Shown piece by piece: positions 1 through 64,000 of a stretch of DNA of 64,000 nucleotides. Positions within the stretch are counted from its first letter, which is position 1, and every line of letters starts with the position of its first letter. The DNA is from Cryptosporangium aurantiacum (GTDB lineage: Bacteria > Actinomycetota > Actinomycetes > Mycobacteriales > Cryptosporangiaceae): positions 186,001 through 250,000 of the forward strand of contig NZ_FRCS01000011.1 in assembly GCF_900143005.1 (NCBI RefSeq), given 5' to 3'. Made by a program: the position numbers and the translations under genes. The notes beneath the pieces are model-generated. The model was not told where the DNA came from. It did not search any database and was given only the letters and a program-made list of their open reading frames with translations.

Positions 1-198
1 CCACGCCGGATGAGCGCTCTTGTACAACGCGGGCGTCTCGTCCGCCCCGGTGCCGTACCAGCCGATCCCGAACCCGTCCCCGTTGGTCACGTGTCCGAGG
101 TTGGCGCGCAAGCTCTGGACGATGATCGAGTGCTCCGGGCGGAACAACAGGTCGTTCGCGATTACCGGGCTACCCGTGTAGGCCATCCACCTGCACAT
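1..198 (-). CDS. Class II glutamine amidotransferase, N-terminal part (cut by window edge)
   Basis: Seen: reading leftwards from an ATG whose complement ends at 198, an open frame runs off the window for 66 codons. It begins MCRWMAYTGSP, placing a cysteine at residue 2 once the initiator Met is removed, and continues with an NGDGFGIGWYG segment near residues 40-50. Known: Cys2 is the N-terminal nucleophile of class II (Ntn-type) glutamine amidotransferases, and this spacing matches YafJ/EgtC-like stand-alone amidotransferases. Inference: a cytoplasmic glutamine-hydrolysing domain protein whose acceptor substrate cannot be told. It lies 76 bp downstream of the DUF1028 gene on the same strand, so the two may be co-transcribed. 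The C-terminal part is outside the window. Confidence 0.85.
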   Translation of the reverse strand, partial: MCRWMAYTGSPVIANDLLFRPEHSIIVQSLRANLGHVTNGDGFGIGWYGTGADETPALYKSAHPAW

Positions 199-274
199 CG
201 CCACCACGTCCTCTCGTCGCCGCCCAACCAACCACGCACCGCTCGCGCGGTCGTCATCCTTCGCGGATGAAAAC

Positions 275-1144
275 TCAGTGCTGCCCGTACCGGACGCGCA
301 GGTCGGCGAGCACCTCCCGGTCGATCACCGCGTCGTCGTGGATGCGGTTGTCGTAGTTCTCGCTGCCGAGGAACAGCTGGAACCGTCGCTGCGCCGCCGG
401 GTCCCAGACGTCGTCGACGGTGCCGTCGTAGTACCCGCGGGACGCCATCAGCGTCTTCAGCTCCCGCGCCAGGACAGCGTCGATCGGGATCAGATCCGCC
501 GGGTCGCTCGGGAAGTACGCGAGCCGGTGCAGCGCGTAGCACCTGGCCAGCTCCGCGATCGGCTCCGGGTGGTCGTAGACGGAGATCACCACGTGCCGGT
601 CGTCCAAGGCTCCGTAACCGCCGTCGCGCCGGACGACGAGGAGCGCGGCGGACTGCTGCCCCCGGACGTCGCCGCCCGCCCGCTGCCCGGCGGCGAGCCC
701 GGCCATCAGGCGTTCGGCCAGCGACCCGCCGGTCTGTTCGAACGTCCGGATCATCTCCTCCGGCACGACGCCGCCCGCGAGCCCGTTCCCGAGCGCCACG
801 CAGTCCCGGCCGGTGCGGCTCCCGGCCCACCCGTCCCACTCGTGCAGCGCGTCGCCGGTGTACGCGGCGGGGTCGCCGGCCGGAGCGAGGAGGGCGAACT
901 GGCGCGTGGCCCGGGCGGGGTCGTCGTTGAGAAGGACGTCGATCGCTTGGGAAGGCGTCGCGCCGCACCGCAGCAGCCGCAGCCCGACGAATCCGTGGCG
1001 GGGGTTCGCGAACCCCTGCGTCGCGACGACGCCGATGTCCGCCTCGCCGTACGGCACCAGGCTCCCGACGCCGGGGAACTTGGACTGCACGGCGACGCCC
1101 AGGTCGCCGGTGGCGGCGTCGCGGCCGAGAATCGAGTACGTCAT
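275..1144 (-). CDS. DUF1028 family protein
   Basis: Seen: 289 residues beginning MTYSILGRDAATGDLGVAVQ, followed by KFPGVGSLVPYGEADIGVVATQ. This is the diagnostic N-terminal block of DUF1028, a family with an Ntn-hydrolase-like fold. The last ~70 residues (after YFPSDPADLIPIDAVLAREL) resemble the small C-terminal peptidoglycan-binding-like domain that many members carry. No signal peptide or membrane segment is visible, so it should be cytoplasmic. Known: the biochemical activity of the family is not established. It is transcribed towards the glutamine amidotransferase and divergently from the antiporter. No good Shine-Dalgarno precedes the ATG; the start was chosen because the conserved domain begins at once. 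Confidence 0.85.
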   Translation of the reverse strand: MTYSILGRDAATGDLGVAVQSKFPGVGSLVPYGEADIGVVATQGFANPRHGFVGLRLLRCGATPSQAIDVLLNDDPARATRQFALLAPAGDPAAYTGDALHEWDGWAGSRTGRDCVALGNGLAGGVVPEEMIRTFEQTGGSLAERLMAGLAAGQRAGGDVRGQQSAALLVVRRDGGYGALDDRHVVISVYDHPEPIAELARCYALHRLAYFPSDPADLIPIDAVLARELKTLMASRGYYDGTVDDVWDPAAQRRFQLFLGSENYDNRIHDDAVIDREVLADLRVRYGQH

Positions 1145-1183
1145 CGTGACGCTCAGCGTCGTCCGCGGGGCGCGTCGGCGGGC

Positions 1184-1200
1184 TCACCCGCAGCGGGTGA
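1184..1200. promoter_or_regulatory. Perfect 17-bp palindrome in the DUF1028/antiporter divergent promoter region
   Basis: TCACCCGC-A-GCGGGTGA is a perfect inverted repeat lying between the divergent starts at 1144 and 1271. It could be an operator for an unlinked regulator or a short hairpin in the antiporter leader. No regulator gene is adjacent. Confidence 0.45.
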
Positions 1201-1270
1201 TCCGGCTCCGGCCCGTTGCCGCGAGAGTCGGTCGCCGCGGACGAACCGCCGCGGACGAAGCGGAGACGGG

Positions 1271-2476
1271 ATGCCGGAGACCACCTCGGAGAGCATCGCA
1301 GTCCTCGTCGCGGCGGCGGTCGTGTTCGGTTGGGGCGCGGTCTCGGCGCGCCTGGAACGGGCGGACCTGACCGCGCCGATCGTGTTCACGGTGGCGGGCA
1401 CCGGTCTCGCGGTGTTCGGCGTCGTCAACTCCGACGCGGCGCCCGAGACGCTGAAGGTCCTGGTCGAACTCACGCTGGTCTGGGTGCTGTTCGCCGACGC
1501 CGCCCGGGTCCGCGTCCACGACCTGCGCGGGGATCTCGGGGTGGTGGTGCGGCTGCTGGCCGTCGGTCTGCCGCTGACGGTGCTGGCCGGCTGGGGGCTG
1601 GCGGCGTGGCTGCTGCCGGGGCTGGGCCTCTGGCTGGCGCTGCTGGTCGGTGCCGCGCTGGCCCCCACCGACGCGGCGCTGGGCGTCCCGGTCGTCACCA
1701 ATCCCGCGGTGCCGTCCCGGATCCGGCGGCTGATCACGGTCGAGAGCGGGTTGAACGACGGGATCGTGACGCCGATCGTGCTGGTCGCGATCGCCGGCGC
1801 CGCGGCGTCACACGGGGAGGGCGCGGGAAGCGCGGTGGTGGACCTCGCGCTGGGCGCCGCGGTCGGGATAGCCGTCGGGTTCCTCGGCGGCCGGGTGCTG
1901 CGCTGGGCCCGCGCGCGAGGCTGGGCCGCCGAGGACTTCGCGGGTATCGGGGTGCTGGCGCTGGCGGTGCTCGCGTACGCGGTCGCGCTGGCCGTCGGGG
2001 GCAATGGGTTCGTCGCGGCGTTCTGCGGCGGGGCCGCGTTCGGCGCCGCGGCCGGTCCGCGCGGCCCGGCGGAGGTGCGTTTCGTGGAACAGGTCAGCGG
2101 CGCGGTGTCGCTGCTGGTCTGGCTGGCGTTCGGGGCGATCGCGGTCCCGATCATGGTCGACCGGCTGGACTGGTCGCGGCTGCTGTACGCCGTGCTGAGC
2201 CTCACGGTCGTCCGGATGGTTCCGGTCGTGCTCGCCCTGCTCGGCGCCGGGCTGGACCGGGCCACCGTGCTGTTCGTCGGCTGGTTCGGCCCGCGCGGGC
2301 TGGCGTCGCTGGTCTTCGCGCTGCTCGCCCTGGAGGAGCTGGGCGCCGCCGCGGACGGCGCGGTGGCGGTGATCGCGGCGACCGTGCTGCTGAGCGTCCT
2401 CGCGCACGGCCTCAGCGCGGCTCCGCTGGCGACCCGCTACGGCCGCTCCACGTCCCGGACGCAGACCCCGGCGTAG
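1271..2476 (+). CDS. Cation:proton antiporter (CPA1, NhaP-like)
   Basis: Seen: 401 residues with about 11-12 hydrophobic segments. A block APTDAALGVPVV followed by SRIRRLITVESGLNDG matches the conserved core of Na+(K+)/H+ antiporters, including the Asp of the ND pair expected in the ion pathway. The frame is open far upstream (to ~278), but only the ATG at 1271 is preceded by a purine-rich GGAGACGGG and followed by a membrane segment, so the upstream extension is rejected. Known: CPA1 members exchange Na+ or K+ for H+ across the cytoplasmic membrane. Inference: pH or salt homeostasis; ion preference is not predictable. It has no cytoplasmic C-terminal regulatory tail, being close to the minimal length for the family. 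A strong hairpin follows the stop. Confidence 0.87.
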   Translation: MPETTSESIAVLVAAAVVFGWGAVSARLERADLTAPIVFTVAGTGLAVFGVVNSDAAPETLKVLVELTLVWVLFADAARVRVHDLRGDLGVVVRLLAVGLPLTVLAGWGLAAWLLPGLGLWLALLVGAALAPTDAALGVPVVTNPAVPSRIRRLITVESGLNDGIVTPIVLVAIAGAAASHGEGAGSAVVDLALGAAVGIAVGFLGGRVLRWARARGWAAEDFAGIGVLALAVLAYAVALAVGGNGFVAAFCGGAAFGAAAGPRGPAEVRFVEQVSGAVSLLVWLAFGAIAVPIMVDRLDWSRLLYAVLSLTVVRMVPVVLALLGAGLDRATVLFVGWFGPRGLASLVFALLALEELGAAADGAVAVIAATVLLSVLAHGLSAAPLATRYGRSTSRTQTPA

Positions 2477-2490
2477 GGCCGGGACGCCGG

Positions 2491-2540
2491 GGGCCGTCGT
2501 GGTGATCGCCTGCGTGCGCGGGCGATCACCACGACGGGCC
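2491..2540. terminator. Long inverted repeat between convergent genes, probable bidirectional terminator
   Basis: Arms 2491-2510 and 2521-2540 pair at 19 of 20 positions (core GTCGTGGTGATCGCC) around a 10-nt loop. It starts 15 bp after the antiporter stop and ends 5 bp before the stop of the convergent ABC ATPase gene. No U-tract is present, as is common in actinomycetes. Confidence 0.75.
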
Positions 2541-2545
2541 CGCGG

Positions 2546-3337
2546 TCAGTCGGTCGTCTCGTCGAGCGTCGCCGCGCCGGTCATGATCGCGACGGCCTCG
2601 GGCATCGTGTGCGAGGACGGCGTGATCACCCCCGCGCAGCGGCCCAGGCGCTGGATGTGGATGCGATCGGCCACCTCGAACACGTGCGGCATGTTGTGGC
2701 TGATCAGGATCGTCGGGAGTCCGCGCGAGCGGAGCTCCTCGATCATCCGCAGCACCTGGTTGGACTCCTTGACCCCCAGCGCCGCGGTCGGCTCGTCCAG
2801 CACGATCACCTTGCTGCCGAACGCCGCGGCCCGCGCCACCGAGACCGCCTGCCGCTGCCCGCCGGAGAGCGTCTCGACGGCCTGCGCGGTGTTCTGCAGC
2901 GTGCCGATGCCGAGGTCGCTGAGCGCCGTCGCGGCGGACTCGCGCATGCCCTTCTTGTCGAGCATGCGGAACACGCTGCCGAGAACGCCGGGTCGGCGGC
3001 GCTCGCGTCCCAGGAACAGGTTGCTGGCGATGTCGAGCGCCGGGGCGACCGCGAGCGTCTGGTACACGGTCTCGATGCCGGCCGCGCGGGCGTCCTGCGG
3101 GCGCCGGAAGTGCACCGGCTGCCCGTCCACGCGCAGCTCGCCGGCGTCCGGGACGAGCGCCCCGGTCAGGCACTTGATGAGCGTGGACTTCCCGGCGCCG
3201 TTGTCGCCGATGATCGCCAGCACCTCGCCCGGGTACAGGTCGAGGTCGACACCGTCGAGACCGACGACCCGCCCGAACGTCTTCACCAGCCCTCGCGCCG
3301 AGAGCACGGCCTCGCGCTGGTCGGTGGCGGCGGTCAT
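2546..3337 (-). CDS. Sugar ABC importer ATPase (FrcA-like, single ABC domain)
   Basis: Seen: 263 residues with Walker A GDNGAGKST near residue 40, signature LSGGQRQAV, Walker B VIVLDEPTAAL and a switch His (ISHN). There is one ABC domain only, unlike the duplicated RbsA/XylG proteins. Known: single-domain ATPases of this kind energise FrcA-type monosaccharide importers. The start at 3337 overlaps the permease stop by 4 bp (ATGA), implying translational coupling; the longer in-frame extension to 3805 lies inside the permease gene and is rejected. The C-terminus holds the Cys-Ala-Gly-Val segment before ITPSSHTMPEAVAIMTG, typical of the family. It is the last gene of the three-gene importer operon, under the divergent LacI regulator. 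Substrate unknown, fructose-like pentose or hexose likely. Confidence 0.9.
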   Translation of the reverse strand: MTAATDQREAVLSARGLVKTFGRVVGLDGVDLDLYPGEVLAIIGDNGAGKSTLIKCLTGALVPDAGELRVDGQPVHFRRPQDARAAGIETVYQTLAVAPALDIASNLFLGRERRRPGVLGSVFRMLDKKGMRESAATALSDLGIGTLQNTAQAVETLSGGQRQAVSVARAAAFGSKVIVLDEPTAALGVKESNQVLRMIEELRSRGLPTILISHNMPHVFEVADRIHIQRLGRCAGVITPSSHTMPEAVAIMTGAATLDETTD

Positions 3338-4365
3338 GCCTTCACCTTCCGGATCCACTGGTCCACGCCGACCGCGACGATCACCAGCAGGCCGACCGCG
3401 AGCACGCGGTACTGGTCGTCGACGCCGGCCAGCGACAGTCCACTGCGGAACGCGCCGACGATCAGCGCGCCGAGCAGCGTCCCGAGCAGGGCGCCGCGTC
3501 CGCCGAAGAGGCTGGTGCCGCCGATGACCACGGCCGTGATGCTCTCCAGGTTGGCGTCGGTGATCGCGTTCGGGCTGGCCGCGCCCGCGCGGCCGATCAG
3601 GATCCAGGCGGTGAGGCCGTAGATCGCCCCGGCGACGATGTAGACGCTGAGCAACACCCGGTCGACCCGGATACCGGCCAGGCGGGCGGCTTCCTTGTCG
3701 TCGCCGACCGCGTAGACGTGGCGCCCCCAGGCGGTGTTCGCCAGCGCGAAGCCGACGCCGAGGTAGAGCAGCACGACGAGGACGACGCCCCAGGTGATCC
3801 GCCACCGGCCGACGCCGAACGACTCACCGGTCCAGTTCAGCAGCGCCGGGAGCTCGTCGGACTGGACGCTCTGCCCGCTGGTGTAGAGCAGCCCGATGGC
3901 CGTGAAGACGCTCAGCGTCCCCAGCGTGACGATGAACGGCGGGAGCGCGATCCGGGTCACCAGCGCGCCGTTGACCAGCCCGGCCACGATGCCGAGCGCG
4001 ATCGCGACCAGCACCGCGAGGAAGCCGGGGATCCCGCTGCCCTCGGCGAGCTTCGCGCCGACCATCATCGCCAGGATCGTGACCGCACCGACCGACAGGT
4101 CGATGCCCGCGGTGAGGATGATCAGCGTCTGGCCCACCGCCAGCGCGCCGATCACCGCGACCTGCTGGAGGAGCAGCGAGAGCGAGGCGGGCTGCGCGAA
4201 CCGCGGGTTGAGCGCCGAGAACACTGCGAACGCGATGATCAGGACGAGAAACGGGCTGATCGCCGGGTGGGCGTGCAGCAGGTGCTGAACGCGTTGGAGC
4301 GGCGACTGGCGGCGCCGGGCGAACTGCTCGGCAGCCGTGCCCGGCGCCTGGAGCGTCGAACTCAC
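3334..4365 (-). CDS. Sugar ABC importer permease (FrcC/RbsC-like)
   Basis: Seen: 343 residues, about 10 hydrophobic segments after a basic N-terminal tail (QFARRRQSPLQRVQHLL). It carries the RbsC-type motif AGIDLSVGAV near residue 110 and NGALVTRIALPPFIVTLGT near residue 150. Known: this is the membrane-spanning subunit of CUT2-family monosaccharide importers, working as a dimer with the ATPase and a periplasmic-type binding protein. The start overlaps the stop of the binding-protein gene by 4 bp, and its stop overlaps the ATPase start by 4 bp, so all three genes are coupled. Most likely imports a monosaccharide or sugar alcohol; the sequence does not decide which one. Confidence 0.92.
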   Translation of the reverse strand: MSSTLQAPGTAAEQFARRRQSPLQRVQHLLHAHPAISPFLVLIIAFAVFSALNPRFAQPASLSLLLQQVAVIGALAVGQTLIILTAGIDLSVGAVTILAMMVGAKLAEGSGIPGFLAVLVAIALGIVAGLVNGALVTRIALPPFIVTLGTLSVFTAIGLLYTSGQSVQSDELPALLNWTGESFGVGRWRITWGVVLVVLLYLGVGFALANTAWGRHVYAVGDDKEAARLAGIRVDRVLLSVYIVAGAIYGLTAWILIGRAGAASPNAITDANLESITAVVIGGTSLFGGRGALLGTLLGALIVGAFRSGLSLAGVDDQYRVLAVGLLVIVAVGVDQWIRKVKA

Positions 4366-5432
4366 GACTTACCCCAGCAGTTCGCCGCGCCCTCGGTGGT
4401 GTCGATGCTCTCGACGCCGTCCGCCGGCTTGTCGGTGACCAGCGCGACGCCGGTGTCGAAGAAGTCCTTGCCGTCGGTGACCGCGGGCTTGTCGCCGCCG
4501 GTCGCGATCTCCTTGATCGCCTTGACGCCGAGCTCGGCCATCTTCACCGGGTACTGCTGCGAGGTCGCGCTGATGATGCCGTCCTTGACCTGCTGGACGC
4601 CGTCGCAACCACCGTCGATCGAGACGACCAGCACGTCCTTGACGCCGGCCGCCTGCAGGGCCTTCTGTGCGCCGACGGCCGCCGGCTCGTTGATCGTGTA
4701 GACGACGTTGATCTTGGGGTTCTTGGCCAGGCACCGCTCCATCGCGGTGCGGCCACCGTCCTCGGCGCCCTGCGTCGGCTCGTTGCAGGCGATCTGGTAC
4801 GTGCCGCCGGAGTAGCGACCGGACTTCGCCTCGTCGCCGTTCTTCTTCGCGTCGCCGGTCGGGATGCCCATACCGGTCAGGAAGCCCTGGTCACGGTTGT
4901 AGTCGACCGAGACGATCTTGTCGTTGAACAGGTCGAGCATCGCGATCGTGGCCGGCTTGCCGCCGAGCTGGGTGCCGGTCCACTTCCCGATCAGCTCACC
5001 GGCTCGGAAGTTGTCGGTGGCGAACGTGATGTCGACCGTGTTCGCCGGGTCCGGCGGGGTGTCCAGCGCGATGACGTAGAGTCCGGCGTCCCGCGCCTTC
5101 TTGATCGCGGTGTTGACGCCGGGGCCGTTGGGCGTGATCAGGATGCCGTTGTCGCCGCGCGCGATCGCGTCCTCGATCGCCTGCACCTGGGTCTGCTCGT
5201 CGCCGTCTTCCTTGCCCGCGGCCAGCGTTAATTCGACGCCGTCGGCCTTCGCCGCCTTCTTCGCGCCCTCCTGCATCGTGACGAAGAACGGGTTCGTCGA
5301 GTTCTTCGTGATCAGCGAGACGGCCACCGTATCGCCGTCGCCGCCGCTGTCCCCTCCGCAGCCGGCCGCGGCCAGGGCGAGGGCCACCGCGGTGACAACA
5401 CCGAGAGCCCGTCGGGTGGTGCGCTGCTTCAT
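4362..5432 (-). CDS. Sugar-binding lipoprotein of the ABC importer
   Basis: Seen: 356 residues. The start MKQRTTRR has an AAGGAG-type ribosome site 9 bp upstream, a hydrophobic signal (ALGVVTAVALALAAAGC) and a lipobox ending ALAAAGC, so it should be lipid-anchored outside the membrane. The mature part is a peripl_BP_4 fold (STNPFFVTMQEGAKKAA near the N-terminus, and late VVSIDGGCDGVQQVKDG). Known: such proteins deliver sugars to RbsC/FrcC-type permeases. It is first in the operon, facing the LacI gene across the promoter region with two operator-like palindromes. Codon 68 is TTA (5229-5231), a rare leucine codon in such high-GC DNA. The ATG at 5525 that extends the frame lacks a ribosome site and would bury the signal peptide. 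Confidence 0.92.
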   Translation of the reverse strand: MKQRTTRRALGVVTAVALALAAAGCGGDSGGDGDTVAVSLITKNSTNPFFVTMQEGAKKAAKADGVELTLAAGKEDGDEQTQVQAIEDAIARGDNGILITPNGPGVNTAIKKARDAGLYVIALDTPPDPANTVDITFATDNFRAGELIGKWTGTQLGGKPATIAMLDLFNDKIVSVDYNRDQGFLTGMGIPTGDAKKNGDEAKSGRYSGGTYQIACNEPTQGAEDGGRTAMERCLAKNPKINVVYTINEPAAVGAQKALQAAGVKDVLVVSIDGGCDGVQQVKDGIISATSQQYPVKMAELGVKAIKEIATGGDKPAVTDGKDFFDTGVALVTDKPADGVESIDTTEGAANCWGKS

Positions 5433-5479
5433 TGCCTGCTCCTTCGCATACGACAGCCGCGTCGCCGAGGCCAACGTCT

Positions 5480-5491
5480 GACAACGTTGTC
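5480..5491. promoter_or_regulatory. LacI-type operator, copy 1
   Basis: GACAACGTTGTC is a perfect 12-bp palindrome 48 bp upstream of the binding-protein start. It has the central CG typical of LacI-family sites and is repeated at 5567. Confidence 0.75.
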
Positions 5492-5566
5492 GGGGAGTCT
5501 TGACTGTCTGAATCGGTGGAGTCAAGGAGCAGTTTCAAATCCGTTACCAGTAGCTCGACAGCGGTT

Positions 5567-5578
5567 GACAACGATGTC
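5567..5578. promoter_or_regulatory. LacI-type operator, copy 2
   Basis: GACAACGATGTC differs from copy 1 (5480-5491) at one position and lies 87 bp away, closer to the lacI-type gene. The two sites can serve the divergent operon and autoregulation. Confidence 0.7.
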
Positions 5579-5663
5579 GAAAGGAGGCAATGCTCTGCCG
5601 GTCGGGGCCTCTTCCACCGGGATGGGATCCTGGATCGACCACTGCACACGTCGGGAGGCCGGC

Positions 5664-6695
5664 ATGGAGCCTCGCCCAGTTCCACCCGGCGGCCGGGCGA
5701 CGCTACGGGACGTGGCGCGGCTGGCCGACGTCAGCCCGAAGACCGTCTCCCGGGTGGTCAACGGCGAGCCGGGCGTCACCGAGGCCAAGATCGCGGCGGT
5801 CACCGCCGCGATCGACAAACTCGGCTACCGCCCGAACTTCACGGCGAGCAGCCTCCGGCGGGCCAACGGCCGCACCGCGACGATCGGCGTGGTGCTGGAA
5901 GACGTCGCGAACCCGTTCTCCGCCGCGCTGTACCGGGCCATGGAGGACGTCGCCCGCGAACACGGCGTCTCGATCCTGGCCGGCAGCGTCGACGAGGACC
6001 CGGCGCGCGAACGCGCGCTGATCAGCGCGTTCGCCGGGCGCCAGGTGGACGGGTTGATCGTCGCCCCGGCGAGCACCAACCAGGGCTACCTCAACGCCGA
6101 AATCCTCGCCGGGACGCCGGTGGTCTTCGTCGACCGCGCTCCGGCCGGGGTGCAGGTGGACGCCGTCCTGATCGACAACCGTTCCGGCGCCAGGGAGGCC
6201 GTGCGCCATCTGATCGCCCACGGCCACCGCACGATCGGTTACGTCGGTGACCTGCGCACGATCGCCACCGCGCGGGACCGGCTCCAGGGCTACCGGGACG
6301 CCCTCGCGGACGAAGCGATCCGCCCCCGCCCGGAGCACATCGTCGAGGACAGACACACCGAGAGCGCGGCCGAGCAGGCCGTCCACGCGCTACTTGATCT
6401 GCCCGAGCCGCCGACCGCGCTGTTCACCGCGCAGAACCTCGTGACGATCGGCGCGATCCGCGCGCTGCGGGCCCGCGGCCGTCAGCACTCGATCGCACTC
6501 GTCGGGTTCGACGACTTCCCGCTCGCCGACCTGCTGGACCCCCCGGTGACCGTCGTGGCCCAGGATCCGTCCGCGATGGGGAGGCTCGCCGCGTCGCTGA
6601 TCTTCCGGCGGCTCGACGGCGGATCGTGGGAGCCGACGATCCACCCGATTCCCACCCGGCTGATCCCCCGCGGCTCGGGCGAGATCCGCCCCTAG
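5664..6695 (+). CDS. LacI-family transcriptional repressor
   Basis: Seen: 343 residues. Residues ~12-35 form the helix-turn-helix and hinge block TLRDVARLADVSPKTVSRVV. A periplasmic-binding-like sugar sensor follows (IGVVLEDVANPFSAALYRAM, later VGFDDFPLADLLDPPVTVV). The ATG at 5664 is preceded by GGGAGG at 5653 and puts the HTH at its usual distance from the N-terminus; the longer frame from 5487 would run through the operators. Known: members repress sugar operons and leave DNA when the sugar binds. Inference: it controls the divergent importer at 2546-5432 through the GACAACG-type palindromes at 5480 and 5567. Its stop overlaps the stop of the convergent luciferase-family fragment by 3 bp. 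Confidence 0.92.
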   Translation: MEPRPVPPGGRATLRDVARLADVSPKTVSRVVNGEPGVTEAKIAAVTAAIDKLGYRPNFTASSLRRANGRTATIGVVLEDVANPFSAALYRAMEDVAREHGVSILAGSVDEDPARERALISAFAGRQVDGLIVAPASTNQGYLNAEILAGTPVVFVDRAPAGVQVDAVLIDNRSGAREAVRHLIAHGHRTIGYVGDLRTIATARDRLQGYRDALADEAIRPRPEHIVEDRHTESAAEQAVHALLDLPEPPTALFTAQNLVTIGAIRALRARGRQHSIALVGFDDFPLADLLDPPVTVVAQDPSAMGRLAASLIFRRLDGGSWEPTIHPIPTRLIPRGSGEIRP

Positions 6696-7315
6696 GCGGC
6701 CGCGGTGGCGGGGGCGCGCCAGTCCGGGATCGGTTTGTTCGGCAGCTCCCGGAGGACGACCAGGGCGATCTCGGACGCGAAGAGTTCCAGCGCGGTGCGG
6801 TAGTCCGCCGGCGAAAGCGCCTCCGCGTCGACGTGGAGGTGCACGACGTCGTGGGCGAAGTACTCGTACTGCGTGCAGAGCGCGTCGACGATCTGCTGGG
6901 GGCTGCCGACGAGTGCGGCGGTCTTCGTGACGTAGTCCTCGACCGTGGTGATGCCGAGCCGGTCCAGGACGCCGTGCTCGTACCGCCGGTTGTAGGCCAG
7001 GCGCCGCTCGAACGCAGCGGCGAACCTCGCCTTCGCGTCCTGGCTGGTCGCGGCCGCGAAGAACCCGCCGGAGCCGACGCCGACCAGCGCTCGCGACGTG
7101 TTCGCGCCGTGCCAGATGCGCAGGTCCGGACGCCCCGGCCGGGGCAGCGCGGTGACCCGGTCGAGCGGGTCCCGGAACCGGCCGGTCCAGCTCACGTCGG
7201 TGTCGCGCCACAGCGCCCGGAACGCCCCGTAGTTCTCGCGAAGCCGCTCCCACTGGTCGTCCGGCGTCACGCCGAAGATGCGGTGGGTCTCGGCGTACCG
7301 GCCCTTGCCGATGAC
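6692..7315 (-). pseudogene. Luciferase-like flavin monooxygenase, 5'-truncated remnant
   Basis: Seen: reading leftwards, the frame has recognisable family sequence from VIGKGRYAETHRIFGV (7315 inwards) to the stop at 6692, about 207 residues. A possible GTG start exists at 7270 (192 residues). Known: LLM-class monooxygenases are ~320-360 residues, and the GKG-Y motif sits after ~100-130 residues of N-terminal TIM-barrel sequence. Upstream of 7315 the frame turns into Arg/Pro-rich sequence with no family features, so the N-terminal third is missing. The C-terminal portion is otherwise intact, with no internal stops. Inference: a decayed gene, or a fragment joined to foreign sequence. An actively translated short protein from 7270 cannot be excluded, but it would lack part of the flavin site. 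Confidence 0.6.
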
Positions 7316-7565
7316 GTGCGCGCGGCGCTGTTGGCCAGGATCACGGCCGGCCCGTCGCCGGCGACGCGACCCCGGACGGTGGCGCCACCGGGCTGACGAG
7401 GCGAGTGGACCCGCTTCGGCTAGCTGGGGCTCCCCCAGAGGGGTCCGCTTTCGCGGGAGCGGCCCGCGGCCCGCGGCCCGGCCTCAGCCCTGCATACCCC
7501 CAGCGGCCGGAGGGTGGGTGCGCAACCACGCACGGGGCGGCGGGACGACACGGCGGAGGGTGCGC

Positions 7566-7592
7566 GCGCCGGTCGCGGAAGCCGACCGGCGC
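7566..7592 (-). terminator. Hairpin downstream of the enoyl-CoA hydratase operon
   Basis: A 10-bp perfect stem (GCGCCGGTCG / CGACCGGCGC) with a 7-nt loop lies 27 bp beyond the hydratase stop at 7619. The rest of 7316-7618 is GC-rich sequence with no gene that I can support. Confidence 0.6.
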
Positions 7593-7618
7593 CCGCCCGG
7601 CAGGCGTCGATATGAGCC

Positions 7619-8422
7619 TTAGACGCCGAGGAAGTTGGGGGTGCGCTTCTCGAAGAACGCCCGCGGTCCCTCGACCGCGTCTTTCGAGGTCATGACCTCG
7701 CGGCCGTACCGTTCCTCGATCGTGAACGCGTCGTGTTCGGGCAGGCACTCGGTCTCGCGGAGCGTGGCCACCAGCGCTTTGACCGCGAGCGGGCCGTTGG
7801 CGGCGATCCGGTCGGCGATCTCGCGGGCCTTGGTCAGGGCCTGACCGTCGGGCACGACGTGGTTGATCAGCCCGAGTTCGTACGCCCGGCGGGCGGGGAT
7901 GTCCTCGCCGGTCAGGAGCATCTCGGCGGCGACGGCGTAGCCCATCTGGCGGCGGAGGCGGACTGCGGATCCGGCCATCGGGAACAGTCCGCGCTGGACC
8001 TCGGTGACGCCGAACACCGCGCTCTCGCCCGCGACCCGGATGTCGGTGCCCTGCAGGATCTCGGTGCCACCGGCGCGGGCGACGCCCTCCGCGGCGAGAA
8101 TGATCGGCTTTGTCGGGCGGTACGTCTTGAGGTAGGCGGCCAGCGAGATGCCCGGTTCGTCCTGGAGGCGGCTGATCCACTCGTTGTCGCGCACGCCGGA
8201 GCGGAGGCGGCCGATCTCGGCGAGGTCCATGCCCGCGCAGAACGTGGGGCCGCGCCCGGTCAGGATCGCCACCCGCAGGGAGTCGTCGGCGTCGAGCAGT
8301 TTCCACGCGTCGAGCAGCCGGCACAGCACCTCGGCGTTGGTCGCGTTGCGCTTCTCCGGCCGGTTGATCGTGACGGTCAGTACGGGACCGTCGGCGTCGA
8401 CGAGGACCAGCGGGTCTGTCAT
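7619..8422 (-). CDS. Enoyl-CoA hydratase/isomerase family protein
   Basis: Seen: 267 residues with the crotonase N-terminal strand (VLTVTINRPEKRNATN), the CoA-binding/oxyanion block GPTFCAGMDLAEI near residue 65, and the second oxyanion region EGVARAGGTEILQGTDIRVA near 110-130. The usual catalytic Glu after the GG turn is partly conserved (GGTEIL). Known: the crotonase fold hydrates or isomerises enoyl-CoA esters. The start at 8422 overlaps the upstream hydratase stop by 4 bp. Together with the gene at 8419 and the divergent thiolase-fold genes it suggests beta-oxidation of a special acyl chain rather than housekeeping fatty acid oxidation. The hairpin at 7566-7592 closes the operon. Confidence 0.87.
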   Translation of the reverse strand: MTDPLVLVDADGPVLTVTINRPEKRNATNAEVLCRLLDAWKLLDADDSLRVAILTGRGPTFCAGMDLAEIGRLRSGVRDNEWISRLQDEPGISLAAYLKTYRPTKPIILAAEGVARAGGTEILQGTDIRVAGESAVFGVTEVQRGLFPMAGSAVRLRRQMGYAVAAEMLLTGEDIPARRAYELGLINHVVPDGQALTKAREIADRIAANGPLAVKALVATLRETECLPEHDAFTIEERYGREVMTSKDAVEGPRAFFEKRTPNFLGV

Positions 8423-9186
8423 GAGGAGCCTTTCTGGCTGGCGAGGTGACCGCGGATCGCGGCACCCATCGCGGGCGACTGCAGGATCTCGGCGAAGGCA
8501 GCTCCTTCGCGCCGGCGGGCGTCCGCGACCGCGTCCCGACGCGACGCGGTGATCAGCGCCTTTGTCGCACGCACGGACGCGTCGGGGTGGGCGGCGATCT
8601 TCTGCGCGAGCGCGATCGTCTCCGGGAGCAGGTCGTCGGGGGCGCAGACGCGCAGTGCCAACCCCGACTCCACCGCGGACGAAGCGGAGATCCACTCCGA
8701 GGTCAGCAACGCTTCGGTGGCGCGCTGGAAGCCCATGCGTTGCGGGAGCAGGTAGCTGCTGGCCGCCTCCGGGACGACGCCCATCGCGGTGAACGGCGCC
8801 CGGAGCCGCGCGTTCTCGGAGACCAGCACGAGGTCGCAGTGAGCGAGCAGGGTCAGTCCGAGCCCGACGCCCGCGCCGTTGACCGCCGCGAGCAGCGGCT
8901 TGCCGAACGCGACGACGGCGTCCAGGAACGTGTCGAACGGTGGGCCGCTGCTGCCTTCGGCGGTGTCGGCCATCTCGGCGAGGTCGGTGCCCGCGGTGAA
9001 GCTCCGGCCGGCGCCGGTCAGGACCAGGGCGGCAACTTCCGGGTCCCCGTCGGCCGCGAGAAGGGCCTCGGTGGCGGCGCGGTAGAGCGCGACGTCGAAC
9101 GCGTTCGCCCTGGTCGGCCGGTGGAACTCCAGCACGCGGACACGACCGTGGTCCTCGGTCCGTACGCGTCCTTCCGCTGTGGACAT
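8419..9186 (-). CDS. Enoyl-CoA hydratase/isomerase family protein (first gene of the pair)
   Basis: Seen: 255 residues. The start MSTAEGRV has GGGGAGG 5 bp upstream; the longer frame from 9222 would begin inside the operator and is rejected. It has crotonase features: RVRVLEFHRPTRANAF at the N-terminus, GAGRSFTAGTDLAEM near residue 65, and AVNGAGVGLGLTLLAHCDLVL near 105. In the second oxyanion loop the usual acidic catalytic residue is replaced (GVGLGLTLL), so it may be an isomerase, thioesterase-like or dehalogenase-like crotonase rather than a classic hydratase. It is the first gene of a two-gene operon starting at the divergent promoter with the inverted repeat 9208-9236. Confidence 0.87.
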   Translation of the reverse strand: MSTAEGRVRTEDHGRVRVLEFHRPTRANAFDVALYRAATEALLAADGDPEVAALVLTGAGRSFTAGTDLAEMADTAEGSSGPPFDTFLDAVVAFGKPLLAAVNGAGVGLGLTLLAHCDLVLVSENARLRAPFTAMGVVPEAASSYLLPQRMGFQRATEALLTSEWISASSAVESGLALRVCAPDDLLPETIALAQKIAAHPDASVRATKALITASRRDAVADARRREGAAFAEILQSPAMGAAIRGHLASQKGSS

Positions 9187-9207
9187 CCGGCCTCCCCGTT
9201 GACGAGA

Positions 9208-9236
9208 ACACTGTAATAACACGAGAATTACAGCGT
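9208..9236. promoter_or_regulatory. Operator-like inverted repeat between divergent CoA-catabolism operons
   Basis: ACACTGTAAT - 9 nt - ATTACAGCGT pairs at 9 of 10 arm positions. It sits in an AT-richer stretch 22 bp from the hydratase start (9186) and 45 bp from the DUF35 gene start (9281), where it could control both operons. The TetR gene at 12487 is the nearest candidate ligand-responsive partner. Confidence 0.65.
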
Positions 9237-9280
9237 AATCTAGCCTCGAAAGCGCCCCGCCGTCTCAAGGAGGGCCCGAT

Positions 9281-10249
9281 TTGACAACGTTCGTCGAGTC
9301 GACCGTGCGGTTCCCGTACAAGCGATCGTTAGGGCCGGTCATCGGTCAATTCATGACCGCGCTGACCGAGCAGCGCATCCTCGGGATCCGCGCAGGTGAG
9401 CGTGTGATCGTCCCGCCGCTCGAGTGGGATCCCGACACCGCAGAGCAGCTCGTACCGGAGTTCGTCGAGGTCGGTCCCGCAGGAACGGTGCGGTCCTGGA
9501 CCTGGGTGGCGCAGCCGTCGCCGCAGCATCCGCTGGACCGGCCGTTCGCGTTCGCGCTGATCGAGCTGGACGGCGCGTCGACCGGGTTCCTGCACGCCGT
9601 CGACGCCGGGGACATCGGCGTGATGGAGACCGGCCTGCGGGTGGCGCCGCGGTGGCGGGCGAACCGGGTCGGGCACATCACCGACATCGAGGCGTTCGTG
9701 CCCGGTGAGGAGCCGGTGGTGCCCGCCGATGACGCGGGGCCGGCCACGGAGCCGGTGACGATGATGAACTACGACGCGTCGATCACCTACACGACGCCGG
9801 TGCCGGAGACGCAGCAGCTCGTCCTGCGCGCGGCTGCGGAGGGGCGGCTGACCGGGCTGAAGTGCCCGAAGTGCGGCCGGGTGTACTCCGGTGCCTACAC
9901 CGGGCTACAGAACGCCTGCCCGGTGTGCGCGCTGCCGCTCGGCGTCGCGGACGCCATCGACCTGCCGGAGACCGGCACGATCACCAACTACACGATCATC
10001 ACGCCGGTCCAGTACCCCGGCCAGACCGAGACCGAGCCGTTCGCCCGCGTCCACGTGCTGCTCGACGGCGTCGACAGCGTGATCGCTTACCAGCCGGTCG
10101 TCGATCTGCCGAACGCCGGTGTGCACCCCGGCGTGCGGGTGCAGGCCGTCTGGTCCACGGACGCGGACGGCAAGCAGGAACTCGCCGGCTGGCGCCCGAC
10201 CGGCGAACCCGACCTCGACGACCCGACGATCGTGAATCGGATCTTCTGA
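9281..10249 (+). CDS. DUF35 / zinc-ribbon OB-fold protein (two OB-fold modules)
   Basis: Seen: 322 residues from a TTG start preceded by AAGGAGGG. The N-terminal half ends in an OB-fold-like block (FLHAVDAGDIGVMETGLRV). The C-terminal half has a zinc ribbon with C195-x2-C198 and C213-x2-C216, followed by a second OB fold (GTITNYTIITPVQYP to the end). Known: DUF35 proteins such as ChsH2 bind acyl-CoA and partner thiolase-fold enzymes, for example the Ltp2 retro-aldolase of steroid side-chain degradation. Inference: it forms a complex with one or both thiolase-fold proteins encoded directly downstream; the next start overlaps its stop by 1 bp. Codon 17 is TTA. The doubled OB arrangement could combine hydratase-like and DUF35 roles on one chain. 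Confidence 0.83.
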   Translation: MTTFVESTVRFPYKRSLGPVIGQFMTALTEQRILGIRAGERVIVPPLEWDPDTAEQLVPEFVEVGPAGTVRSWTWVAQPSPQHPLDRPFAFALIELDGASTGFLHAVDAGDIGVMETGLRVAPRWRANRVGHITDIEAFVPGEEPVVPADDAGPATEPVTMMNYDASITYTTPVPETQQLVLRAAAEGRLTGLKCPKCGRVYSGAYTGLQNACPVCALPLGVADAIDLPETGTITNYTIITPVQYPGQTETEPFARVHVLLDGVDSVIAYQPVVDLPNAGVHPGVRVQAVWSTDADGKQELAGWRPTGEPDLDDPTIVNRIF

Positions 10250-11304
10250 TGGAACCTGTAGCCATTGTCGGCTGGAGCCTCACACCGATGGTCCGCCGCA
10301 CCGGCAAGACCGAGGCCCACCTGCTCTTCGACGTCGTCGCCGGAGCGACCGAGGACGCCGGGATCACCCGCGCCGACGTCGACTTCTCCTGCGCCGGTTC
10401 CTGCGATTACGTCGCCGGGCAGGCGTTCTCGTTCGTGCAGAACATCGACGCGGTGGGCGCGTGGCCGCCCAAGCGCGACTCGCACGTCGAGATGGACGGC
10501 GCCTGGGCGCTCTACGAGGCCTGGGTGCGCCTCCAGCTCGGCGACATCGACGTCGCGATCGCGATGGGGTCCGGCCGGTCGTCGACCGCGGACCCGGCGA
10601 CGATCTACCCGATGGAGATGGATCCGTACTACCTGGCGCCGATCGGCGCGGACGCGGCCACGATGGCCGCGCTCCAGGCGCGGGTCCTGCTCGACGCCGG
10701 GCTGGTCACCGAGCGGCAGATGGCCGGTGTCGCGGCGCGGGCCAGGGCCGATGCGCGCGGCAACCCGTATGCGCAGGTCTCCGGCGAGTACGACGTCGAC
10801 GCGCTGCTCAAAGAGGACTACGTCCGGGCACCGCTGCGGCGGCACGACCTGTCGCCGATCACCGACGGAGCCGCCGCCGTGGTCATCGCCCGCGGCGACA
10901 AGGCTCGCGAGCTGACCGACAACCCGGTCTGGATCACCGGCTTCGCGCACTCCGCGGAGCCGCACCAGCCGGGCCTCCGGGATCTGCGCACGTCGGCGTC
11001 GACCACCCGCGCGGCGAAGGCCGCTGGTGCCGACGAGGGGCCGATCGAGGTCGCCGAGATCCAGACCGCGTTCACGCACGAGGAACCGCTGCTGGCCGCC
11101 GCGCTAGGCCTCGGGCCGGACGTCCGGATCAACCCGTCCGGCGGCCCGCTCGCGGCCAACCCGGTGATGGCCACCGGGCTCGTCCGGGTCATCGAGGCGG
11201 CGCGGCAGATCCGGGACCACGGGCAGCGCCGCACGCTGGCGCACTCGACGTCCGGTCCGTGCCTGCAGCAGAACCTCGTCTGCGTGTTGGAGGGAGCACA
11301 GTGA
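10249..11304 (+). CDS. Thiolase-fold lipid-transfer-type protein (no nucleophilic Cys)
   Basis: Seen: 351 residues of thiolase fold. The N-terminus is MEPVAIVGWSLTPMVRRTGK and the glycine-rich C-terminal thiolase turn is NPSGGPLAANPVMATGLVRV. Where biosynthetic thiolases have the nucleophilic Cys, this protein has SHVEMDGAWALYEAW, with no Cys. Known: SCP-x/Ltp-type proteins lacking that residue catalyse retro-aldol rather than Claisen cleavage with a DUF35 partner. Inference: one subunit of an aldolase/lyase complex with the DUF35 protein just upstream and the second thiolase-fold protein downstream. The start codon overlaps the DUF35 stop (TGATG), and its own stop overlaps the next GTG, so the three genes are translationally linked. 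Confidence 0.83.
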   Translation: MEPVAIVGWSLTPMVRRTGKTEAHLLFDVVAGATEDAGITRADVDFSCAGSCDYVAGQAFSFVQNIDAVGAWPPKRDSHVEMDGAWALYEAWVRLQLGDIDVAIAMGSGRSSTADPATIYPMEMDPYYLAPIGADAATMAALQARVLLDAGLVTERQMAGVAARARADARGNPYAQVSGEYDVDALLKEDYVRAPLRRHDLSPITDGAAAVVIARGDKARELTDNPVWITGFAHSAEPHQPGLRDLRTSASTTRAAKAAGADEGPIEVAEIQTAFTHEEPLLAAALGLGPDVRINPSGGPLAANPVMATGLVRVIEAARQIRDHGQRRTLAHSTSGPCLQQNLVCVLEGAQ

Positions 11305-12467
11305 GCGGCCAGCCCTGCGCGATCGTCGGAATCGGCCAGACCCACCACAAGACCCGGCGCTGGGACGTCTCGCTCGGCGGCCTGGTCCGCGAGGCGGCCA
11401 CCCGCGCGCTGGAGGACGCCCAGCTGACCTGGGCCGACATCGACGCGGTCGTGCTCGGCAAGGCGCCCGACCTGTTCGAGGGCGTCATGAAGCCCGAGCT
11501 CTACCTGACCGATGCGCTCGGCGCCGCCGGCAAGCCGATGTTCCGCGTGCACACCGCGGGCTCGGTCGGCGGCACCACCGGCATCGTGGCGTCGCACCTG
11601 GTCGAGGCCGGCGTCCACCGGAACGTGCTGGCGGTCGCCTATCAGAAGCAGTCCGAGGGCAACGCGCAGTTCGCGCTCGGCTCCGGCCGCGGTGCGTCGC
11701 TGGGCGCCGGTGGGGCGTTCGCGCCGTACATGCGGTCGTACATCCAGCAGACCGGTGCGCCCGGGGACATCGGTCCGATGGTCGCGGTGAAGGACCGTCA
11801 GAACGCGCTGAAAAATCCGTACGCCCACCTCAAGCTGGCGGACATCAGCGTGGAGAAGGTCAAGGACTCCCCGATGATGTGGGAGCCGGTCCGCTACCTC
11901 GAGTCGTGCCCCTCGTCCGACGGTGCGTGCGCGGTCGTGTTCACCGATCTCGACGGGGGCAACGCCGCAGCGGCGGCCGGGCGTCCCCCGGCCTGGGTGC
12001 TGGCGTCGGCGGTGCGGTCGGAGCCGGCGTCGTTCCCTGGACGGGACCCGGTCTGGTCGCAGGGCGCGTCCGACTGCGCGGGTGAGATCTACCGGACCGC
12101 GGGCATCACCCGGCCCCGCGAGCAGATCGACTGCGCGGAGCTGTACGTGCCGTTCAGCTGGTACGAGCCGATGTGGCTGGAGGCGCACCACCTCGCCGAG
12201 CGGGGTGAAGGCTGGAAGATGATCGAGCGCGGCGAGACCGACCTCGACGGCGCGTTCCCGGTGAACATGTCCGGTGGGGTGCTGTCCAGCAATCCGATCG
12301 GCGCGTCGGGGCTGCTGCGGTTCGCCGAGGCCGCGCTGCAGGTTCGGGGTCAGGCCGGCGAACACCAGGTCGATGGTGCGAAGGTCGCGCTGGCGCAGGC
12401 TTACGGAGCGTCCGCGCAGTACTTCAGCATGTGGCTGGTCGGCAGCTCGCTCGACGCGGTCAACTGA
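11301..12467 (+). CDS. Thiolase-fold lipid-transfer protein (Ltp-like)
   Basis: Seen: 388 residues from GTG, overlapping the previous stop by 4 bp. The N-terminus CAIVGIGQTHHKTRRWDVS and the block VHTAGSVGGTTGIVASHLV are close to the Ltp/SCP-x thiolase family. The canonical nucleophile position holds Ser/Val instead of Cys (AGSVGG). The C-terminal glycine turn is NMSGGVLSSNPIGASGLLRF. Known: Ltp proteins act in steroid or branched-lipid side-chain cleavage as retro-aldolases with DUF35 partners. Inference: it pairs with the 10249 protein or with DUF35 alone. A non-catalytic structural role for one of the two is possible. The gene ends 19 bp before the TetR gene. Confidence 0.85.
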   Translation: MSGQPCAIVGIGQTHHKTRRWDVSLGGLVREAATRALEDAQLTWADIDAVVLGKAPDLFEGVMKPELYLTDALGAAGKPMFRVHTAGSVGGTTGIVASHLVEAGVHRNVLAVAYQKQSEGNAQFALGSGRGASLGAGGAFAPYMRSYIQQTGAPGDIGPMVAVKDRQNALKNPYAHLKLADISVEKVKDSPMMWEPVRYLESCPSSDGACAVVFTDLDGGNAAAAAGRPPAWVLASAVRSEPASFPGRDPVWSQGASDCAGEIYRTAGITRPREQIDCAELYVPFSWYEPMWLEAHHLAERGEGWKMIERGETDLDGAFPVNMSGGVLSSNPIGASGLLRFAEAALQVRGQAGEHQVDGAKVALAQAYGASAQYFSMWLVGSSLDAVN

Positions 12468-12486
12468 CCAGGTAGGTTCGGCGTTC

Positions 12487-13086
12487 ATGGCGGGTGGGGC
12501 GGGGTTCGATCTCAGTGCGGACGAGATCGTTCGGGCGGCGGTCGAGATCCTGCACGAGCAGGGTCTCGACGCCGTGAGCATGCGGACGGTCGCCGCTCGG
12601 CTGGGCGTCTCCCCGGTGCCGCTCTACAGCCGGGTCGGCAACAAGGAGGCGCTGCTCGACGCCGTGGCCGACGCTCTGCTGGTGGACGTCGCTCCGCCAC
12701 ACGCGCCCGGCGAGAGCTGGCAGGAGTACACGATCCGCTGGGCCTCGATGCTCCGGGACCGGTTGACCCAGGTTCCGGACATCCGGCGCCTGGTGACGAT
12801 GCGCCGGTCTCCGTTCGTGCCCGCGGCGACGCGGCTCGTCGCGATCCTGCGGGAGGACGGCGGGTTCAGCGGCAAGGAGGCCGTCGAGGCGGTGCAGCTC
12901 CTGTCGTGGGCGACGATCGGGTACGCGGTGCTGGAGCGGCCTGCTGGGTCGCCACCGTCGCCGCAGCGGCTCGGGCGGGGGCGGCCGGATCCGTCGACGG
13001 TGACCAGGGAGCAGGCTGATCACCTGTTCGACCTGCACGTGAAGTACTTGGTCCAGGGCCTCGAACGGGATCATCCCCGGCGCTGA
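12487..13086 (+). CDS. TetR-family regulator
   Basis: Seen: 199 residues. The HTH occupies residues ~15-55 (VSMRTVAARLGVSPVPLYSRVGNKEALLDAV), followed by a helical TetR C-terminal domain (WQEYTIRWASMLRDRL). The ATG at 12487 is chosen because the HTH then begins at the usual distance; the in-frame ORF start at 12274 lies inside the thiolase gene. It is the last gene of the DUF35-thiolase operon, 19 bp downstream. Inference: it senses the pathway's acyl-CoA or free acid and represses the divergent promoters through the inverted repeat at 9208-9236, though it could act elsewhere. Confidence 0.88.
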   Translation: MAGGAGFDLSADEIVRAAVEILHEQGLDAVSMRTVAARLGVSPVPLYSRVGNKEALLDAVADALLVDVAPPHAPGESWQEYTIRWASMLRDRLTQVPDIRRLVTMRRSPFVPAATRLVAILREDGGFSGKEAVEAVQLLSWATIGYAVLERPAGSPPSPQRLGRGRPDPSTVTREQADHLFDLHVKYLVQGLERDHPRR

Positions 13087-13142
13087 AACACGGCGGCCGT
13101 TCCCCGCCAGCGCGGGCGGGCGTCGCTCGGCAGGCTTTCGGC

Positions 13143-13931
13143 GTGGACGAAACCCAGGCTTTCCTGACCGCGCTGGCCACCCGCGGCCCCGACGATCCGA
13201 CCGCCTGCGCGGGCTGGCGGGTCCGTGACCTCGTCGCGCACCTGACCGCCGGTGCGCAGGAGGAAGCTGACCTCATTGAGGCCGCGCTCCGCGACGAGCC
13301 GCCCCGCCCGACCCGCTCGTTCGCCGCGCGCGAGGCGTCGTACCAGGATGTTCCGTACCCGGAGCTGCTCGCCGCACTCGCCTCGCACGGTGCCAGGCTG
13401 ACCCGGACCGTCGACGCTCTGGCCGCGACCGGTGGGACCCTGGCTTTCACCGGCGCGGAGCTGTCCGCGGCGTCGTTCCGCATGCACAGCAGGTCGGAAC
13501 TCGCCGTGCACCGGTTCGACCTGGTCGGCGACGATGAAACCGGGCGCCGGCTACTCGCCCAGCCGGAGCTGACCGCCCACGCGGTCCGGGTCCTGACCGA
13601 CATGCCGTCGCTGGCCGAGTCCGTCGCCAGCCGTGCGACCCGTCCGGAGTGGTTCGCGTTCCGGCTGGTTACGCCCGGTACACCCGACGTGCGGATCGAG
13701 TGCGGCCCGGCGCCTTCCGTGCGTGCGGTCACTGCAAACGCCATTTCGGACGTAATGGGGCCGGGCAGCGCGGCGGAGCCGGGCAGCGCGGCGGAGCCGG
13801 TCGTGGTGGCGACGGCGTCCGACCGTTTGCTCCTGCTCTGGGGTCGCCGCCCGGCAGCCGGCCTCGATCTCACCGGGGTGCCTCCGGAGCACCGCGACAC
13901 GATCCGAACTGTCCTCCTCGGCGCACCCTGA
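13143..13931 (+). CDS. Maleylpyruvate isomerase-family (MDMPI) mycothiol-dependent protein
   Basis: Seen: 262 residues from GTG. The N-terminal MDMPI (DinB-like) domain shows CAGWRVRDLVAHLTAGA at residues ~20-36 and the metal-site motif RMHSRSELAVHRFDLVG near 120 (H, E and H-x-x-D positions). A C-terminal SCP2-like small domain follows. Known: members use mycothiol as cofactor, the type enzyme isomerising maleylpyruvate in gentisate breakdown; many homologues act on other thiol adducts. Residues around 205-216 repeat Gly-Ser-Ala-Ala-Glu-Pro exactly, from an 18-bp tandem duplication at 13761-13796. This lies in a linker and keeps the frame. The substrate cannot be inferred from the neighbours. 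Confidence 0.83.
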   Translation: MDETQAFLTALATRGPDDPTACAGWRVRDLVAHLTAGAQEEADLIEAALRDEPPRPTRSFAAREASYQDVPYPELLAALASHGARLTRTVDALAATGGTLAFTGAELSAASFRMHSRSELAVHRFDLVGDDETGRRLLAQPELTAHAVRVLTDMPSLAESVASRATRPEWFAFRLVTPGTPDVRIECGPAPSVRAVTANAISDVMGPGSAAEPGSAAEPVVVATASDRLLLLWGRRPAAGLDLTGVPPEHRDTIRTVLLGAP

Positions 13932-13978
13932 CCCGTCCCGCAGTTGCACCGCCCGGCTCGGTCGAGCGATGTGGCGAG

Positions 13979-13998
13979 GGGCTCGTGAGAGCGAGCCC
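13979..13998 (+). terminator. Hairpin after the MDMPI gene
   Basis: GGGCTCG - 6 nt - CGAGCCC, 48 bp beyond the stop at 13931. Between here and 14172 I see no gene. Confidence 0.5.
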
Positions 13999-14172
13999 GT
14001 CGTCGCATCGTTCCCCCGGTATCTCAGGTGACGGGACGGTGTTCACATCGCGGGACGCGTGGCGCTCCAGAGTCTGATTCCCGCTTAGTCGCGGCCAATT
14101 TCCGCTACTTCACGCGGGCGGTTTGGTGGGTTACAGCCATGACACACGGATTGTCCGATCACCATCGACGCG

Positions 14173-14218
14173 TGGATGTCCCGCGGCCCGGGTGATCACC
14201 CGGGCCGCGGGACATCCA
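14173..14218. repeat. Perfect 46-bp palindrome in a convergent intergenic gap
   Basis: Two 23-nt arms pair perfectly around the centre 14195/14196, with no loop. The outer ends read TGGATGTCCCGCGG and the centre GGGTGATCACCC. It lies ~240 bp after the MDMPI stop and ~320 bp before the stop of the convergent MFS gene. It may be a bidirectional terminator, a protein-binding site or a palindromic repeat element. Confidence 0.8.
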
Positions 14219-14372
14219 TCTGGCGAGATCGGCGTCCCAGGTGTCGGCCACTGATAGCCGAGGGTCCGCCGAGAGGCGCGGTTTTCGCTCCATGCGGCGC
14301 GGCAGCGGGCGAGATTCTGCTGAGACCGGGCCGCGGCACGGCGGCGGTTGGCACGGCCCAGCGGGCGGGCAA

Positions 14373-14414
14373 CGGTTGGCGCGGCGGCGGTTGGCGCGGC
14401 GGCGGTTGGCGCGG
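14373..14414. repeat. 15-bp tandem repeat, 2.8 copies
   Basis: CGGTTGGCGCGGCGG repeats at 14373, 14388 and (partly) 14403 inside a low-complexity GC-rich stretch (14270-14535) that holds no supportable gene. A related diverged unit sits just upstream at 14344. Confidence 0.7.
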
Positions 14415-14535
14415 CACGGCGGCGCGCGGGTCGGCGCTTGACGCGGCGGCGGGGCGGTGGAGCGGACGGGCGGCGCGGCGGGGACCAGGCCGCGACGGGA
14501 CCGCGCCACGCGACGGGACCGGGCCCCGCACCCGG

Positions 14536-15939
14536 TCAAGGGCGGGCGGCTCGCTGGAGGAACTGGGTCAGTACGACGGTGAGGCACGTGACGCCGGCCA
14601 GCACCCCCACGCTCACCCCGAACGCGTGCACGGTCGGCCCGTTCCCGAAGAACACCGCGCCGATCACCGCGACCCCCAACGCCCCACCCGCCTGCTGCGC
14701 GGTCGACAGCACGCCCGCCGCAGCCCCGGCGTGGCGCGGGTCGACGCCGGCCAGCACCGTCGACGAGAGCGGCACCAGCACCAGCCCGGCACCGGCGCCG
14801 ACGAGCGCGAGCCCGGGCGCGAGCGCCCACCAGGAGGACGCACCGTCGGCCGCGAGCAGCGCGAGACACCCGACGCCGACGGTCGCCGCGCCGAGCGCGA
14901 GGACCTGCGCACCGAGCCGCCGGGCCAGCGCACCGGCCCGGACCAGCGCCCCGAAGTAACCGACGCCCAGCACGCTGAACACCACCCCGGAGAACACCGC
15001 CGAGTACCCGCGCCCCTGCTGCAGGTACAGCGCGAGTACGAAGAAGAACGCCGCCGGGACCAGCGCGAACGTCAGCGCGGTGAGCGAGCCGAGCGCGAAC
15101 GTCGGGACCCGGAACAGGCTCAGCTCGACGAGGACCGGCCGCCCCGCCGCGGCCCGGCGCCGCTGGTGCGCGATGAAAGCCGCGACCAGCAGGGGTGACG
15201 CCACCAGGCTGAGCCACGTCCAGAGCGGCCAGCCGCGCTCCCGGCCCTCGGCGAGCGGCAGCACGAGCGCTGCGACCGCCGACGCGCCGAGCGCGGCCCC
15301 GACCAGATCGAGCCGGGCCCGGGTGCCGCCGTACGACTCCGGCACCAACCGCGGCACGAGCAGCAGCGTCACCACTCCGACCGGGACGTTGATCAGGAAG
15401 ATCATCCGCCAGCCCAGCCCGGCGACGTCCGCCTCGATCAGCGCACCACCGATCAGCTGCCCGAGGACCCCGGCGATGCCCATCGCGAACCCGTAGGCCG
15501 CGAACGCGGTCGAGCGTCGCGGTCCTTCGTAGACCGTGCCGAGGATCGCGAGCACCTGCGGGGTCAGCATCGCACCCGCGGCGCCCTGCAGCGCGCGGGC
15601 GATGACCAGCGTCTCAGTGGTCGGCGCCAGCCCGCACGCCGCGGACGCCAGCGCGAACAGCGCCAGCCCGATCGCGAACATCCGGCGCCGCCCGTACAGG
15701 TCCCCGAGCCTGCCGCCGGTGATCATCCCGGCCGCGAACGTCAGCCCGTACCCGGCGACGACCAGCGAGATCGCCGACGGGCCCGCGCCCAGGTCCGCGC
15801 GGATCGAGGGCAGGGCGACGTTGACGATGAAGAAGTCGAGGAACGTCACGAACGTGCCGGCCAGGACGACGGCCAGCGTCCCCCACCCGGGCGCGCGGAC
15901 CGGCCGGACATCCGGCCGGTCCAGAAGCGGCGCGCTCAC
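14536..15939 (-). CDS. MFS multidrug-type efflux transporter (DHA2, EmrB/QacA-like)
   Basis: Seen: 467 residues, about 13-14 hydrophobic segments. The conserved N-terminal DHA2 block is FVTFLDFFIVNVALPSI, the loop motif A is GGRLGDLYGRRRMF, and motif C is GAAGAMLTPQVLAIL. The GTG at 15939 overlaps the SnoaL-like stop by 4 bp and gives a standard N-terminus; the much longer open frame runs through the upstream gene and is rejected. Known: proton-driven efflux of drugs or secondary metabolites in the cytoplasmic membrane. Inference: together with the small SnoaL-like protein it forms a detoxification operon controlled by the divergent XRE regulator. Confidence 0.9.
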   Translation of the reverse strand: MSAPLLDRPDVRPVRAPGWGTLAVVLAGTFVTFLDFFIVNVALPSIRADLGAGPSAISLVVAGYGLTFAAGMITGGRLGDLYGRRRMFAIGLALFALASAACGLAPTTETLVIARALQGAAGAMLTPQVLAILGTVYEGPRRSTAFAAYGFAMGIAGVLGQLIGGALIEADVAGLGWRMIFLINVPVGVVTLLLVPRLVPESYGGTRARLDLVGAALGASAVAALVLPLAEGRERGWPLWTWLSLVASPLLVAAFIAHQRRRAAAGRPVLVELSLFRVPTFALGSLTALTFALVPAAFFFVLALYLQQGRGYSAVFSGVVFSVLGVGYFGALVRAGALARRLGAQVLALGAATVGVGCLALLAADGASSWWALAPGLALVGAGAGLVLVPLSSTVLAGVDPRHAGAAAGVLSTAQQAGGALGVAVIGAVFFGNGPTVHAFGVSVGVLAGVTCLTVVLTQFLQRAARP

Positions 15940-16352
15940 GCGCCCGACGCCGCGGCGGGCACCCGGCCGGCCGCCCCGCCGGCTGCCGCGTCGGACGCCG
16001 CGCCGGGAACGCGGTCCAGGAAGCCCACGACGGTCGTGATGCGACCGTCCGCCCCGGTCGTGACGACGTCGAAGCCGATGACGATCGGCTCGGCGCCATC
16101 CGGGCCGAGTCCCCACTGGAACCGGGTGACGTCGTGGTGACCGTCGGCCGCGCTCACCGGCGTGAACACGAAGCCGGGGAACTGCTCGCGGACCGCGGCG
16201 ATCGTCGCGTCCAGCGCGTCCCGCCCGGCGACGTCCACGAGCGGGTCGACGTAACGGGCGTCCTCCGCCCAGTGCTCGGCGAGCAGCGCACGCCGGGTAG
16301 CCGAGTCGGACGCGTTCCAGGTCGCGAGGTAACGCTCGATCAGGTCGGACAT
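15936..16352 (-). CDS. SnoaL-like / NTF2-fold small protein
   Basis: Seen: 138 residues from MSDLIERYLATWN, a typical cone-shaped NTF2-fold start, with HWAEDARYVDPLV and GRDALDATIAAVREQFPGF. The ATG at 16352 was preferred because GGAAGGG lies ~9 bp upstream; ATGs at 16361 and 16397 are in frame. The last ~15 residues are Ala/Gly-rich. Known: this fold includes ketosteroid isomerase-like and polyketide cyclase-like enzymes and many proteins of unknown role. It is the first gene of a two-gene operon with the MFS pump, facing the XRE gene at 16495. No specific reaction can be assigned. Confidence 0.82.
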   Translation of the reverse strand: MSDLIERYLATWNASDSATRRALLAEHWAEDARYVDPLVDVAGRDALDATIAAVREQFPGFVFTPVSAADGHHDVTRFQWGLGPDGAEPIVIGFDVVTTGADGRITTVVGFLDRVPGAASDAAAGGAAGRVPAAASGA

Positions 16353-16427
16353 GGCGGTCATCCCTTCCCACAGTTCGGTGACGCCGCAGATCGTCACCGG
16401 CCCGCAGGACGGGAGTCGATTCCCTCG

Positions 16428-16451
16428 GAGGTAACGGACAAGCGTTACCTC
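16428..16451. promoter_or_regulatory. Operator-like inverted repeat between SnoaL/MFS operon and XRE gene
   Basis: GAGGTAACG - 6 nt - CGTTACCTC is a perfect inverted repeat 75 bp from the SnoaL start and 43 bp before the XRE start. A further GGTTACC half-site lies near 16480. Probably bound by the XRE regulator. Confidence 0.75.
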
Positions 16452-16494
16452 GGGGGTAATCGCGGACGTCGTCCGGGCTGGTTACCGTCTCCTG

Positions 16495-17280
16495 GTGACG
16501 ATCAGCGCAACGCCGACCCGCCCGGTGGGCCAGCTCGTTCGCGAATGGCGCGAGCGGCGCCGGCTCAGCCAACTCGACCTCTCGTCGCGGTCCGGGATCT
16601 CGACCCGGCACCTGAGCTTCGTGGAGACCGGACGGTCACGCCCGACCCCGGAGATGCTCATGAAGCTCAGCGACTTCCTCGACGTGCCGCTCCGCGAGCG
16701 CAACCAGCTGCTGCTGGCCGGCGGATACGCCCCGCGGTTCCCGGAGTACGGCCTCGACGCGCCGGAGCTGGAGAGCGTCCGCGCCGCGCTGCGGCTGGTG
16801 CTGGCCGGCCACGAGCCGCACCCGGCGGTGCTGGTCAACCGCTGGTGGGAGATGCTCGAGGCGAACGCGGCCGTGCCGGTGCTCACCGTCGGCTGCGCGC
16901 CCCACCTGCTGGAGCCGCCGATCAACGTGCTGCGGCTGTCGCTGCATCCGGAGGGGCTCGCGCCGCGGATCCTCAACCTCGCGCAGTGGCGGGCACACCT
17001 GCTCGGGCAACTGCGCCGCCGGGTCGACCAGTTCGGCGACGCTCGGCTCGCGGCACTGTACGACGAACTCGCCGGCTACCCGGGCGGACTCGACCACCAC
17101 GTCGACCCGACGAGCGTCGTCCTGCCGATGCGGTTGCGGCACGACGTCGGAGAGTTGTCGTTCTTCTCGATCGCGGCGACCGTGGAGACCGCAGCCGACG
17201 TCACCGTCGACGAGTTGGTGCTCGAGTCGTTCTTCCCGGCGGATCCGCAGACCGCGGAGCGGCTGCGCAGCCTGCTATAA
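16495..17280 (+). CDS. XRE-family regulator with MmyB-like sensor domain
   Basis: Seen: 261 residues from GTG. Residues ~9-70 form an XRE helix-turn-helix (LVREWRERRRLSQLDLSSRS, GISTRHLSFVETGRS). The remainder matches the MmyB-type ligand-binding domain (NRWWEMLEANAAVPVL, then LNLAQWRAHLLGQLRRR). Known: such regulators bind palindromes near redox, fatty-acid or detoxification genes. Inference: it represses the divergent SnoaL/MFS operon via the GAGGTAACG repeat at 16428-16451. The FAD monooxygenase at 17360 starts 79 bp downstream on the same strand and might be read through. Confidence 0.9.
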   Translation: MTISATPTRPVGQLVREWRERRRLSQLDLSSRSGISTRHLSFVETGRSRPTPEMLMKLSDFLDVPLRERNQLLLAGGYAPRFPEYGLDAPELESVRAALRLVLAGHEPHPAVLVNRWWEMLEANAAVPVLTVGCAPHLLEPPINVLRLSLHPEGLAPRILNLAQWRAHLLGQLRRRVDQFGDARLAALYDELAGYPGGLDHHVDPTSVVLPMRLRHDVGELSFFSIAATVETAADVTVDELVLESFFPADPQTAERLRSLL

Positions 17281-17359
17281 ACCGGGCAGGAGAACAGGAA
17301 GACCTCACCCTTCCTCCGAGATCACGCGACCTCGGCGGTCGCCGGGCGGAAAGAGTTCA

Positions 17360-18874
17360 GTGCAGACGGACGTGATTGTCGTGGGCGCCGGCCCGATCGG
17401 CCTGATGCTCGCCGGTGAGCTGCGGCTGGCCGGCGTGCGCACGCTGGTCCTGGAGAAGCACGAGCAGCCGCGGGAGGTTCCGAAGGCCGGCGGGCTCGGC
17501 GGGCAGATCCTCGAGCTGCTGCGCTACCGCGGTCTGCTGGAGCGGTTCCGCGCCGCCAGCCCGAACCCCGACCCGGCTCCGCGTTTCCCGTTCGGCGGCC
17601 TCGACGTCGACCTGACCAAGTCGGCCGATTCCCCGTTGCACGCGATGGTGCTGCCGCAACGGCTTCTCGAGCAGATCCTCGACGAGCGGGCGGCCGAACT
17701 CGGCGCCGAGGTCCGCCGCGGCCACCCGATGGTGGGGTTGGAGCAGGACGCGACGACGGTGACCGCGGAGGTGCGCGGCCCGGACGGGCCGTACCGGGTG
17801 ACCGCCCGCTACCTGGTGGGCTGTGACGGTTCGCGGAGCCGGGTCCGTGAGCTCGCCGGGATCGGCTGGCCCGGCACCACATACCCGGAGGTGCACCGGC
17901 TGGCGCAGGTCACCGTGCCTGATTCGCTGACCCGGTTCGACAACGGCGACCTGGACGTTCCCGGGGTGGGCCGGGTCCGCACCGGGTTCACCCGCACCGG
18001 CCGGGGCATGTTCGCGCTCGGGCCGGACCTCGACGTGCTGTCGATCTACACCGCCGAGGACGAGGCTGGTGAGTACGACGACAACGAGCCGATGACGCTG
18101 GACGAGCTGCGGGACAGCATCCGCCGCGTGCTCGGTGGGGACCTGCCGCTCGGCGAACCGCGTCGGCTCTCGCGCTGGCAGTTCCAGGCCCGGCTGGCCG
18201 AGCGGTACCGGGACGGGCGGGTCCTGCTGGCCGGCGACGCGGCCCACCTGCTGCCCGCCACCGGCGCTGCGCTCAACCTCGGCATGCTCGACGCGGTCAA
18301 CCTGGCCTGGAAGCTCGCCGCCGACGTCGACGGCCACGCGCCGGACGGCCTGCTGGACACCTACCAGAGCGAGCGCACGCTCGCCGCCAGCCGCGCGTTG
18401 CTGCAGACCCGTGCCCAGGTCGCGCTGCGGCGCGGTCAGGATCCGGCCGCCGACGCGCTACGGGAGGTTGTCCAGGAGTTGCTCACCGACGAGCCGGCCG
18501 CGCGGCGGATCGGCGAGATGATCGCGGGCTCCGACGTGCGCTATCCGGTGCCGGGCTCCGGCCACCACGCGCTGACCGGCACGTTCGCCCCCGATCTGGG
18601 CGTCGACGACCTGCTGCACGCCGCCCGGCCCGTGCTCCTCGTCCTGGCTGAGCGCCCCGATCTCCTGGACGCGGCGCGCGGCGTGCCACCGCACGTCGAC
18701 GTCCGCGTCGTCCCCACCGAGGACCGTCCGGCCGACGCTCTGCTAATCCGCCCGGACGCCCATATCGCCTGGGCCGCGGCCGTCGACGAACCGGCCGACA
18801 CCGCTGTGCCGTCGCTGCGCGAGGCGCTCACCCACTGGTTCGGCGCAGCCCTGGAACCCGCCGTCCCGTCCTGA
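17360..18874 (+). CDS. FAD-dependent aromatic hydroxylase (PheA/TfdB-type monooxygenase)
   Basis: Seen: 504 residues from GTG. An N-terminal Rossmann motif VVGAGPIGLMLAGEL leads the chain. The mid DG motif is VGCDGSRSRVREL near residue 155. The GD motif is RVLLAGDAAHLLPATGAALN near residue 290, and a thioredoxin-like C-terminal tail follows. This is the class A flavoprotein monooxygenase layout of polyketide and phenol hydroxylases. Known: these use FAD and NAD(P)H to hydroxylate aromatic rings; related enzymes include anthracycline and rifampicin monooxygenases. Inference: modification or inactivation of an aromatic compound, consistent with the adjacent efflux pump. The substrate is not predictable. 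Confidence 0.88.
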   Translation: MQTDVIVVGAGPIGLMLAGELRLAGVRTLVLEKHEQPREVPKAGGLGGQILELLRYRGLLERFRAASPNPDPAPRFPFGGLDVDLTKSADSPLHAMVLPQRLLEQILDERAAELGAEVRRGHPMVGLEQDATTVTAEVRGPDGPYRVTARYLVGCDGSRSRVRELAGIGWPGTTYPEVHRLAQVTVPDSLTRFDNGDLDVPGVGRVRTGFTRTGRGMFALGPDLDVLSIYTAEDEAGEYDDNEPMTLDELRDSIRRVLGGDLPLGEPRRLSRWQFQARLAERYRDGRVLLAGDAAHLLPATGAALNLGMLDAVNLAWKLAADVDGHAPDGLLDTYQSERTLAASRALLQTRAQVALRRGQDPAADALREVVQELLTDEPAARRIGEMIAGSDVRYPVPGSGHHALTGTFAPDLGVDDLLHAARPVLLVLAERPDLLDAARGVPPHVDVRVVPTEDRPADALLIRPDAHIAWAAAVDEPADTAVPSLREALTHWFGAALEPAVPS

Positions 18875-18889
18875 CCGCCCCCCACCCCG

Positions 18890-19003
18890 GCGCGGCCGGA
18901 AAATCAGCCGGGCGCGGCCAAGCCCGGTCGGCCGCGCGGCCAAGCCCGGTGGGCCGGGCGCGGCCGGACGATCAGCCCGGCGCGGCCAAGCCCGGTCGGC
19001 CGG
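18890..19003. repeat. Imperfect direct repeats, GC-rich, after the monooxygenase
   Basis: A unit of about 45 bp (CGCGGCCGGA, ATCAGCC, GCGGCCAAGCCCGGTCGGCC) occurs at about 18890-18935 and again at about 18959-19003. An extra copy of the GCGGCCAAGCCCGGT half lies near 18936. The stretch 18875-19026 holds no gene. Confidence 0.7.
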
Positions 19004-19026
19004 GCGCGGCCCGAGGGCCGGCCGAG

Positions 19027-19272
19027 TCAGTTCAGACGGGTGGGTCCGTTGACCCGATCGAGGATGTGCCGGTACTGCACACGCGTGGGACGCGAGGCCC
19101 GGACCGCGCGAAAGACCTGGGCCGACGGCCGCAGCGGTAGCCGGAAACCGGACGTCGCCCCGTGTCCGTTCCTCTCCGGATCCGTGAGGCGCTGGCCGCG
19201 GGCGGCGATCCGGAGCCGGACGACCACTACCGCGATCAAGGCCACCAGCGCGAGAAACAGCAGGGTCTCCAT
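19027..19272 (-). CDS. Small single-pass membrane protein, unknown function
   Basis: Seen: 81 residues. A strongly hydrophobic N-terminal segment (residues 4-19, LLFLALVALIAVVVV) is followed by a basic, Arg-rich cytoplasmic-type tail to the end. It starts 42 bp after the methyltransferase stop on the same strand and could be the last gene of that operon. No clear ribosome site precedes the ATG. No family recognised. A non-coding explanation is possible, but the segment-then-basic-tail layout is typical of small actinomycete membrane proteins. Confidence 0.5.
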   Translation of the reverse strand: METLLFLALVALIAVVVVRLRIAARGQRLTDPERNGHGATSGFRLPLRPSAQVFRAVRASRPTRVQYRHILDRVNGPTRLN

Positions 19273-19313
19273 GCTTCGCGGAGTACCACCCGAAATGTCC
19301 AGTTATGCGTTTT

Positions 19314-20054
19314 TCAGTGTATCCGCGGCTTCAGTACGTACGCAGTGTACGAATAGTCCCCACCGTGAGCGGCCCGGACCGCGATCTCCGAACCAACCTG
19401 GGCGAGCAGATCCTCCGGCACCCCCTCGCCGCGGAGCTGCTCGATCCGCCGCGCCAGCGGCTCGTAGTAGGCGTCCCAGTCGGAGTCCGGCAACACATAC
19501 GTCGCCAGCACGTTCCACCCGGCCTGCTGCACGGCGGCGACGTTGCCCGCCGTCGTCCGCATCGCGGGGTACCCGGGATCCCAGAACGCCCGCGCGCCCG
19601 CCGCCGGATCCGGCGTCAGCCACTCGGCCTCGGTGAGGACGACGACCCCGCGTGGCGAGAGCAGCGGGCGCCATGTCTCGAGCGCCTTGTCGAAACCGAT
19701 GATGTACGCCGAGCCCTCCGCCCAGAGCAGGTCGACCGAGCCGTCCGCAACGGTGAGGTCGTCCATCGACGCGGCCACCGTCTCGACCCGGTCGGCGACC
19801 CCGGCCGCCCGCGCCCGCTCCCGCAGGACGGCGAGGAACGGCTCATGCAGGTCCACGGCGGTGACGTGGCCGCCGGTCAGCTGCGCCAACAGGATCGACG
19901 CGGGCCCGGTGCCACATCCGACGTCGAGCACCCGGGGGTCGTCCGGAAGATCGCCCGCGAGCCGGAGGAGCAGCCGAGTCGTCGCCTCGGAGCCCGGCGC
20001 TTCGCGGGGCAATCCCTCGTGGGCACGCCAGAACACGTCGGTCAGGTCGGTCAT
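19314..20054 (-). CDS. Class I SAM-dependent methyltransferase
   Basis: Seen: 246 residues from MTDLTDVFWRAH (an ATG three codons earlier, at 20063, is equally possible). SAM motif I is RVLDVGCGTGPASI near residue 45, motif II an acidic residue in HVTAVDLHEPF, and motif post-I/IV SVDLLWAEGSAY near 110. Known: methyl transfer from S-adenosylmethionine to a small molecule or, less often, protein. The C-terminal region lacks features that fix the substrate. It lies 27 bp downstream of the alpha/beta hydrolase gene and probably shares its TetR-controlled promoter. Confidence 0.87.
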   Translation of the reverse strand: MTDLTDVFWRAHEGLPREAPGSEATTRLLLRLAGDLPDDPRVLDVGCGTGPASILLAQLTGGHVTAVDLHEPFLAVLRERARAAGVADRVETVAASMDDLTVADGSVDLLWAEGSAYIIGFDKALETWRPLLSPRGVVVLTEAEWLTPDPAAGARAFWDPGYPAMRTTAGNVAAVQQAGWNVLATYVLPDSDWDAYYEPLARRIEQLRGEGVPEDLLAQVGSEIAVRAAHGGDYSYTAYVLKPRIH

Positions 20055-20080
20055 GGCCCTCATGATCCCCGAGCGTGGGA

Positions 20081-20968
20081 CTACTCCCTCGGGAATTTCT
20101 GCTCCAGACGGCCGAGCGTGGTCTCCACCGGCACCGGCCAGTCGGAGTCCTTCAACCCGAGCGCATCCCGCAGGTAGGCCCAGGTGAGCCGCTGGACGAG
20201 CGCGACCCGCTCCGGGTTCTCGTCGGTCGTCTCCGCGGACTCGTAGCCGGCGACGCCGCCGAGCGAGTGCTCCGCCCCGAACAGCGTCAGCAGGCTCTTG
20301 TCCCCCGGGCTCAAGTGGTACGCGTCGGTGAACCAGTCCGGGCCCCGGACGGACAGCGGCGAGTCGTCCCGGTCGCCCGCGACGACGAGCGTCGGCGTGG
20401 TCATCGCACTAAAGCTCGGGCTCATGAACGGGAAGTGCTCGGCCGCGAACGGGGACAGGTCCGCTCCCCCGGTGCCGGTCACCGCCAGTAAGACGCCCGC
20501 CGTGACCCGCGGGTCGGACAGGTCCTCGTCGATGCCGACGACCCGCGCGCCCAGCAGCGTGCTCGCGGTCTGGGCGCCCCAGGAGTGCCCGGCCACCGCG
20601 ATCCGGGACCGGTCGACGCGTCCGGCGAGGCCGGGGACGGCCGCCTCCAGCACGTCGAGCCCGTCGATGCTGCGGGTCAGGTCGTCGACCCGGATCCGCC
20701 AGATCGACGGCGTGCGGGGGTCGTCGGGCGGCAGGTTCAGCGTCCGCGAGTCGAGGTGGGTCGGCTGGACGACGACAAAGCCGTGCGACGCCCAGAACGC
20801 GGCCAGCGGTTCATAGCCGGTCGCGGACTGACCGAACCCGTGCGAGAACACGAGGACGGGCAGGTCGTGGCCGGTGATCGGCACGGAGACCCGAACCTGC
20901 AGGTCGGTGCCGCGGTCCGGTGCGGGGAGCGTGACGGGGTGCACCGAGATAACCGGTAGTGCGCGCAT
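20081..20968 (-). CDS. Alpha/beta hydrolase (dienelactone hydrolase / chlorophyllase-like)
   Basis: Seen: 295 residues, beginning MRALPVISVHPVTL. The oxyanion loop is VLVFSHGFGQSATGY near residue 45, the nucleophile elbow AVAGHSWGAQTAS has Ser in G-H-S-W-G near 145, an acidic residue follows in VAGDRDDSPL, and the catalytic His is in LFGAEHSLGG near 245. No signal peptide. Known: the fold hydrolyses esters, lactones or amides. It faces a TetR gene across two CGGAA-TTCCG operators, so it is probably induced by its own substrate. Candidates include xenobiotic esters or antibiotic-like lactones; no specific activity can be read. Confidence 0.87.
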   Translation of the reverse strand: MRALPVISVHPVTLPAPDRGTDLQVRVSVPITGHDLPVLVFSHGFGQSATGYEPLAAFWASHGFVVVQPTHLDSRTLNLPPDDPRTPSIWRIRVDDLTRSIDGLDVLEAAVPGLAGRVDRSRIAVAGHSWGAQTASTLLGARVVGIDEDLSDPRVTAGVLLAVTGTGGADLSPFAAEHFPFMSPSFSAMTTPTLVVAGDRDDSPLSVRGPDWFTDAYHLSPGDKSLLTLFGAEHSLGGVAGYESAETTDENPERVALVQRLTWAYLRDALGLKDSDWPVPVETTLGRLEQKFPRE

Positions 20969-21010
20969 GGGTGTTTCCTTCGAGTTGATCGAGCTGGCAT
21001 GCTGTCAATA

Positions 21011-21025
21011 CGGAACATCGTTCCG
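21011..21025. promoter_or_regulatory. TetR operator, copy 1 (CGGAA-N5-TTCCG)
   Basis: CGGAACATCGTTCCG: inverted repeat of CGGAA with a 5-nt centre. It is 42 bp from the hydrolase start and pairs with the copy at 21037. Confidence 0.78.
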
Positions 21026-21036
21026 CTACCAACATA

Positions 21037-21051
21037 CGGAACCATGTTCCG
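21037..21051. promoter_or_regulatory. TetR operator, copy 2 (CGGAAC-CAT-GTTCCG)
   Basis: Perfect 6-bp arms, centre-to-centre distance 26 bp from copy 1. It ends 31 bp upstream of the TetR start and so can control both divergent genes. Confidence 0.82.
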
Positions 21052-21082
21052 TTTGCCAACCTGCCAACCGGGAGGCTCAAGG

Positions 21083-21637
21083 GTGACGCCACGAAAGCGA
21101 GCCGACGCCCGGCGCAACGAAGCGGCACTGCTGGAGGCGGCCGCCGAGGTGTTCGTCGCGGCGGGCGTCGACGCTCCGGTGCGGGACATCGCGGCCAGAG
21201 CCGGGGTCGGCGTCGGCACGATCTACCGGCACTTCCCGACGCGCGCGGACCTGATCGTCGCGGTCTACCGACACCAGGTCGAGGCGTGCGCCGAGGCCGG
21301 TCCGACGCTGCTCGCCGAGCGTCCCTCGCCGCACGACGCGCTCGCGAGCTGGATCGACCTGTTCGTCGACTTCCTGGTCACCAAGCACGGCCTGGCCGCG
21401 GCGCTGCACTCCGACGACGCCGCGTTCCAGGCGCTGCACTCCTACTTCCTCGAACGCCTCGTGCCGGTCTGCGCCGAACTGCTGGACGCCGCCGCGGCGG
21501 CCGGCGAGATCGTCGCCGACCTGGACGCCCTCGTCCTGATGCAGGGCATCGGCAACCTCTGCATCGGTGCCGACAACCCGCGGTACGACGCCCGCCGCAT
21601 GATCGCGCTCGTCCTCGCCGGTATGCGCGTCCGATAG
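21083..21637 (+). CDS. TetR-family regulator of the hydrolase/methyltransferase genes
   Basis: Seen: 184 residues from GTG (GGAGG at 21071 gives ideal spacing; the ORF from 20999 would run through both operators). The HTH is near residues 20-50 (VRDIAARAGVGVGTIYRHFP), with a C-terminal SBP56-like TetR fold (LALVLAGM end). Known: dimeric repressors released by small ligands. Inference: it binds the two CGGAA-TTCCG sites and represses the divergent alpha/beta hydrolase, methyltransferase and small membrane protein genes as well as itself. Confidence 0.92.
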   Translation: MTPRKRADARRNEAALLEAAAEVFVAAGVDAPVRDIAARAGVGVGTIYRHFPTRADLIVAVYRHQVEACAEAGPTLLAERPSPHDALASWIDLFVDFLVTKHGLAAALHSDDAAFQALHSYFLERLVPVCAELLDAAAAAGEIVADLDALVLMQGIGNLCIGADNPRYDARRMIALVLAGMRVR

Positions 21638-21720
21638 GCCGCTATCCGGATCCGGTCGCGCAGGGGTGTCCAACTAGGATCGGCCGATCACGGTGGCGCG
21701 GATGGCGTGGAGGCTGGTGC

Positions 21721-23580
21721 GTGGAGCGGCCCGATGGTCTCGAGGAGTGGGCAAGCCCGGGCAGCCCGCTGATCGAAGCCGCCCGCGACGGTGACCTCGC
21801 GTCGGTCGAGCTCTACCTGGCGGCCGGCCTGGGCCGCTCACCGGGCTCGGCGTGGCACGCCGCCTACGAGGAACTGCCGGAGCTGGCGCTGCGGCTGCTG
21901 CGAGCGAACACCGACGACCTCTCGGCGATCCGGTTTCCACCGGCGGAACGCTCGCCCGACGTCCCCGCGGACGCCGTCTGGGTGGCCGGTCTGGACGCGT
22001 TCGTCGTCGGCGACCTCGACGGCCGGACCGGTGCAGCGGTCGGGACCTGGCGCCTCTGGGAGGACGGCAGCCGCTACTCCGAGGCCGACTTCGTCGGCGG
22101 CGACATGCTGGTCCACCGCCAGTACGTGGGCCCTCACCTGCGCGAAGAACAGCGGTGGCGACCGGACGGCGCACTGGCCTCACGTCGTCAGTACGACGCC
22201 GAGGGCCGCGTCGAAACCGCCGTGCTGTGGCAGGAGGACGGCACCGTCGTCCGGCAATGGTTCGCCGAGGACGAGACGCTCACCCGAGAGCGGGCGGAGC
22301 GCGCCGACGCGTTCGCGTTCGAGTACTGGTACGACGAGACCGGGGCGCGGGTCGCCGAGGTCGTGCCGTCGGCGGGCCCGTTCGAGCGCTGGCGCGGTTT
22401 TGACGCCGCCGGCGCGATCATCGTCGAAGGCGACCTGGAGCCGGGCGAGTTCGGCCGGCCGATCGGGGCGTGGGACCTGTACGGCGCCGACGGCACGCAC
22501 CTGGGCCGCGAGTCGTTCGCGGAGTTCGCCCTGACCCGCAACCCGTATCTCGGCCGGTACGCGCATGCGCTCCACGCGTGGCGGACCGCGCCGATCCCGG
22601 ACGAGCTGGCCGGCGCCGAGGCGATCGACTGGTCCGACCTGGCCACGCTCGACGCCGGCGGGCGCCACATCCCGTTCCTGCTCCGCGGCCTGGCCCGGCC
22701 CGACGCGTGGGCCTTCGATCTCGCGCTCGGCCAGCTCCGGGTCCTGCTCGGTCAGGAGGGCGAGGTGGTCGAGGCCACCGGGCCGGCGCTCCGGTTCCTG
22801 GCCGCGCTCGTCGACCGGGTGGTGTCCGCGGACGCCCGGGTCGAGCTGCTGGCGTTCCTGGCCCGGATCGCGACCGGCAACGGTGGCCTCGGACTGGTGA
22901 GCGACGTCCTCGCCGCGCTCCCCGCGGACGGCGTCGACGCGCCGGCCCACCTGGCCGCGGCCAACGTCGATCCGGACTACGCCGAGGTGTACGCCGCCCT
23001 CGCCGAGACGGTTCCGACCTGGGCCCGGCTCGCCGCCGACCCGGATCCCGACGTGCGGCGCTGGGGCGTCGTCCTGCTCGCCGCGGCGCCGGGGCCGCAC
23101 GCCGTACGCACGCTCCACGACCGGCTGGCCGTCGAGCCCGAGCGCTGGATCCGCGCGGAGATCCTGCTCGCGCTGGCCGCCCGCGACCCGGGCGACGCTG
23201 CGGCCGTGGAGCCGTTCCTGGCCGATGACGACCCGCTGCTGCGCTGCTGTGCCGCGCTGACCTGGATCCGGCACCGGTGGCTCCCCGACGACGAGGCGGT
23301 CCGCGCCCTGGTCGACGCCCCGGACCTCAGCGGCTACGGCCGGCTCTTCTACGGCAGCGGCGACCCTCGCGTCGACCTGCTCGACCTCGTGTTCCCGACC
23401 GCCTACCAGCCCGGCGAGCCGCTCACCGAGGTCCAACGCGCGGTGATCCGGACGATCGCCGATCACGACGACGCTTGGCTGGTCGACGTGGACGTCGCCG
23501 AGGCGCTGCGATTCAACGGGTTGCCGCCGGACGCCGACGCGTTGCGGGCGCTGGCGGGCACGGCGTCGGCGCTCTCCTGA
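21721..23580 (+). CDS. Large protein with ankyrin-like, MORN/YwqK-like and HEAT-like regions
   Basis: Seen: 619 residues from GTG (GGAGG 8 bp upstream). The N-terminus is ankyrin-like (SPLIEAARDGDLASVELYLAAGL). The middle section (~90-260) has repeating W/G/D-rich strands such as AVGTWRLWEDGSRYSEADF and RPIGAWDLYGADGTHLGRES, like MORN/YwqK wrapping repeats. The second half is helical and HEAT-like, with repeating R-W-GVVLLAA and EILLALAARDPGD blocks. No signal peptide or membrane segment. Known: each module mediates protein contacts, and YwqK-like repeats occur in immunity and toxin proteins. Inference: a scaffold or immunity-like protein; no partner is evident. The longer ORF starting at 21286 is rejected because it overlaps the TetR gene. 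Confidence 0.72.
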   Translation: MERPDGLEEWASPGSPLIEAARDGDLASVELYLAAGLGRSPGSAWHAAYEELPELALRLLRANTDDLSAIRFPPAERSPDVPADAVWVAGLDAFVVGDLDGRTGAAVGTWRLWEDGSRYSEADFVGGDMLVHRQYVGPHLREEQRWRPDGALASRRQYDAEGRVETAVLWQEDGTVVRQWFAEDETLTRERAERADAFAFEYWYDETGARVAEVVPSAGPFERWRGFDAAGAIIVEGDLEPGEFGRPIGAWDLYGADGTHLGRESFAEFALTRNPYLGRYAHALHAWRTAPIPDELAGAEAIDWSDLATLDAGGRHIPFLLRGLARPDAWAFDLALGQLRVLLGQEGEVVEATGPALRFLAALVDRVVSADARVELLAFLARIATGNGGLGLVSDVLAALPADGVDAPAHLAAANVDPDYAEVYAALAETVPTWARLAADPDPDVRRWGVVLLAAAPGPHAVRTLHDRLAVEPERWIRAEILLALAARDPGDAAAVEPFLADDDPLLRCCAALTWIRHRWLPDDEAVRALVDAPDLSGYGRLFYGSGDPRVDLLDLVFPTAYQPGEPLTEVQRAVIRTIADHDDAWLVDVDVAEALRFNGLPPDADALRALAGTASALS

Positions 23581-23581
23581 G

Positions 23582-25279
23582 TCACCAGATCTCGTCCTCG
23601 GCGCCTTCCTTCACCTCGCCGGTCGAGTCGACGATCGGGAGCCGGATCGTGAACGTCGTGCCCCGGCCGAGTTCGGAGGCCACGTCGATGGCTCCGCCGT
23701 GCTTGCCGACGATGCTGTTGTGCGCCATCGACAGACCCTGACCAGTGCCCTTGCCCACTTCCTTGGTCGTGAAGAACGGGTCGAAGATGCGTTCGCGTGT
23801 GGCCTCGTCCATGCCGGTGCCGTTGTCGCTCACCGAGATCAGGACCTCGTTCTCACCCCGTCGTGTCGCCACGTCGATCCGGCCCAGCGCGTTCGGCCGA
23901 TGGTCGGCCACCGCGTGGGCGGCGTTGACGATCAGGTTGAGGACGACCTGCTTCAACTCTCCCTCGTAGCAGGGCACCAGGCCGACCGCGGGGTCTAGGT
24001 CGAGGTGGAGTTCCGCCACGTACTTCCACTCGCTGCGGCTGACCTGAGCGGTGGTTTCGACCGCCCGGTTCAGGTCGGTGTCCGACCGCCCCTGCCCCGG
24101 ATGCGAGAACTCCTTCATCGCGCGGACGATCTCCCCGACCCGGCCGACGCCCTCCAGCGTCTGCTCCAGCGCGCTCGGGATCTCGTCCTTCAAGAACTCC
24201 AGATCGACGCCGTCGATCAGCGCCCGCGCGGCCCGGCACCGCTCCTCGGGATCCGACGACGCCGGGGTCGCGCCGCCGGCTCCGATCGCCGCGGCGATCG
24301 ACTGCACCAGGCTGAGCATGTCGCCCACCGAGTCGGCGAGAAACAGGACGTTGTCCGAGATGTACTGCACCGGCGTGTTGATCTCGTGTGCCAGCCCGGC
24401 CGCCAGCTGACCGACGGCCTCCAGCCGCGTCCCCTGCGCGAGTTGCCGCTCGAGCTCGCTCACCCGGGTGACGTCCGCGCCGACGCCGATCACCCCGTCC
24501 ATCCGGGAGTCCTCCCCGTACCGGGGAAGGATGCTCAGCAGCATCGTCCGCTGCTGCTTGGCGTCCGGCTCGCTGATCACGATCGAGTGGTCGACGACCG
24601 GGACGCCGTCCGCGACGACCTCCCGTTCCAGGCTGCGGATCGCGGTGACGAACTCGTCGCCGTCCGGGAGCTCCTCCTCGGTGCGCCCGGCGAGGTCGTC
24701 CTTCGACGCCAGGCCGCGCAGCCGCAGGAAGGCGTCGTTGCAGCCCAGGTACCGATTGTCGGAGTCCTTCCAGTACACGATGTGCGGGATCGTCGAGAGC
24801 ACGCCCTCGAGCAGCTCCTGTTCCGTGCGGAGGCTGTCCGCCAGGTCCTCCGCGCGGCGGACCGCGGCGCGCGCGGCGTCGTCGCTGCGCCGCCGCTGCG
24901 TGATGTCTTCTTCCGCGAAGACGAACGAGCCGGCGTCGTCGCCGTCCACCGACGGCGCCACCACGCACGAGACCCAGTAGGGCTGGCCGGTCCGCGTGAG
25001 GGTCTGGAACTCGGCCTCGATCAGCTGGCCCGCCGCCATGGCCTGCCGGATCCGTTCGATCTCCCCGGTGCGCAGGACGGCGCCCCGGAAGAGATCGAGC
25101 CGGTCCTTGCCGATCACCTCGTCCGCCGAGTAGCCGGTCAGCCGGGTGAACGCCGGGTTGATCCACTCGATGAGACCCGACGCGTTGGTCAGAGCGATCG
25201 CCAGCGGCGCCCGGATCGACGGATGAGCCAGCCGACGCGCCAGGTCGGCGGGCGACGGGGCGACCACGCCCTGGGTCAT
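23582..25279 (-). CDS. Cytosolic PAS-PAS sensor histidine kinase (NtrB/AtoS-like)
   Basis: Seen: 565 residues. PAS domain 1 spans about 20-130 ([20 protein letters not shown]), and PAS domain 2 about 155-270 ([19 protein letters not shown]). The HisKA block is [16 protein letters not shown] with phospho-acceptor His at residue 298, followed by a HATPase with N-box [11 protein letters not shown]1 [11 protein letters not shown] and [12 protein letters not shown]. No membrane segment, so cytoplasmic. Known: the two PAS domains sense small molecules, redox or light. No response regulator is adjacent, so it is an orphan here. The start at 25279 is chosen over 25333 for lack of any family sequence before it. 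The stop lies 1 bp from the convergent HEAT/MORN gene stop. Confidence 0.9.
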
Positions 25280-25432
25280 GGATTCACCGCCGCCAGCCAC
25301 TGCGCCCCCCGCACTGAAGACCGGTTTGCCCAACTATATCGGATTACGTCCTTGAGCTGCCAAAACCTCGCGCAGCCGCCCACCGAACTCAGCGGGGCCG
25401 TCACATTCCGCGTGTCCTAGCCATCCTTATTC

Positions 25433-25735
25433 AGGAGCGCCGAGAAGAGCATCGGCGTCCACCCCGACCGCGCCGGCTTCCAGGACCTCGCGCACGCGTT
25501 CGACCTGCGCTCGTCGTTGATCGCAGCCCGAGCGACGATCGAGACCGCGATCGAGCGCCGCGAGACCCGCGGTTGCCACAACCGCTCCGACTATCCCGAA
25601 CCGGACGACGCGCTGCGCGTCAACCTGGTGTGGTCCGGGCCGGGCCAGGTCGTCCGGGAGCCGGTGCCCGAGACGCCGCCGGAGATCGCCGGGCTCGTCC
25701 GCGACGTTTCGACGATCGGCAAGCTCGTGGAGTGA
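25433..25735 (+). pseudogene. C-terminal remnant of an SdhA/FrdA-like flavoprotein subunit
   Basis: Seen: an open frame after a TAG at 25418. From ~25436 it reads AEKSIGVHPDRAGFQDLAHA then FDLRSSLIAARATIETAIE, ERRETRGCHNRSDYPE and later IAGLVRDVSTIGKLVE, ending at TGA 25733. Known: this is the C-terminal helical segment of fumarate reductase/succinate dehydrogenase or aspartate-oxidase-type flavoprotein subunits (normally 550-600+ residues), with the ERRE-RG-H signature. Only about 100 residues remain. The FAD-binding and catalytic parts, a start codon and a ribosome site are absent. Inference: a decayed gene end left by deletion or recombination between the kinase and the following genes. 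The rest of 25334-25760 shows no gene. Confidence 0.7.
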
Positions 25736-25761
25736 GGACGGCCCGAGGCCCGGCCGCGGTC

Positions 25762-26052
25762 TCATCCCTCACCGGACTCCTGCGGCTGGGTCCGGGCACG
25801 GCGGGAACGCCGCACCCAGGCGACCAGGGCCACCGTGCCCGCGATGCCGGCGAGCGCGATCTTGAAGCCGGCTTTGCCCAGCCAGAGCCAGCCGAGGCCG
25901 CGGAGTAACCCGCCGACCCACCACGAGACGTCGGTGAGGCGACCCCAGTCGCCCCGGTACTCCCAGCCGACGATCCACCAGCCGGCGACGATCAGAGCCA
26001 GGCCCGCGGCACCGGCGAGAACAGCGGCGTACTTGCTACGGGATGCGGTCAT
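25762..26052 (-). CDS. Small membrane protein, unknown function
   Basis: Seen: 96 residues from MTASRSKYAAVLAGAAG. There are two hydrophobic segments (~8-27 and ~65-85), a Trp-rich stretch between them (WEYRGDWGRLTDVSWW) and a basic C-terminus. The frame stays open up to 26118, but the ATG at 26052 is preferred because the first membrane segment then follows a short basic N-terminus. The start overlaps the MFS pump stop by 17 bp on the same strand. Inference: it may be an accessory membrane protein of the drug-type pump; no family recognised. Confidence 0.6.
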   Translation of the reverse strand: MTASRSKYAAVLAGAAGLALIVAGWWIVGWEYRGDWGRLTDVSWWVGGLLRGLGWLWLGKAGFKIALAGIAGTVALVAWVRRSRRARTQPQESGEG

Positions 26053-27646
26053 GAATCGAGCGTAGAAATCCCGCGGGCCGGTCTCGTCGTCCTGGCGAGC
26101 GACCTGGTTCTCTATCAAAAGGTAGAGCCGGGCCGGGGACCAGGTCGATCGCCGGTGCCCCGTCGGCGGCGTCGGCCGCGATCGCGGCCGCTGTCAGCTC
26201 GTCGCTGAGGTCGAGGCTGGTGCGCAGGTTGACCGGGCGGAGGCAGACCGCCGCGACGATGCTGAGCACGGCGACGCCTGCCGAGATCAGGAAGACGACG
26301 CCGGTGGCCTCGCCGTAGGCCTGCGGAACGCTCTCCCCGGACGCGACGCCGGCGGCGACCTGCCGCGCGACGACGGCGCCCAGCACCGCGACGCCGATCG
26401 TACCGCCCAGCGAGCGGAAGAACGAGACCGTGGAGCTGGCCGCGCCGATGTCCCGCTGCGGGACGACGTTCTGGACGACCAGGACGAAGTTCTGCATCGT
26501 CAGTCCGACACCGGCGCCCATCAGCACCATCGCGACCCCGAGCAGCACGAACGACGTGCCCTCGTCGGTGAGCCCGAGCAACGCCGACCCGGCGGCGAGG
26601 CTGACGGATCCGACGACGAGGAACGGCTTGAGGCGCCCGTTCCGGCTGACCAGGCGCCCGCCGACGATCGAGGCGACCAGGATGCCCGCCATCATCGGGA
26701 TCGTCAGCATCCCGGCCTCGGTCGGCGTCCGGCCGCGGCTGACCTGGAAGTACTGGGTGAGAAACACCGTCGCGCCGTACATCGCGGTACCGGCGGCGAG
26801 GCTTCCGAGGATCGCCAGCGCGGTCGCGCGTCCACGCAGCACGCGCGGCGGAACGATCGGCTCCGCGGCACGCGTCTCCTGAACCGCGGCCACCGCGAGC
26901 AGCAGCAGCGCGCCACCGACCATCGCCGCGGTCTGCCACGAGCCCCAGGCGAACGCGTCCCCGACGAACGAGATCCAGATCAGCAGCGTGCTGACGCCGC
27001 CGGTGATCAGGAACGCACCGCCGTAGTCGATGCGCACCACCGCACTACGGGTGGTCGGCAACCGCAGCGTGATCTGCAACGCGACGATCGCGAGGATCGC
27101 GACCGGAACGCCGACGAAAAAGCACCACCGCCAGCCCAGCCAGGAGGTGTCCACGATGAGGCCGCCCAGCAGCGGGCCGCCGATCGTGGACAGCGCGGTC
27201 GCGCTGCTCTGGTATCCCGCGTACCGGCCGCGCTCGCGCGGCGGGATCATCGCGGCGATCGAGATCTGGGTGAGCGCCTGCAGCCCGCCGACGCCCAGTC
27301 CTTGCAGCGTGCGCGCCGCGATCAGCTGGCCGGCGTTCTGGCTGAACCCGGACGCGAGCGACCCGGCGATGAACACGACGAGCCCGATGTGGACGAGTTT
27401 CTTCTTGTCGAACAGATCGGCGAGCTTGCCCCAGATCGGCGTCGAGGCGGTGGCGGCGAGCAGCGTCGCGGTGACGATCCACGTGAACTGGGTCTGCGTG
27501 CCGTCCAGATCGCGCAGCATCCGGGGTAACGCGGTCGTGACGACCGTGCTGGACAGCGTCGAGACGAACAGCGCGAGCAGCAGGACGCCCAGCGCGGGAA
27601 GGACCGAGCGGGTCTCTTCCGGGGTGGCGCGTGTAGTCACTGACAT
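26036..27646 (-). CDS. MFS drug transporter (DHA2, 14 TM segments)
   Basis: Seen: 536 residues, about 14 hydrophobic segments. The DHA2 N-terminal block is LFVSTLSSTVVTTALPRM, motif A is WGKLADLFDKKKLVHIG, motif C is LQGLGVGGLQALTQIS, and a 60-residue hydrophilic C-terminal tail follows. GAGGA lies upstream of the ATG at 27646. Known: proton-coupled efflux of drugs or amphipathic compounds. It faces the TetR gene at 27746 across a palindrome with a TCAAGCGTTTGA core, so it is probably substrate-inducible. The C-terminal tail overlaps the start of the small membrane protein gene. Confidence 0.9.
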   Translation of the reverse strand: MSVTTRATPEETRSVLPALGVLLLALFVSTLSSTVVTTALPRMLRDLDGTQTQFTWIVTATLLAATASTPIWGKLADLFDKKKLVHIGLVVFIAGSLASGFSQNAGQLIAARTLQGLGVGGLQALTQISIAAMIPPRERGRYAGYQSSATALSTIGGPLLGGLIVDTSWLGWRWCFFVGVPVAILAIVALQITLRLPTTRSAVVRIDYGGAFLITGGVSTLLIWISFVGDAFAWGSWQTAAMVGGALLLLAVAAVQETRAAEPIVPPRVLRGRATALAILGSLAAGTAMYGATVFLTQYFQVSRGRTPTEAGMLTIPMMAGILVASIVGGRLVSRNGRLKPFLVVGSVSLAAGSALLGLTDEGTSFVLLGVAMVLMGAGVGLTMQNFVLVVQNVVPQRDIGAASSTVSFFRSLGGTIGVAVLGAVVARQVAAGVASGESVPQAYGEATGVVFLISAGVAVLSIVAAVCLRPVNLRTSLDLSDELTAAAIAADAADGAPAIDLVPGPALPFDREPGRSPGRRDRPAGFLRSIHDRIP

Positions 27647-27665
27647 GGATCCTCGCGGAGAGAAT

Positions 27666-27687
27666 TTAAATCAAGCGTTTGAGTTAA
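27666..27687. promoter_or_regulatory. TetR operator in the MFS/TetR divergent promoter
   Basis: A 22-bp imperfect palindrome from TTAAATCAAG to TTTGAGTTAA (18 of 22 positions symmetric), with core TCAAGCGTTTGA. It is 19 bp upstream of the MFS start in the only AT-rich stretch of the gap. Confidence 0.75.
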
Positions 27688-27745
27688 GCTAACACCCCCG
27701 CCGATCGGGCACCATGTGGGACACGTCGCAGAACCGGGAGAGGGC

Positions 27746-28402
27746 ATGGCGCGGTCAGCGGAGCGGAACGCCGAGACACGGGAGCGGATCCTGGTCGCCG
27801 CCGAGCGGCTGTTCGCCGAACGCGGCGTCGTCTCGGTCTCCAACCGGCAGATCGGTGAGGCCGCCGGCCAGCGCAACACGGCGGTCGTCGGTTACCACTT
27901 CGGCACGAAGGCCGGCCTGATCCAGGCCATCGCCCAGCGGCACACCGAGCCGCTGGAGCAGATCCGTCAGGAGATGGTCGACGCCGGGAGCGACAGCACC
28001 GACCTGCGTGACTGGGTGTCCTGTCTGGTCCTTCCGCTCCCCCGCCACCTCGCGTCGCTGGGCAGCCCGACCTGGTACGCACGGTTCGCCGCCCAGGTCG
28101 TCACCGACCCGGTGCTGCGTTCGGCGCTCGGCGACCACACGCGCCGCTCGCCCTCGTACCACCAGATGCGCGACGGTCTCCGCCGATGCCTGCGGGAGCT
28201 ACCCGAGCCGGTGTGGTCGGAACGCAGCCAGCTGACCAGCACGCTGCTGATCCACGCGTGCGCGGACTTCGAGGGCGCGCTCGCCGAGGGGCGCCCGACC
28301 ATCCACACGACCTGGGAGGGCATGGCCGCCGGCCTGGTCGACGCTGCCGTCGGGATCCTCCGAGCGCCCGCGACCGCCCTCACGACACCGGGCACACCGT
28401 GA
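27746..28402 (+). CDS. TetR-family regulator of the MFS pump
   Basis: Seen: 218 residues. The ATG at 27746 has GGGAGAGGG upstream. HTH residues ~10-50: RILVAAERLFAERGVVSVSN then RQIGEAAGQRNTAVVGYHFG, a PsrA/Rha06780-like variant with N-T-A-V-V in the recognition helix. The C-terminal helical domain is longer than average (LTSTLLIHACADFEGAL). Known: repressors of this group often control drug efflux. Inference: it binds the 27666-27687 palindrome and represses the divergent MFS gene. Confidence 0.9.
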   Translation: MARSAERNAETRERILVAAERLFAERGVVSVSNRQIGEAAGQRNTAVVGYHFGTKAGLIQAIAQRHTEPLEQIRQEMVDAGSDSTDLRDWVSCLVLPLPRHLASLGSPTWYARFAAQVVTDPVLRSALGDHTRRSPSYHQMRDGLRRCLRELPEPVWSERSQLTSTLLIHACADFEGALAEGRPTIHTTWEGMAAGLVDAAVGILRAPATALTTPGTP

Positions 28403-28463
28403 GGTATCTCGGGCCCCGAAAGGCGTCGCGTAAGGTCGGATCGAACGAGTGGGAGGTGATCAC

Positions 28464-29351
28464 ATGACCGGCGTCGCGATGGCCGCCCGGCTGGAGCTGG
28501 GTGATCACGTCTGCTCGTTCGTCGACGGTCCCGACGACGGCCTGGACCTCATGGCACATACGGTCGCGGCGGGTCTCCACGCGGGCGACCGGGTTCTGCT
28601 CTTCGCCGAGTCGCTGTCGCCGATCGCCGTGCTGACCGGCTTAGAAGAACGGGGCGTCGCGACCGCCGAGGCCCGGCACGCGGGTCAGGTGCAGGTACTG
28701 CCGGCCCGGGAGGCGTATCTCCCGGCCGGCCGGTTCGAGGCGGCTCGCATGCTGGACGACCTGGCCGGACACATCGACCAGGCCGGCCGTGACGGCTATC
28801 GCGGGCTGCGGATCGTCGGCGACATGGCCTGGGCGCTGACCGAGCCCGCCGGAATCGACGAGCTGCCCCGCTACGAGGCCTGCGTCAACAGCCTCTTCAT
28901 GGACGAGGGATCGCTCGCGCTGTGCCTCTACGACCGGCGCACGTTCCCTCGCGAGCTCTTGCGCCGCGTGGCCTGCTCCCATCCGGCCTCGGCCGCTCCC
29001 GAGGTGGACCCCGGCTGGACGCCGCTGCTCCGCATCCGCCGCACGACCGACCCCTACGGCCTCCGGCTGACCGGCGAATCCGACCTGAGCAACCGCCAGT
29101 CGCTGGCCGCGGCGCTGGACGCCGTCCTGGAGCAGCAACCCGACCCCGCCGTCCCGATCCTGATCGACGTCGCGGGGCTCGAGTTCGCCGACGCCGCCAC
29201 GGCTGCCGTGCTCGGCCGGCTCGCGGTACGGGCCCCCAGCGGCGTGCAGCTCGCCGGGCCCCGCGCGGCGGTGGCGACGGTATTGGACCACCTCGGCTTC
29301 GCCGAGGTGCCTGAGTTGGACCTGACCTGCGCGAATGGCGCCGTTGCATGA
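28464..29351 (+). CDS. MEDS-domain sensor fused to a STAS (anti-sigma antagonist-like) domain
   Basis: Seen: 295 residues, start preceded by GGGAGG. Residues ~10-170 form a MEDS domain (LGDHVCSFVDGPDDGLDL, then GDRVLLFAESLSPIAVL and YEACVNSLFMDEGSLALCLY). Residues ~195-290 form a STAS-like domain (GLRLTGESDLSNRQSLAAAL, VAGLEFADAATAAVLGRL). Codon 60 is TTA (28641-28643). Known: MEDS domains bind small hydrocarbon or methyl-type ligands in methylotroph DcmR-like regulators; STAS proteins antagonise anti-sigma kinases. Its stop overlaps the start of the MEDS-ATPase gene by 4 bp, so the two are made together. Inference: a partner-switching pair sensing a small molecule. Confidence 0.82.
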   Translation: MTGVAMAARLELGDHVCSFVDGPDDGLDLMAHTVAAGLHAGDRVLLFAESLSPIAVLTGLEERGVATAEARHAGQVQVLPAREAYLPAGRFEAARMLDDLAGHIDQAGRDGYRGLRIVGDMAWALTEPAGIDELPRYEACVNSLFMDEGSLALCLYDRRTFPRELLRRVACSHPASAAPEVDPGWTPLLRIRRTTDPYGLRLTGESDLSNRQSLAAALDAVLEQQPDPAVPILIDVAGLEFADAATAAVLGRLAVRAPSGVQLAGPRAAVATVLDHLGFAEVPELDLTCANGAVA

Positions 29352-30292
29352 TCGATGACTTCGTCCACCCCGCGCTCCTCTATCGCGACGACGAGGAGTA
29401 CCTGGCGGGCACCGTGCCGTTCGTCCGCGAAGGGCTGGCCGCCGGGGAACCCGTCGCGGTCGCCGTACCGGGTCCGAACCTGGCGCTGATCCGCGAGGCA
29501 CTCGGCGCCGACGCCGAGCAGGTGTTGCTGCGCGACATGACCGTGGTCGGCCGCAACCCGGGCCGGATCATCCCGACGGTCCTGCTGGCGTTCGCCAACG
29601 CCCACCCCGGACGCCGGGTGCGCCTGATCGGCGAACCCATCTGGGCCGGTCGCAGCGCCACCGAATACCCCGCCTGCGTCCAGCACGAGGCCCTGATCAA
29701 CACCGCGTTCACCGGTCGGCCGGCGACAATCCTGTGCCCGTACAACGTCGCGACGCTCGATCCGGCGTGGGTCGACGACGCGTACCGCACGCATCCGATC
29801 ATGGTCGATCCGACCCGCCGCTACGACAGCGCGCACTACGACGATCCGCTCGCGGTCGTGGCCGGTTACAACCGCCCGCTCCCCGAGCCACCGCCCGGCG
29901 CGGCGAGCCTCGCCCTCGACCTCTTCGCGCTGGCGGCCGTCCGTCGTTTCGTCACCGAGCAGGCTCACCGGGCGGGGCTGCCGCCGGAGCGGGTCGTCGA
30001 TCTCACGATCGCGATCACCGAGCTCGCCGAGAACGCGGTCGAACACGGCGGTGGCACCGGTCGGCTCACGATCTGGGCGGACGACGGCCAACTGGTCTGC
30101 CAGGTGGCGGACAGCGGGTACCTGCGCGACCCACTCGCGGGGCGCATCCCGGTGACCGACCGCACCGCCGCCGGGGGCCGCGGTCTGCTGCTGGTCAACC
30201 AGCTGGCCGACCTCGTCCGGGTGCACTCCACGCCGGGGGGTACGAGCACTCGGCTCCACCTCTACCTGGACTCCGTCGCCGAATACGCTTAG
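29348..30292 (+). CDS. MEDS-domain protein with anti-sigma (RsbW-like HATPase) kinase domain
   Basis: Seen: 314 residues. The N-terminal MEDS domain (~5-180) has LLYRDDEEYLAGTVPFVREG and TEYPACVQHEALINTAFTG. The C-terminal HATPase (~185-310) has N-box LTIAITELAENAVEHGGG, GRLTIWADDGQLVCQVADSG and GGRGLLLVNQLADLV. Known: SpoIIAB/RsbW-type ATPases sequester sigma factors, and STAS partners release them. The start overlaps the previous stop (ATGA), and its own stop overlaps the convergent benzoate-CoA ligase stop by 3 bp. Inference: it antagonises an alternative sigma factor; the SigB/SigF-type gene at 42635 is a candidate but 13 kb away. Confidence 0.85.
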   Translation: MIDDFVHPALLYRDDEEYLAGTVPFVREGLAAGEPVAVAVPGPNLALIREALGADAEQVLLRDMTVVGRNPGRIIPTVLLAFANAHPGRRVRLIGEPIWAGRSATEYPACVQHEALINTAFTGRPATILCPYNVATLDPAWVDDAYRTHPIMVDPTRRYDSAHYDDPLAVVAGYNRPLPEPPPGAASLALDLFALAAVRRFVTEQAHRAGLPPERVVDLTIAITELAENAVEHGGGTGRLTIWADDGQLVCQVADSGYLRDPLAGRIPVTDRTAAGGRGLLLVNQLADLVRVHSTPGGTSTRLHLYLDSVAEYA

Positions 30293-31869
30293 GCCGCGGT
30301 CAGGCGCTCCACCGCGATCTCGCGGACGCGGAAACGCTGAAGCTTGCCGGTCGCGGTGACCGGCATCGCGTCGAACAGCAGGACGTGGCGGGGACGCTTG
30401 AACGAGGCCAGGCCCTCCCGGCAGAACTGCACCAGGTCGTCGCTGGTGGTGCCGGAACCTTCGGCCAGGACGACGCACGCCACCGGCTTGTCGAGCCCGG
30501 CGGCGTCCGGCACCGAGACGACGGCCACTTGGACGACGTCCGGATGGGCACGGAGGCGTTCTTCGACCTCGGTCGGGGACACCCAGATGCCACCGGCCTT
30601 GATGATGTCGTCGGTCCGGCCCAGCGACGAGTAGTAGCCGTCCGCGGAGCGGACGTAGGTGTCGCCGGTCCGCACCCAGGGGCCCTGGAAGACGCGGCGG
30701 GTGATCTCGGTGCGGGCCCAGTAGCCGGTGGCGGCGGAGTTGCCGCGGACGTAGAGGTGGCCGGGGGTGCCGTCGGGGACCGCGATCCCGTCGTCGTCGA
30801 CGATCTTCGCGTCGTACCCGGCGACGATTTCGCCGGTGGCGCCGGCGCGGGTGCGGCCGGGGCGTCCGCTGATGAAGATGTGCAGCATCTCGGTGGAGCC
30901 GATGCCGTCGAGCATCTCGACGCCGAACGACGTGGTGAAACGTTCGAACAGCGGCTTGGGGAACGCTTCGCCTGCCGAGACGCAGGCCCGGACACCGGCG
31001 AACGCGTCGTGCGGGAGACCGGCGGCGAGCAGCGCGGCGTAGTAGGTGGGTCCGGCGAAGAACAGCGTCGGGCGGTGTTCCTGCAGTACCCGCAGGGTGG
31101 TCTTGGGGTTGGGGCGGGAGCGGTCGAGGACGGTGCTCGCGCCGACGGCGAACGGGAACGTGAGGCTGTTGCCCAGGCCGTAGGCGAAGAAGATCTTGGC
31201 GACCGAGAACGTGACGTCGTCGGGTCCGATCGTGAGGACGTCGGCGGCGTAGGTCTCGGCGGTGTCGCGGAGGGAGCCGTGGCGGTGGATCGCGGCCTTC
31301 GGTGTGCCGGTGGTGCCGGAGGTGTAGAGCCAGAACGCGGGCGACTCCGCGGTCGTGGGATGAACATCGGTGGACGCGCCCGCGCCGGACGCGACGAACG
31401 ACTCCCACGGCCAGACCGGGACGCCGAGCACCCGCGGCAACGGGTCCTGGCCGGCCAGGACGACGACGTCGGTGATCTCGGGCAGGCCCTCCAGCGCGGG
31501 TGCGAGCCCGGCGAACTCCGCGGACAGGACGACGATCCGGGCGCGGCTGTCACCGGCGAGCGCCTGGATGTCCTTCGGCGTGAGCATCGTGCTGACCGGC
31601 ACCGGCACGGCGCCGATCCGCAGCGCGGCGAGGAACGCGGTGACGAGTTCGGGCGTGTCGCCCATGCAGAGCAGCACGCGTTCCTCGGGTCGCAGCCCGG
31701 CGGTGCGCAGGGCTGCGGCGAATCTGTGGATGTCGGTGTCGAGGTCGCCGTAGGTGAGTTCGCGGACCGATCCGTCCAGGTCGATCGCGGTGATCGCACG
31801 CCGGTCCGGTGTGGTGGCGGCGTGCCGGCTCACCAGCCACTCGGCGGCGTTGAACAGCGAGGTGGCCAC
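30289..31869 (-). CDS. bclA: Benzoate-CoA ligase family protein
   Basis: Seen: 526 residues from GTG (GGGAGGGG upstream). The AMP-binding motif is FWLYTSGTTGTPKAA near residue 165, and YGLGNSLTFPFAVGA near 215 is a typical aryl-CoA ligase block. The late adenylate region is GEIVAGYDAKIVDDDG and the C-terminal Lys loop TATGKLQRFRVRE. Known: BclA activates benzoate (and close analogues) to benzoyl-CoA with ATP, the entry step of the aerobic box pathway. It sits 13 bp downstream of boxB, which supports the substrate call. It could prefer a substituted benzoate or aminobenzoate. The stop overlaps the convergent MEDS-ATPase stop. Confidence 0.85.
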   Translation of the reverse strand: MATSLFNAAEWLVSRHAATTPDRRAITAIDLDGSVRELTYGDLDTDIHRFAAALRTAGLRPEERVLLCMGDTPELVTAFLAALRIGAVPVPVSTMLTPKDIQALAGDSRARIVVLSAEFAGLAPALEGLPEITDVVVLAGQDPLPRVLGVPVWPWESFVASGAGASTDVHPTTAESPAFWLYTSGTTGTPKAAIHRHGSLRDTAETYAADVLTIGPDDVTFSVAKIFFAYGLGNSLTFPFAVGASTVLDRSRPNPKTTLRVLQEHRPTLFFAGPTYYAALLAAGLPHDAFAGVRACVSAGEAFPKPLFERFTTSFGVEMLDGIGSTEMLHIFISGRPGRTRAGATGEIVAGYDAKIVDDDGIAVPDGTPGHLYVRGNSAATGYWARTEITRRVFQGPWVRTGDTYVRSADGYYSSLGRTDDIIKAGGIWVSPTEVEERLRAHPDVVQVAVVSVPDAAGLDKPVACVVLAEGSGTTSDDLVQFCREGLASFKRPRHVLLFDAMPVTATGKLQRFRVREIAVERLTAA

Positions 31870-31882
31870 GGTGCCCCTCCCG

Positions 31883-33328
31883 TCAGAAGCGGACGTAGTC
31901 GTACTCGACCGGCAGATCGTTGATGCCGTGCGCGGGCGGTGCGATCCAGCCGGCGAAGTCACCCGGCTCGTAGTGCGGAACCATCAGTTCGGCCACCCGG
32001 GCACGGTCCTCCGCCGTCGGCAGGTAGGCGGCGACCGCCTCGGGGTCGTCGGTGAGTGTGCCGTCCGGAAGGACGTGGTGTCCGGCGAACGCACCGACCT
32101 TGCGGTTGAACCCCTCGTGCGGCAGGTACAACCGGGCGTCGACGCCGGCCTTCTCGAGTTCGGCGTTCCAGCGCTTGACGCCGCCCGCGCAGTCCGCGGC
32201 GTACTCGTTGCGCAGATCGAGGTTGAGCGCGGTGAGCATCGGCACGGTCTTCACGCCCATCCGGCCGTCCTGGATGACCGGGACGTCCATCGTGGCGTCG
32301 GTGAGCTGGTGGTCGTCCTTGCGGCGGGTCTCCATCCACCGGCCCTTGAGCCCGGCGGTGTAGTAGGCGGCGACGTTGGACGAGGATTCGGAGCCGAACA
32401 GGTCGAGGGAGACCGAGTACTGGAAGTTCAGGTACTTCTGGATGACGCTCAGCGGGATGCCTCCGTGGTCCCAGAGGTCGTCGGTGCCGTGCTGTGCCAT
32501 CAGCTCCGCGGTGCGCTGGACCGTCCGCTGCACACCGGTCGTGCCGACGAACATGTGGTGCGCTTCTTCCTTGAGCATGAACTGGCAGGTCCGCGCCAGC
32601 GGGTCGAAGCCGGATTCTTTGAGGGTTCCGAGCTGGTACTTGCCGTCGCGATCGGTGAAGTACGTGAACATGAAGAACGACAGCCAGTCGGTGGTCTCCT
32701 CGTTGAACGCGCCGAGGATGCGGGGTGAGTCGAAGTCACCGGAGTTGCGCCTGAGCAGTTCCTCGGCTTCTTCGCGGCCGTCCCGTCCGAAGTAGGCGTG
32801 CAGCAGGTAGACCATCGCCCACAGGTGCCTGCCCTCCTCGACGTTGACCTGGAACAGGTTCCGCATGTCGTAGAGGCTCGGGGCGGTGAGGCCGAGGTGG
32901 CGTTGCTGCTCCACGCTCGCCGGTTCGGTGTCGCCCTGCACGACGATCAGCCGGCGCAGCTCGCTCCGGTACTCACCGGGGACCTCCTGCCACGCGGGTT
33001 CTCCCTGGTGCTGGCCGAAGCCGACCGTCCGGTCCGGGTCGCGTTCGGCGAGGAAGATCCCCCACCGGTACTGCTCCATCGGCACCCGGTCGAAGTGTGC
33101 CCAGCCGTCCCGGCCCACCGCGATCGCGGTGCGTAAGTAGACGTCGTGGGTCGGGATCGACGGGCCCAGCGTCTTCCACCACTCGAGGAACTTCGGCTGC
33201 CAGCCCTCCAACGCCCGCTGCAACCGCCGGTCACCGGCCAGGTTGACGTTGTTCGGGATCCGCTCGCTGTAGTCGATCCGCGACACCGGCCCGGTCGGGG
33301 CCGGGGCGTCACCGATTCGCTCGGTCAT
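31883..33328 (-). CDS. boxB: Benzoyl-CoA 2,3-epoxidase, oxygenase component BoxB
   Basis: Seen: 481 residues. Two diiron motifs are visible: E164-E165-G-R-H168 (NVEEGRHLWAM) and E254-E255-A-H257-H258 (MLKEEAHHMF). The surrounding sequence (IDYSERIPNNVNLAGDRRLQ, YYTAGLKGRWMETRRKDDHQ) is highly characteristic of BoxB. Known: BoxB with reductase BoxA converts benzoyl-CoA to its 2,3-epoxide using O2. No BoxA is encoded in this window, so the reductase must lie elsewhere or be replaced. The gene follows boxC, whose last codons are duplicated in the 60-bp gap (33323-33406). No strong ribosome site precedes the ATG. Confidence 0.93.
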   Translation of the reverse strand: MTERIGDAPAPTGPVSRIDYSERIPNNVNLAGDRRLQRALEGWQPKFLEWWKTLGPSIPTHDVYLRTAIAVGRDGWAHFDRVPMEQYRWGIFLAERDPDRTVGFGQHQGEPAWQEVPGEYRSELRRLIVVQGDTEPASVEQQRHLGLTAPSLYDMRNLFQVNVEEGRHLWAMVYLLHAYFGRDGREEAEELLRRNSGDFDSPRILGAFNEETTDWLSFFMFTYFTDRDGKYQLGTLKESGFDPLARTCQFMLKEEAHHMFVGTTGVQRTVQRTAELMAQHGTDDLWDHGGIPLSVIQKYLNFQYSVSLDLFGSESSSNVAAYYTAGLKGRWMETRRKDDHQLTDATMDVPVIQDGRMGVKTVPMLTALNLDLRNEYAADCAGGVKRWNAELEKAGVDARLYLPHEGFNRKVGAFAGHHVLPDGTLTDDPEAVAAYLPTAEDRARVAELMVPHYEPGDFAGWIAPPAHGINDLPVEYDYVRF

Positions 33329-33406
33329 GGCTCACACTCGCTTCCGGTCGCCGGAGGTTCAGTGGCGCGCGCGCAGGCTTGGTCATGCTCACACTCGCTT
33401 CCGGTC
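33323..33406. repeat. Direct repeat covering the boxC tail and boxB start
   Basis: A 26-bp sequence (GGTCATGCTCACACTC, then GCTTCCGGTC) at 33381-33406 recurs at 33323-33349 with one inserted G, shifted by 57-58 bp. It spans the boxC stop and the ATG-ACC of boxB, so an upstream ATG-ACC decoy lies out of frame before the true boxB start. Confidence 0.75.
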
Positions 33407-35029
33407 ATAGGCTGCGCGCTGCCCGGTGCCGTACCGGCGCAGCGCGCCCTCGGGGCCGGCGGCGTTCGGCCGCTGGAAGATCCAGTTCTGCCAGGCGGTC
33501 AGGCGCCCGAAGACCTTGGTCTCGGCCGTCTCGGCACCAGCGAACCGCAGGTTGGCCTCCATCCCGGTCAGCGCGTCGGGTGAGAAGCTGGCCCGTTCCT
33601 CGACGACCAGGCGGATCTCGTCGTCCCAGTCGAGGTCGTCGGGCGCGGCCGTCACCAGCCCGAGCGCATCCGCGTCCGCCGCGAGCAGATCGCGGTCCAG
33701 CGCTTTCTCGACCGCGGCCAGTTCGTCGGCGCTGCCCAGGAACCGGGTCTGCAGCCGGGACTTCCCGTTGCTCATCGGCAGTAGCCCGGTGTTGAACGCA
33801 TCCAGCCGCACCACCGCAGGGGGCTTCGGATCCTCGTCGTCCTCGAACTGCCCGGTGAGCATGAACTGCCGGTCCGCGGCGAACGCGATCTCGGCGAGGC
33901 TTCCGACAAAACAGCTACCGGGCTCGATCAGCGCGAACAGGCTCCGCGAGGTGGTGTCCAAGCGCTTGAGCGTCCGCCGGTAGAACCCGATCGTCTCGTT
34001 CACCAGCCAGTCGTCGCGGTGCGTGAGCAGAAACTCGTCGTACGCCGCGACGAGCGCCGGATCACCCTCGGTCTTCAGCAGCCAGGTGCCCAGATCGAGC
34101 TCGTTGGTGCGTAACCGCAGGATCGCGTCGTCCAGCTCGCGGGTGGTCGCGAGCAGCCAGGCCCGGTCGCCCTCGGCGTGCACGTCGGCCGGGACGCTCT
34201 CCGGACCGGCCACGACGAGCGTCGCCGTTCCCGCGCTCCGGTCGAGCTCCACCCGCACGTGCGGATACCGGATCACGTCCCCCTCGATCTCCCGCCGCAG
34301 CGGGGTCAGTGTGATCCCGGTGGCGCCGGACCCCGGACGGGTGGATCGCGCCGCCGCGTCCGCAGCCCTCCGCGCCACCTCGGCGTCAAAGTCCCGGGCC
34401 TTCGCCACCGCGTCGACCAGCCGCCAGCGCACCGCCCGCTCGCCGCGCACGCCCTCCGCCGTGGTCGCGAACACGTCGGCCAGATCCCGGCGGACGCCAC
34501 GCTTGTCGACCACCCGGGTCAGGCCACCGGTACCCGGTAGGACGCCCAGCAGCGGCACCTCCGGCAACGACACGGTCGAGGAGTTGTCGTCGATCAACAC
34601 GATCTGATCGCAGGCCAGCGCCAGCTCGTAACCGCCACCGGCCGCGGTGCCGTTGAGCGCCGCGATGAAGGTCAGCCCCGGCGAGTCCTCCATGCCGTTG
34701 CGGGTCTCGTTCGTGAACTTGCAGAAGTTCACCTTCCAGCTGTGCGCCGAGGACGCCAGCATCTTGATGTTCGCGCCGGCGCAGAACATGCGGTCGAGGG
34801 CGCTGGTGACCACGACCACTTTCACTTCCGGGTGCTCGAACCGGATGCGCTGCAGCGCGTCGTGCAGCTCGATGTCGACGCCGAGGTCGTAGCTGTTCAT
34901 CTTCAGCTCGTAGCCGGGTACCAGCCCGCCGTTTTCGTCGACCGCGAGTGTGAGCGTGGCGATCTCCCCATCGACGCTCAAACGCCAGTGCTTGTACACA
35001 TCGGGCGCAGTGTCGAACGAAACGGTCAT
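33389..35029 (-). CDS. boxC: 2,3-epoxybenzoyl-CoA dihydrolase BoxC
   Basis: Seen: 546 residues from MTVSFDTAPDVYKHW. It has a crotonase-like N-terminal half with DRMFCAGANIKMLASSAHSW and NGTAAGGGYELALACDQI, plus the long C-terminal half typical of BoxC (GFYRRTLKRLDTTSRSLFAL, EPGSCFVGSLAEIAFAADRQ). Known: BoxC opens the epoxide ring with loss of formate, giving 3,4-didehydroadipyl-CoA semialdehyde. Next step BoxD is not in this window. The in-frame extension to 35140 (MRRCHREKNY) would cross the promoter and is rejected. It is the first gene of boxC-boxB-bclA, divergent from the PaaX-like regulator. Confidence 0.93.
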   Translation of the reverse strand: MTVSFDTAPDVYKHWRLSVDGEIATLTLAVDENGGLVPGYELKMNSYDLGVDIELHDALQRIRFEHPEVKVVVVTSALDRMFCAGANIKMLASSAHSWKVNFCKFTNETRNGMEDSPGLTFIAALNGTAAGGGYELALACDQIVLIDDNSSTVSLPEVPLLGVLPGTGGLTRVVDKRGVRRDLADVFATTAEGVRGERAVRWRLVDAVAKARDFDAEVARRAADAAARSTRPGSGATGITLTPLRREIEGDVIRYPHVRVELDRSAGTATLVVAGPESVPADVHAEGDRAWLLATTRELDDAILRLRTNELDLGTWLLKTEGDPALVAAYDEFLLTHRDDWLVNETIGFYRRTLKRLDTTSRSLFALIEPGSCFVGSLAEIAFAADRQFMLTGQFEDDEDPKPPAVVRLDAFNTGLLPMSNGKSRLQTRFLGSADELAAVEKALDRDLLAADADALGLVTAAPDDLDWDDEIRLVVEERASFSPDALTGMEANLRFAGAETAETKVFGRLTAWQNWIFQRPNAAGPEGALRRYGTGQRAAYDRKRV

Positions 35030-35078
35030 CAGCGTGTCCCGCTTCCTCGCTCGGGGCTTCCCGACCATCGTGGAACTT

Positions 35079-35114
35079 GCTACACATGATTTGCAAGGCT
35101 GCGGCGTGATGTAG
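35079..35114. promoter_or_regulatory. Candidate regulator site between boxC and the PaaX-like gene
   Basis: CTACA at 35080 and TGTAG at 35110 flank a TTGC/GCAA element (TTGC 35077-35080, GCAA 35093-35096) in the 130-bp divergent gap. This is a weak imperfect symmetry; PaaX-type sites are often imperfect. Treat as tentative. Confidence 0.3.
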
Positions 35115-35159
35115 TTCTTTTCCCGGTGGCAGCGACGCATCGAATGTCAGGATGTCGGC

Positions 35160-36002
35160 GTGACCACTGCGGAAGGACCGGTCGTCACCCGGCGACAGCA
35201 ACTCGGGGCGGCCAGCGCGCCCAGCCTGCTCCTGACGATCCTCGGTGAGTTCGTGCTCCCCGGCCGGCGACCGGTCTGGACCGCCGCGCTGCTCGATCTG
35301 ATGAGCGAACTGGACATCGCCGAAAAAGCGATCCGGCAGGCCATCATGCGCACCGCCGACAGCGGCTGGATCGAAGGTTCCCGCGTCGGCCGGGAAACCC
35401 AGTGGGCTCTCACCGACGCCGGTATCCGGCTCCTCCAGGAGGGCACCGAACGCATCTTCGGCTTCGCCGCGCACCAGCGCCCCTGGACCGGGCACTGGCT
35501 CGTCACCAGCGTCAACGCTCCGGAGAACCAGCGCGCGCTGCGTCACAAGCTCCGCACTCGACTCGGGTGGGCAGGCCTCGGGGCGCTCAACAGCGTCACC
35601 TGGCTGACGCCGTGGACCGACCGCGAAGCCGAGGTCCAGGGCGTCCTCGACGGGCTCGGCCTCGCCGCCAACAGCTGGTCGTTCATCGCGACCGCCGGAC
35701 AGATCGGCGACGAGCGCTCGCTCACCCGCACCGCCTGGGACCTCGACGACATCGAACGCCGCTACGAGTCGTTCCTCGACCTCGTCGGCCGCCGCCGACC
35801 ACGCACCGACCGTCAGGCGCTCCTCGCCCAGATCCGCCTCGTCCAGGAGTGGCGCCGCTTCCCGCTGCTGGACCCGGGGCTGCCACGCGAACTGCTGCCG
35901 CCGCGGTGGAGCGGGCACCGGGCCGCGGCGGTGTTCCGCGAGCGCCACGGCGCTTGGGCACCGCGCGCTCAGGCAGCCTGGACGGAGCTAGCCCACCGCT
36001 AG
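35160..36002 (+). CDS. PaaX-family transcriptional regulator
   Basis: Seen: 280 residues from GTG. The N-terminal PaaX winged helix is residues ~15-95 (SLLLTILGEFVLPGRRPVWT, AIRQAIMRTADSGWIEGSRV). The central domain has HWLVTSVNAPENQRALRH and GWAGLGALNSVTWLTPW, with a C-terminal Cas2-like/PaaX-C region. Known: PaaX represses phenylacetyl-CoA genes and is relieved by an aryl-CoA; some actinomycete homologues govern other aryl-CoA pathways. Inference: it responds to benzoyl-CoA and controls the divergent box genes, which is unusual since box operons elsewhere use BoxR/BzdR. Its stop overlaps that of the convergent ABC gene by 3 bp. Confidence 0.85.
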   Translation: MTTAEGPVVTRRQQLGAASAPSLLLTILGEFVLPGRRPVWTAALLDLMSELDIAEKAIRQAIMRTADSGWIEGSRVGRETQWALTDAGIRLLQEGTERIFGFAAHQRPWTGHWLVTSVNAPENQRALRHKLRTRLGWAGLGALNSVTWLTPWTDREAEVQGVLDGLGLAANSWSFIATAGQIGDERSLTRTAWDLDDIERRYESFLDLVGRRRPRTDRQALLAQIRLVQEWRRFPLLDPGLPRELLPPRWSGHRAAAVFRERHGAWAPRAQAAWTELAHR

Positions 36003-37711
36003 GCCGCGGGTGCCGTCAGGGACAGCGTCCAGAAGTCGGCGTACCGGCCGCCGTGGTGCAACAGTTCCTCGTGGCTGCCGCTCTCGACGATCCGGCCACC
36101 GTCGGCGAAGACGATCCGGTCCGCGCGGCGGACGGTCCGCATCCGGTGGGCCACGATCACCACGGTCCGGCCCGCCATCAGGCGCTCGATGCCCTCACCG
36201 ACCGCGGCCTCGTTCACCGGATCCAGCGCGGACGTCACCTCGTCCAGCAGCACGATCGGCGCGTCCTTCAACAGCGCACGGGCGATCGAGACCCGCTGAC
36301 GCTCCCCGCCGGAGAGCAGCGCACCGCCCTCGCCGACGTTCGTCGCCCAGCCGTCGGGCAGCCTGTCGACCACCTCGTCCAGCCGCGCCGCAGCCGCTGC
36401 CGCCCGCAACGCCGCGTCATCGGCGTCGGGACGGCCCAGCCGGACGTTCTCCTCGATCGTGCCGTCGAACAGGTAGACGTCCTGGAAGACGATCGCGATC
36501 CGCGCCATCAGCTCCTCGGTGCTGATCGCACGGACGTCCACCCCGCCGACGCGCACCGAGCCCGCGTCCACGTCGTAGAACCGGGCGAGCAACTGCAGGA
36601 TCGTGCTCTTGCCCGCGCCCGAGGGCCCGACGATCGCGAGCCGCTGTCCCTCCGGTACGGCCAGCGACAGGTCGTCGACGACCGTCCGGCTGCCGTGCCG
36701 GAAGCTGACCGAGACGAACTCCAGGTCGTGCCGGTCGGGCCGGATCGGGTCGGACGCTTCGGGCAGCGGCGGGGTGCTCAGGATCGTGTCGAGCCTGGTC
36801 AGCTCGGTACGGGCGCCGCGGAGCCGCCCGCCGAGCTCGGTGAGCGACAGCAGCGGATCCGCGCAGCGGGCGGCGAGCACGAGCGCGATGAGGACGTCGG
36901 CCGCGCCGATGGTTCCGCCGAGCGCGAGTGCGGCACCCAGCGCCAGCACGGCGGTGAACATCGTCTGCACGACGAGCGCCAGGCCCACCGCGCCGGGCAG
37001 CGTCAGCACGGTGGAACGGCGTGACGCGAGCTGAACGTCGCGCAACGCGTCATCGAGCAGTGCGAACCGTTCCGCGGTCCGGCCACCGGCCCGCAGCACC
37101 GGCTGGGCCTGCAGGTACTCGACGACCCGCTGGGCGGCCTTCCGGTCGCGCGCCGCGCTCTCCGCGTCGGCCGCCGCGGTCGCGCGGCCGACCCGGGCCT
37201 GGATGGCCGCGACGACCGGTGCCGCGAGCAGCGCGGCCACCCCCAGCTGCCAGTGAAAGACGAGCAGGATGACGACGATCGTCAGCGGCGTCACGCACGC
37301 GGAGACGAACGGCGCCAGCAGATGGGCGATCACGCTCATGGCCTGCAGGACGCCGCGGCCGGCCAGGATCGAGACGTCCCCGACGCGACCGGCGCCGTAC
37401 CAGCCGAGCGGCAGCCGGGCCAGCTGATCGCCGAGCCGGCGGTACATGCCGCGCAGCATCGTGGTCCCGACGCGGAAACCGGCGAGGTCGCTGCGATACC
37501 GCAGCACCGCGTAGACCGCGACGGCGGCGCCGAGCCCGGCCAGCCACGGCCGGGCGTCCGCGGGACGGTCGTCGAGCAGGGCTCGCAGCACGGGGATCAG
37601 CAGCGCGTACGCCAGCCCCTCGGCCACCGAGGCCGCGGTCATCAGCCCGATCGTGCGGCGGACCGGCCGGGCGTAGTCGTGTCCGAGCACGCGCAGCAGC
37701 AATCGGATCAT
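35999..37711 (-). CDS. ABC transporter, fused membrane-ATPase half (second subunit)
   Basis: Seen: 570 residues. Six-segment membrane domain to ~310 (GLMTAASVAEGLAYALLIPV and onwards). The ATPase has Walker A VGPSGAGKSTILQLLARFYD near residue 370, signature LLSGGERQRVSIARALLKDA, Walker B IVLLDEVTSALDP and the H-loop IVAHRMRTVR. Known: half-transporters of this kind form heterodimers. Sequence style, the pair arrangement and length resemble the YbtPQ/IrtAB siderophore-linked group, but transport direction is not readable. The start overlaps the first subunit's stop by 4 bp. The stop overlaps the convergent PaaX stop. Confidence 0.88.
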   Translation of the reverse strand: MIRLLLRVLGHDYARPVRRTIGLMTAASVAEGLAYALLIPVLRALLDDRPADARPWLAGLGAAVAVYAVLRYRSDLAGFRVGTTMLRGMYRRLGDQLARLPLGWYGAGRVGDVSILAGRGVLQAMSVIAHLLAPFVSACVTPLTIVVILLVFHWQLGVAALLAAPVVAAIQARVGRATAAADAESAARDRKAAQRVVEYLQAQPVLRAGGRTAERFALLDDALRDVQLASRRSTVLTLPGAVGLALVVQTMFTAVLALGAALALGGTIGAADVLIALVLAARCADPLLSLTELGGRLRGARTELTRLDTILSTPPLPEASDPIRPDRHDLEFVSVSFRHGSRTVVDDLSLAVPEGQRLAIVGPSGAGKSTILQLLARFYDVDAGSVRVGGVDVRAISTEELMARIAIVFQDVYLFDGTIEENVRLGRPDADDAALRAAAAAARLDEVVDRLPDGWATNVGEGGALLSGGERQRVSIARALLKDAPIVLLDEVTSALDPVNEAAVGEGIERLMAGRTVVIVAHRMRTVRRADRIVFADGGRIVESGSHEELLHHGGRYADFWTLSLTAPAA

Positions 37712-39429
37712 CGGTGCTCGCTCTCCTGGGAGCGCCGGAACGCGGCGAACTTCCCGTCTCGGGCCATCAGTTCGACGGGGTTGCCGCGCTCGACGATCAC
37801 CCCGTCCTCCAGCATCACGACGACGTCGGCGTCGGCGATCGTCTCCAGGCGGTGGGCGATGACCAGCACCGTCCGGTCACCGGTGAGCGTCGCCAGGACT
37901 TTCCGGACCGCGTGTTCGGTCTGCGGATCGGCGAAGGCGGTCGCCTCGTCGAGCACGAGGACGGGCGTGTCGGCGAGCAGCGCGCGGGCGATCGCGAGCC
38001 GCTGGGCCTCGCCGCCGGAGAGTCCGGCCTCCGCGCCGATCACGGTCTCGTAGCCACGCGGCAACTCGAGGATGCGCTCGTGGATGTTCGCCAGCCGGGC
38101 GGCGCGGACGACGTCGTCGCGGTCAGCGTGCGGTGCGGCCAGCGCGATGTTGTCCGCGACCGACGCGCGCAGCAGACGAACGTCCTGAAAGACGAACGAG
38201 ACGCTCCGGTAGAGCTGCGCGCTGCCGATCTCCCGCAGATCGACGCCGCCCAGGACGAGCTCGCCGTCGGTCGGGTCGAAGAACCGGGGCAGCAGCTGGA
38301 CCAGCGTCGACTTCCCGCTCCCCGACGGCCCGACCAGCGCGGTGACCGTCCCGGGCTCCAGCACCAGGCTGATCCCGCGCAGCACCTCCCGACCGGGCTC
38401 GTAGCCGAACCGGACGTTCCGCAGCTCCACCCGGTGCCCGCGCGGTGCGACCGGTCGCGCCGGTTCCGGGAGCGGCTCCACGTCGAGCACGTCCCGGATG
38501 CGGCCGACCGCCCGGCGGGCGGCCTGCAGGTCGTCGAAGCCGTGGCCGAGCGCCGCGACCGGCGCGGTCAGCCCCGGTCCGAGCAGCAGGAACGGCAGCA
38601 GGTCGGCGGGGGCCAGGCGACCGCCCGCGATCAGTGCCGTGCCACCGATCAGCACGACGAGCAGCACGAACGGCGGTGACAGCGCCAGCTGCATGCCCGC
38701 GGCGATCCCGGAGATGCCGCGCACCCAGCGGTTGAAGACGCCGACGAAGTCGTCCACGGCGGTGACGAACCTGCGGTGTGCGCGGCCCGAGCCGCCGAAC
38801 GCTTTGACCACCGCGATGCCCTGCACGAACTCGACGGCGGAACTGGCGATCCGCCCCATCGCGCCGTCGAACTCCTGCTGTTCGCGCAGCCGGGCCGGCG
38901 TCATCATCAGCGGGACCAGCGCCACCGCCAGGAGCACCGGGATCAGCGTCACGACCGTGAGCAGCCAGTCGACGCTGACCAGGTAGGCGAGCGCGACCAG
39001 CGGCACCACGAACGCGGAGACGAGTTCGCCGGGGGTGTGGGCGATGAACGGATGGACGGCGCTCACGTCCTCCCCGACCACCTTCGCCAGCTCACCGGTC
39101 CGGCGCCGGGAGAACCAGCCGATCGGCACGCGTCCCAGCCGCTGCGCCAGAGCCCGGCGCAGGGTCAGTTGCACCCGGCCGTCGAGCAGATGGCCGAGCC
39201 CGGACGAGGCTCCCGTGAACAGCAGCCGCACGAACAAGCCGACCGCTCCCGCCAGCACCGCGGCTCGGGCGTCGCCGTGGTCGACCGGGCCGGGCGCCAG
39301 CAGCAGCCGGCCCAGTTCGACGACCGCCAGCAGCGGCGCCAGGCCCGCGACCGCGCCGACGACCTGCAGGGCGACGACGCCCGCGAGGCCCCGGGCATGG
39401 GGGCGCAACAGCGGTGGCAGGGTCGTCAT
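37708..39429 (-). CDS. ABC transporter, fused membrane-ATPase half (first subunit)
   Basis: Seen: 573 residues. The membrane domain contains FSRRRTGELAKVVGEDVSAV near 110. Walker A is VGPSGSGKSTLVQLLPRFFD near 355, signature LSGGEAQRLAIARALLADTP, and Walker B VLVLDEATAFADPQTE; DEATAFADP is seen in YbtPQ/IrtAB-like and related exporters. Known: it works as a heterodimer with the adjacent subunit. Its start overlaps the 44-residue small ORF by 4 bp. TetR control via 39570-39602 suggests a substrate-induced exporter or siderophore-related transporter. The substrate is unknown. Confidence 0.88.
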   Translation of the reverse strand: MTTLPPLLRPHARGLAGVVALQVVGAVAGLAPLLAVVELGRLLLAPGPVDHGDARAAVLAGAVGLFVRLLFTGASSGLGHLLDGRVQLTLRRALAQRLGRVPIGWFSRRRTGELAKVVGEDVSAVHPFIAHTPGELVSAFVVPLVALAYLVSVDWLLTVVTLIPVLLAVALVPLMMTPARLREQQEFDGAMGRIASSAVEFVQGIAVVKAFGGSGRAHRRFVTAVDDFVGVFNRWVRGISGIAAGMQLALSPPFVLLVVLIGGTALIAGGRLAPADLLPFLLLGPGLTAPVAALGHGFDDLQAARRAVGRIRDVLDVEPLPEPARPVAPRGHRVELRNVRFGYEPGREVLRGISLVLEPGTVTALVGPSGSGKSTLVQLLPRFFDPTDGELVLGGVDLREIGSAQLYRSVSFVFQDVRLLRASVADNIALAAPHADRDDVVRAARLANIHERILELPRGYETVIGAEAGLSGGEAQRLAIARALLADTPVLVLDEATAFADPQTEHAVRKVLATLTGDRTVLVIAHRLETIADADVVVMLEDGVIVERGNPVELMARDGKFAAFRRSQESEHR

Positions 39430-39560
39430 CGCTCGTCCGCCCCGGGTAACCGGCTGCGCAGGAACGCGAGGATCTCCCGCCGGGCCAGGCGCGCCTCGGT
39501 CCCGTCGGCCCGGTCCCGGAGGACGATGCGGGCGCGCAACGAGGCTTTGCTGCTGCTCAT
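39426..39560 (-). CDS. 44-residue small protein coupled to the ABC pair
   Basis: Seen: MSSSKASLRARIVLRD continuing with RADGTEARLARREILAFLRS to the stop, 44 residues. It is basic, Arg/Ala/Leu-rich, without Cys or a membrane segment. An ideal AGGAGGTCCG ribosome site precedes the ATG at 39560, the best in the neighbourhood. The stop overlaps the ABC start by 4 bp (ATGA), showing translational coupling. An in-frame extension to 39632 would cross the operator and is rejected. No family recognised. It may be a leader peptide, an ABC accessory protein or a cargo/precursor peptide. The gene lies directly downstream of the TetR-controlled promoter. Confidence 0.68.
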   Translation of the reverse strand: MSSSKASLRARIVLRDRADGTEARLARREILAFLRSRLPGADER

Positions 39561-39569
39561 CGGACCTCC

Positions 39570-39602
39570 TCCTATTACGCTACTCACGGTAGCGTAATAG
39601 GA
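39570..39602. promoter_or_regulatory. TetR operator upstream of the ABC operon
   Basis: Arms TCCTATTACGCTAC (39570-39583) and GTAGCGTAATAGGA (39589-39602) are perfect reverse complements with a 5-nt spacer, 9 bp upstream of the small ORF and 16 bp before the TetR start. It is the strongest operator of its kind in the window. Confidence 0.88.
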
Positions 39603-39618
39603 AAGATAGCCTATCGGC

Positions 39619-40176
39619 GTGCAGGCATCCACTCCCTCCGTCAGCGCCGGGCGTCCTCGCTCGGACCTGCACGCGACCGTTTTCGCCGCGACGCTGCGGA
39701 CCGTGCACGAACTCGGTTACGCGGGCGCGACGATGGACCGGATCGCGGTCGCGGCGCAGGTGGCCAAGACGACGCTCTACCGGCGCTGGCCGTCGAAGGG
39801 CGCGCTGATCGTGGACTGTCTTCTCGACGCGTTCGGCCCGGTACCCGTCGAGGGCACCAGCCGGGCGGAGATCGTCGCGACGGCGATCCGCTGGAGCGCG
39901 GCCAAGATCGCGCAGCCCGGCGTGGGCGCGGCGTTCGCGGGTGTGTTCAGCGACGGCGTGAGCGACCCCGCGCTGCGCGAGATCCTGTCCACCCGGCTGC
40001 AGGACCCCTACCGGCTGGTGCTCCAGGAGACTCTGGACGAGCCGGAGCGCCGGGTGCTGTTCCTCATCGACGTCGTCACCGGGACCCTGCTCCACCGGAT
40101 GGGAATGACCGGCCGGCCGATGGACGACGAGGACGTCGACGCGCTGGTCGAAATGGTCCTGCGCGTGTTCCCCTGA
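39619..40176 (+). CDS. TetR-family regulator of the ABC operon
   Basis: Seen: 185 residues from GTG. The HTH is residues ~25-60 (ATMDRIAVAAQVAKTTLYRRWPSKGALIVD split as usual), with a compact TetR_C_16-like C-terminal domain ending in MVLRVFP. Known: a ligand-released repressor. It is divergent from the small ORF/ABC operon and overlaps the same promoter region with the 33-bp operator. Inference: it senses the transported compound and autoregulates. A GC-rich palindrome and repeat element follow the stop. Confidence 0.9.
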   Translation: MQASTPSVSAGRPRSDLHATVFAATLRTVHELGYAGATMDRIAVAAQVAKTTLYRRWPSKGALIVDCLLDAFGPVPVEGTSRAEIVATAIRWSAAKIAQPGVGAAFAGVFSDGVSDPALREILSTRLQDPYRLVLQETLDEPERRVLFLIDVVTGTLLHRMGMTGRPMDDEDVDALVEMVLRVFP

Positions 40177-40204
40177 CCCCGCTCACCAGCGGCACGGGTG
40201 GCCT

Positions 40205-40232
40205 CGGCGGGCCGCCGCGCGGCGGCCCGCCG
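40205..40232. terminator. Perfect GC palindrome, likely bidirectional terminator
   Basis: A 28-nt perfect palindrome (arms starting CGGCGGGCCGCCGC) 29 bp after the TetR stop and 74 bp before the convergent CoA-transferase stop. It adjoins the intergenic repeat copy that begins at 40232. Confidence 0.65.
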
Positions 40233-40290
40233 GATGACGCGTTCTGGGGCTGTAACAGGTGCTGAGAGACCGGATTCGCGTGCTTCGGCG
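40232..40290 (+). repeat. Intergenic 59-nt repeat, copy A
   Basis: This 59-nt stretch begins GGATGACGCGTTCTGG and ends TTCGCGTGCTTCGGCG. It matches 56818-56876 at 49 of 59 positions with no gaps (TAACAGGT and TTCGCGTGC identical). Both copies lie in convergent gaps directly after a GC palindrome. The hairpin of copy B (GGCCTCTAA/TTAGAGGCC) is only partly conserved here. Confidence 0.75.
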
Positions 40291-40305
40291 TCGAGTTGGA
40301 AGCGC

Positions 40306-40932
40306 TCAGGCCAGTGAGGGCTCGGTCTTGGCGCGGACCTCGTCCTCGGTGACGCCGGGCGCGGTCTCGACCAGCCGCAACCCGTCCGGGGTGACGTCCA
40401 GGACCGCGAGGTCGGTGATGATCCGGTGGACGACGCCGCGACCGGTGTACGGCAGCGAGCACTCGTCCACGATCTTGTACGAGCCGTCGCGAGCCACGTG
40501 CTCCATCAGCACGATCACCCGCCGGGCGCCGTGGACGAGGTCCATCGCGCCGCCCATGCCCTTGACCATCTTGCCGGGGATCATCCAGTTCGCCAGGTCA
40601 CCGGCCGCCGACACCTGCATCGCGCCGAGGATCGCGACGTCGATCTTCCCGCCGCGGATCATGCCGAACGACGTCGCGGAGTCGAAGTACGACGCCCCGC
40701 GCCGCACGGTGACGGTCTCCTTGCCCGCGTTGATCAGGTCCGGGTCGACGTCGTTCTCCTCCGGGTACGCGCCGACCCCGAGGACGCCGTTCTCGCTGTG
40801 CAGCACCAGTTCGACGTCGTCCGGAACGTAGTTCGGGACCAGCGTCGGCAGGCCGATGCCGAGGTTCACGTACGACCCGTCAGTCAGCTCCACGGCCGCC
40901 CTGGCGGCCATCTCCTGCCGTGACCAGCCCAT
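40306..40932 (-). CDS. 3-oxoacid CoA-transferase, subunit B
   Basis: Seen: 208 residues from ATG at 40932. The catalytic motif is in the [10 protein letters not shown] block (Glu nucleophile in [11 protein letters not shown]), followed by [20 protein letters not shown] and [20 protein letters not shown]. Known: with subunit A it transfers CoA from succinyl-CoA to acetoacetate (ScoB) or 3-oxoadipate (PcaJ); sequence alone does not choose. The IclR partner and the nearby box pathway, which ends at beta-ketoadipyl-CoA, favour aromatic catabolism. The start overlaps the subunit A stop by 1 bp (TAATG). The longer ORF to 41289 is rejected. Confidence 0.9.
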
Positions 40933-41687
40933 TACGCTCGCACCGTCCGCTTCTCGATCCGCTTGTCCGCTGCCTGCTCCGGCGTCAGCGCCACCACCCG
41001 GTGCACGTAGACGCCGGGCGTGTGGACGTCGTCCGGGTCCAGCTCGCCCGGCTCGACCAGCTCTTCGACCTCGGCGATCGTGATCCGGGCGCACATCGCG
41101 GCCAGCGGGTTGAAGTTCCGCGCCGCCCGCCGGAACACCAGGTTGCCGTGCCGGTCGCCCTTCCAGGCGCGCACCAGCCCGAAGTCGGCGACGATCGCCT
41201 CCTCCAGCACGTGCTCCCGGCCGCCGAACACCCGGATCTCCTTCGGCGGCGACGCGACCGCCACCGCACCGTCCGCGGAGTACCGCCACGGCAAGCCACC
41301 CTCGGCGACCTGCGTGCCGGCGCCGGTCACGGTGAAGAACGCCGGAATCCCCGAGCCGCCTGCGCGCATCCGCTCCGCGAGCGTGCCCTGCGGCGTCAGC
41401 TCCACCTCCAGTTCACCGGCGAGGTACTGGCGGGCGAACTCCTTGTTCTCCCCCACGTACGACGCGATGATCCGCCGCAGCCGGTGAGCGCCGAGCAGCA
41501 CGCCCAGCCCCCAGTCGTCCACACCGGCGTTGTTCGAGACGACCTCCAGGTCGCGGGTCCCGGCCTCCAACAGCGCGCCGATCAGCACGGCGGGGATCCC
41601 GCAGAGACCAAACCCGCCGACGGCCAGCGTTGCCCCGTCCGGGACGTCCGCGATCGCGTCGGCCGCGGAGTTCACGACTTTGTGCAT
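40932..41687 (-). CDS. 3-oxoacid CoA-transferase, subunit A
   Basis: Seen: 251 residues from ATG at 41687 ([18 protein letters not shown]). A TTG four codons earlier (41699) is an alternative. It contains [40 protein letters not shown] and [20 protein letters not shown], all typical of subunit A. Known: it forms a heterodimer (or tetramer) with subunit B for CoA transfer between succinate and a 3-oxoacid. First gene of the pair, divergent from the IclR regulator, with the 41769-41787 palindrome between them. Confidence 0.9.
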
Positions 41688-41768
41688 GACGCGATCCAAC
41701 CTCGTGTCCGGGCGACGTCAACTGAGCGGACGCGAAGTGCTCGTTCCCTGCGGGCGCGAACCGGTCTA

Positions 41769-41787
41769 GCGTTCACTGAGTGAACGC
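41769..41787. promoter_or_regulatory. Palindromic operator overlapping the IclR start codon
   Basis: GCGTTCACT-G-AGTGAACGC is a perfect 19-bp palindrome covering the GTG start of the IclR gene at 41780 and 82 bp from the CoA-transferase start. Probable autoregulatory and pathway operator. Confidence 0.85.
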
Positions 41788-42532
41788 ACCGCCGGACGTA
41801 CTGGGTCGCGCCACCGCACTCCTGCGCGCGGTCTCCACCCGCGAGCCCGACGGCGCCACCACCGCGGAGTGTGCCCGCGCCACCGGCGTCGCCCGTCCCA
41901 CCGCACACCGGCTCCTCACCGCGCTCCAGGGCGAAGGCCTCGCCGACCGCGACGACGCCGGCCGGTGGCACCTCGGACCGGAGTTGTACCTGCTCGGAAC
42001 CGTCGCCGCCGCCCGCTACGACGTCACCGCGCTCGCCCAGCCCGCGGTCCGCCGCTTGGCCGTGGCCACCGGCGAGAGCGCGTTCTTCTCGATCCGGCGC
42101 GGCGACGAGACCGTCTGCCTGCTCCGCGAGGACGGCAGCTTCCCGATCCGCTCCCACGTCCTCTACGAGGGGATCCGCTTCCCGCTCGGGGTCGCGTCCG
42201 CCGGGTTGGTGATCCTGTCGTACCTTCCCGACCGCGACGTCGAGCGTTACCTCACCGACGCCGACCTCGCCGCGGCGTACGGCTCGTCGCACGCGCCGAA
42301 GGAGGTGCGCGCCCGCATCGCCACTACCCGGCGTGACGGGTACGCGGTCAACCCCGGACTCATCGTCGAGGGCAGCTGGGGCATGGCCGCGGCCGTGTTC
42401 GACGCGCACGACCGTCCGGTCGGCGCGCTCACGCTGACCGGCGTGGAACACCGCTTCGCCCCGCAGCGCCGCCCGCAACTGGGGCGGCTCCTGCTCGACG
42501 AGGCACACCGCCTCACCGGGGCGGTGCGTTGA
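41780..42532 (+). CDS. IclR-family transcriptional regulator
   Basis: Seen: 250 residues from GTG. The N-terminal winged helix is in residues ~8-65 (ATTAECARATGVARPTAHRL), and the IclR effector domain follows (PAVRRLAVATGESAFFSIRR, then HVLYEGIRFPLGVASAGLVI). Known: IclR proteins such as PcaR and PcaU regulate protocatechuate/beta-ketoadipate genes and respond to pathway acids. It lies divergent to the CoA-transferase genes. The palindrome on its own start codon makes tight autoregulation likely. A leaderless transcript is plausible because the start lies inside the operator. Confidence 0.9.
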   Translation: MNAPPDVLGRATALLRAVSTREPDGATTAECARATGVARPTAHRLLTALQGEGLADRDDAGRWHLGPELYLLGTVAAARYDVTALAQPAVRRLAVATGESAFFSIRRGDETVCLLREDGSFPIRSHVLYEGIRFPLGVASAGLVILSYLPDRDVERYLTDADLAAAYGSSHAPKEVRARIATTRRDGYAVNPGLIVEGSWGMAAAVFDAHDRPVGALTLTGVEHRFAPQRRPQLGRLLLDEAHRLTGAVR

Positions 42533-42638
42533 CCGGGGTCGTTACCGCGACCGGGGTGCATCCGGCCGCGGACGCGGTCACGGTCACCTCCCCCGGCGTG
42601 TGCCCGGCCCGGAGCACGGCCAGCGCCCGGCCCGTCAC
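42513..42638 (-). pseudogene. Possible short remnant of a glycoside hydrolase C-terminal Ig-like domain
   Basis: Seen: on the minus strand after the sigma factor stop, an open frame reads TGRALAVLRAGHTPGEVTVT then ASAAGCTPVAVTTPVNAPPR and stops at 42513, about 40 residues. Known: GH2-type beta-galactosidases and related secreted enzymes end in a strand pattern A-VLR-AG--PG-VTVTASA-G. No start, ribosome site or rest of the domain is present; upstream the frame runs inside the sigma factor gene. The 3' end overlaps the IclR stop region. Inference: a decayed gene end beside a rearrangement; chance similarity remains possible. Confidence 0.35.
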
Positions 42639-43426
42639 GCCTCGGCCTGCAGCCGCTCGCGGAGCCGGGTCAGCGTCGCCGACAGCAGCCGGGAGACCTG
42701 CATCTGCGAGACGCCGACGTCCCGGGCGATCTGGCTCTGCGTCCACTCGTCGAAGAACCGCAGCCCCAGGATCCGCCGCTCCCGGGCGGGCAGCCCCGCG
42801 ATCAGCTGCCGTAACACCTCCCGGTTCTCCACCATCCCGAGCGCCTCGTCGACCTCACCCAGCGACTCGGCCAGCGAAGGCCCGTCGGTGATCGGCGCGT
42901 CCAGCGCCACCGGCGCGTAGGAGTTCGTCAGTTGCAGGCCCTCGCGGACCGCCTCCACCGGGACGCCGAGGTGCTGCGCGAGCGTCCCGGCCGTCGGCGC
43001 CCGGTTGTCCCGGTGACTCAGCTCCGCCGCCGCCGCGTCGAGCCGCAGATACATGTCCTGCATCCGCCGGGGCGGCCGGACATACCAGCCGTGATCCCGG
43101 AAGTGACGCCGGATCTCCCCGGCGATCGTCGGCACCGCGAAGGCCAGGAACACCGTGCCCCGGCTCGGGTCGAACCGATCCACCGAGGTCACCAGCCCGA
43201 TCCGGGCCACCTGGACCAGATCGTCGGTCAGCTCACCACGGCGGACGTAACGACGGGCGATGTGCTCGGCCAACGGCAGATGCACCACGATCAGCCGCTC
43301 GCGGAGCATCGACCGCTCCGCGGTGTCCGCGTCCGGTGCCGCCAGACGCTCGAACAGCGGCGCGACCTGAAAATAATCGGAGTAGTCGAGGTGATCGGTG
43401 GGCTCGATGACCGGGGCCAGAGTCAT
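42635..43426 (-). CDS. SigB/SigF/SigG-type alternative sigma factor
   Basis: Seen: 263 residues from ATG with AAAGGACGGAC upstream. Region 2 is HLPLAEHIARRYVRRGELTD with LVQVARIGLVTSVDRFDPS (core binding and -10 recognition), region 3 VPVEAVREGLQLTNSYAPVA, and region 4 REVLRQLIAGLPARERRILG with ARDVGVSQMQVSRLL (-35 HTH). Known: the actinobacterial SigF/SigB group governs stress, osmotic and developmental genes, usually held by RsbW-type kinases and freed by STAS proteins. No anti-sigma gene is adjacent here. The MEDS-ATPase/STAS pair at 28-30 kb is a possible regulator, but this is untested. Confidence 0.92.
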   Translation of the reverse strand: MTLAPVIEPTDHLDYSDYFQVAPLFERLAAPDADTAERSMLRERLIVVHLPLAEHIARRYVRRGELTDDLVQVARIGLVTSVDRFDPSRGTVFLAFAVPTIAGEIRRHFRDHGWYVRPPRRMQDMYLRLDAAAAELSHRDNRAPTAGTLAQHLGVPVEAVREGLQLTNSYAPVALDAPITDGPSLAESLGEVDEALGMVENREVLRQLIAGLPARERRILGLRFFDEWTQSQIARDVGVSQMQVSRLLSATLTRLRERLQAEA

Positions 43427-43937
43427 GTCCGTCCTTTCTCACGAACGCGATGTCTGACTCTGTTCCGGCTGAGGGTCCGACCGCACCAGGGACCCTCCCG
43501 GGCCGATCACTGGTGTGTCACCGGGGGTACCGGGGGCCGGCGGGGGCCGCAGGGCCTGAGTGCACCGGGCCTCGGCGGGCCGGGACTTAGCGGACCGATC
43601 ACGCGGCGGCTTCCGGCGCGGCCGCCGATCCCGGCGTCCGCGTCGGCCCGGCCGACCGAGTCGGCGCAACCCCGCCTCGGCCTCCGCCGAATGCTGCTCG
43701 TCGTCCCGATCGCGACGATCCTCGCCATCGTTCTCGCGCTCATCGCCGCAGCCGTGCAGGTCGCTTTTCCCCGGTATCGCGGGGAAAGCGTTCATCGACT
43801 CGACGTGCACAACGGACCATTCACCCGCAACCTTCGGCGGACGCGGAGTGCGCACCTTGCGCTCCGGATCAGGGGTATGCGAGGACGAGGTTGCCGTTGC
43901 CAGGGCCGTGCCCAGCCGTGGGACGGACCCGACGCCA
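43427..43937. other. Gap of ~510 bp; possible membrane-segment ORF, otherwise no clear gene
   Basis: On the plus strand from an ATG at 43691, a segment LLVVPIATILAIVLALIAAA is strongly hydrophobic. The frame does not end until 44260, inside the antisense SDR gene, and lacks a ribosome site, so a real gene is doubtful. A hairpin (CGCTTT-CCCC / GGGG-AAAGCG) occurs at 43762-43790. No other coding sequence is supported. Confidence 0.4.
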
Positions 43938-44783
43938 TCAGGCGTCCCCGGCAGCCGAAACCGCGTGCTCAGCGGCCCGGCTCACCTTCTCCCACCCGGC
44001 CCACGTCTCCATGCGCCGACGCGAGATGTCGAACGCCAGGTCGTACACCATGCTGCCGAGCAGCAACCGCAGCGGCGGGTCGTCGCTGTCGACCAGTTCG
44101 AGCAGCGCCTCGGCGGCCAGCCGGGGTTCGCTGTCGACCGAGCCTTCCGCCCACTGCTTCTCCAATTCTGCGCGAAGCGGCGCGTACGCCTCCATCGGCG
44201 TGGTCGATGCCATGCTCGTGTACAAGTCGGTCCAGTACCCACCGGGCTGCACGATGCTGACCTTGATCCCGAAGGTCGCAGCCTCCATGGCGAGCGCCTC
44301 GCTCAGACCTTCCAGCGCGAACTTGCTCGCGCTGTACATCCCGGTGCTCGGGAAACCTCCGAGCGCGGCGATGCTGGAGATCTGCACGATGTGGCCGGAA
44401 CGCCGCGCACGCAGGTGCGGCATCACGGCTTGGCTGACCCAGAGCGCCCCGAACAAGTTGACCTCGAGCTGGGCCCGCGCCTCGGCCTCGGTGAACTCCT
44501 CGACCATGCCCATGGACATCGTCCCGGCGTTGTTGACGACGACGTCGAGCGAACCGAACCGCTCGACCGCGGTGGCCACCGCGGCGAAGACCGCTTCCCG
44601 GTCGGTGACGTCGAGCGGCAGCGTGAGCAAGCGGTCGCCATGACGCGGGTCGAAGTCGTCGCGGGTGATCGTCCGGGCCGCCGCGACGACCCGGTCACCG
44701 CGGTCGAGCGCGGCCACGGCGAACGCACGACCGAGACCGCGGCTGGCGCCCGTGATGAACCAGGTGCGTGAAGGGGTGCGCAT
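43938..44783 (-). CDS. Short-chain dehydrogenase/reductase (SDR)
   Basis: Seen: 281 residues from MRTPSRTWFITGASRG (GGAGA upstream at normal spacing). The nucleotide motif is TGASRGLG, the structural NNAG is at VVVNNAGTMSM near residue 85, and the catalytic Ser and Y-S-A-S-K are in ISSIAALGGFPSTGMYSASK. Classic-type SDR of normal length with a C-terminal extension. Known: NAD(P)-dependent oxidoreduction of an alcohol/ketone. Divergent from a TetR gene, with two GACGAGACG-type operators between, so expression should follow a specific inducer. Confidence 0.9.
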   Translation of the reverse strand: MRTPSRTWFITGASRGLGRAFAVAALDRGDRVVAAARTITRDDFDPRHGDRLLTLPLDVTDREAVFAAVATAVERFGSLDVVVNNAGTMSMGMVEEFTEAEARAQLEVNLFGALWVSQAVMPHLRARRSGHIVQISSIAALGGFPSTGMYSASKFALEGLSEALAMEAATFGIKVSIVQPGGYWTDLYTSMASTTPMEAYAPLRAELEKQWAEGSVDSEPRLAAEALLELVDSDDPPLRLLLGSMVYDLAFDISRRRMETWAGWEKVSRAAEHAVSAAGDA

Positions 44784-44802
44784 GGAATCTCCGATCTCAC
44801 GC

Positions 44803-44823
44803 GACGAGACGGTTCGTCTCGTC
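44803..44823. promoter_or_regulatory. TetR operator, copy 1 (GACGAGACG-GTT-CGTCTCGTC)
   Basis: Perfect 9-bp arms with a 3-nt spacer, 20 bp upstream of the SDR start. A second copy lies at 44864. Confidence 0.85.
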
Positions 44824-44863
44824 CTATGCCGAGGAAAGTAAACCACGCGGAAACCGCTGTCAA

Positions 44864-44884
44864 GACGGTACGGTCCGTCTCGTC
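44864..44884. promoter_or_regulatory. TetR operator, copy 2
   Basis: Matches copy 1 at 18 of 21 positions (right arm CGTCTCGTC identical), 61 bp downstream of copy 1 and 19 bp before the TetR start. Confidence 0.75.
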
Positions 44885-44902
44885 CCCTGCTAAGGTCGTT
44901 TC

Positions 44903-45523
44903 ATGACGACGCGACGAGCCTCGCCGAACGCAGCCCGGCGGAACGAAGCCTCGCGGCGAGCCACCCTCACCGCCGCATTCGACCTGCTACAAGAGGTCGG
45001 CTACGCCAAGCTCAGCATCGAGGGCATCGCCGCGCGCGCCGGCGTCGGCAAGCAGACCATCTACCGGTGGTGGCCGTCGAAGGGCGCCGTGGTCTTCGAT
45101 GCGTTTCTGCTGCTCAGCGAGAGCGCCGAGGGCGGGCCGCCGGTCCTGCCCGACACCGGCGACCTGGAAGCGGACCTCACAGCAGTGTTGCTCGCCACGA
45201 TCGAAGAGTTGAACGACCCCCGGTACGACCAGCCGATGCGCGCGCTGGCCACCGAGATCGCCCATGACCCCGAACTGGCAGCTGCCTACGCGGAACGGCT
45301 CGACGGGCCGTTGAAGGACGCCAAGCGGCAACGGCTGCGCAGTGCCCAGCAGGCCGGGCAACTCGCCGACGACCTCGACCTCGACGTCGCGGTCGAGATG
45401 ATCTGGGGACCCGTCCTCAACCGATGGCTCCAACGCAGCGGACCGCTGACCGCCGACTACATCGACCGCGTCATCACGACGGCCCTCAACGGCCTGCGCC
45501 CCCGCCCACCGGCAGCGGGATGA
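44903..45523 (+). CDS. TetR-family regulator of the SDR gene
   Basis: Seen: 206 residues. The HTH is residues ~35-65 (LSIEGIAARAGVGKQTIYRW), with a TetR_C_11/16-like C-terminal domain. Known: ligand-released repressor. Two copies of its likely operator (44803-44823, 44864-44884) lie in the 119-bp gap to the divergent SDR. Its stop (45521-45523) abuts the stop of the convergent beta-lactamase-type gene with no spacer, so a shared 3' region or antisense overlap of transcripts is expected. Confidence 0.92.
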   Translation: MTTRRASPNAARRNEASRRATLTAAFDLLQEVGYAKLSIEGIAARAGVGKQTIYRWWPSKGAVVFDAFLLLSESAEGGPPVLPDTGDLEADLTAVLLATIEELNDPRYDQPMRALATEIAHDPELAAAYAERLDGPLKDAKRQRLRSAQQAGQLADDLDLDVAVEMIWGPVLNRWLQRSGPLTADYIDRVITTALNGLRPRPPAAG

Positions 45524-46675
45524 TCACTCCCGCCGGGCCACCGCCCGAAGAAACGCGACGGTCTCCAGTTCCCGGTTGTCGGCCTCCTCCGTCGAGGTGC
45601 CGTACCTGCGGTTGGCCGAGAGCTTCACGATCGTCGTACTGCTCACCCGGTCGACGTAGACGAACTGGTTGTAGACGCCGATCGCGCTGAACTCGCCGCG
45701 ATCACCGGCGGGCAGCCACCACTGATAGCCGTACCCGAGGTCCACGTGCTCACCACCGACCAGCGGCTGACCGGCCTCCAGGTGAGGAGCCGCGACCGTG
45801 ATCGAGGCGTCCACCCAGGCGGCCGGGACGATCTGCTCGCCCTGCCATCGGCCTCCGCTGCGGTAGAGCTCTCCGACCTTGGCGTAGTCGCGCGCGGTGA
45901 GGTTGAGCCCCCCGAACGCCACTTCGGTACCGACGGCGTCCAGCAGCCAGTATCCGGCCGACTCCATTCCGAGCGGCTCGACCAGCTTCTCGCGCATGTA
46001 GTCGGTGAGCGAGCGGCCGGTCGCCCGGGCGACCAGCGCGCCCAGCACCTGGGTCTCGCCGGAGTTGTAACGGCAGACCGTCCCCGGAGGGTTCTCCCGC
46101 ACCATCGACGCGACGAACTCGTCGAGAGTGCCGATACCGGCCATCGCGGCGGTCAGGCGGAAGATGTCGGACTTCGGGTCGTTGTAGTCCTCGTTCCAGC
46201 GCGCGCCCGACGACATCCGCAGCACGTCGCGAATCGACACCTGGTCGTAGGCCGAGCCCGGTTGGACCGGCACGTAGTCGCTGATCGGCTCGTTGATGTC
46301 GGTGATGTGCCCCTCGGCGACCGCGATGCCGGCCAGCGCCGAGACGAAGCTCTTCGCCACGGACATCGACAGCCACTGGACGTCCGGTCCACCGGTCAAC
46401 CAGTAGCTCTCGTACCGCACGGCGCCGTCGACGAGTACCAGCAGCGCGGCGGTGTCGGTGTCGGCGAGGAAATCGGCGGTCGAGCGTGTTTGCCGCCCGA
46501 ACGGGAACGTGGCCGGCAGGCGGATCGGATCGCCCTGCGGCCAGGAATACGGCTTCGACGAGGGAGCCATCTCGCTGGTGGGGACCAGGTCCTTCATCCG
46601 GCAGAAGTTCTCGTGCTGGGGCGCCCCGGTGAACAGCCCGAGCTCGGCCATCGAACTGCGCGGTAGGTCTGTCAC
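45524..46675 (-). CDS. Serine hydrolase, class C beta-lactamase / 6-aminohexanoate-dimer hydrolase-like
   Basis: Seen: 383 residues from GTG (GAGGAGA upstream). The S-x-x-K motif is S105-V-A-K108 in WLSMSVAKSF. The Tyr motif is Y203-N-S205 in CRYNSGETQV, in the order seen in EstB/NylB-like proteins rather than classic Y-S-N. No signal peptide, so it is probably cytoplasmic and not a secreted penicillinase. Known: this family hydrolyses amides and esters by acyl-enzyme chemistry. It is part of a minus-strand set with the ABM protein and the aldo/keto reductase. The substrate is unknown. Confidence 0.87.
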   Translation of the reverse strand: MTDLPRSSMAELGLFTGAPQHENFCRMKDLVPTSEMAPSSKPYSWPQGDPIRLPATFPFGRQTRSTADFLADTDTAALLVLVDGAVRYESYWLTGGPDVQWLSMSVAKSFVSALAGIAVAEGHITDINEPISDYVPVQPGSAYDQVSIRDVLRMSSGARWNEDYNDPKSDIFRLTAAMAGIGTLDEFVASMVRENPPGTVCRYNSGETQVLGALVARATGRSLTDYMREKLVEPLGMESAGYWLLDAVGTEVAFGGLNLTARDYAKVGELYRSGGRWQGEQIVPAAWVDASITVAAPHLEAGQPLVGGEHVDLGYGYQWWLPAGDRGEFSAIGVYNQFVYVDRVSSTTIVKLSANRRYGTSTEEADNRELETVAFLRAVARRE

Positions 46676-46810
46676 GGTTCTCTCCTCAACGGCGAGGTTC
46701 GCCGCGGACAGGGCCTCGGCTCGCCGGCGACGGTGGATCTCGACGCCTTCCCGGCCGCGCTCGGCGCGCCGATCGAGAAGAGCGATCGAGACCCACCGTA
46801 ATGAGACCGA

Positions 46811-47104
46811 TCAGTCTTCGATGGTGGTCCCGCGAACCAGCCAGGTCGGGCCCTCGGCGATCGGCTCGATCACGGCGAAGAACGCCGCGAAGTACGGGCC
46901 CGCGCAGTGGGCGTCGAACGCGGCTTCGTCCGCATAGGCCTCGTTGAGGTAGAAGCGCTCCGGCCGCTCTGGGTCCTTGATCAGCTCGAACCGGAGCGTG
47001 CCCGGCTCGTTGGCCGCCGAGTCGCGGCCGTCCTGCAACGCGGCGGTGATGAACTTGTCGTGGTGCTCGGTGGGAACGTCGAACGCGACAGCGATGTGGT
47101 ACAT
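46811..47104 (-). CDS. Antibiotic biosynthesis monooxygenase (ABM) domain protein
   Basis: Seen: 97 residues, ATG with GAGGAGA upstream. The dimeric alpha+beta barrel pattern is MYHIAVAFDVPTEHHDKFIT with EPGTLRFELIKDPERPERFY and AYADEAAFDAHCAGPYFAAF. Known: ABM proteins include heme-degrading, quinol and anthrone oxygenases and cofactor-free enzymes; many have no known substrate. It lies 22 bp upstream of the AKR stop and 135 bp downstream of the serine hydrolase start on the same strand. Confidence 0.87.
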   Translation of the reverse strand: MYHIAVAFDVPTEHHDKFITAALQDGRDSAANEPGTLRFELIKDPERPERFYLNEAYADEAAFDAHCAGPYFAAFFAVIEPIAEGPTWLVRGTTIED

Positions 47105-47126
47105 GGTTTCTCCTCGGTGCGGATGG

Positions 47127-48176
47127 TCAGGCTGCGGGACGGAGGGGGCCTTCGCCGGCGCCGGAGCCGGCCAGGGCGGCGGTGATCGTGTCGAGGTCGT
47201 CAGCGGTCAGACGCAGGTCGGCCGCGGGTGTCCAACCGGCTACCTGGTCCGCTCGGCGGGCGCCGACGATCGCGCCGGTGACGCCTGGCCAGGCCAACAC
47301 CCAGGCGACGGCCACCGTGGCCACCGGCACGTCGTGACGCGCGGCGACGGTGCGGAGCGCGTCCGCGACCAGGAGGTTCGCCGCCAACCGGTCGGTGAAG
47401 TCCGGATGCGCGCGCCGCCAGTCGTCGGCGGGGAGCGACGCGACGCGTCCGACGTCGAACGCGCCGCTCAGCAAGCCGGAGGCCATCGGCGAGTACGCGA
47501 TCACGCCGGTGTCGTGCGCGGCGGCCCAGGCGATCTCCGGTGCCGCGCCGCGGTGGATCGCCGAGAACGGCGGCTGAATCGCGTCGACGTGCGCGATGGC
47601 TTCCGCACGGTCCAGCAGCGCGACGTCGTGGTTGGACAGTCCGATCGCGCGGATCTTCCCCTCGGCACGGAGGTCGGCCATCAGCTGCCAGTAGTCCTCG
47701 ACCGGGGTGGCGAGCCGTGACCCGCCGAGGTCTCCGACGCCGCCGAGCAGCTCGCCGTCGCCCGGCCAGTGAACCTGGTAGAGGTCGATGGCGTCCACGC
47801 CGAGCCGCCGGAGCGACGCCTCCAGGTCCCGCCGGACGACGTCCGGGTGCATGGTCTTGCGGACCGGCCCGAACGGATCGTCGGACACCAGCCCGCACTT
47901 CGTGAACACCAGCGGCCGGTCCGCGGCGGGAAGAGCACGCAGCGCGCGGCCGACGACTTCCTCGGAGTGGCCCGCGCCGTAGATCGGGGCCGTGTCGATC
48001 CAGCTCACCCCGGCCTCGACGGCAGCGTGAACGGCGGCGACCGAGTCGGCGTCGTCCTGTGGACCCCAGCCGAAGCCCCAGCCCTGGCCGGCGATCGCCC
48101 AGGCGCCGAAGCCCACCGGTGTGATCGGAATGCCGCTCCGGCCGAGTGGCCGGGCGGCGAGCGTCGTGTTGGTCAT
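47127..48176 (-). CDS. Aldo/keto reductase
   Basis: Seen: 349 residues from MTNTTLAARPLGRSGI. The catalytic Asp/Tyr are in SWIDTAPIYGAGHSEEVVGR, Lys in LVFTKCGLVSDD and His in DLYQVHWPGDGEL; the C-terminal NADPH-binding region is AIVGARRADQVAGW. Known: NADPH-dependent reduction of aldehydes or ketones, AKR family (tauA/YdbC-like branch). Divergent from an XRE regulator at 48279 with ~100 bp between, which probably controls it. The in-frame extension to 48533 would cross the regulator gene and is rejected. Confidence 0.9.
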   Translation of the reverse strand: MTNTTLAARPLGRSGIPITPVGFGAWAIAGQGWGFGWGPQDDADSVAAVHAAVEAGVSWIDTAPIYGAGHSEEVVGRALRALPAADRPLVFTKCGLVSDDPFGPVRKTMHPDVVRRDLEASLRRLGVDAIDLYQVHWPGDGELLGGVGDLGGSRLATPVEDYWQLMADLRAEGKIRAIGLSNHDVALLDRAEAIAHVDAIQPPFSAIHRGAAPEIAWAAAHDTGVIAYSPMASGLLSGAFDVGRVASLPADDWRRAHPDFTDRLAANLLVADALRTVAARHDVPVATVAVAWVLAWPGVTGAIVGARRADQVAGWTPAADLRLTADDLDTITAALAGSGAGEGPLRPAA

Positions 48177-48278
48177 GGCGTTGATGCTCAGCGGTTGTGG
48201 CCGCGGCAGGCAGTTGGCGTCCACCCTGGGGCTGCGAACCCCTGGCACTCGGGCCGCCGCCGGAGGGACGATTCCGGC

Positions 48279-49187
48279 ATGGATCGTCGTACCGAGTTCG
48301 GTGCCTACCTGCGTTCCCGTCGAGCGCGCTTGCGTCCGCAGGACGTCGGGCTCTCCGAGGGCATCGGCAACCGCCGCGTTCCCGGCTTGCGCCGGGAAGA
48401 GCTCGCGTTGCTGGCCGGCGTCAGCGTCGACTACTACGTCGAGCTCGAGCAGGGCCGCGCAGGCGCGGTGTCCGACGTCGTGCTCGACGCGATCGCCCGT
48501 GCACTTCGTTTGGACGACGCCGAGCGCGCCCATTTGGCCAACCTGGCTCGCCCCGAACCGCCCGCGCGACGGCGGCGCGTTCCGCGGGCGACGGTGCGGC
48601 CGGGGTTACGGCTCCTCCTGGACACCGTCGACGGCCATCCCGCGTACATCGTCGGGCCGCGCACCGAGGTACTCGCGTGGAGCCCGCTCGCGGCGGCGCT
48701 GTTCACCGACTTCGGCGCGCTCCCGGCCCAGCAGCGGTACATGGCGCGGCTGGTCTACCTCGACGAGAGCTGGCAGACGCTATACGTCGACTGGGAGAGC
48801 AAGGCCGCCGACGTCGTCGGGTTCCTCCGCCTGCAGGCCGGTCGCCTGCCCGACGACCCGGACCTCGCCGCGCTGGTCGGCGAGCTGTCGGTCAAGAGCG
48901 ACGCGTTCCGCACCCGATGGGCCTCGCAGAACGTCCGCGAGAAGACGTTCGGCACGGTCGCGCTCCACCACCCGGCCGTCGGCGACCTGGACCTGTCCTG
49001 GGAGAGCCTGCGCTCCCCGACCTCCGACGACCAGACGCTCGTCGTCTACTCCGCGACGCCGGGGACGCCGACCGCGGAGCGCCTGCGCCTTCTGGAGAGC
49101 TGGAACGCGCCGGCCGCGGCTCCGCAGCGAACCGCCGATCGACCGACCAGTACTCCGCAGCCCTCCGACCCGGGCCGACCGCGGTGA
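48279..49187 (+). CDS. XRE-family regulator with MmyB-like sensor domain (second)
   Basis: Seen: 302 residues, ATG at 48279 with GGAGGG upstream. The HTH is residues ~30-60 (VPGLRREELALLAGVSVDYY, VELEQGRAG), and the MmyB-like domain follows (HPAYIVGPRTEVLAWSPLAA, then YLDESWQTLYVDWESKAADV). Its C-terminal tail is Pro/Thr-rich. Known: relatives often control a divergent reductase or oxidoreductase gene and respond to redox or small ligands. Inference: it regulates the adjacent AKR gene. It ends 13 bp before the convergent radical SAM gene stop. Confidence 0.9.
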   Translation: MDRRTEFGAYLRSRRARLRPQDVGLSEGIGNRRVPGLRREELALLAGVSVDYYVELEQGRAGAVSDVVLDAIARALRLDDAERAHLANLARPEPPARRRRVPRATVRPGLRLLLDTVDGHPAYIVGPRTEVLAWSPLAAALFTDFGALPAQQRYMARLVYLDESWQTLYVDWESKAADVVGFLRLQAGRLPDDPDLAALVGELSVKSDAFRTRWASQNVREKTFGTVALHHPAVGDLDLSWESLRSPTSDDQTLVVYSATPGTPTAERLRLLESWNAPAAAPQRTADRPTSTPQPSDPGRPR

Positions 49188-49200
49188 CGGCGGCCGGGGC

Positions 49201-50529
49201 TCATCCGGCGGAAGTAGCCTTCTCCGGCTCAGCGGGCAGGCTGTCCATGAACGAGCTGACCGAGAACACCGCGTTCCCCGGCCCGGGCGGGCCGTAGCCG
49301 GGCGGGCTGGTCAGGCCGTTGGCCTCCATGACCGCCCGGTAGGTCTGCAGCAGCCGCACGTGGTACTCCAGCGGCGCACCCTGCGGGTTGGACTTCCCGA
49401 GCGGTGTCGTCGGCTCCGGGCACCAGGTGGTGAACCGCGGAGTGATACCGCGCGACATGAAGTACTGCAGGCCCTCGGCGGTGGAGTCGATCGCCTCGTC
49501 AACGCTGGTGAAGCCGTGCGGCGCGGCCATCTCGATGCCCGCGACGAAGTTCGGAATGACGTTGCGCGGCCCGAACACCTCAGCGGAGTCGAGGATGCGG
49601 CGGTGCCACTCTTCGCGTCCGACATATCGTTCTTTGCCGGGGCAGTGAAGCTCGAAGAGCTTCTTGTCCCACACCTCATAGTTGGGGTGGTAGATCTGGA
49701 TGCCGTAGTCCTTGAAGCGCTGCACGTCGGCGCGCGGCAACGCCTGGGCCACGACCTTGCCGATCCACCGGCCCGGGAAGCGCTCCTCGATCGCCTGGGC
49801 GTAGCGGCCGTAGAAGTCGGCCTCGGCCAGCCCGTCGACCTTCCGCGTGATGCTGCCGCCGGTCAGCGTGTACGCCTTCGACGTGCGTGCGGTGTCGTAC
49901 TTGTCGATGATCGCCAGCGCTTCGAGGATCTCGTCGGTCGGCTTGACGGCCGTGTACGGACGCCCGGCCGCCTTGTGCTGGCGGTAGTTGTGGTTGATGT
50001 CGCAGTACTGGCACTCCTCGGTGGCGCCGAAGTACTGACAGAGCCGGTACGCCGTCAGGTAGATGAGGTAGCCCCACTGGATCGTGGGCGCGACCTCCAT
50101 CACGGACTTCCCGTTGGGGAGCGTGTGCCGGTAGTAGTCGGGCATCGGCGGCAGGCCGACGTCCGCGATCGGTCGATCGTCCAGGTACAGGCGCATCCGA
50201 CCGTCATCATCGGTTTTGACGCGATACGGCGAGCCGGGGTTCACCCGCACCGACACGACCGTGCGGCGCAGCTCGTACGGACCGCCGGTGAGCACGATCT
50301 CCTCCGGCGGGCGGCGTAGCGCCGCACTGCCCAGCTCAGGCAGGGTCCGGTGGTCGAACGAGAAGATGAAGTACGACTTCGGCTTGACGTCGCCGTCCTC
50401 GTTGTCGGTCAGGGCCGAGTCGTCGAAGGCCAGCCCGCCTCGCAGCAGATCCTCCTTGATGACCGCTTCCTTCGGCACGTGCGGAAAGCGACCCATCAGG
50501 TCTTCGACGAGGTCAGTACGGGTTGGCAT
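49201..50529 (-). CDS. Radical SAM-like protein with atypical C-x8-C-x2-C motif
   Basis: Seen: 442 residues from ATG at 50529 (GTG at 50535 is possible). The central cysteines are C164-x8-C173-x2-C176, in YRLCQYFGATEECQYCD, within a TIM-barrel-like context (GYLIYLTAYRL before; LTGGSITRKVDG, PRADVQRFKDYGIQIYHPNY and NVIPNFVAGIEMAAPHGF after). Known: canonical radical SAM enzymes use C-x3-C-x2-C, though HmdB-like and a few others vary. Long N- and C-terminal extensions are unassigned. It lies 10 bp downstream of a flavin reductase gene in an operon. Inference: oxygen-sensitive radical chemistry with a flavin-based electron source; product unknown. Confidence 0.7.
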   Translation of the reverse strand: MPTRTDLVEDLMGRFPHVPKEAVIKEDLLRGGLAFDDSALTDNEDGDVKPKSYFIFSFDHRTLPELGSAALRRPPEEIVLTGGPYELRRTVVSVRVNPGSPYRVKTDDDGRMRLYLDDRPIADVGLPPMPDYYRHTLPNGKSVMEVAPTIQWGYLIYLTAYRLCQYFGATEECQYCDINHNYRQHKAAGRPYTAVKPTDEILEALAIIDKYDTARTSKAYTLTGGSITRKVDGLAEADFYGRYAQAIEERFPGRWIGKVVAQALPRADVQRFKDYGIQIYHPNYEVWDKKLFELHCPGKERYVGREEWHRRILDSAEVFGPRNVIPNFVAGIEMAAPHGFTSVDEAIDSTAEGLQYFMSRGITPRFTTWCPEPTTPLGKSNPQGAPLEYHVRLLQTYRAVMEANGLTSPPGYGPPGPGNAVFSVSSFMDSLPAEPEKATSAG

Positions 50530-50539
50530 AGGCACGATT

Positions 50540-51034
50540 TTACGCCGGTGACGTGACGAACTCCCTGCGGTGGTAGATCAGCCGCCCGTCGTCCGGGCCG
50601 TGGAACACCTCGAGCACGGCCGCGACCACCACCGTGGAGTCGCCGACCGGGAGGCGGTGCAGCGGAGCCGCGCGGAGTGCGGCCAGCGCACCCGGCAGGA
50701 TCGGCTCGCCCGACGGCAGCGTGTCCCATCCCTGGTCGGGCGTGAAGCGGCGCCCGTCGGTGTGCGCGAACTCGTGCGCCAGGCCGGCGTGCGTGGAGCC
50801 GAGCAGGTGGACGACGAAGCTCGGCGCCTCGAGGATCGCGCCCGCGGCCGACGTCCCCATGACCGAGAACGACAGGGCAGGCGGAGCGAGCGAGACCGAC
50901 GCCACACTGGAGGCGGTCAGCCCGACGGGACCGTCCGGCCCGGCCGTGCTGATGACCGCTACACCCGTGGGGTACCGGCGGAAAGCCGCCTTCATCCCCT
51001 CGGTGACCTGGTCTGTTGCCGTTACGAGATCCAC
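50540..51034 (-). CDS. Flavin reductase-like domain protein
   Basis: Seen: 164 residues from GTG. The HpaC/DIM6 flavin-reductase fold is FRRYPTGVAVISTAGPDGPV, LTASSVASVSLAPPALSFSV and FVVHLLGSTHAGLAHEFAHT. Known: such proteins reduce FMN/FAD with NAD(P)H and feed monooxygenases or other electron acceptors. It stands 10 bp upstream of the radical SAM gene, so it may supply reducing equivalents there, or belong to an unlinked oxygenase. No strong ribosome site precedes the start; a leaderless mRNA is possible since the TetR gene starts only ~34 bp upstream. Confidence 0.85.
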   Translation of the reverse strand: MDLVTATDQVTEGMKAAFRRYPTGVAVISTAGPDGPVGLTASSVASVSLAPPALSFSVMGTSAAGAILEAPSFVVHLLGSTHAGLAHEFAHTDGRRFTPDQGWDTLPSGEPILPGALAALRAAPLHRLPVGDSTVVVAAVLEVFHGPDDGRLIYHRREFVTSPA

Positions 51035-51067
51035 GGGCGGAGGCTAAAACCTCAACCTAGGTGCAGG

Positions 51068-51697
51068 TCAAGTGGAGGGCGCCGGGCTCTCCGCGGGTAG
51101 CACGATCACGTCGAAGAAGCTCTGCAGGTGGGACGCGATATCGACCGCGTCAGGGTCGAGCAGCCACTGGAGCTGCAGACCGTCCCAGAGCGCCACCAGC
51201 GATGCGGCCGCGACCTCCGGCGTCATCCCTGGCCGGAGCCGGCCCGCGTCCGCCAGGTCCCGGAACTTGCGCGTGTACTCGTCCCGGATGCCCGCGAGGC
51301 GTCGGCTCATGTACTCGCGGCCCGGGTTGCCGCGGGTGACCGCCTCACCGGCCAGCACCGTGTACAGCTCGATGACGCCCTGGATCGTCTCGTTCGCGCG
51401 GACCTGGCGAAGCACCGCGTCGATGAACGCCCCGCCGGGGGGTAGCACGACCTCGCCCATCTCGTCGCGCTTTCGGAGCACGGCCAGCAGCAGGTCGCTC
51501 TTCTTCGGGAAGTAGTGCAGGAGGCTCGTCTGGCTCATGCCGACCAGGTCAGCGACCTTCTGCAGCGAACCGCCCGCGTACCCGTGCGCGGCGAACACCG
51601 TGAAAGCGGCGTCGACGATCGCGGCCCGGCGTTCGGCTGCTCCCGCGTACGGCCCGCGTGGGCGCCCGGCACTGACCACCGCACCAATGTAGGTCAC
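51068..51697 (-). CDS. TetR-family regulator (radical SAM / beta-galactosidase region)
   Basis: Seen: 209 residues from GTG at 51697 (GTG at 51679, VVSAGRPRGPYAG, is an alternative). The HTH is AGGSLQKVADLVGMSQTSLLHYFPKKSDLL, split here only by reading, near residues 40-70, with a C-terminal TetR_C fold. Known: a repressor released by small ligands. A perfect 28-bp palindrome touches its start and lies 17 bp upstream of the beta-galactosidase start. Inference: one regulator governs the minus-strand operon (itself, flavin reductase, radical SAM protein) and the plus-strand GH2/MFS operon. Confidence 0.88.
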   Translation of the reverse strand: MTYIGAVVSAGRPRGPYAGAAERRAAIVDAAFTVFAAHGYAGGSLQKVADLVGMSQTSLLHYFPKKSDLLLAVLRKRDEMGEVVLPPGGAFIDAVLRQVRANETIQGVIELYTVLAGEAVTRGNPGREYMSRRLAGIRDEYTRKFRDLADAGRLRPGMTPEVAAASLVALWDGLQLQWLLDPDAVDIASHLQSFFDVIVLPAESPAPST

Positions 51698-51698
51698 C

Positions 51699-54820
<3,122 letters not shown>

Positions 54821-54822
54821 CC

Positions 54823-56010
54823 GTGGCGAACACGCTCGCGGACACCGACGACAGACAGGGGCTCGGCGACGCGCGCCCCGGGCTGCTGATCCTGGCGCTG
54901 GCGGTGTTCGCCGGTGTGACGACCGAGGTGCTGCCGGTCGGTCTGCTGCCCACGATCAGCCGGACGTTCGCGGTGAGCGAGTCCACGACCGGTCTGCTGG
55001 TCAGCCTCTATGCCGGGCTCGTCGCGGTGCTGGCGGTCCCGCTCACGCTGGTGACGCGGCGCATCCCCCGCAAGCGGCTGCTGCTGATCGCGACCGGCAT
55101 CTTCGCGGTGAGCAACGCCCTGTCCGCGATCGCGTCGAGCCTTGCCGTCCTCGCCGTCGCCAGAGCGCTCGGCGGCGCCACCCACGCGGTGTTCTTCTCG
55201 CTCTGCATCGGTTACGCCGCGCGTCTGGTGCCTCCGGCCAAGACCGGTAAGGCGCTCGCCCTCGCCTCCACCGGCATCTCGGCGGGTTTTGTTCTCGGTG
55301 TGCCGCTGGCAACCGCGCTCGGTAACGCGGTCGGCTGGCGGGGCTCGTTCGCCGCCCTCGCGGCGCTGATGACACTGACCCTCGTGCTCATCGCGATCAC
55401 GCTGCCCGCCGTCGACGCACCGGTGACCCGGCAGGCGGGGGCACCGGGCGGCCGGCGGCGGCTGCTCGCCGCGGTCAGCTCGAACGCGCTGCTCTACACC
55501 GGCCACAACACGCTCTACACGTACGTATCGGTGCTCCTGCTGCGCGCGGGAGCCACCCCGGACGCGATCGGGCTGATCCTGCTGCTCTTCGGCGGCCTCG
55601 GCCTGGTCGGGGTCTCGCTGGCCGGTCCGCAACTCGATCGGCGCTTCCGCCACACCGCGCTCGCGGTTCTCGTCGTCCTCGGATTCGGGATCCTCGGAAC
55701 CGGCGCGGCCTTCCCGTCGCTGGTACTGGTGATCGCCGCGGGCGCGGTCTGGAACGGCGCGTTCGGCCCGACCGCGTCGATCTACCAGACCGCTGCGGTC
55801 CGCACCGAGGCCACGACCGCCGAGCTCGCCGGCGCCTGGATCGTCGCCACGAGCAACGTCGGCATCGCCGCGGGCGCCGCGCTCGGCGGCGTCGTCCTGG
55901 AATCCGCGGGCATCCGCGCGGTGGCCTGGGCGGCAGCGTCGACGGTCGCGCTCGCGGCCGTGGTCGTGGTGGTCGCCCGCGGCGCCTTCCCGACCCGCTC
56001 GGCCCACTGA
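54823..56010 (+). CDS. MFS transporter (DHA1-like)
   Basis: Seen: 395 residues from GTG, about 12 hydrophobic segments. The N-terminal conserved block is AVFAGVTTEVLPVGLLPTIS and motif A is TLVTRRIPRKRLLLIATGI. It starts 2 bp after the beta-galactosidase stop and is surely co-transcribed. Known: DHA1-like relatives (AraJ/YdhP type) export sugars, drugs or amino-acid derivatives. Inference: it may take up or export the glycoside or the free sugar linked to the GH2 enzyme. After it, a short run of GACTGACC-type repeats fills the gap to 56100. Confidence 0.86.
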   Translation: MANTLADTDDRQGLGDARPGLLILALAVFAGVTTEVLPVGLLPTISRTFAVSESTTGLLVSLYAGLVAVLAVPLTLVTRRIPRKRLLLIATGIFAVSNALSAIASSLAVLAVARALGGATHAVFFSLCIGYAARLVPPAKTGKALALASTGISAGFVLGVPLATALGNAVGWRGSFAALAALMTLTLVLIAITLPAVDAPVTRQAGAPGGRRRLLAAVSSNALLYTGHNTLYTYVSVLLLRAGATPDAIGLILLLFGGLGLVGVSLAGPQLDRRFRHTALAVLVVLGFGILGTGAAFPSLVLVIAAGAVWNGAFGPTASIYQTAAVRTEATTAELAGAWIVATSNVGIAAGAALGGVVLESAGIRAVAWAAASTVALAAVVVVVARGAFPTRSAH

Positions 56011-56109
56011 CCCGGCCGGCCGACTGACCCGCTCGGCTGACTGACCTGGCCCGGCGGCGGGCACCGGCGCCGCGGGGACGAGCGTCGCGGGCGCCGTAGG
56101 GTGAGGCAC

Positions 56110-56769
56110 ATGGACGACCCGGGCCTGCTGATCGACCGCAACCCACTGCCCGACGACCTCGACGAACGGCTCCGGCAGCAGCTGACGTTCATCGCGGAGG
56201 TCGACCGGCTCAAGACGATCCTGCGCGCCTCACCGCTCGCGGCGGCCGAGCGGCGCGAGAATGACGCCGAGCACTCGTGGCACCTCGCGCTCATGGTGAT
56301 GCTGCTGTCCGAGTACGCCGACGAGCCGATCGACGTCGGCCACGCGATGCGGCTCGTCGTCGTGCACGATCTGGTGGAAATTTACGCGGGCGACAGCCCG
56401 GTGTTCGACGCTGCTGCCGTCGTCGACCAGCGGGAACGCGAGGAGGCCGCGGCCGACCGGCTGTTCGCATTGCTGCCGGACGACCAGGCGACGTACGTCC
56501 GGGCGCTGTGGGACGAGTTCGAGGCCGCGAAGACACCCGAGGCGCGGTTCTGCAAGGCGATGGACCGGCTCGAGCCGATGCTGCTCAACTGGCTCGACCG
56601 GGGCGGCACGTGGCAGATGCCCGGTGCGACCGAAGCCGCGGTGCGGGCCAGGGAGGCCGGTGTCGTCGCCGCGTCGACGACGCTGGGCGCGGCGACGAAC
56701 CGGCTGGTCGAGGAGGGGCTACGGCGAGGCTGGATCCGCTCCGACCGCCCCACCCGAAGCCCCGCCTGA
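56110..56769 (+). CDS. HD-domain hydrolase (YfbR/HDDC2-like, 5'-nucleotidase-type)
   Basis: Seen: 219 residues from ATG at 56110 (GTG at 56101 also in frame). The HD motif has H55 in NDAEHSWH, H86-D87 in VVVHDLVEIYAGD, with E90 and D95, and a later acidic LRLEPMLLN-like helix (DRLEPMLLNWLD). Known: YfbR/HDDC2 hydrolyses deoxynucleoside 5'-monophosphates using a divalent metal in the cytoplasm. Length is normal. The gene stands alone after the GH2/MFS operon. Its 3' flank carries copy B of the intergenic repeat. Confidence 0.87.
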   Translation: MDDPGLLIDRNPLPDDLDERLRQQLTFIAEVDRLKTILRASPLAAAERRENDAEHSWHLALMVMLLSEYADEPIDVGHAMRLVVVHDLVEIYAGDSPVFDAAAVVDQREREEAAADRLFALLPDDQATYVRALWDEFEAAKTPEARFCKAMDRLEPMLLNWLDRGGTWQMPGATEAAVRAREAGVVAASTTLGAATNRLVEEGLRRGWIRSDRPTRSPA

Positions 56770-56817
56770 CCCGCTCCGGGGACGCCCCACCGGTCCGCCG
56801 AGGCCGCGCGGCCCGCT

Positions 56818-56876
56818 GGATGACGGGTTCTGGGCCTCTAACAGGTCCTTAGAGGCCAGTTTCGCGTGCCTCAGCG
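56818..56876 (+). repeat. Intergenic 59-nt repeat, copy B
   Basis: It begins GGATGACGGGTTCTGG and matches 40232-40290 at 49 of 59 positions. It contains a perfect 9-bp hairpin, GGCCTCTAA (56833-56841) and TTAGAGGCC (56849-56857), 7-nt loop. A GGCCGCGCGGCC palindrome directly precedes it. It lies 48 bp after the HD gene stop and 57 bp before the convergent ligase stop. Confidence 0.75.
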
Positions 56877-56932
56877 GCGGGCGTCCGGTGGTGGAGCGCG
56901 CCGCGCTCGTCGTCGGCACCCCAGCGGCCCCA

Positions 56933-58384
56933 TCACGCCTCCCGGGCCGCGACCAGCGCGCCGCGGTTGACCTTCGTCGCCTCGCTCCGCGGGACCGCGT
57001 CGACGATCTCGACCGTCTTCGGCACCTTGTACGCCGCGATGCGGCTCTTGGCGTACGCGATGATCTCTCCCGTCTCCGGGGGTGCGGAGGCGTCGGACGG
57101 TTGGATGATCGCGTGCACCCGGCGCCCCCACTCCGGGTCCCGAAGACCGATGACGACGACGTCAGCGACGCCGGGATGATCGATCAGCGCGGCCTCGACC
57201 TCCGCGGGGTAGACGTTCGCGCCGCCGGTGATGATCATGTCCACCCGCCGGTCCACCAGGTGCAGGTAACCGTCCTCGTCGAGGAACCCGAGGTCACCGG
57301 CGGTCTTGAAGCCGTCGGCGGTCTCCTTGAGCTGCGGCACCGGGCCCAGGTAGTGCGACGACGCCGGAAACGAGGAACGCAGGTAGATCTCGCCGATGGC
57401 GCCCGGGGGTTGCTCGGCGCCGTCGGAGTCCAGGATGCGCACCTCGGTACCGCGGATGCCCCGCCCGACCGTGCCCTGGTGGGTCATCCACTCGTCGCCG
57501 CGGATCGCGGTCAGCCCGAGGCCTTCGGTCATGCCGTAGGCCATGTAGATCTTCTCGGCGCCGACCAGCCCGGCCCAGCGGTGCACCAGCGAGGCCGGCA
57601 TCGGCGCCGCCCCCTGGGTGATCCAGACGAGGCTCGCGAGGTCGGCGGCGTCGATGCCGGGCAGGTCGGCGATCCGCTTGAGCATCGTCGGGGTCGCGGT
57701 GAAGTTCGTGACGCGCAGCCGCTCGATCGCGTCGGCGATCCGCGTCGCGTCGAACTTCTCGCAGACGATCAGCTGGTCACCGGCGAGCAGGTTGTGCAGC
57801 GGCGCGAACCCGTTGGTGTGGTACATCGGCGCCGGGACCAGGATCGTCTGCGGCCGCGGCACCGGACCCCAGGCATCGGCGAGCGGACTGGCGAGCAGCG
57901 GGCTGTAGTAGCCGGGCCGGTCGCTGACGATCACCTTGGGCGTACCGGTCGAGCCACTGCTGCAGATGCCGTTGAGCTGCGGCGAGACGACGTCGGGCAG
58001 GTCCGGCGCGGGGCCGGGCGTCGAGAGCCAGGACAGATCGTCCGGTCCGAGGTAGAGCCGGGGCGCGATCACCTCCCGGAGCCGTTCCAACTCCCAGTCC
58101 GGCACGTCCCAGCGCACCGGCACCGGTACCGCGCCGAGCTTCCAGGCGGCGAGCACGCTCAGCACGAACTCCGGCGAGTTGCGCAACCCGATGCCCAGCC
58201 GGTCGCCGTGCGCGAGCCCGCGGTCGGCGAACGCGCCGGCGAGCCGCGAGGAGCGGTCGTGCAGCTCGGGCCAGGTGAACGTCGGCTCGCTGCCGTCGAG
58301 GCACAGCACCCGTAAGGCGGTTCCGGACGGCCGCTCCGCGGCCAACGACGCGATCCGGCGGGCGATGCTGATCTCAACGCTCAA
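56933..58384 (-). CDS. Acyl/aryl-CoA synthetase (AMP-binding, bile-acid-CoA-ligase-like)
   Basis: Seen: 483 residues from TTG at 58384 (GGAGG 7 bp upstream). The AMP motif is NGICSSGSTGTPKVIVSD near residue 140, then YMAYGMTEGLGLTAIRG near 280, RRVDMIITGGANVYPAEVEA near 375 and a C-terminal Lys (EATKVNRGALVAAREA). It is shorter than many ligases (~520). Known: activates a carboxylic acid as its CoA ester. It overlaps the LivF-type ATPase stop by 11 bp and ends the operon of the branched-chain-type importer. Inference: it activates the imported acid, possibly a bile acid-like or aromatic acid. Confidence 0.87.
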   Translation of the reverse strand: MSVEISIARRIASLAAERPSGTALRVLCLDGSEPTFTWPELHDRSSRLAGAFADRGLAHGDRLGIGLRNSPEFVLSVLAAWKLGAVPVPVRWDVPDWELERLREVIAPRLYLGPDDLSWLSTPGPAPDLPDVVSPQLNGICSSGSTGTPKVIVSDRPGYYSPLLASPLADAWGPVPRPQTILVPAPMYHTNGFAPLHNLLAGDQLIVCEKFDATRIADAIERLRVTNFTATPTMLKRIADLPGIDAADLASLVWITQGAAPMPASLVHRWAGLVGAEKIYMAYGMTEGLGLTAIRGDEWMTHQGTVGRGIRGTEVRILDSDGAEQPPGAIGEIYLRSSFPASSHYLGPVPQLKETADGFKTAGDLGFLDEDGYLHLVDRRVDMIITGGANVYPAEVEAALIDHPGVADVVVIGLRDPEWGRRVHAIIQPSDASAPPETGEIIAYAKSRIAAYKVPKTVEIVDAVPRSEATKVNRGALVAAREA

Positions 58385-59087
58385 GGGTGCCTCCGAAGTA
58401 CGCCTGCTCCATCCGATCCCGGTCCGCGGCCAGCTCGCTCGCGGCGCCCTGCAGGGTGATCCGGCCCCGGTTGAGCACGATCGCGTCGTCCGCGAACTCC
58501 AGCGCGAGGTCGACGTGCTGCTCGACGAGGACCACCGCGCAGCCGTTCGTGTCCGCGCTCTCCCGGACGGTCCGCAGCAGCGTCTCGACGATCTGCGGCG
58601 CCAGACCCATGCTCAGCTCGTCGACCAGCAGCACCTTGGGCTGTTGGATCAGCGCCCTGGCCATCGCGAGCATCTGCTGTTCACCGCCCGACAGCGATTC
58701 GGCGGCCAGGCCGATCCGGGGGCGCAGCGCCGGAAAGACGTCCAGCAGGTCGCTCGGTGTGGGCCCGCCACGGCGGGCCGCGACCTGCAGGTTCTCCCGG
58801 ACGGTGAGGCCGGTGAACAGGCAGCGGTCGTCCGGTACCAGGACGACGCCCGCCCGGCTGGCGGCGCGCGGACGCCCGGACCGCACCGGCTCGCCGTCGA
58901 CCCGGACCTCCCCGTCGGCGAGCGGGAGCACACCGGCGAGCGTCAGCAGCAGCGTGGTCTTGCCCGCGCCGTTGGCGCCGACCAGCGCGAGGATCCGGCC
59001 GCTCTCCAGCGACAGGTCGAGCTCGCGGAACACCGTGCTGATGCCCCGCCCGCCGGTCAGGCCCGTGCACTCCAACCGTGGATTCAT
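58374..59087 (-). CDS. Branched-chain-type ABC ATPase (LivF-like)
   Basis: Seen: 237 residues. Walker A is LVGANGAGKTTLLLTLAGVL near residue 40, signature SLSGGEQQMLAMARALIQQP and Walker B VLLVDELSMGLAP. H-loop VEQHVD is present. Known: LivF pairs with LivG to power LivHM permeases that import branched-chain or other hydrophobic carboxylic compounds. The start overlaps the triple-fusion stop by 4 bp, and its stop is overlapped by the ligase start. No other role is suggested. Confidence 0.9.
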   Translation of the reverse strand: MNPRLECTGLTGGRGISTVFRELDLSLESGRILALVGANGAGKTTLLLTLAGVLPLADGEVRVDGEPVRSGRPRAASRAGVVLVPDDRCLFTGLTVRENLQVAARRGGPTPSDLLDVFPALRPRIGLAAESLSGGEQQMLAMARALIQQPKVLLVDELSMGLAPQIVETLLRTVRESADTNGCAVVLVEQHVDLALEFADDAIVLNRGRITLQGAASELAADRDRMEQAYFGGTLER

Positions 59088-61813
59088 TCCGCCACCGCCT
59101 CGTGGACGCGTCCCAGGTAGGCCGCGACGACGGCCCGATCGGCGCGGATCTCCTCCGGGGTGCCCGCGGCGATCGTGTGTCCGAAGTCGAGCACGTAGAC
59201 GCGATCGCAGACGTCGAGCACGAGCGAGACGTCGTGGTCGACGAGGAGCACGCCGGCGCCGCTGTCCCGCGCGATCGCCCGGATCCGTTCGCCGAGCCGC
59301 CGGCTCTCGGTGCTGTCCAGACCCGCGGCCGGCTCGTCGAGCAGCACCACCCGGGGCCGGGCGGCGCAGGCGCGGGCGAGCGAGACGAGTTGGCGTTCGC
59401 CCTGGCTGAGGTCCTCGGCGACCCGATCGGCCAGGTGCCCGATGCCGACGACGTCCAGGGCCTCCGCGACGGCCGCCGAGCGCGATCCGCTGTGCACCGC
59501 GATGCCGACGTTCTCCTCGACGGTGAGGTCGTCGTGCAGCTCCAGGGCCTGGAACGTGCGGCCGAGGCCCCGGCGGGCCCGGACGTGCGGTGCCAGGCCG
59601 TCGATCGAGGTTCCGTCGAGCCGGACCGTGCCGGACGCGCGAGCGAAGCCGGTCAACGCGTCGATGACGCTGGTCTTACCCGCACCGTTCGGCCCGATCA
59701 ACCCGACGACTTCTCCGGACGCCACCCGGATCGCGAAGTCCTCCACGGCCGTGACCCCGCCGTACCGCACGGTCAGCCCCGAGACCTCGAGCCGCGGCCC
59801 GCCTCCAGGCCCGACGGCCCCGAGCCCGGCCCCGCGCGCAGCCCCGAGCCCGGCGTCGGACGTAGCTGCGGGCGCGGCGGCTCGGCGGCGGCCGAAGCGG
59901 CGGCGGACGCGTTCCACCAGGTCGTGACCGCCACCGGCCAGCCCTTCGGGGTTGGTCAGCAGCACCGCGATCAACCCGAGGCCGCTGACCACCTGGTACC
60001 AGTCCCCCAGGTGCACCCACCGGTCCATCGCGATCGCCGTGATGCCCCCGGCCGCCATCACCCCGGCCAGCACCCCGCCGTACACCGACGTGATGCCGGC
60101 CAGGTACGCGGTGGACAGCAGCGCGAGCCCGGCCAGCGTCGTGAACGAATCGAACGTGACGACGCTCTGCCGGTAGGCCAGCAGACACCCGCCGATCCCC
60201 GCGATGAACGATGCCAACCCGAACGCGAGGATCTTGACCCGCACCACGTCGACGCCGATGCCCGCGGCGGAGCGCTCGTTGGCCCGCACCGCCAGCATCG
60301 CCGAACCCAGCCCGCTCATCCGCAGCTTCGCGACACCCCAGGCCGTGACGACCAGCACGAACAGACAGAGCAGCCCGAACGGCAACCGCGGGAACTCCTC
60401 TCCGGTCCCGACGCTCAGGTCGAGGCCGAACAGCGTCGGCTGGGTCACGCGCGCGCCGCTGGTGCCGACCAGGTCGGTGTTGCGGAACCAGGCCGCCTCG
60501 ATCGCGTACGCGAGCGCGAGCGTCACGATGCCGAGCGACAGCCCGCGCAACCGCAGCGCGGGTAGCCCGACGACCACCCCGACGACCGTGGCGACGGCCG
60601 CCGCCAGCAACGGCGCGATCGGGAACGGCAGGTCGCTGAGCGCGCTGAGGACAAACGCGGCGGTGCCGGCCAGCGCGAGCTGCGCGAGCGACACCTGCCC
60701 GGCGTACCCGGTCACGACCACCAGCGAGAGCCCGATCACGGCCAGGATGAACGTCGCGATCACCGCGCTGCGCCAGGTGCCCTCGGTGAAGACCAGCGCG
60801 ACGACGCCGAGCGCCGTACCCGCGACCGTCGGCACGACGAGCCCCCGTGGACGCCCGGCACGCCCCAGCCGTTGCCGCAGCAGCTGCCCGCGCGCCGGAA
60901 TGCCCCGGCGGGTGTACAGCAGCGCGACCAGGATGACCGCCAGCGGGATCAACGCGGCCGAACCGGCCTGCGGCATCCATGAGTGCTCCGCCGCCAGCGT
61001 CAGCGCTTCGGACTGCAGCATGCCGATCGCCAGCCCGGCCAGCACGGTCGGTACCAGGTGCTGGAAGCCGCCGACCACGGCCGCCGCCAGCGCCGGGACG
61101 ATGAACAGCGTGTAGGTGCCGGGCGTCAGCGGGGTCAGCGGTGCGATCAGGATGCCGGCCGCCCCGGCGACGGTGGCGCTGAGCATCCAGTTGGCCAGCG
61201 CCACCCGGTCGGTGGAAACCCCGGAGAGGTAGGCACCGAGCCGGGTCTCGGCCGTCGCCCTGGTCAGCAGCCCGAACCGGGTGTACCGGAACGCCAGCGT
61301 CAGGACGACGGTCAGCACGAGCACCGACACCGCCAGCCAGAAGCGGTCGGAGAGCACGGTGAGCGATCCGAGTTCCCAGCGGGAGGCCGGGAAGATCGCC
61401 TCGACGCTCACCGGCGCGCCGCCGAGCCGGATCGCCAGCAGCGCCTGGATGACGACCAGCACCCCCAGCGACGCGACGGCCTGGGCCAGCGGCGGCGCGG
61501 CCCGCAGCGGCCGGAACACCGCCGCGTACAGCAGCGCCCCGAGCCCCGCGCCCACCAGCAGCGCCAGCACGACCGCGGGCATCAGCCCCCACGGCTGTCC
61601 GATGTCGACCGTGGGCGGCAGGCCGGGCACGACGAGCACGAGCAGCTCACCGTCGCGGAGCCCGGCGTAGACGTACGCGACGGTCAGCGCGACCGCACCG
61701 GTGGCGAAGTTGATCACCCCGGAGCTGCGGAACGTCAGCACCAGGGCCAGCGCCAGCGCCGCGAAGACGGCGCCGTTCCCGAGCCCGAGCAGCAGCGCGG
61801 CGAGGTGACTCAT
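59084..61813 (-). CDS. Fused LivH-LivM-LivG importer subunit (two permeases plus ATPase)
   Basis: Seen: 909 residues. Residues ~1-290 are LivH-like permease (LGNGAVFAALALALVLTFRS, FRPLRAAPPLAQAVASLGVL). Residues ~310-640 are LivM-like permease (VIGLSLVVVTGYAGQVSLAQ, MLAVRANERSAAGIGVDVVR). After a Gly/Ala-rich linker (AAAPAATSDAGLGAARG), residues ~670-905 are LivG-like ATPase (LIGPNGAGKTSVIDALTG, signature DLSQGERQLVSLARACAARP). Known: these are usually separate genes, and M-G fusions are not rare, but an H-M-G fusion is uncommon. Start MSHLAALL at 61813 overlaps the binding-protein stop by 1 bp. It works with the LivF at 58374. Confidence 0.9.
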   Translation of the reverse strand: MSHLAALLLGLGNGAVFAALALALVLTFRSSGVINFATGAVALTVAYVYAGLRDGELLVLVVPGLPPTVDIGQPWGLMPAVVLALLVGAGLGALLYAAVFRPLRAAPPLAQAVASLGVLVVIQALLAIRLGGAPVSVEAIFPASRWELGSLTVLSDRFWLAVSVLVLTVVLTLAFRYTRFGLLTRATAETRLGAYLSGVSTDRVALANWMLSATVAGAAGILIAPLTPLTPGTYTLFIVPALAAAVVGGFQHLVPTVLAGLAIGMLQSEALTLAAEHSWMPQAGSAALIPLAVILVALLYTRRGIPARGQLLRQRLGRAGRPRGLVVPTVAGTALGVVALVFTEGTWRSAVIATFILAVIGLSLVVVTGYAGQVSLAQLALAGTAAFVLSALSDLPFPIAPLLAAAVATVVGVVVGLPALRLRGLSLGIVTLALAYAIEAAWFRNTDLVGTSGARVTQPTLFGLDLSVGTGEEFPRLPFGLLCLFVLVVTAWGVAKLRMSGLGSAMLAVRANERSAAGIGVDVVRVKILAFGLASFIAGIGGCLLAYRQSVVTFDSFTTLAGLALLSTAYLAGITSVYGGVLAGVMAAGGITAIAMDRWVHLGDWYQVVSGLGLIAVLLTNPEGLAGGGHDLVERVRRRFGRRRAAAPAATSDAGLGAARGAGLGAVGPGGGPRLEVSGLTVRYGGVTAVEDFAIRVASGEVVGLIGPNGAGKTSVIDALTGFARASGTVRLDGTSIDGLAPHVRARRGLGRTFQALELHDDLTVEENVGIAVHSGSRSAAVAEALDVVGIGHLADRVAEDLSQGERQLVSLARACAARPRVVLLDEPAAGLDSTESRRLGERIRAIARDSGAGVLLVDHDVSLVLDVCDRVYVLDFGHTIAAGTPEEIRADRAVVAAYLGRVHEAVAE

Positions 61814-63063
61814 CACGAGCCCGCAGGCTCGGTGCCGCGCGCGTCGTACTTCTCGGGTTTGCCCTTCTCGTCGAGCGTCGCGATCAGGCCGCCGCGCAGG
61901 CACACGGCCGGCGTCGCGGGGTAGAAGGAGCCGTTGCACTGGAACGTCAGCGGCTGGGCTCCGGGCATCTCGGCCTTGGGCGCCGCCTTGATCGCCGCGG
62001 TGACCGACTGCGGCGTGACCTCGCCGGTGAGGTTCTGCAGGGCGGCGTGGAACGCGGTGATCGTCGAGAACAGCGACATCCCGGCGGGCGAGCCCAGATC
62101 GATGTCCTTGCCGTAGGTGGCGGCCACGGCCTCGTAGAGCTGCATCGACGGGTTGTCGGTTCCCAGTGGCGTCGCCGCGGAGACCGTCATGCCCTCGAGC
62201 TGGTCCTTCGGGGTCGCTTTGCGGGTGGCGTCGGTGATGCAGGGACCCGCCGCGTGGATCTTGCCGGTGAAGCCGACCGCGCGGAGGCCGCTGAACGCGG
62301 CGACGCAGAACGAGTCGTTGCCGACCACGTGGACGATGCCCGGATCACCCTTCGCGAGCTTCTGCAGCTGCGGGGTCATGTCGGCGGTGTCGAGCGGCAC
62401 CGCGATCACCGTGTGCTCGATCCCGGCCTTGGCGTAGACCGGCGGCGCGACGGTCGAGTACAGGCCCACGGCCGTCGGCACGTCGACCACGATCGTCGTC
62501 ACGGTCTTCTCGTCCGCGTCCTTGGCCAGCTCGATCGGGAGCGTGACGTTGGCGAAGACCGGGTCGCTCAGCACGAACGTGGACTTGGCGTCCCGCAGTA
62601 CCGGGGCGTCGCTCGCGGCGAAGAGCATGGTCGGGATGCCGGCGGCGTGCAGCGGATCCCAGACGCTCTCGGCGACCGACGTCGAGCCGATCACGACGCC
62701 GGCCACGCGGTCCTGGATCATCCGGTTGGCGCAGTCGGTGGCCGTGCTCGGGTCGGCGGTGGTGTCGCAGACGAAGAGCTCGATCGGGCGCCCGCCGATG
62801 CCGGACTTCCGGGCGTTGAGGTACTTGATCGTCGCCTCCGCGACGTCACGTTCGACGGCTCGCTGGCCGGTCGCGGCCTTGCCGGTCACCACCCCGATCC
62901 GGACCGGTTCGCCCTTGGCGGGCGCCGACGGGCCGAGCACCGCGGCGGCGTTCACGGGCTTCTTTGATGTGTCGTCCTCGGCCGCACCGCAGGCGGCGGT
63001 GGCGGTCAGCGTGAGTGCGGCGAAAGCCGCGGTCAACAGTCGTCGGGCAGGCTTCATTGCCAT
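61813..63063 (-). CDS. Branched-chain-type substrate-binding lipoprotein
   Basis: Seen: 416 residues with signal AMKPARRLLTAAFAALTLTA, lipobox TATAAC and Cys; the mature part is a periplasmic-binding fold with VRIGVVTGKAATGQRAVERD, VVIGSTSVAESVWDPLHAAG and HVVGNDSFCVAAFSGLRAVG. Known: LivJ/HBP-type proteins capture amino acids, amides or aromatic acids outside the membrane. The ligand pocket cannot be predicted. First gene of the importer-ligase operon, divergent from the CaiB-type gene across an AT-rich promoter gap. Confidence 0.9.
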   Translation of the reverse strand: MAMKPARRLLTAAFAALTLTATAACGAAEDDTSKKPVNAAAVLGPSAPAKGEPVRIGVVTGKAATGQRAVERDVAEATIKYLNARKSGIGGRPIELFVCDTTADPSTATDCANRMIQDRVAGVVIGSTSVAESVWDPLHAAGIPTMLFAASDAPVLRDAKSTFVLSDPVFANVTLPIELAKDADEKTVTTIVVDVPTAVGLYSTVAPPVYAKAGIEHTVIAVPLDTADMTPQLQKLAKGDPGIVHVVGNDSFCVAAFSGLRAVGFTGKIHAAGPCITDATRKATPKDQLEGMTVSAATPLGTDNPSMQLYEAVAATYGKDIDLGSPAGMSLFSTITAFHAALQNLTGEVTPQSVTAAIKAAPKAEMPGAQPLTFQCNGSFYPATPAVCLRGGLIATLDEKGKPEKYDARGTEPAGS

Positions 63064-63237
63064 AGGTCAGCCACCTCGTCGAGCCGTTTCGGCCCTGCCG
63101 ACGGCACGACGCCGGGCAGGGAGCTCCCGGGTCGGCAGGCAGGGTGGGGATGAGCGGCTCCGGACGAGCGAACGGGCCGCTACCAGCAACAATCGGCCCG
63201 CTACGGGGGCCTCGAGTCAGGCCATGCTCGCAATCGG

Positions 63238-63300
63238 ACGCAGCAAAGTCAACATTTACATTTCTAAAAGTGTTGTGTTCTCTTAACGAGAGCGACGTTC
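63238..63300. promoter_or_regulatory. AT-rich divergent promoter region with inverted repeats
   Basis: Within the 291-bp gap 63064-63354, this AT-rich part holds an imperfect repeat CAACATTTA (63250) with TAAAAGTGTTG (ending 63275), and a shorter CTCT-TAACG-AGAG at 63280-63292. No regulator gene is adjacent within the window. Confidence 0.45.
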
Positions 63301-63354
63301 TACATCGCTACCGCACCACGTTCTGCGACAACGCCGACGTAGCGGAGGTGCTCC

Positions 63355-64000
63355 ATGAACTCCCAGATCGATCCAGCATTCGACGGAATCCGTGTCGTCG
63401 AGTTGGCGCAGTGGGTCTTCGTCCCGGTTGCCGGCGCGCTGCTGGCCGATTGGGGCGCGGACGTGATCCGGATCGAACGCCCGGAAGGCGACCCCTACCG
63501 AGCCCTGTCCACACAGGGCATCGGAGCGGACGCCAACGGGGTGAACCTGTCGGTCGCACTGGCGAACCGCGGCAAGCGTTCGATCGCGATCGACCTGCGG
63601 ACGGAGGCCGGGCGCGCGGTCCTCGACGACCTGCTGGCCAGCGCGGACGTCTTCCTCACGAACTTCCGTCCCGGCGCGTTACGCCGTCTCGGGCTGGACG
63701 CGGAAACCCTCACCGACCGCTACCCCACGCTGATCTACGCCCGCGGCCACGGGTACGGCGTCCGCGGCCCGGACGCCGAGCGGGCCGGCTACGACTCCTC
63801 GGCGTTCTGGGCGCGGGGCGGGATGGCGCACGTGCTCACCCCACCGGGCCAGGACTGGCCGCTCAACCAGCGTGGCGCGATGGGCGACCGCAACGGCGCG
63901 ATGGCGCTCGCGTTCGGCATGGCCGCGGCGCTGCTGCGCCGGGTCCGCACCGGCCGCGGGTCCATCGTGGACGTCTCGCTGCTCGGCACCGCGATGTGGA
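63355..64000 (+). CDS. Class III CoA-transferase (CaiB/BaiF), N-terminal part (cut by window edge)
   Basis: Seen: at least 215 codons, ATG at 63355 with GCGGAGG upstream, open to the window end. It contains GIRVVELAQWVFVPVAGALL, DWGADVIRIERPEGDPYR, the NRGKRSIAIDLRTEAGRAVL block, and the catalytic-Asp region ERAGYDSSAFWARGGMA near 150. Codon 109 is TTA. Known: these enzymes swap CoA between carboxylic acids (carnitine, bile acids, formate, aryl acids). Divergent from the acid importer/ligase operon, it fits CoA handling of the same imported acid. Confidence 0.9.
   Translation, partial: MNSQIDPAFDGIRVVELAQWVFVPVAGALLADWGADVIRIERPEGDPYRALSTQGIGADANGVNLSVALANRGKRSIAIDLRTEAGRAVLDDLLASADVFLTNFRPGALRRLGLDAETLTDRYPTLIYARGHGYGVRGPDAERAGYDSSAFWARGGMAHVLTPPGQDWPLNQRGAMGDRNGAMALAFGMAAALLRRVRTGRGSIVDVSLLGTAMW

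Follow-up and report, generated by a model that had tools for sequence, protein, structure and literature searches.

Copies A and B, two similar stretches of the window (the whole 64,000-nucleotide stretch of Cryptosporangium aurantiacum DNA that was analysed), are members of a large genome-wide family of dozens of gene-end palindromes and not an isolated pair. Here the intact palindromes are called class I, and an asymmetric offshoot that holds A and B is called class II. Going by sequence, we somewhat favour the reading that A and B are class II copies within this family and that the class I palindromes would be bidirectional terminators or 3′-end hairpins.

Terminators are usually taken to be mutually independent in sequence, whereas dozens of gene-end palindromes share their spelling here. 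Congeneric species spell theirs differently, and some of their palindromes lie at gene junctions where this genome has one too. Whether a genome homogenises its gene ends, and by which agent, would become testable in a lineage that gave no match to PF01797, the known REP transposase family. We describe the family as REP-like, terminator-like gene-end palindromes with species dialects.

Copies A and B and their genes

The two copies are identical at 49 of 59 ungapped positions (40232-40290 and 56818-56876), as a preliminary description of this DNA had reported, and the repeat is not due to chance. Over 59 ungapped nt, the two gaps that hold them reach 50 matches at best, and the maximum in 2000 dinucleotide shuffles of both gaps is 37 of 59. 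The likeness extends past the 59 nt to about 83 nt at 80% (40211-40293 and 56797-56879). The sub-sequences TAACAGGT and TTCGCGTGC, given earlier as identical, are by sight common to both copies.

The hairpin said to be perfect in copy B only is indeed so. Its 9-bp inner stem, GGCCTCTAA/TTAGAGGCC, is perfect in B and not in A. The 35-nt core of B folds at -14.4 kcal/mol (z -2.6) and that of A at -5.1 kcal/mol (z +1.05), the latter no better than shuffles.

Two models delimit the copies. R1, a sequence-only model from an alignment of eight copies with A and B in its training set, matches A at 40224..40298 and B at 56810..56883, both on the + strand. R2, a structure model built from class I alone with no class II copy, matches them independently, A at 40230-40288 (36.4 bits, E 4.3e-7) and B at 56816-56874 (44.2 bits, E 3.9e-9).

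Genes converge on both gaps, which are 129 and 163 nt long, and the gene calls and Pfam agree with the setting described before. Genes were called by codon usage, with a check of the calls by eye and against five Pfam matches. A TetR-type regulator (TetR_N and TetR_C_11; 39619..40176, + strand) stops 47 nt before copy A; its start is that of the ORF, and the codon-usage caller puts it at 39703. A CoA-transferase subunit (CoA_trans; 40306..40893, - strand) ends 7 nt past this copy. Around copy B, an HD-domain protein (HD_3; 56110..56769, + strand) ends 40 nt before it and an AMP-binding ligase (AMP-binding; 56933..58384, - strand) ends 49 nt past it.

The GC palindrome claimed to precede each copy holds well at A, where a strong GC-rich hairpin lies directly upstream (40206..40231; fold -27.7 kcal/mol, z -2.76), but less so at B, where the palindrome GGCCGCGCGGCC (56802..56813) is by sight only 12 nt long. 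The former is possibly the end hairpin of the TetR gene. A perfect 14-bp palindrome, TCCTATTACGCTAC/GTAGCGTAATAGGA (39570-39602), lies in the divergent gap upstream of the same gene and is possibly its operator.

Other repeats lie elsewhere in the window. A perfect 21-bp palindrome, TGGATGTCCCGCGGCCCGGGTGATCACCCGGGCCGCGGGACATCCA, occupies a convergent gap at 14173-14218 and is unrelated to the family in sequence. Imperfect GC-rich direct repeats, CCGGGCGCGGCC...GGCCAAGCCCGGTCGGCC, are found past a gene end at 18886-19006.

The family and its intact palindromes

With copy B as query, a BLAST-type search against the own genome (G000; 9.58 Mb in 44 contigs) gave several further copies. R1 yielded at least 134 matches at E<=10, forming 84 loci, with 150 of 3760 candidates scored, and at least 59 loci at E<=0.001. 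The preliminary description had thought of a dispersed element and had also allowed for only two copies; the 59 loci uphold the former and make the latter false. Candidates were scored only in part also in the R2 searches and in the permissive R1 searches of relatives, so the copy numbers are lower bounds throughout.

We examined 79 loci, the eight training copies and 71 others, after removing the five weakest of the 84 (E 0.63 to 2.9). The weakest of the 79 are probably chance matches, and two lie inside genes. Most R1 loci besides class II are class I. Plasmid and phage collections contained no match to a class II copy plus its flanks. A scan of named genomes with the exact class I core returned three matches, all in Bacteroidota, that look like chance, the own or very near genomes being possibly left out of that scan.

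Class I is a near-perfect palindrome with the consensus TGACGCGAAACCGGSCTCTAA-N7-TTAGAGSCCGGTTTCGCGTCA, arms of about 20 bp and a 7-nt spacer in nearly every copy. An arm of at least 15 bp is present in 55 of the 79 loci, 51 of which were kept and 50 aligned (L127 left out). The arms of the 51 loci are 16-32 bp long, mismatches included. The 43-nt cores of two class I loci, L118 and L128, fold at -36 to -38 kcal/mol.

The stems co-vary. In the 50 aligned copies, which were chosen partly for having a paired arm, the co-variation is 0.210, where shuffles give 0.114+-0.010 and slid registers 0.081 at most, and 19 of 27 pairs are changed on both sides, against 14.0 in shuffles. A control set of 49 loci was taken by the sequence-only model with pairing ignored, 14 of 63 loci having been set aside for a gapped match. 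In this set 85% of the cells are paired, at least 15 of 20 pairs form in 41 loci, and the co-variation is 0.217, against 0.098+-0.010 in 300 shuffles (highest 0.126) and at most 0.079 in slides.

The family sits at gene 3′ ends. Of the 74 loci outside genes with two flanking genes, 44 are in convergent gaps, 29 in tandem and 1 in divergent ones. Background gaps are convergent in only 14 of 179 (odds 17, p 1.4e-17), these being gaps of at least 40 nt from the window and the fetched loci, while the element gaps had no size limit and 3 of 74 are shorter. The distance to the nearest gene 3′ end, counted from the border of the R1 match and given a minus sign where match and gene end overlap, has a median of 8 nt and is at most 50 nt in 65 of 73 loci. 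The tandem cases are closer to the 3′ than to the 5′ neighbour in 24 of 29. The terminator-linked motif suggested earlier is borne out by this position, and the genome-wide plot against gene ends proposed along with it gives many loci at 3′ ends.

A stable GC-rich hairpin after the stop codon is found at class I, is missing at copy A and is intermediate at copy B. The class I T-run comprises 3 T only and lies inside the long stem (GTTTC by sight). A consensus terminator scan for at least five T in eight after a stem found none at A, B, L118 or L128, and because the latter two are intact class I loci, it lowers our confidence in the terminator reading. Rfam gave 0 matches above the gathering score in the window, and two tRNAs only at 10 family or congener loci.

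The terminator reading is favoured by the position, stability, co-variation and two-way symmetry; the short T-run and the negative scans speak against it. Read on either strand, the GC-rich hairpin is preceded by GAAAC and followed by GTTTC, which would allow one element to serve two converging genes. Specifically, the two-way 3′-end hairpin would consist of the inner stem CGGSCTCTAA/TTAGAGSCCG and, on both strands, the GTTTC after it.

Bidirectional intrinsic terminators of convergent genes likewise place one hairpin between two converging ends. Ordinary ones differ in sequence from place to place in a genome, whereas the family copies are alike and have a short T-run. A terminator would need pairing, and the likeness among copies exceeds that need, so a second process appears to act, be it copying, gene conversion or selection by a sequence-reading factor.

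The nearly fixed 7-nt spacer and the strong base identity of class I would also suit recognition, as binding sites or cruciforms, by a DNA-binding protein, be it one that organises the chromosome or another. Such a protein would co-evolve with the sequence species by species. The dialects described below could then mirror changes in the binding protein. However, the location tracks gene 3′ ends and a dyad of about 45 bp is long for a protein site, and we regard this explanation as improbable.

Class II as an asymmetric offshoot

Class II has the sequence CGGATGACGSGTTCTCGGGCTGTAACAGGTGCTTAGAGGCCGGTTTCGCGTGCTTCGGCG and eight strong copies (L061-L068), namely A, B and six others, while L069, L076, L085, L088 and L039 are partial or diverged. 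In the class I register, all eight are mispaired at three adjacent pairs and one outer pair, and seven of them at two further pairs, with no compensating change at any mispaired position. The left GAAAC has become GTTCTC in most copies, and the short T-run is left on one strand only. The earlier view that sequence is conserved more than the stem thus stands for class II, with its broken pairs common to the copies, but not for the whole family, whose stems co-vary.

R2 recovers all eight strong class II copies (E 2.9e-11 to 0.024) and did not find the partial copy L076. Since this model without class II copies still finds A and B, they derive from the palindromes or share an ancestor with them. 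Class II is probably a decaying or one-sided derivative, and the direction would then be from class I to class II. With the left A-run lost in most copies and two further inner pairs broken, it would form a weak hairpin at best, would work on one strand at most and would have a weaker function. It may be decaying or may be kept for its own sequence.

Some class II copies (L034, L037, L044) share about 40 nt more upstream, and the shared stretch reaches about 115 nt including flanks. This speaks for the copying of a longer unit, and class II has probably been dispersed as a unit of about 60-115 nt. A megablast comparison of eight class II loci found no long DNA in common, so a single larger repeat of which they would merely be pieces does not account for them.

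Class II or class II-like copies lie less than 1 kb from contig ends at C5:626987 (of 627630), C11:964 and C8:411416 (of 411653). Three such copies look above chance for 44 contigs; no long repeat common to them was found. By sight, a further long palindrome, TGCAACAAAGTGTGGTCTGG.../...CCAGACCACACTTTGTTGCA, lies just upstream of the class II copy at L032, close to the end of contig C5.

Stretches of up to about 115 nt shared with flanks are what copied units show, as would be expected of a selfish, REP-like palindrome that multiplies by copying, persists best immediately past gene ends and affects transcription only incidentally. The REPs of the GTAG and CGTC super-families are extragenic multi-copy palindromes, with some families species-specific (Di Nocera et al. 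2013, PMC3733652, in the sections consulted). As described there, REPs resemble the present family in being extragenic, in having many copies and in lying at 3′ ends of convergent and unidirectional ORFs, and those of the CGTC type seem to be without a transposase. The canonical T-run not being found at A, B, L118 and L128 also fits this origin.

The differences are nonetheless several. The family arms of 16-32 bp are longer than the REP stems of about 6-13 bp given in the consulted sections, the spacer is nearly fixed at 7 nt, and there are dialects at shared congener positions. Class I has no unpaired GTAG or CGTC tag; its CGTC is paired with GACG (columns 7-10 with 51-54), and 39 to 48 of the 50 copies have standard pairs there. 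The REP transposase family PF01797, to which the search among mobilising enzymes was confined, had 0 matches at E<=0.1 in the own genome, the control being positive in 8 of 14 genomes. Moreover, the shared congener positions and the compensating stem changes point to maintenance. A selfish REP-like origin is rather unlikely in our estimate, though it gained a little after the negative terminator scans.

Dialects in related species

At E<=0.01, R1 finds the family in 2 of 61 genomes, the own one and the congener G003. In G001-G004, none of the 20 best R1 matches with loci under permissive filters is class II, and the top ones are G003 palindromes of class I. The doubt raised beforehand, that relatives might lack conserved copies, hence holds for class II among these 20 inspected matches but fails for the palindrome family.

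R2 gives, as lower bounds, 141 matches in the own genome, 64 in G003 and 43 in G001, and none in the congener G002 or the family member G004. Related palindromes are present in two of three congeners, mostly in their own dialect. The consensus spelling is tnACGCCgAATCgGcCTCCACG in G003 and GACGggaaAtCGGgg, a looser one, in G001. A class-wide R2 search with strict filters and few candidates scored per genome found the own genome and G211 out of 394; the single G211 locus is a gene-end palindrome with the outer ACGCGAAA/TTTCGCGT in common.

Some gene junctions keep a palindrome across species. In 10 of 35 R2 loci in G003 and 2 of 26 in G001, the genes on both sides are orthologues of the two that flank a host copy; the random expectation is about 0.3 of 35 by a rough estimate (79 of an assumed ~8700 gaps). 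Six of the ten shared G003 gaps contain a clear G003-dialect copy. The others are host-like (L177), poor in dialect fit (L277 and L279) or without a clean arm (L281).

Starting from the genes of eight class I loci, the dialect palindrome was seen in 3 of 20 congener gaps and another element, type X, in 5 of 20, the rest having other hairpins or none. In this survey, ten gaps were tried and 24 of 31 matches were examined, the other seven being weak. To call a gap orthologous, the best match of a single flanking gene sufficed, whatever its neighbour.

Standing at an orthologous position does not make two copies more similar than cross-species pairs in general. The mean identity is 0.67 in 11 orthologous G003-G000 pairs and 0.65 in all cross-species pairs, and 0.52 for shuffled-arm palindromes. 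The within-genome identities of 0.73 and 0.77 exceed that of the orthologous pairs in 9 of 11 pairs, a modest result (Wilcoxon p 0.024), and the excess is absent in the other two. Both of the two pairs found by gene alone show the within-species excess (0.59 and 0.53).

Being built from the host dialect, R2 favours host-like congener copies, which should weaken the contrast between species. The identity test dropped 15 congener loci without a clean arm of at least 15 bp (2 of 35 in G003 and 13 of 26 in G001), and the pair L281/L119 was lost. As the loci dropped for want of a clean arm were mostly of G001, the results for this species are weaker.

In the favoured reading, copying or gene conversion would keep the copies alike within each species and so lead to the species dialects. 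More broadly, we tentatively raise a genus-wide concerted evolution, possible though not probable, in which many gaps keep a palindrome and each species re-spells its copies by a homogenising process such as gene conversion, copying with no known transposase or a co-evolving factor that reads the sequence. Class II would then have escaped pairing and would now be dispersed for its sequence alone.

The family's dialects and its inverted pairs at gene ends recall one more case, the DNA-uptake-type sequences that form terminators as inverted pairs in Neisseria and Pasteurellaceae (Kingsford et al. 2007, PMC1852404, in the sections consulted). Both are species-typical inverted repeats with an A-run and a T-run on the two sides. 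Unlike those sequences, which amount to roughly 1000-2000 copies in the sections consulted, the family has 60-80 loci and no large excess of single half-sites. The 12-base half CCGGTTTCGCGT occurs in 42 copies, 40 of them within family loci, as counted for one exact 12-mer (reversed control 0) and compared with the loci by eye. This count largely refutes the uptake reading, which we consider extremely improbable.

REP repeats and uptake-sequence terminators are the closest systems, and as portrayed in the consulted sections neither fits fully. A literature search by title, with a coverage lying mostly outside subscription journals, found no description of the palindrome family.

Type X is a second gene-end element of the genus, a long imperfect stem, GGGCGGCCCGCYCAG...CTGGGCGGGCTCC, of 100-180 nt. 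Its loci (L218, L225, L226, L228 and L233) are in gaps matched to those of L130, L137 and L144, where the host carries class I. At the L144 gap, type X is present in all three congeners.
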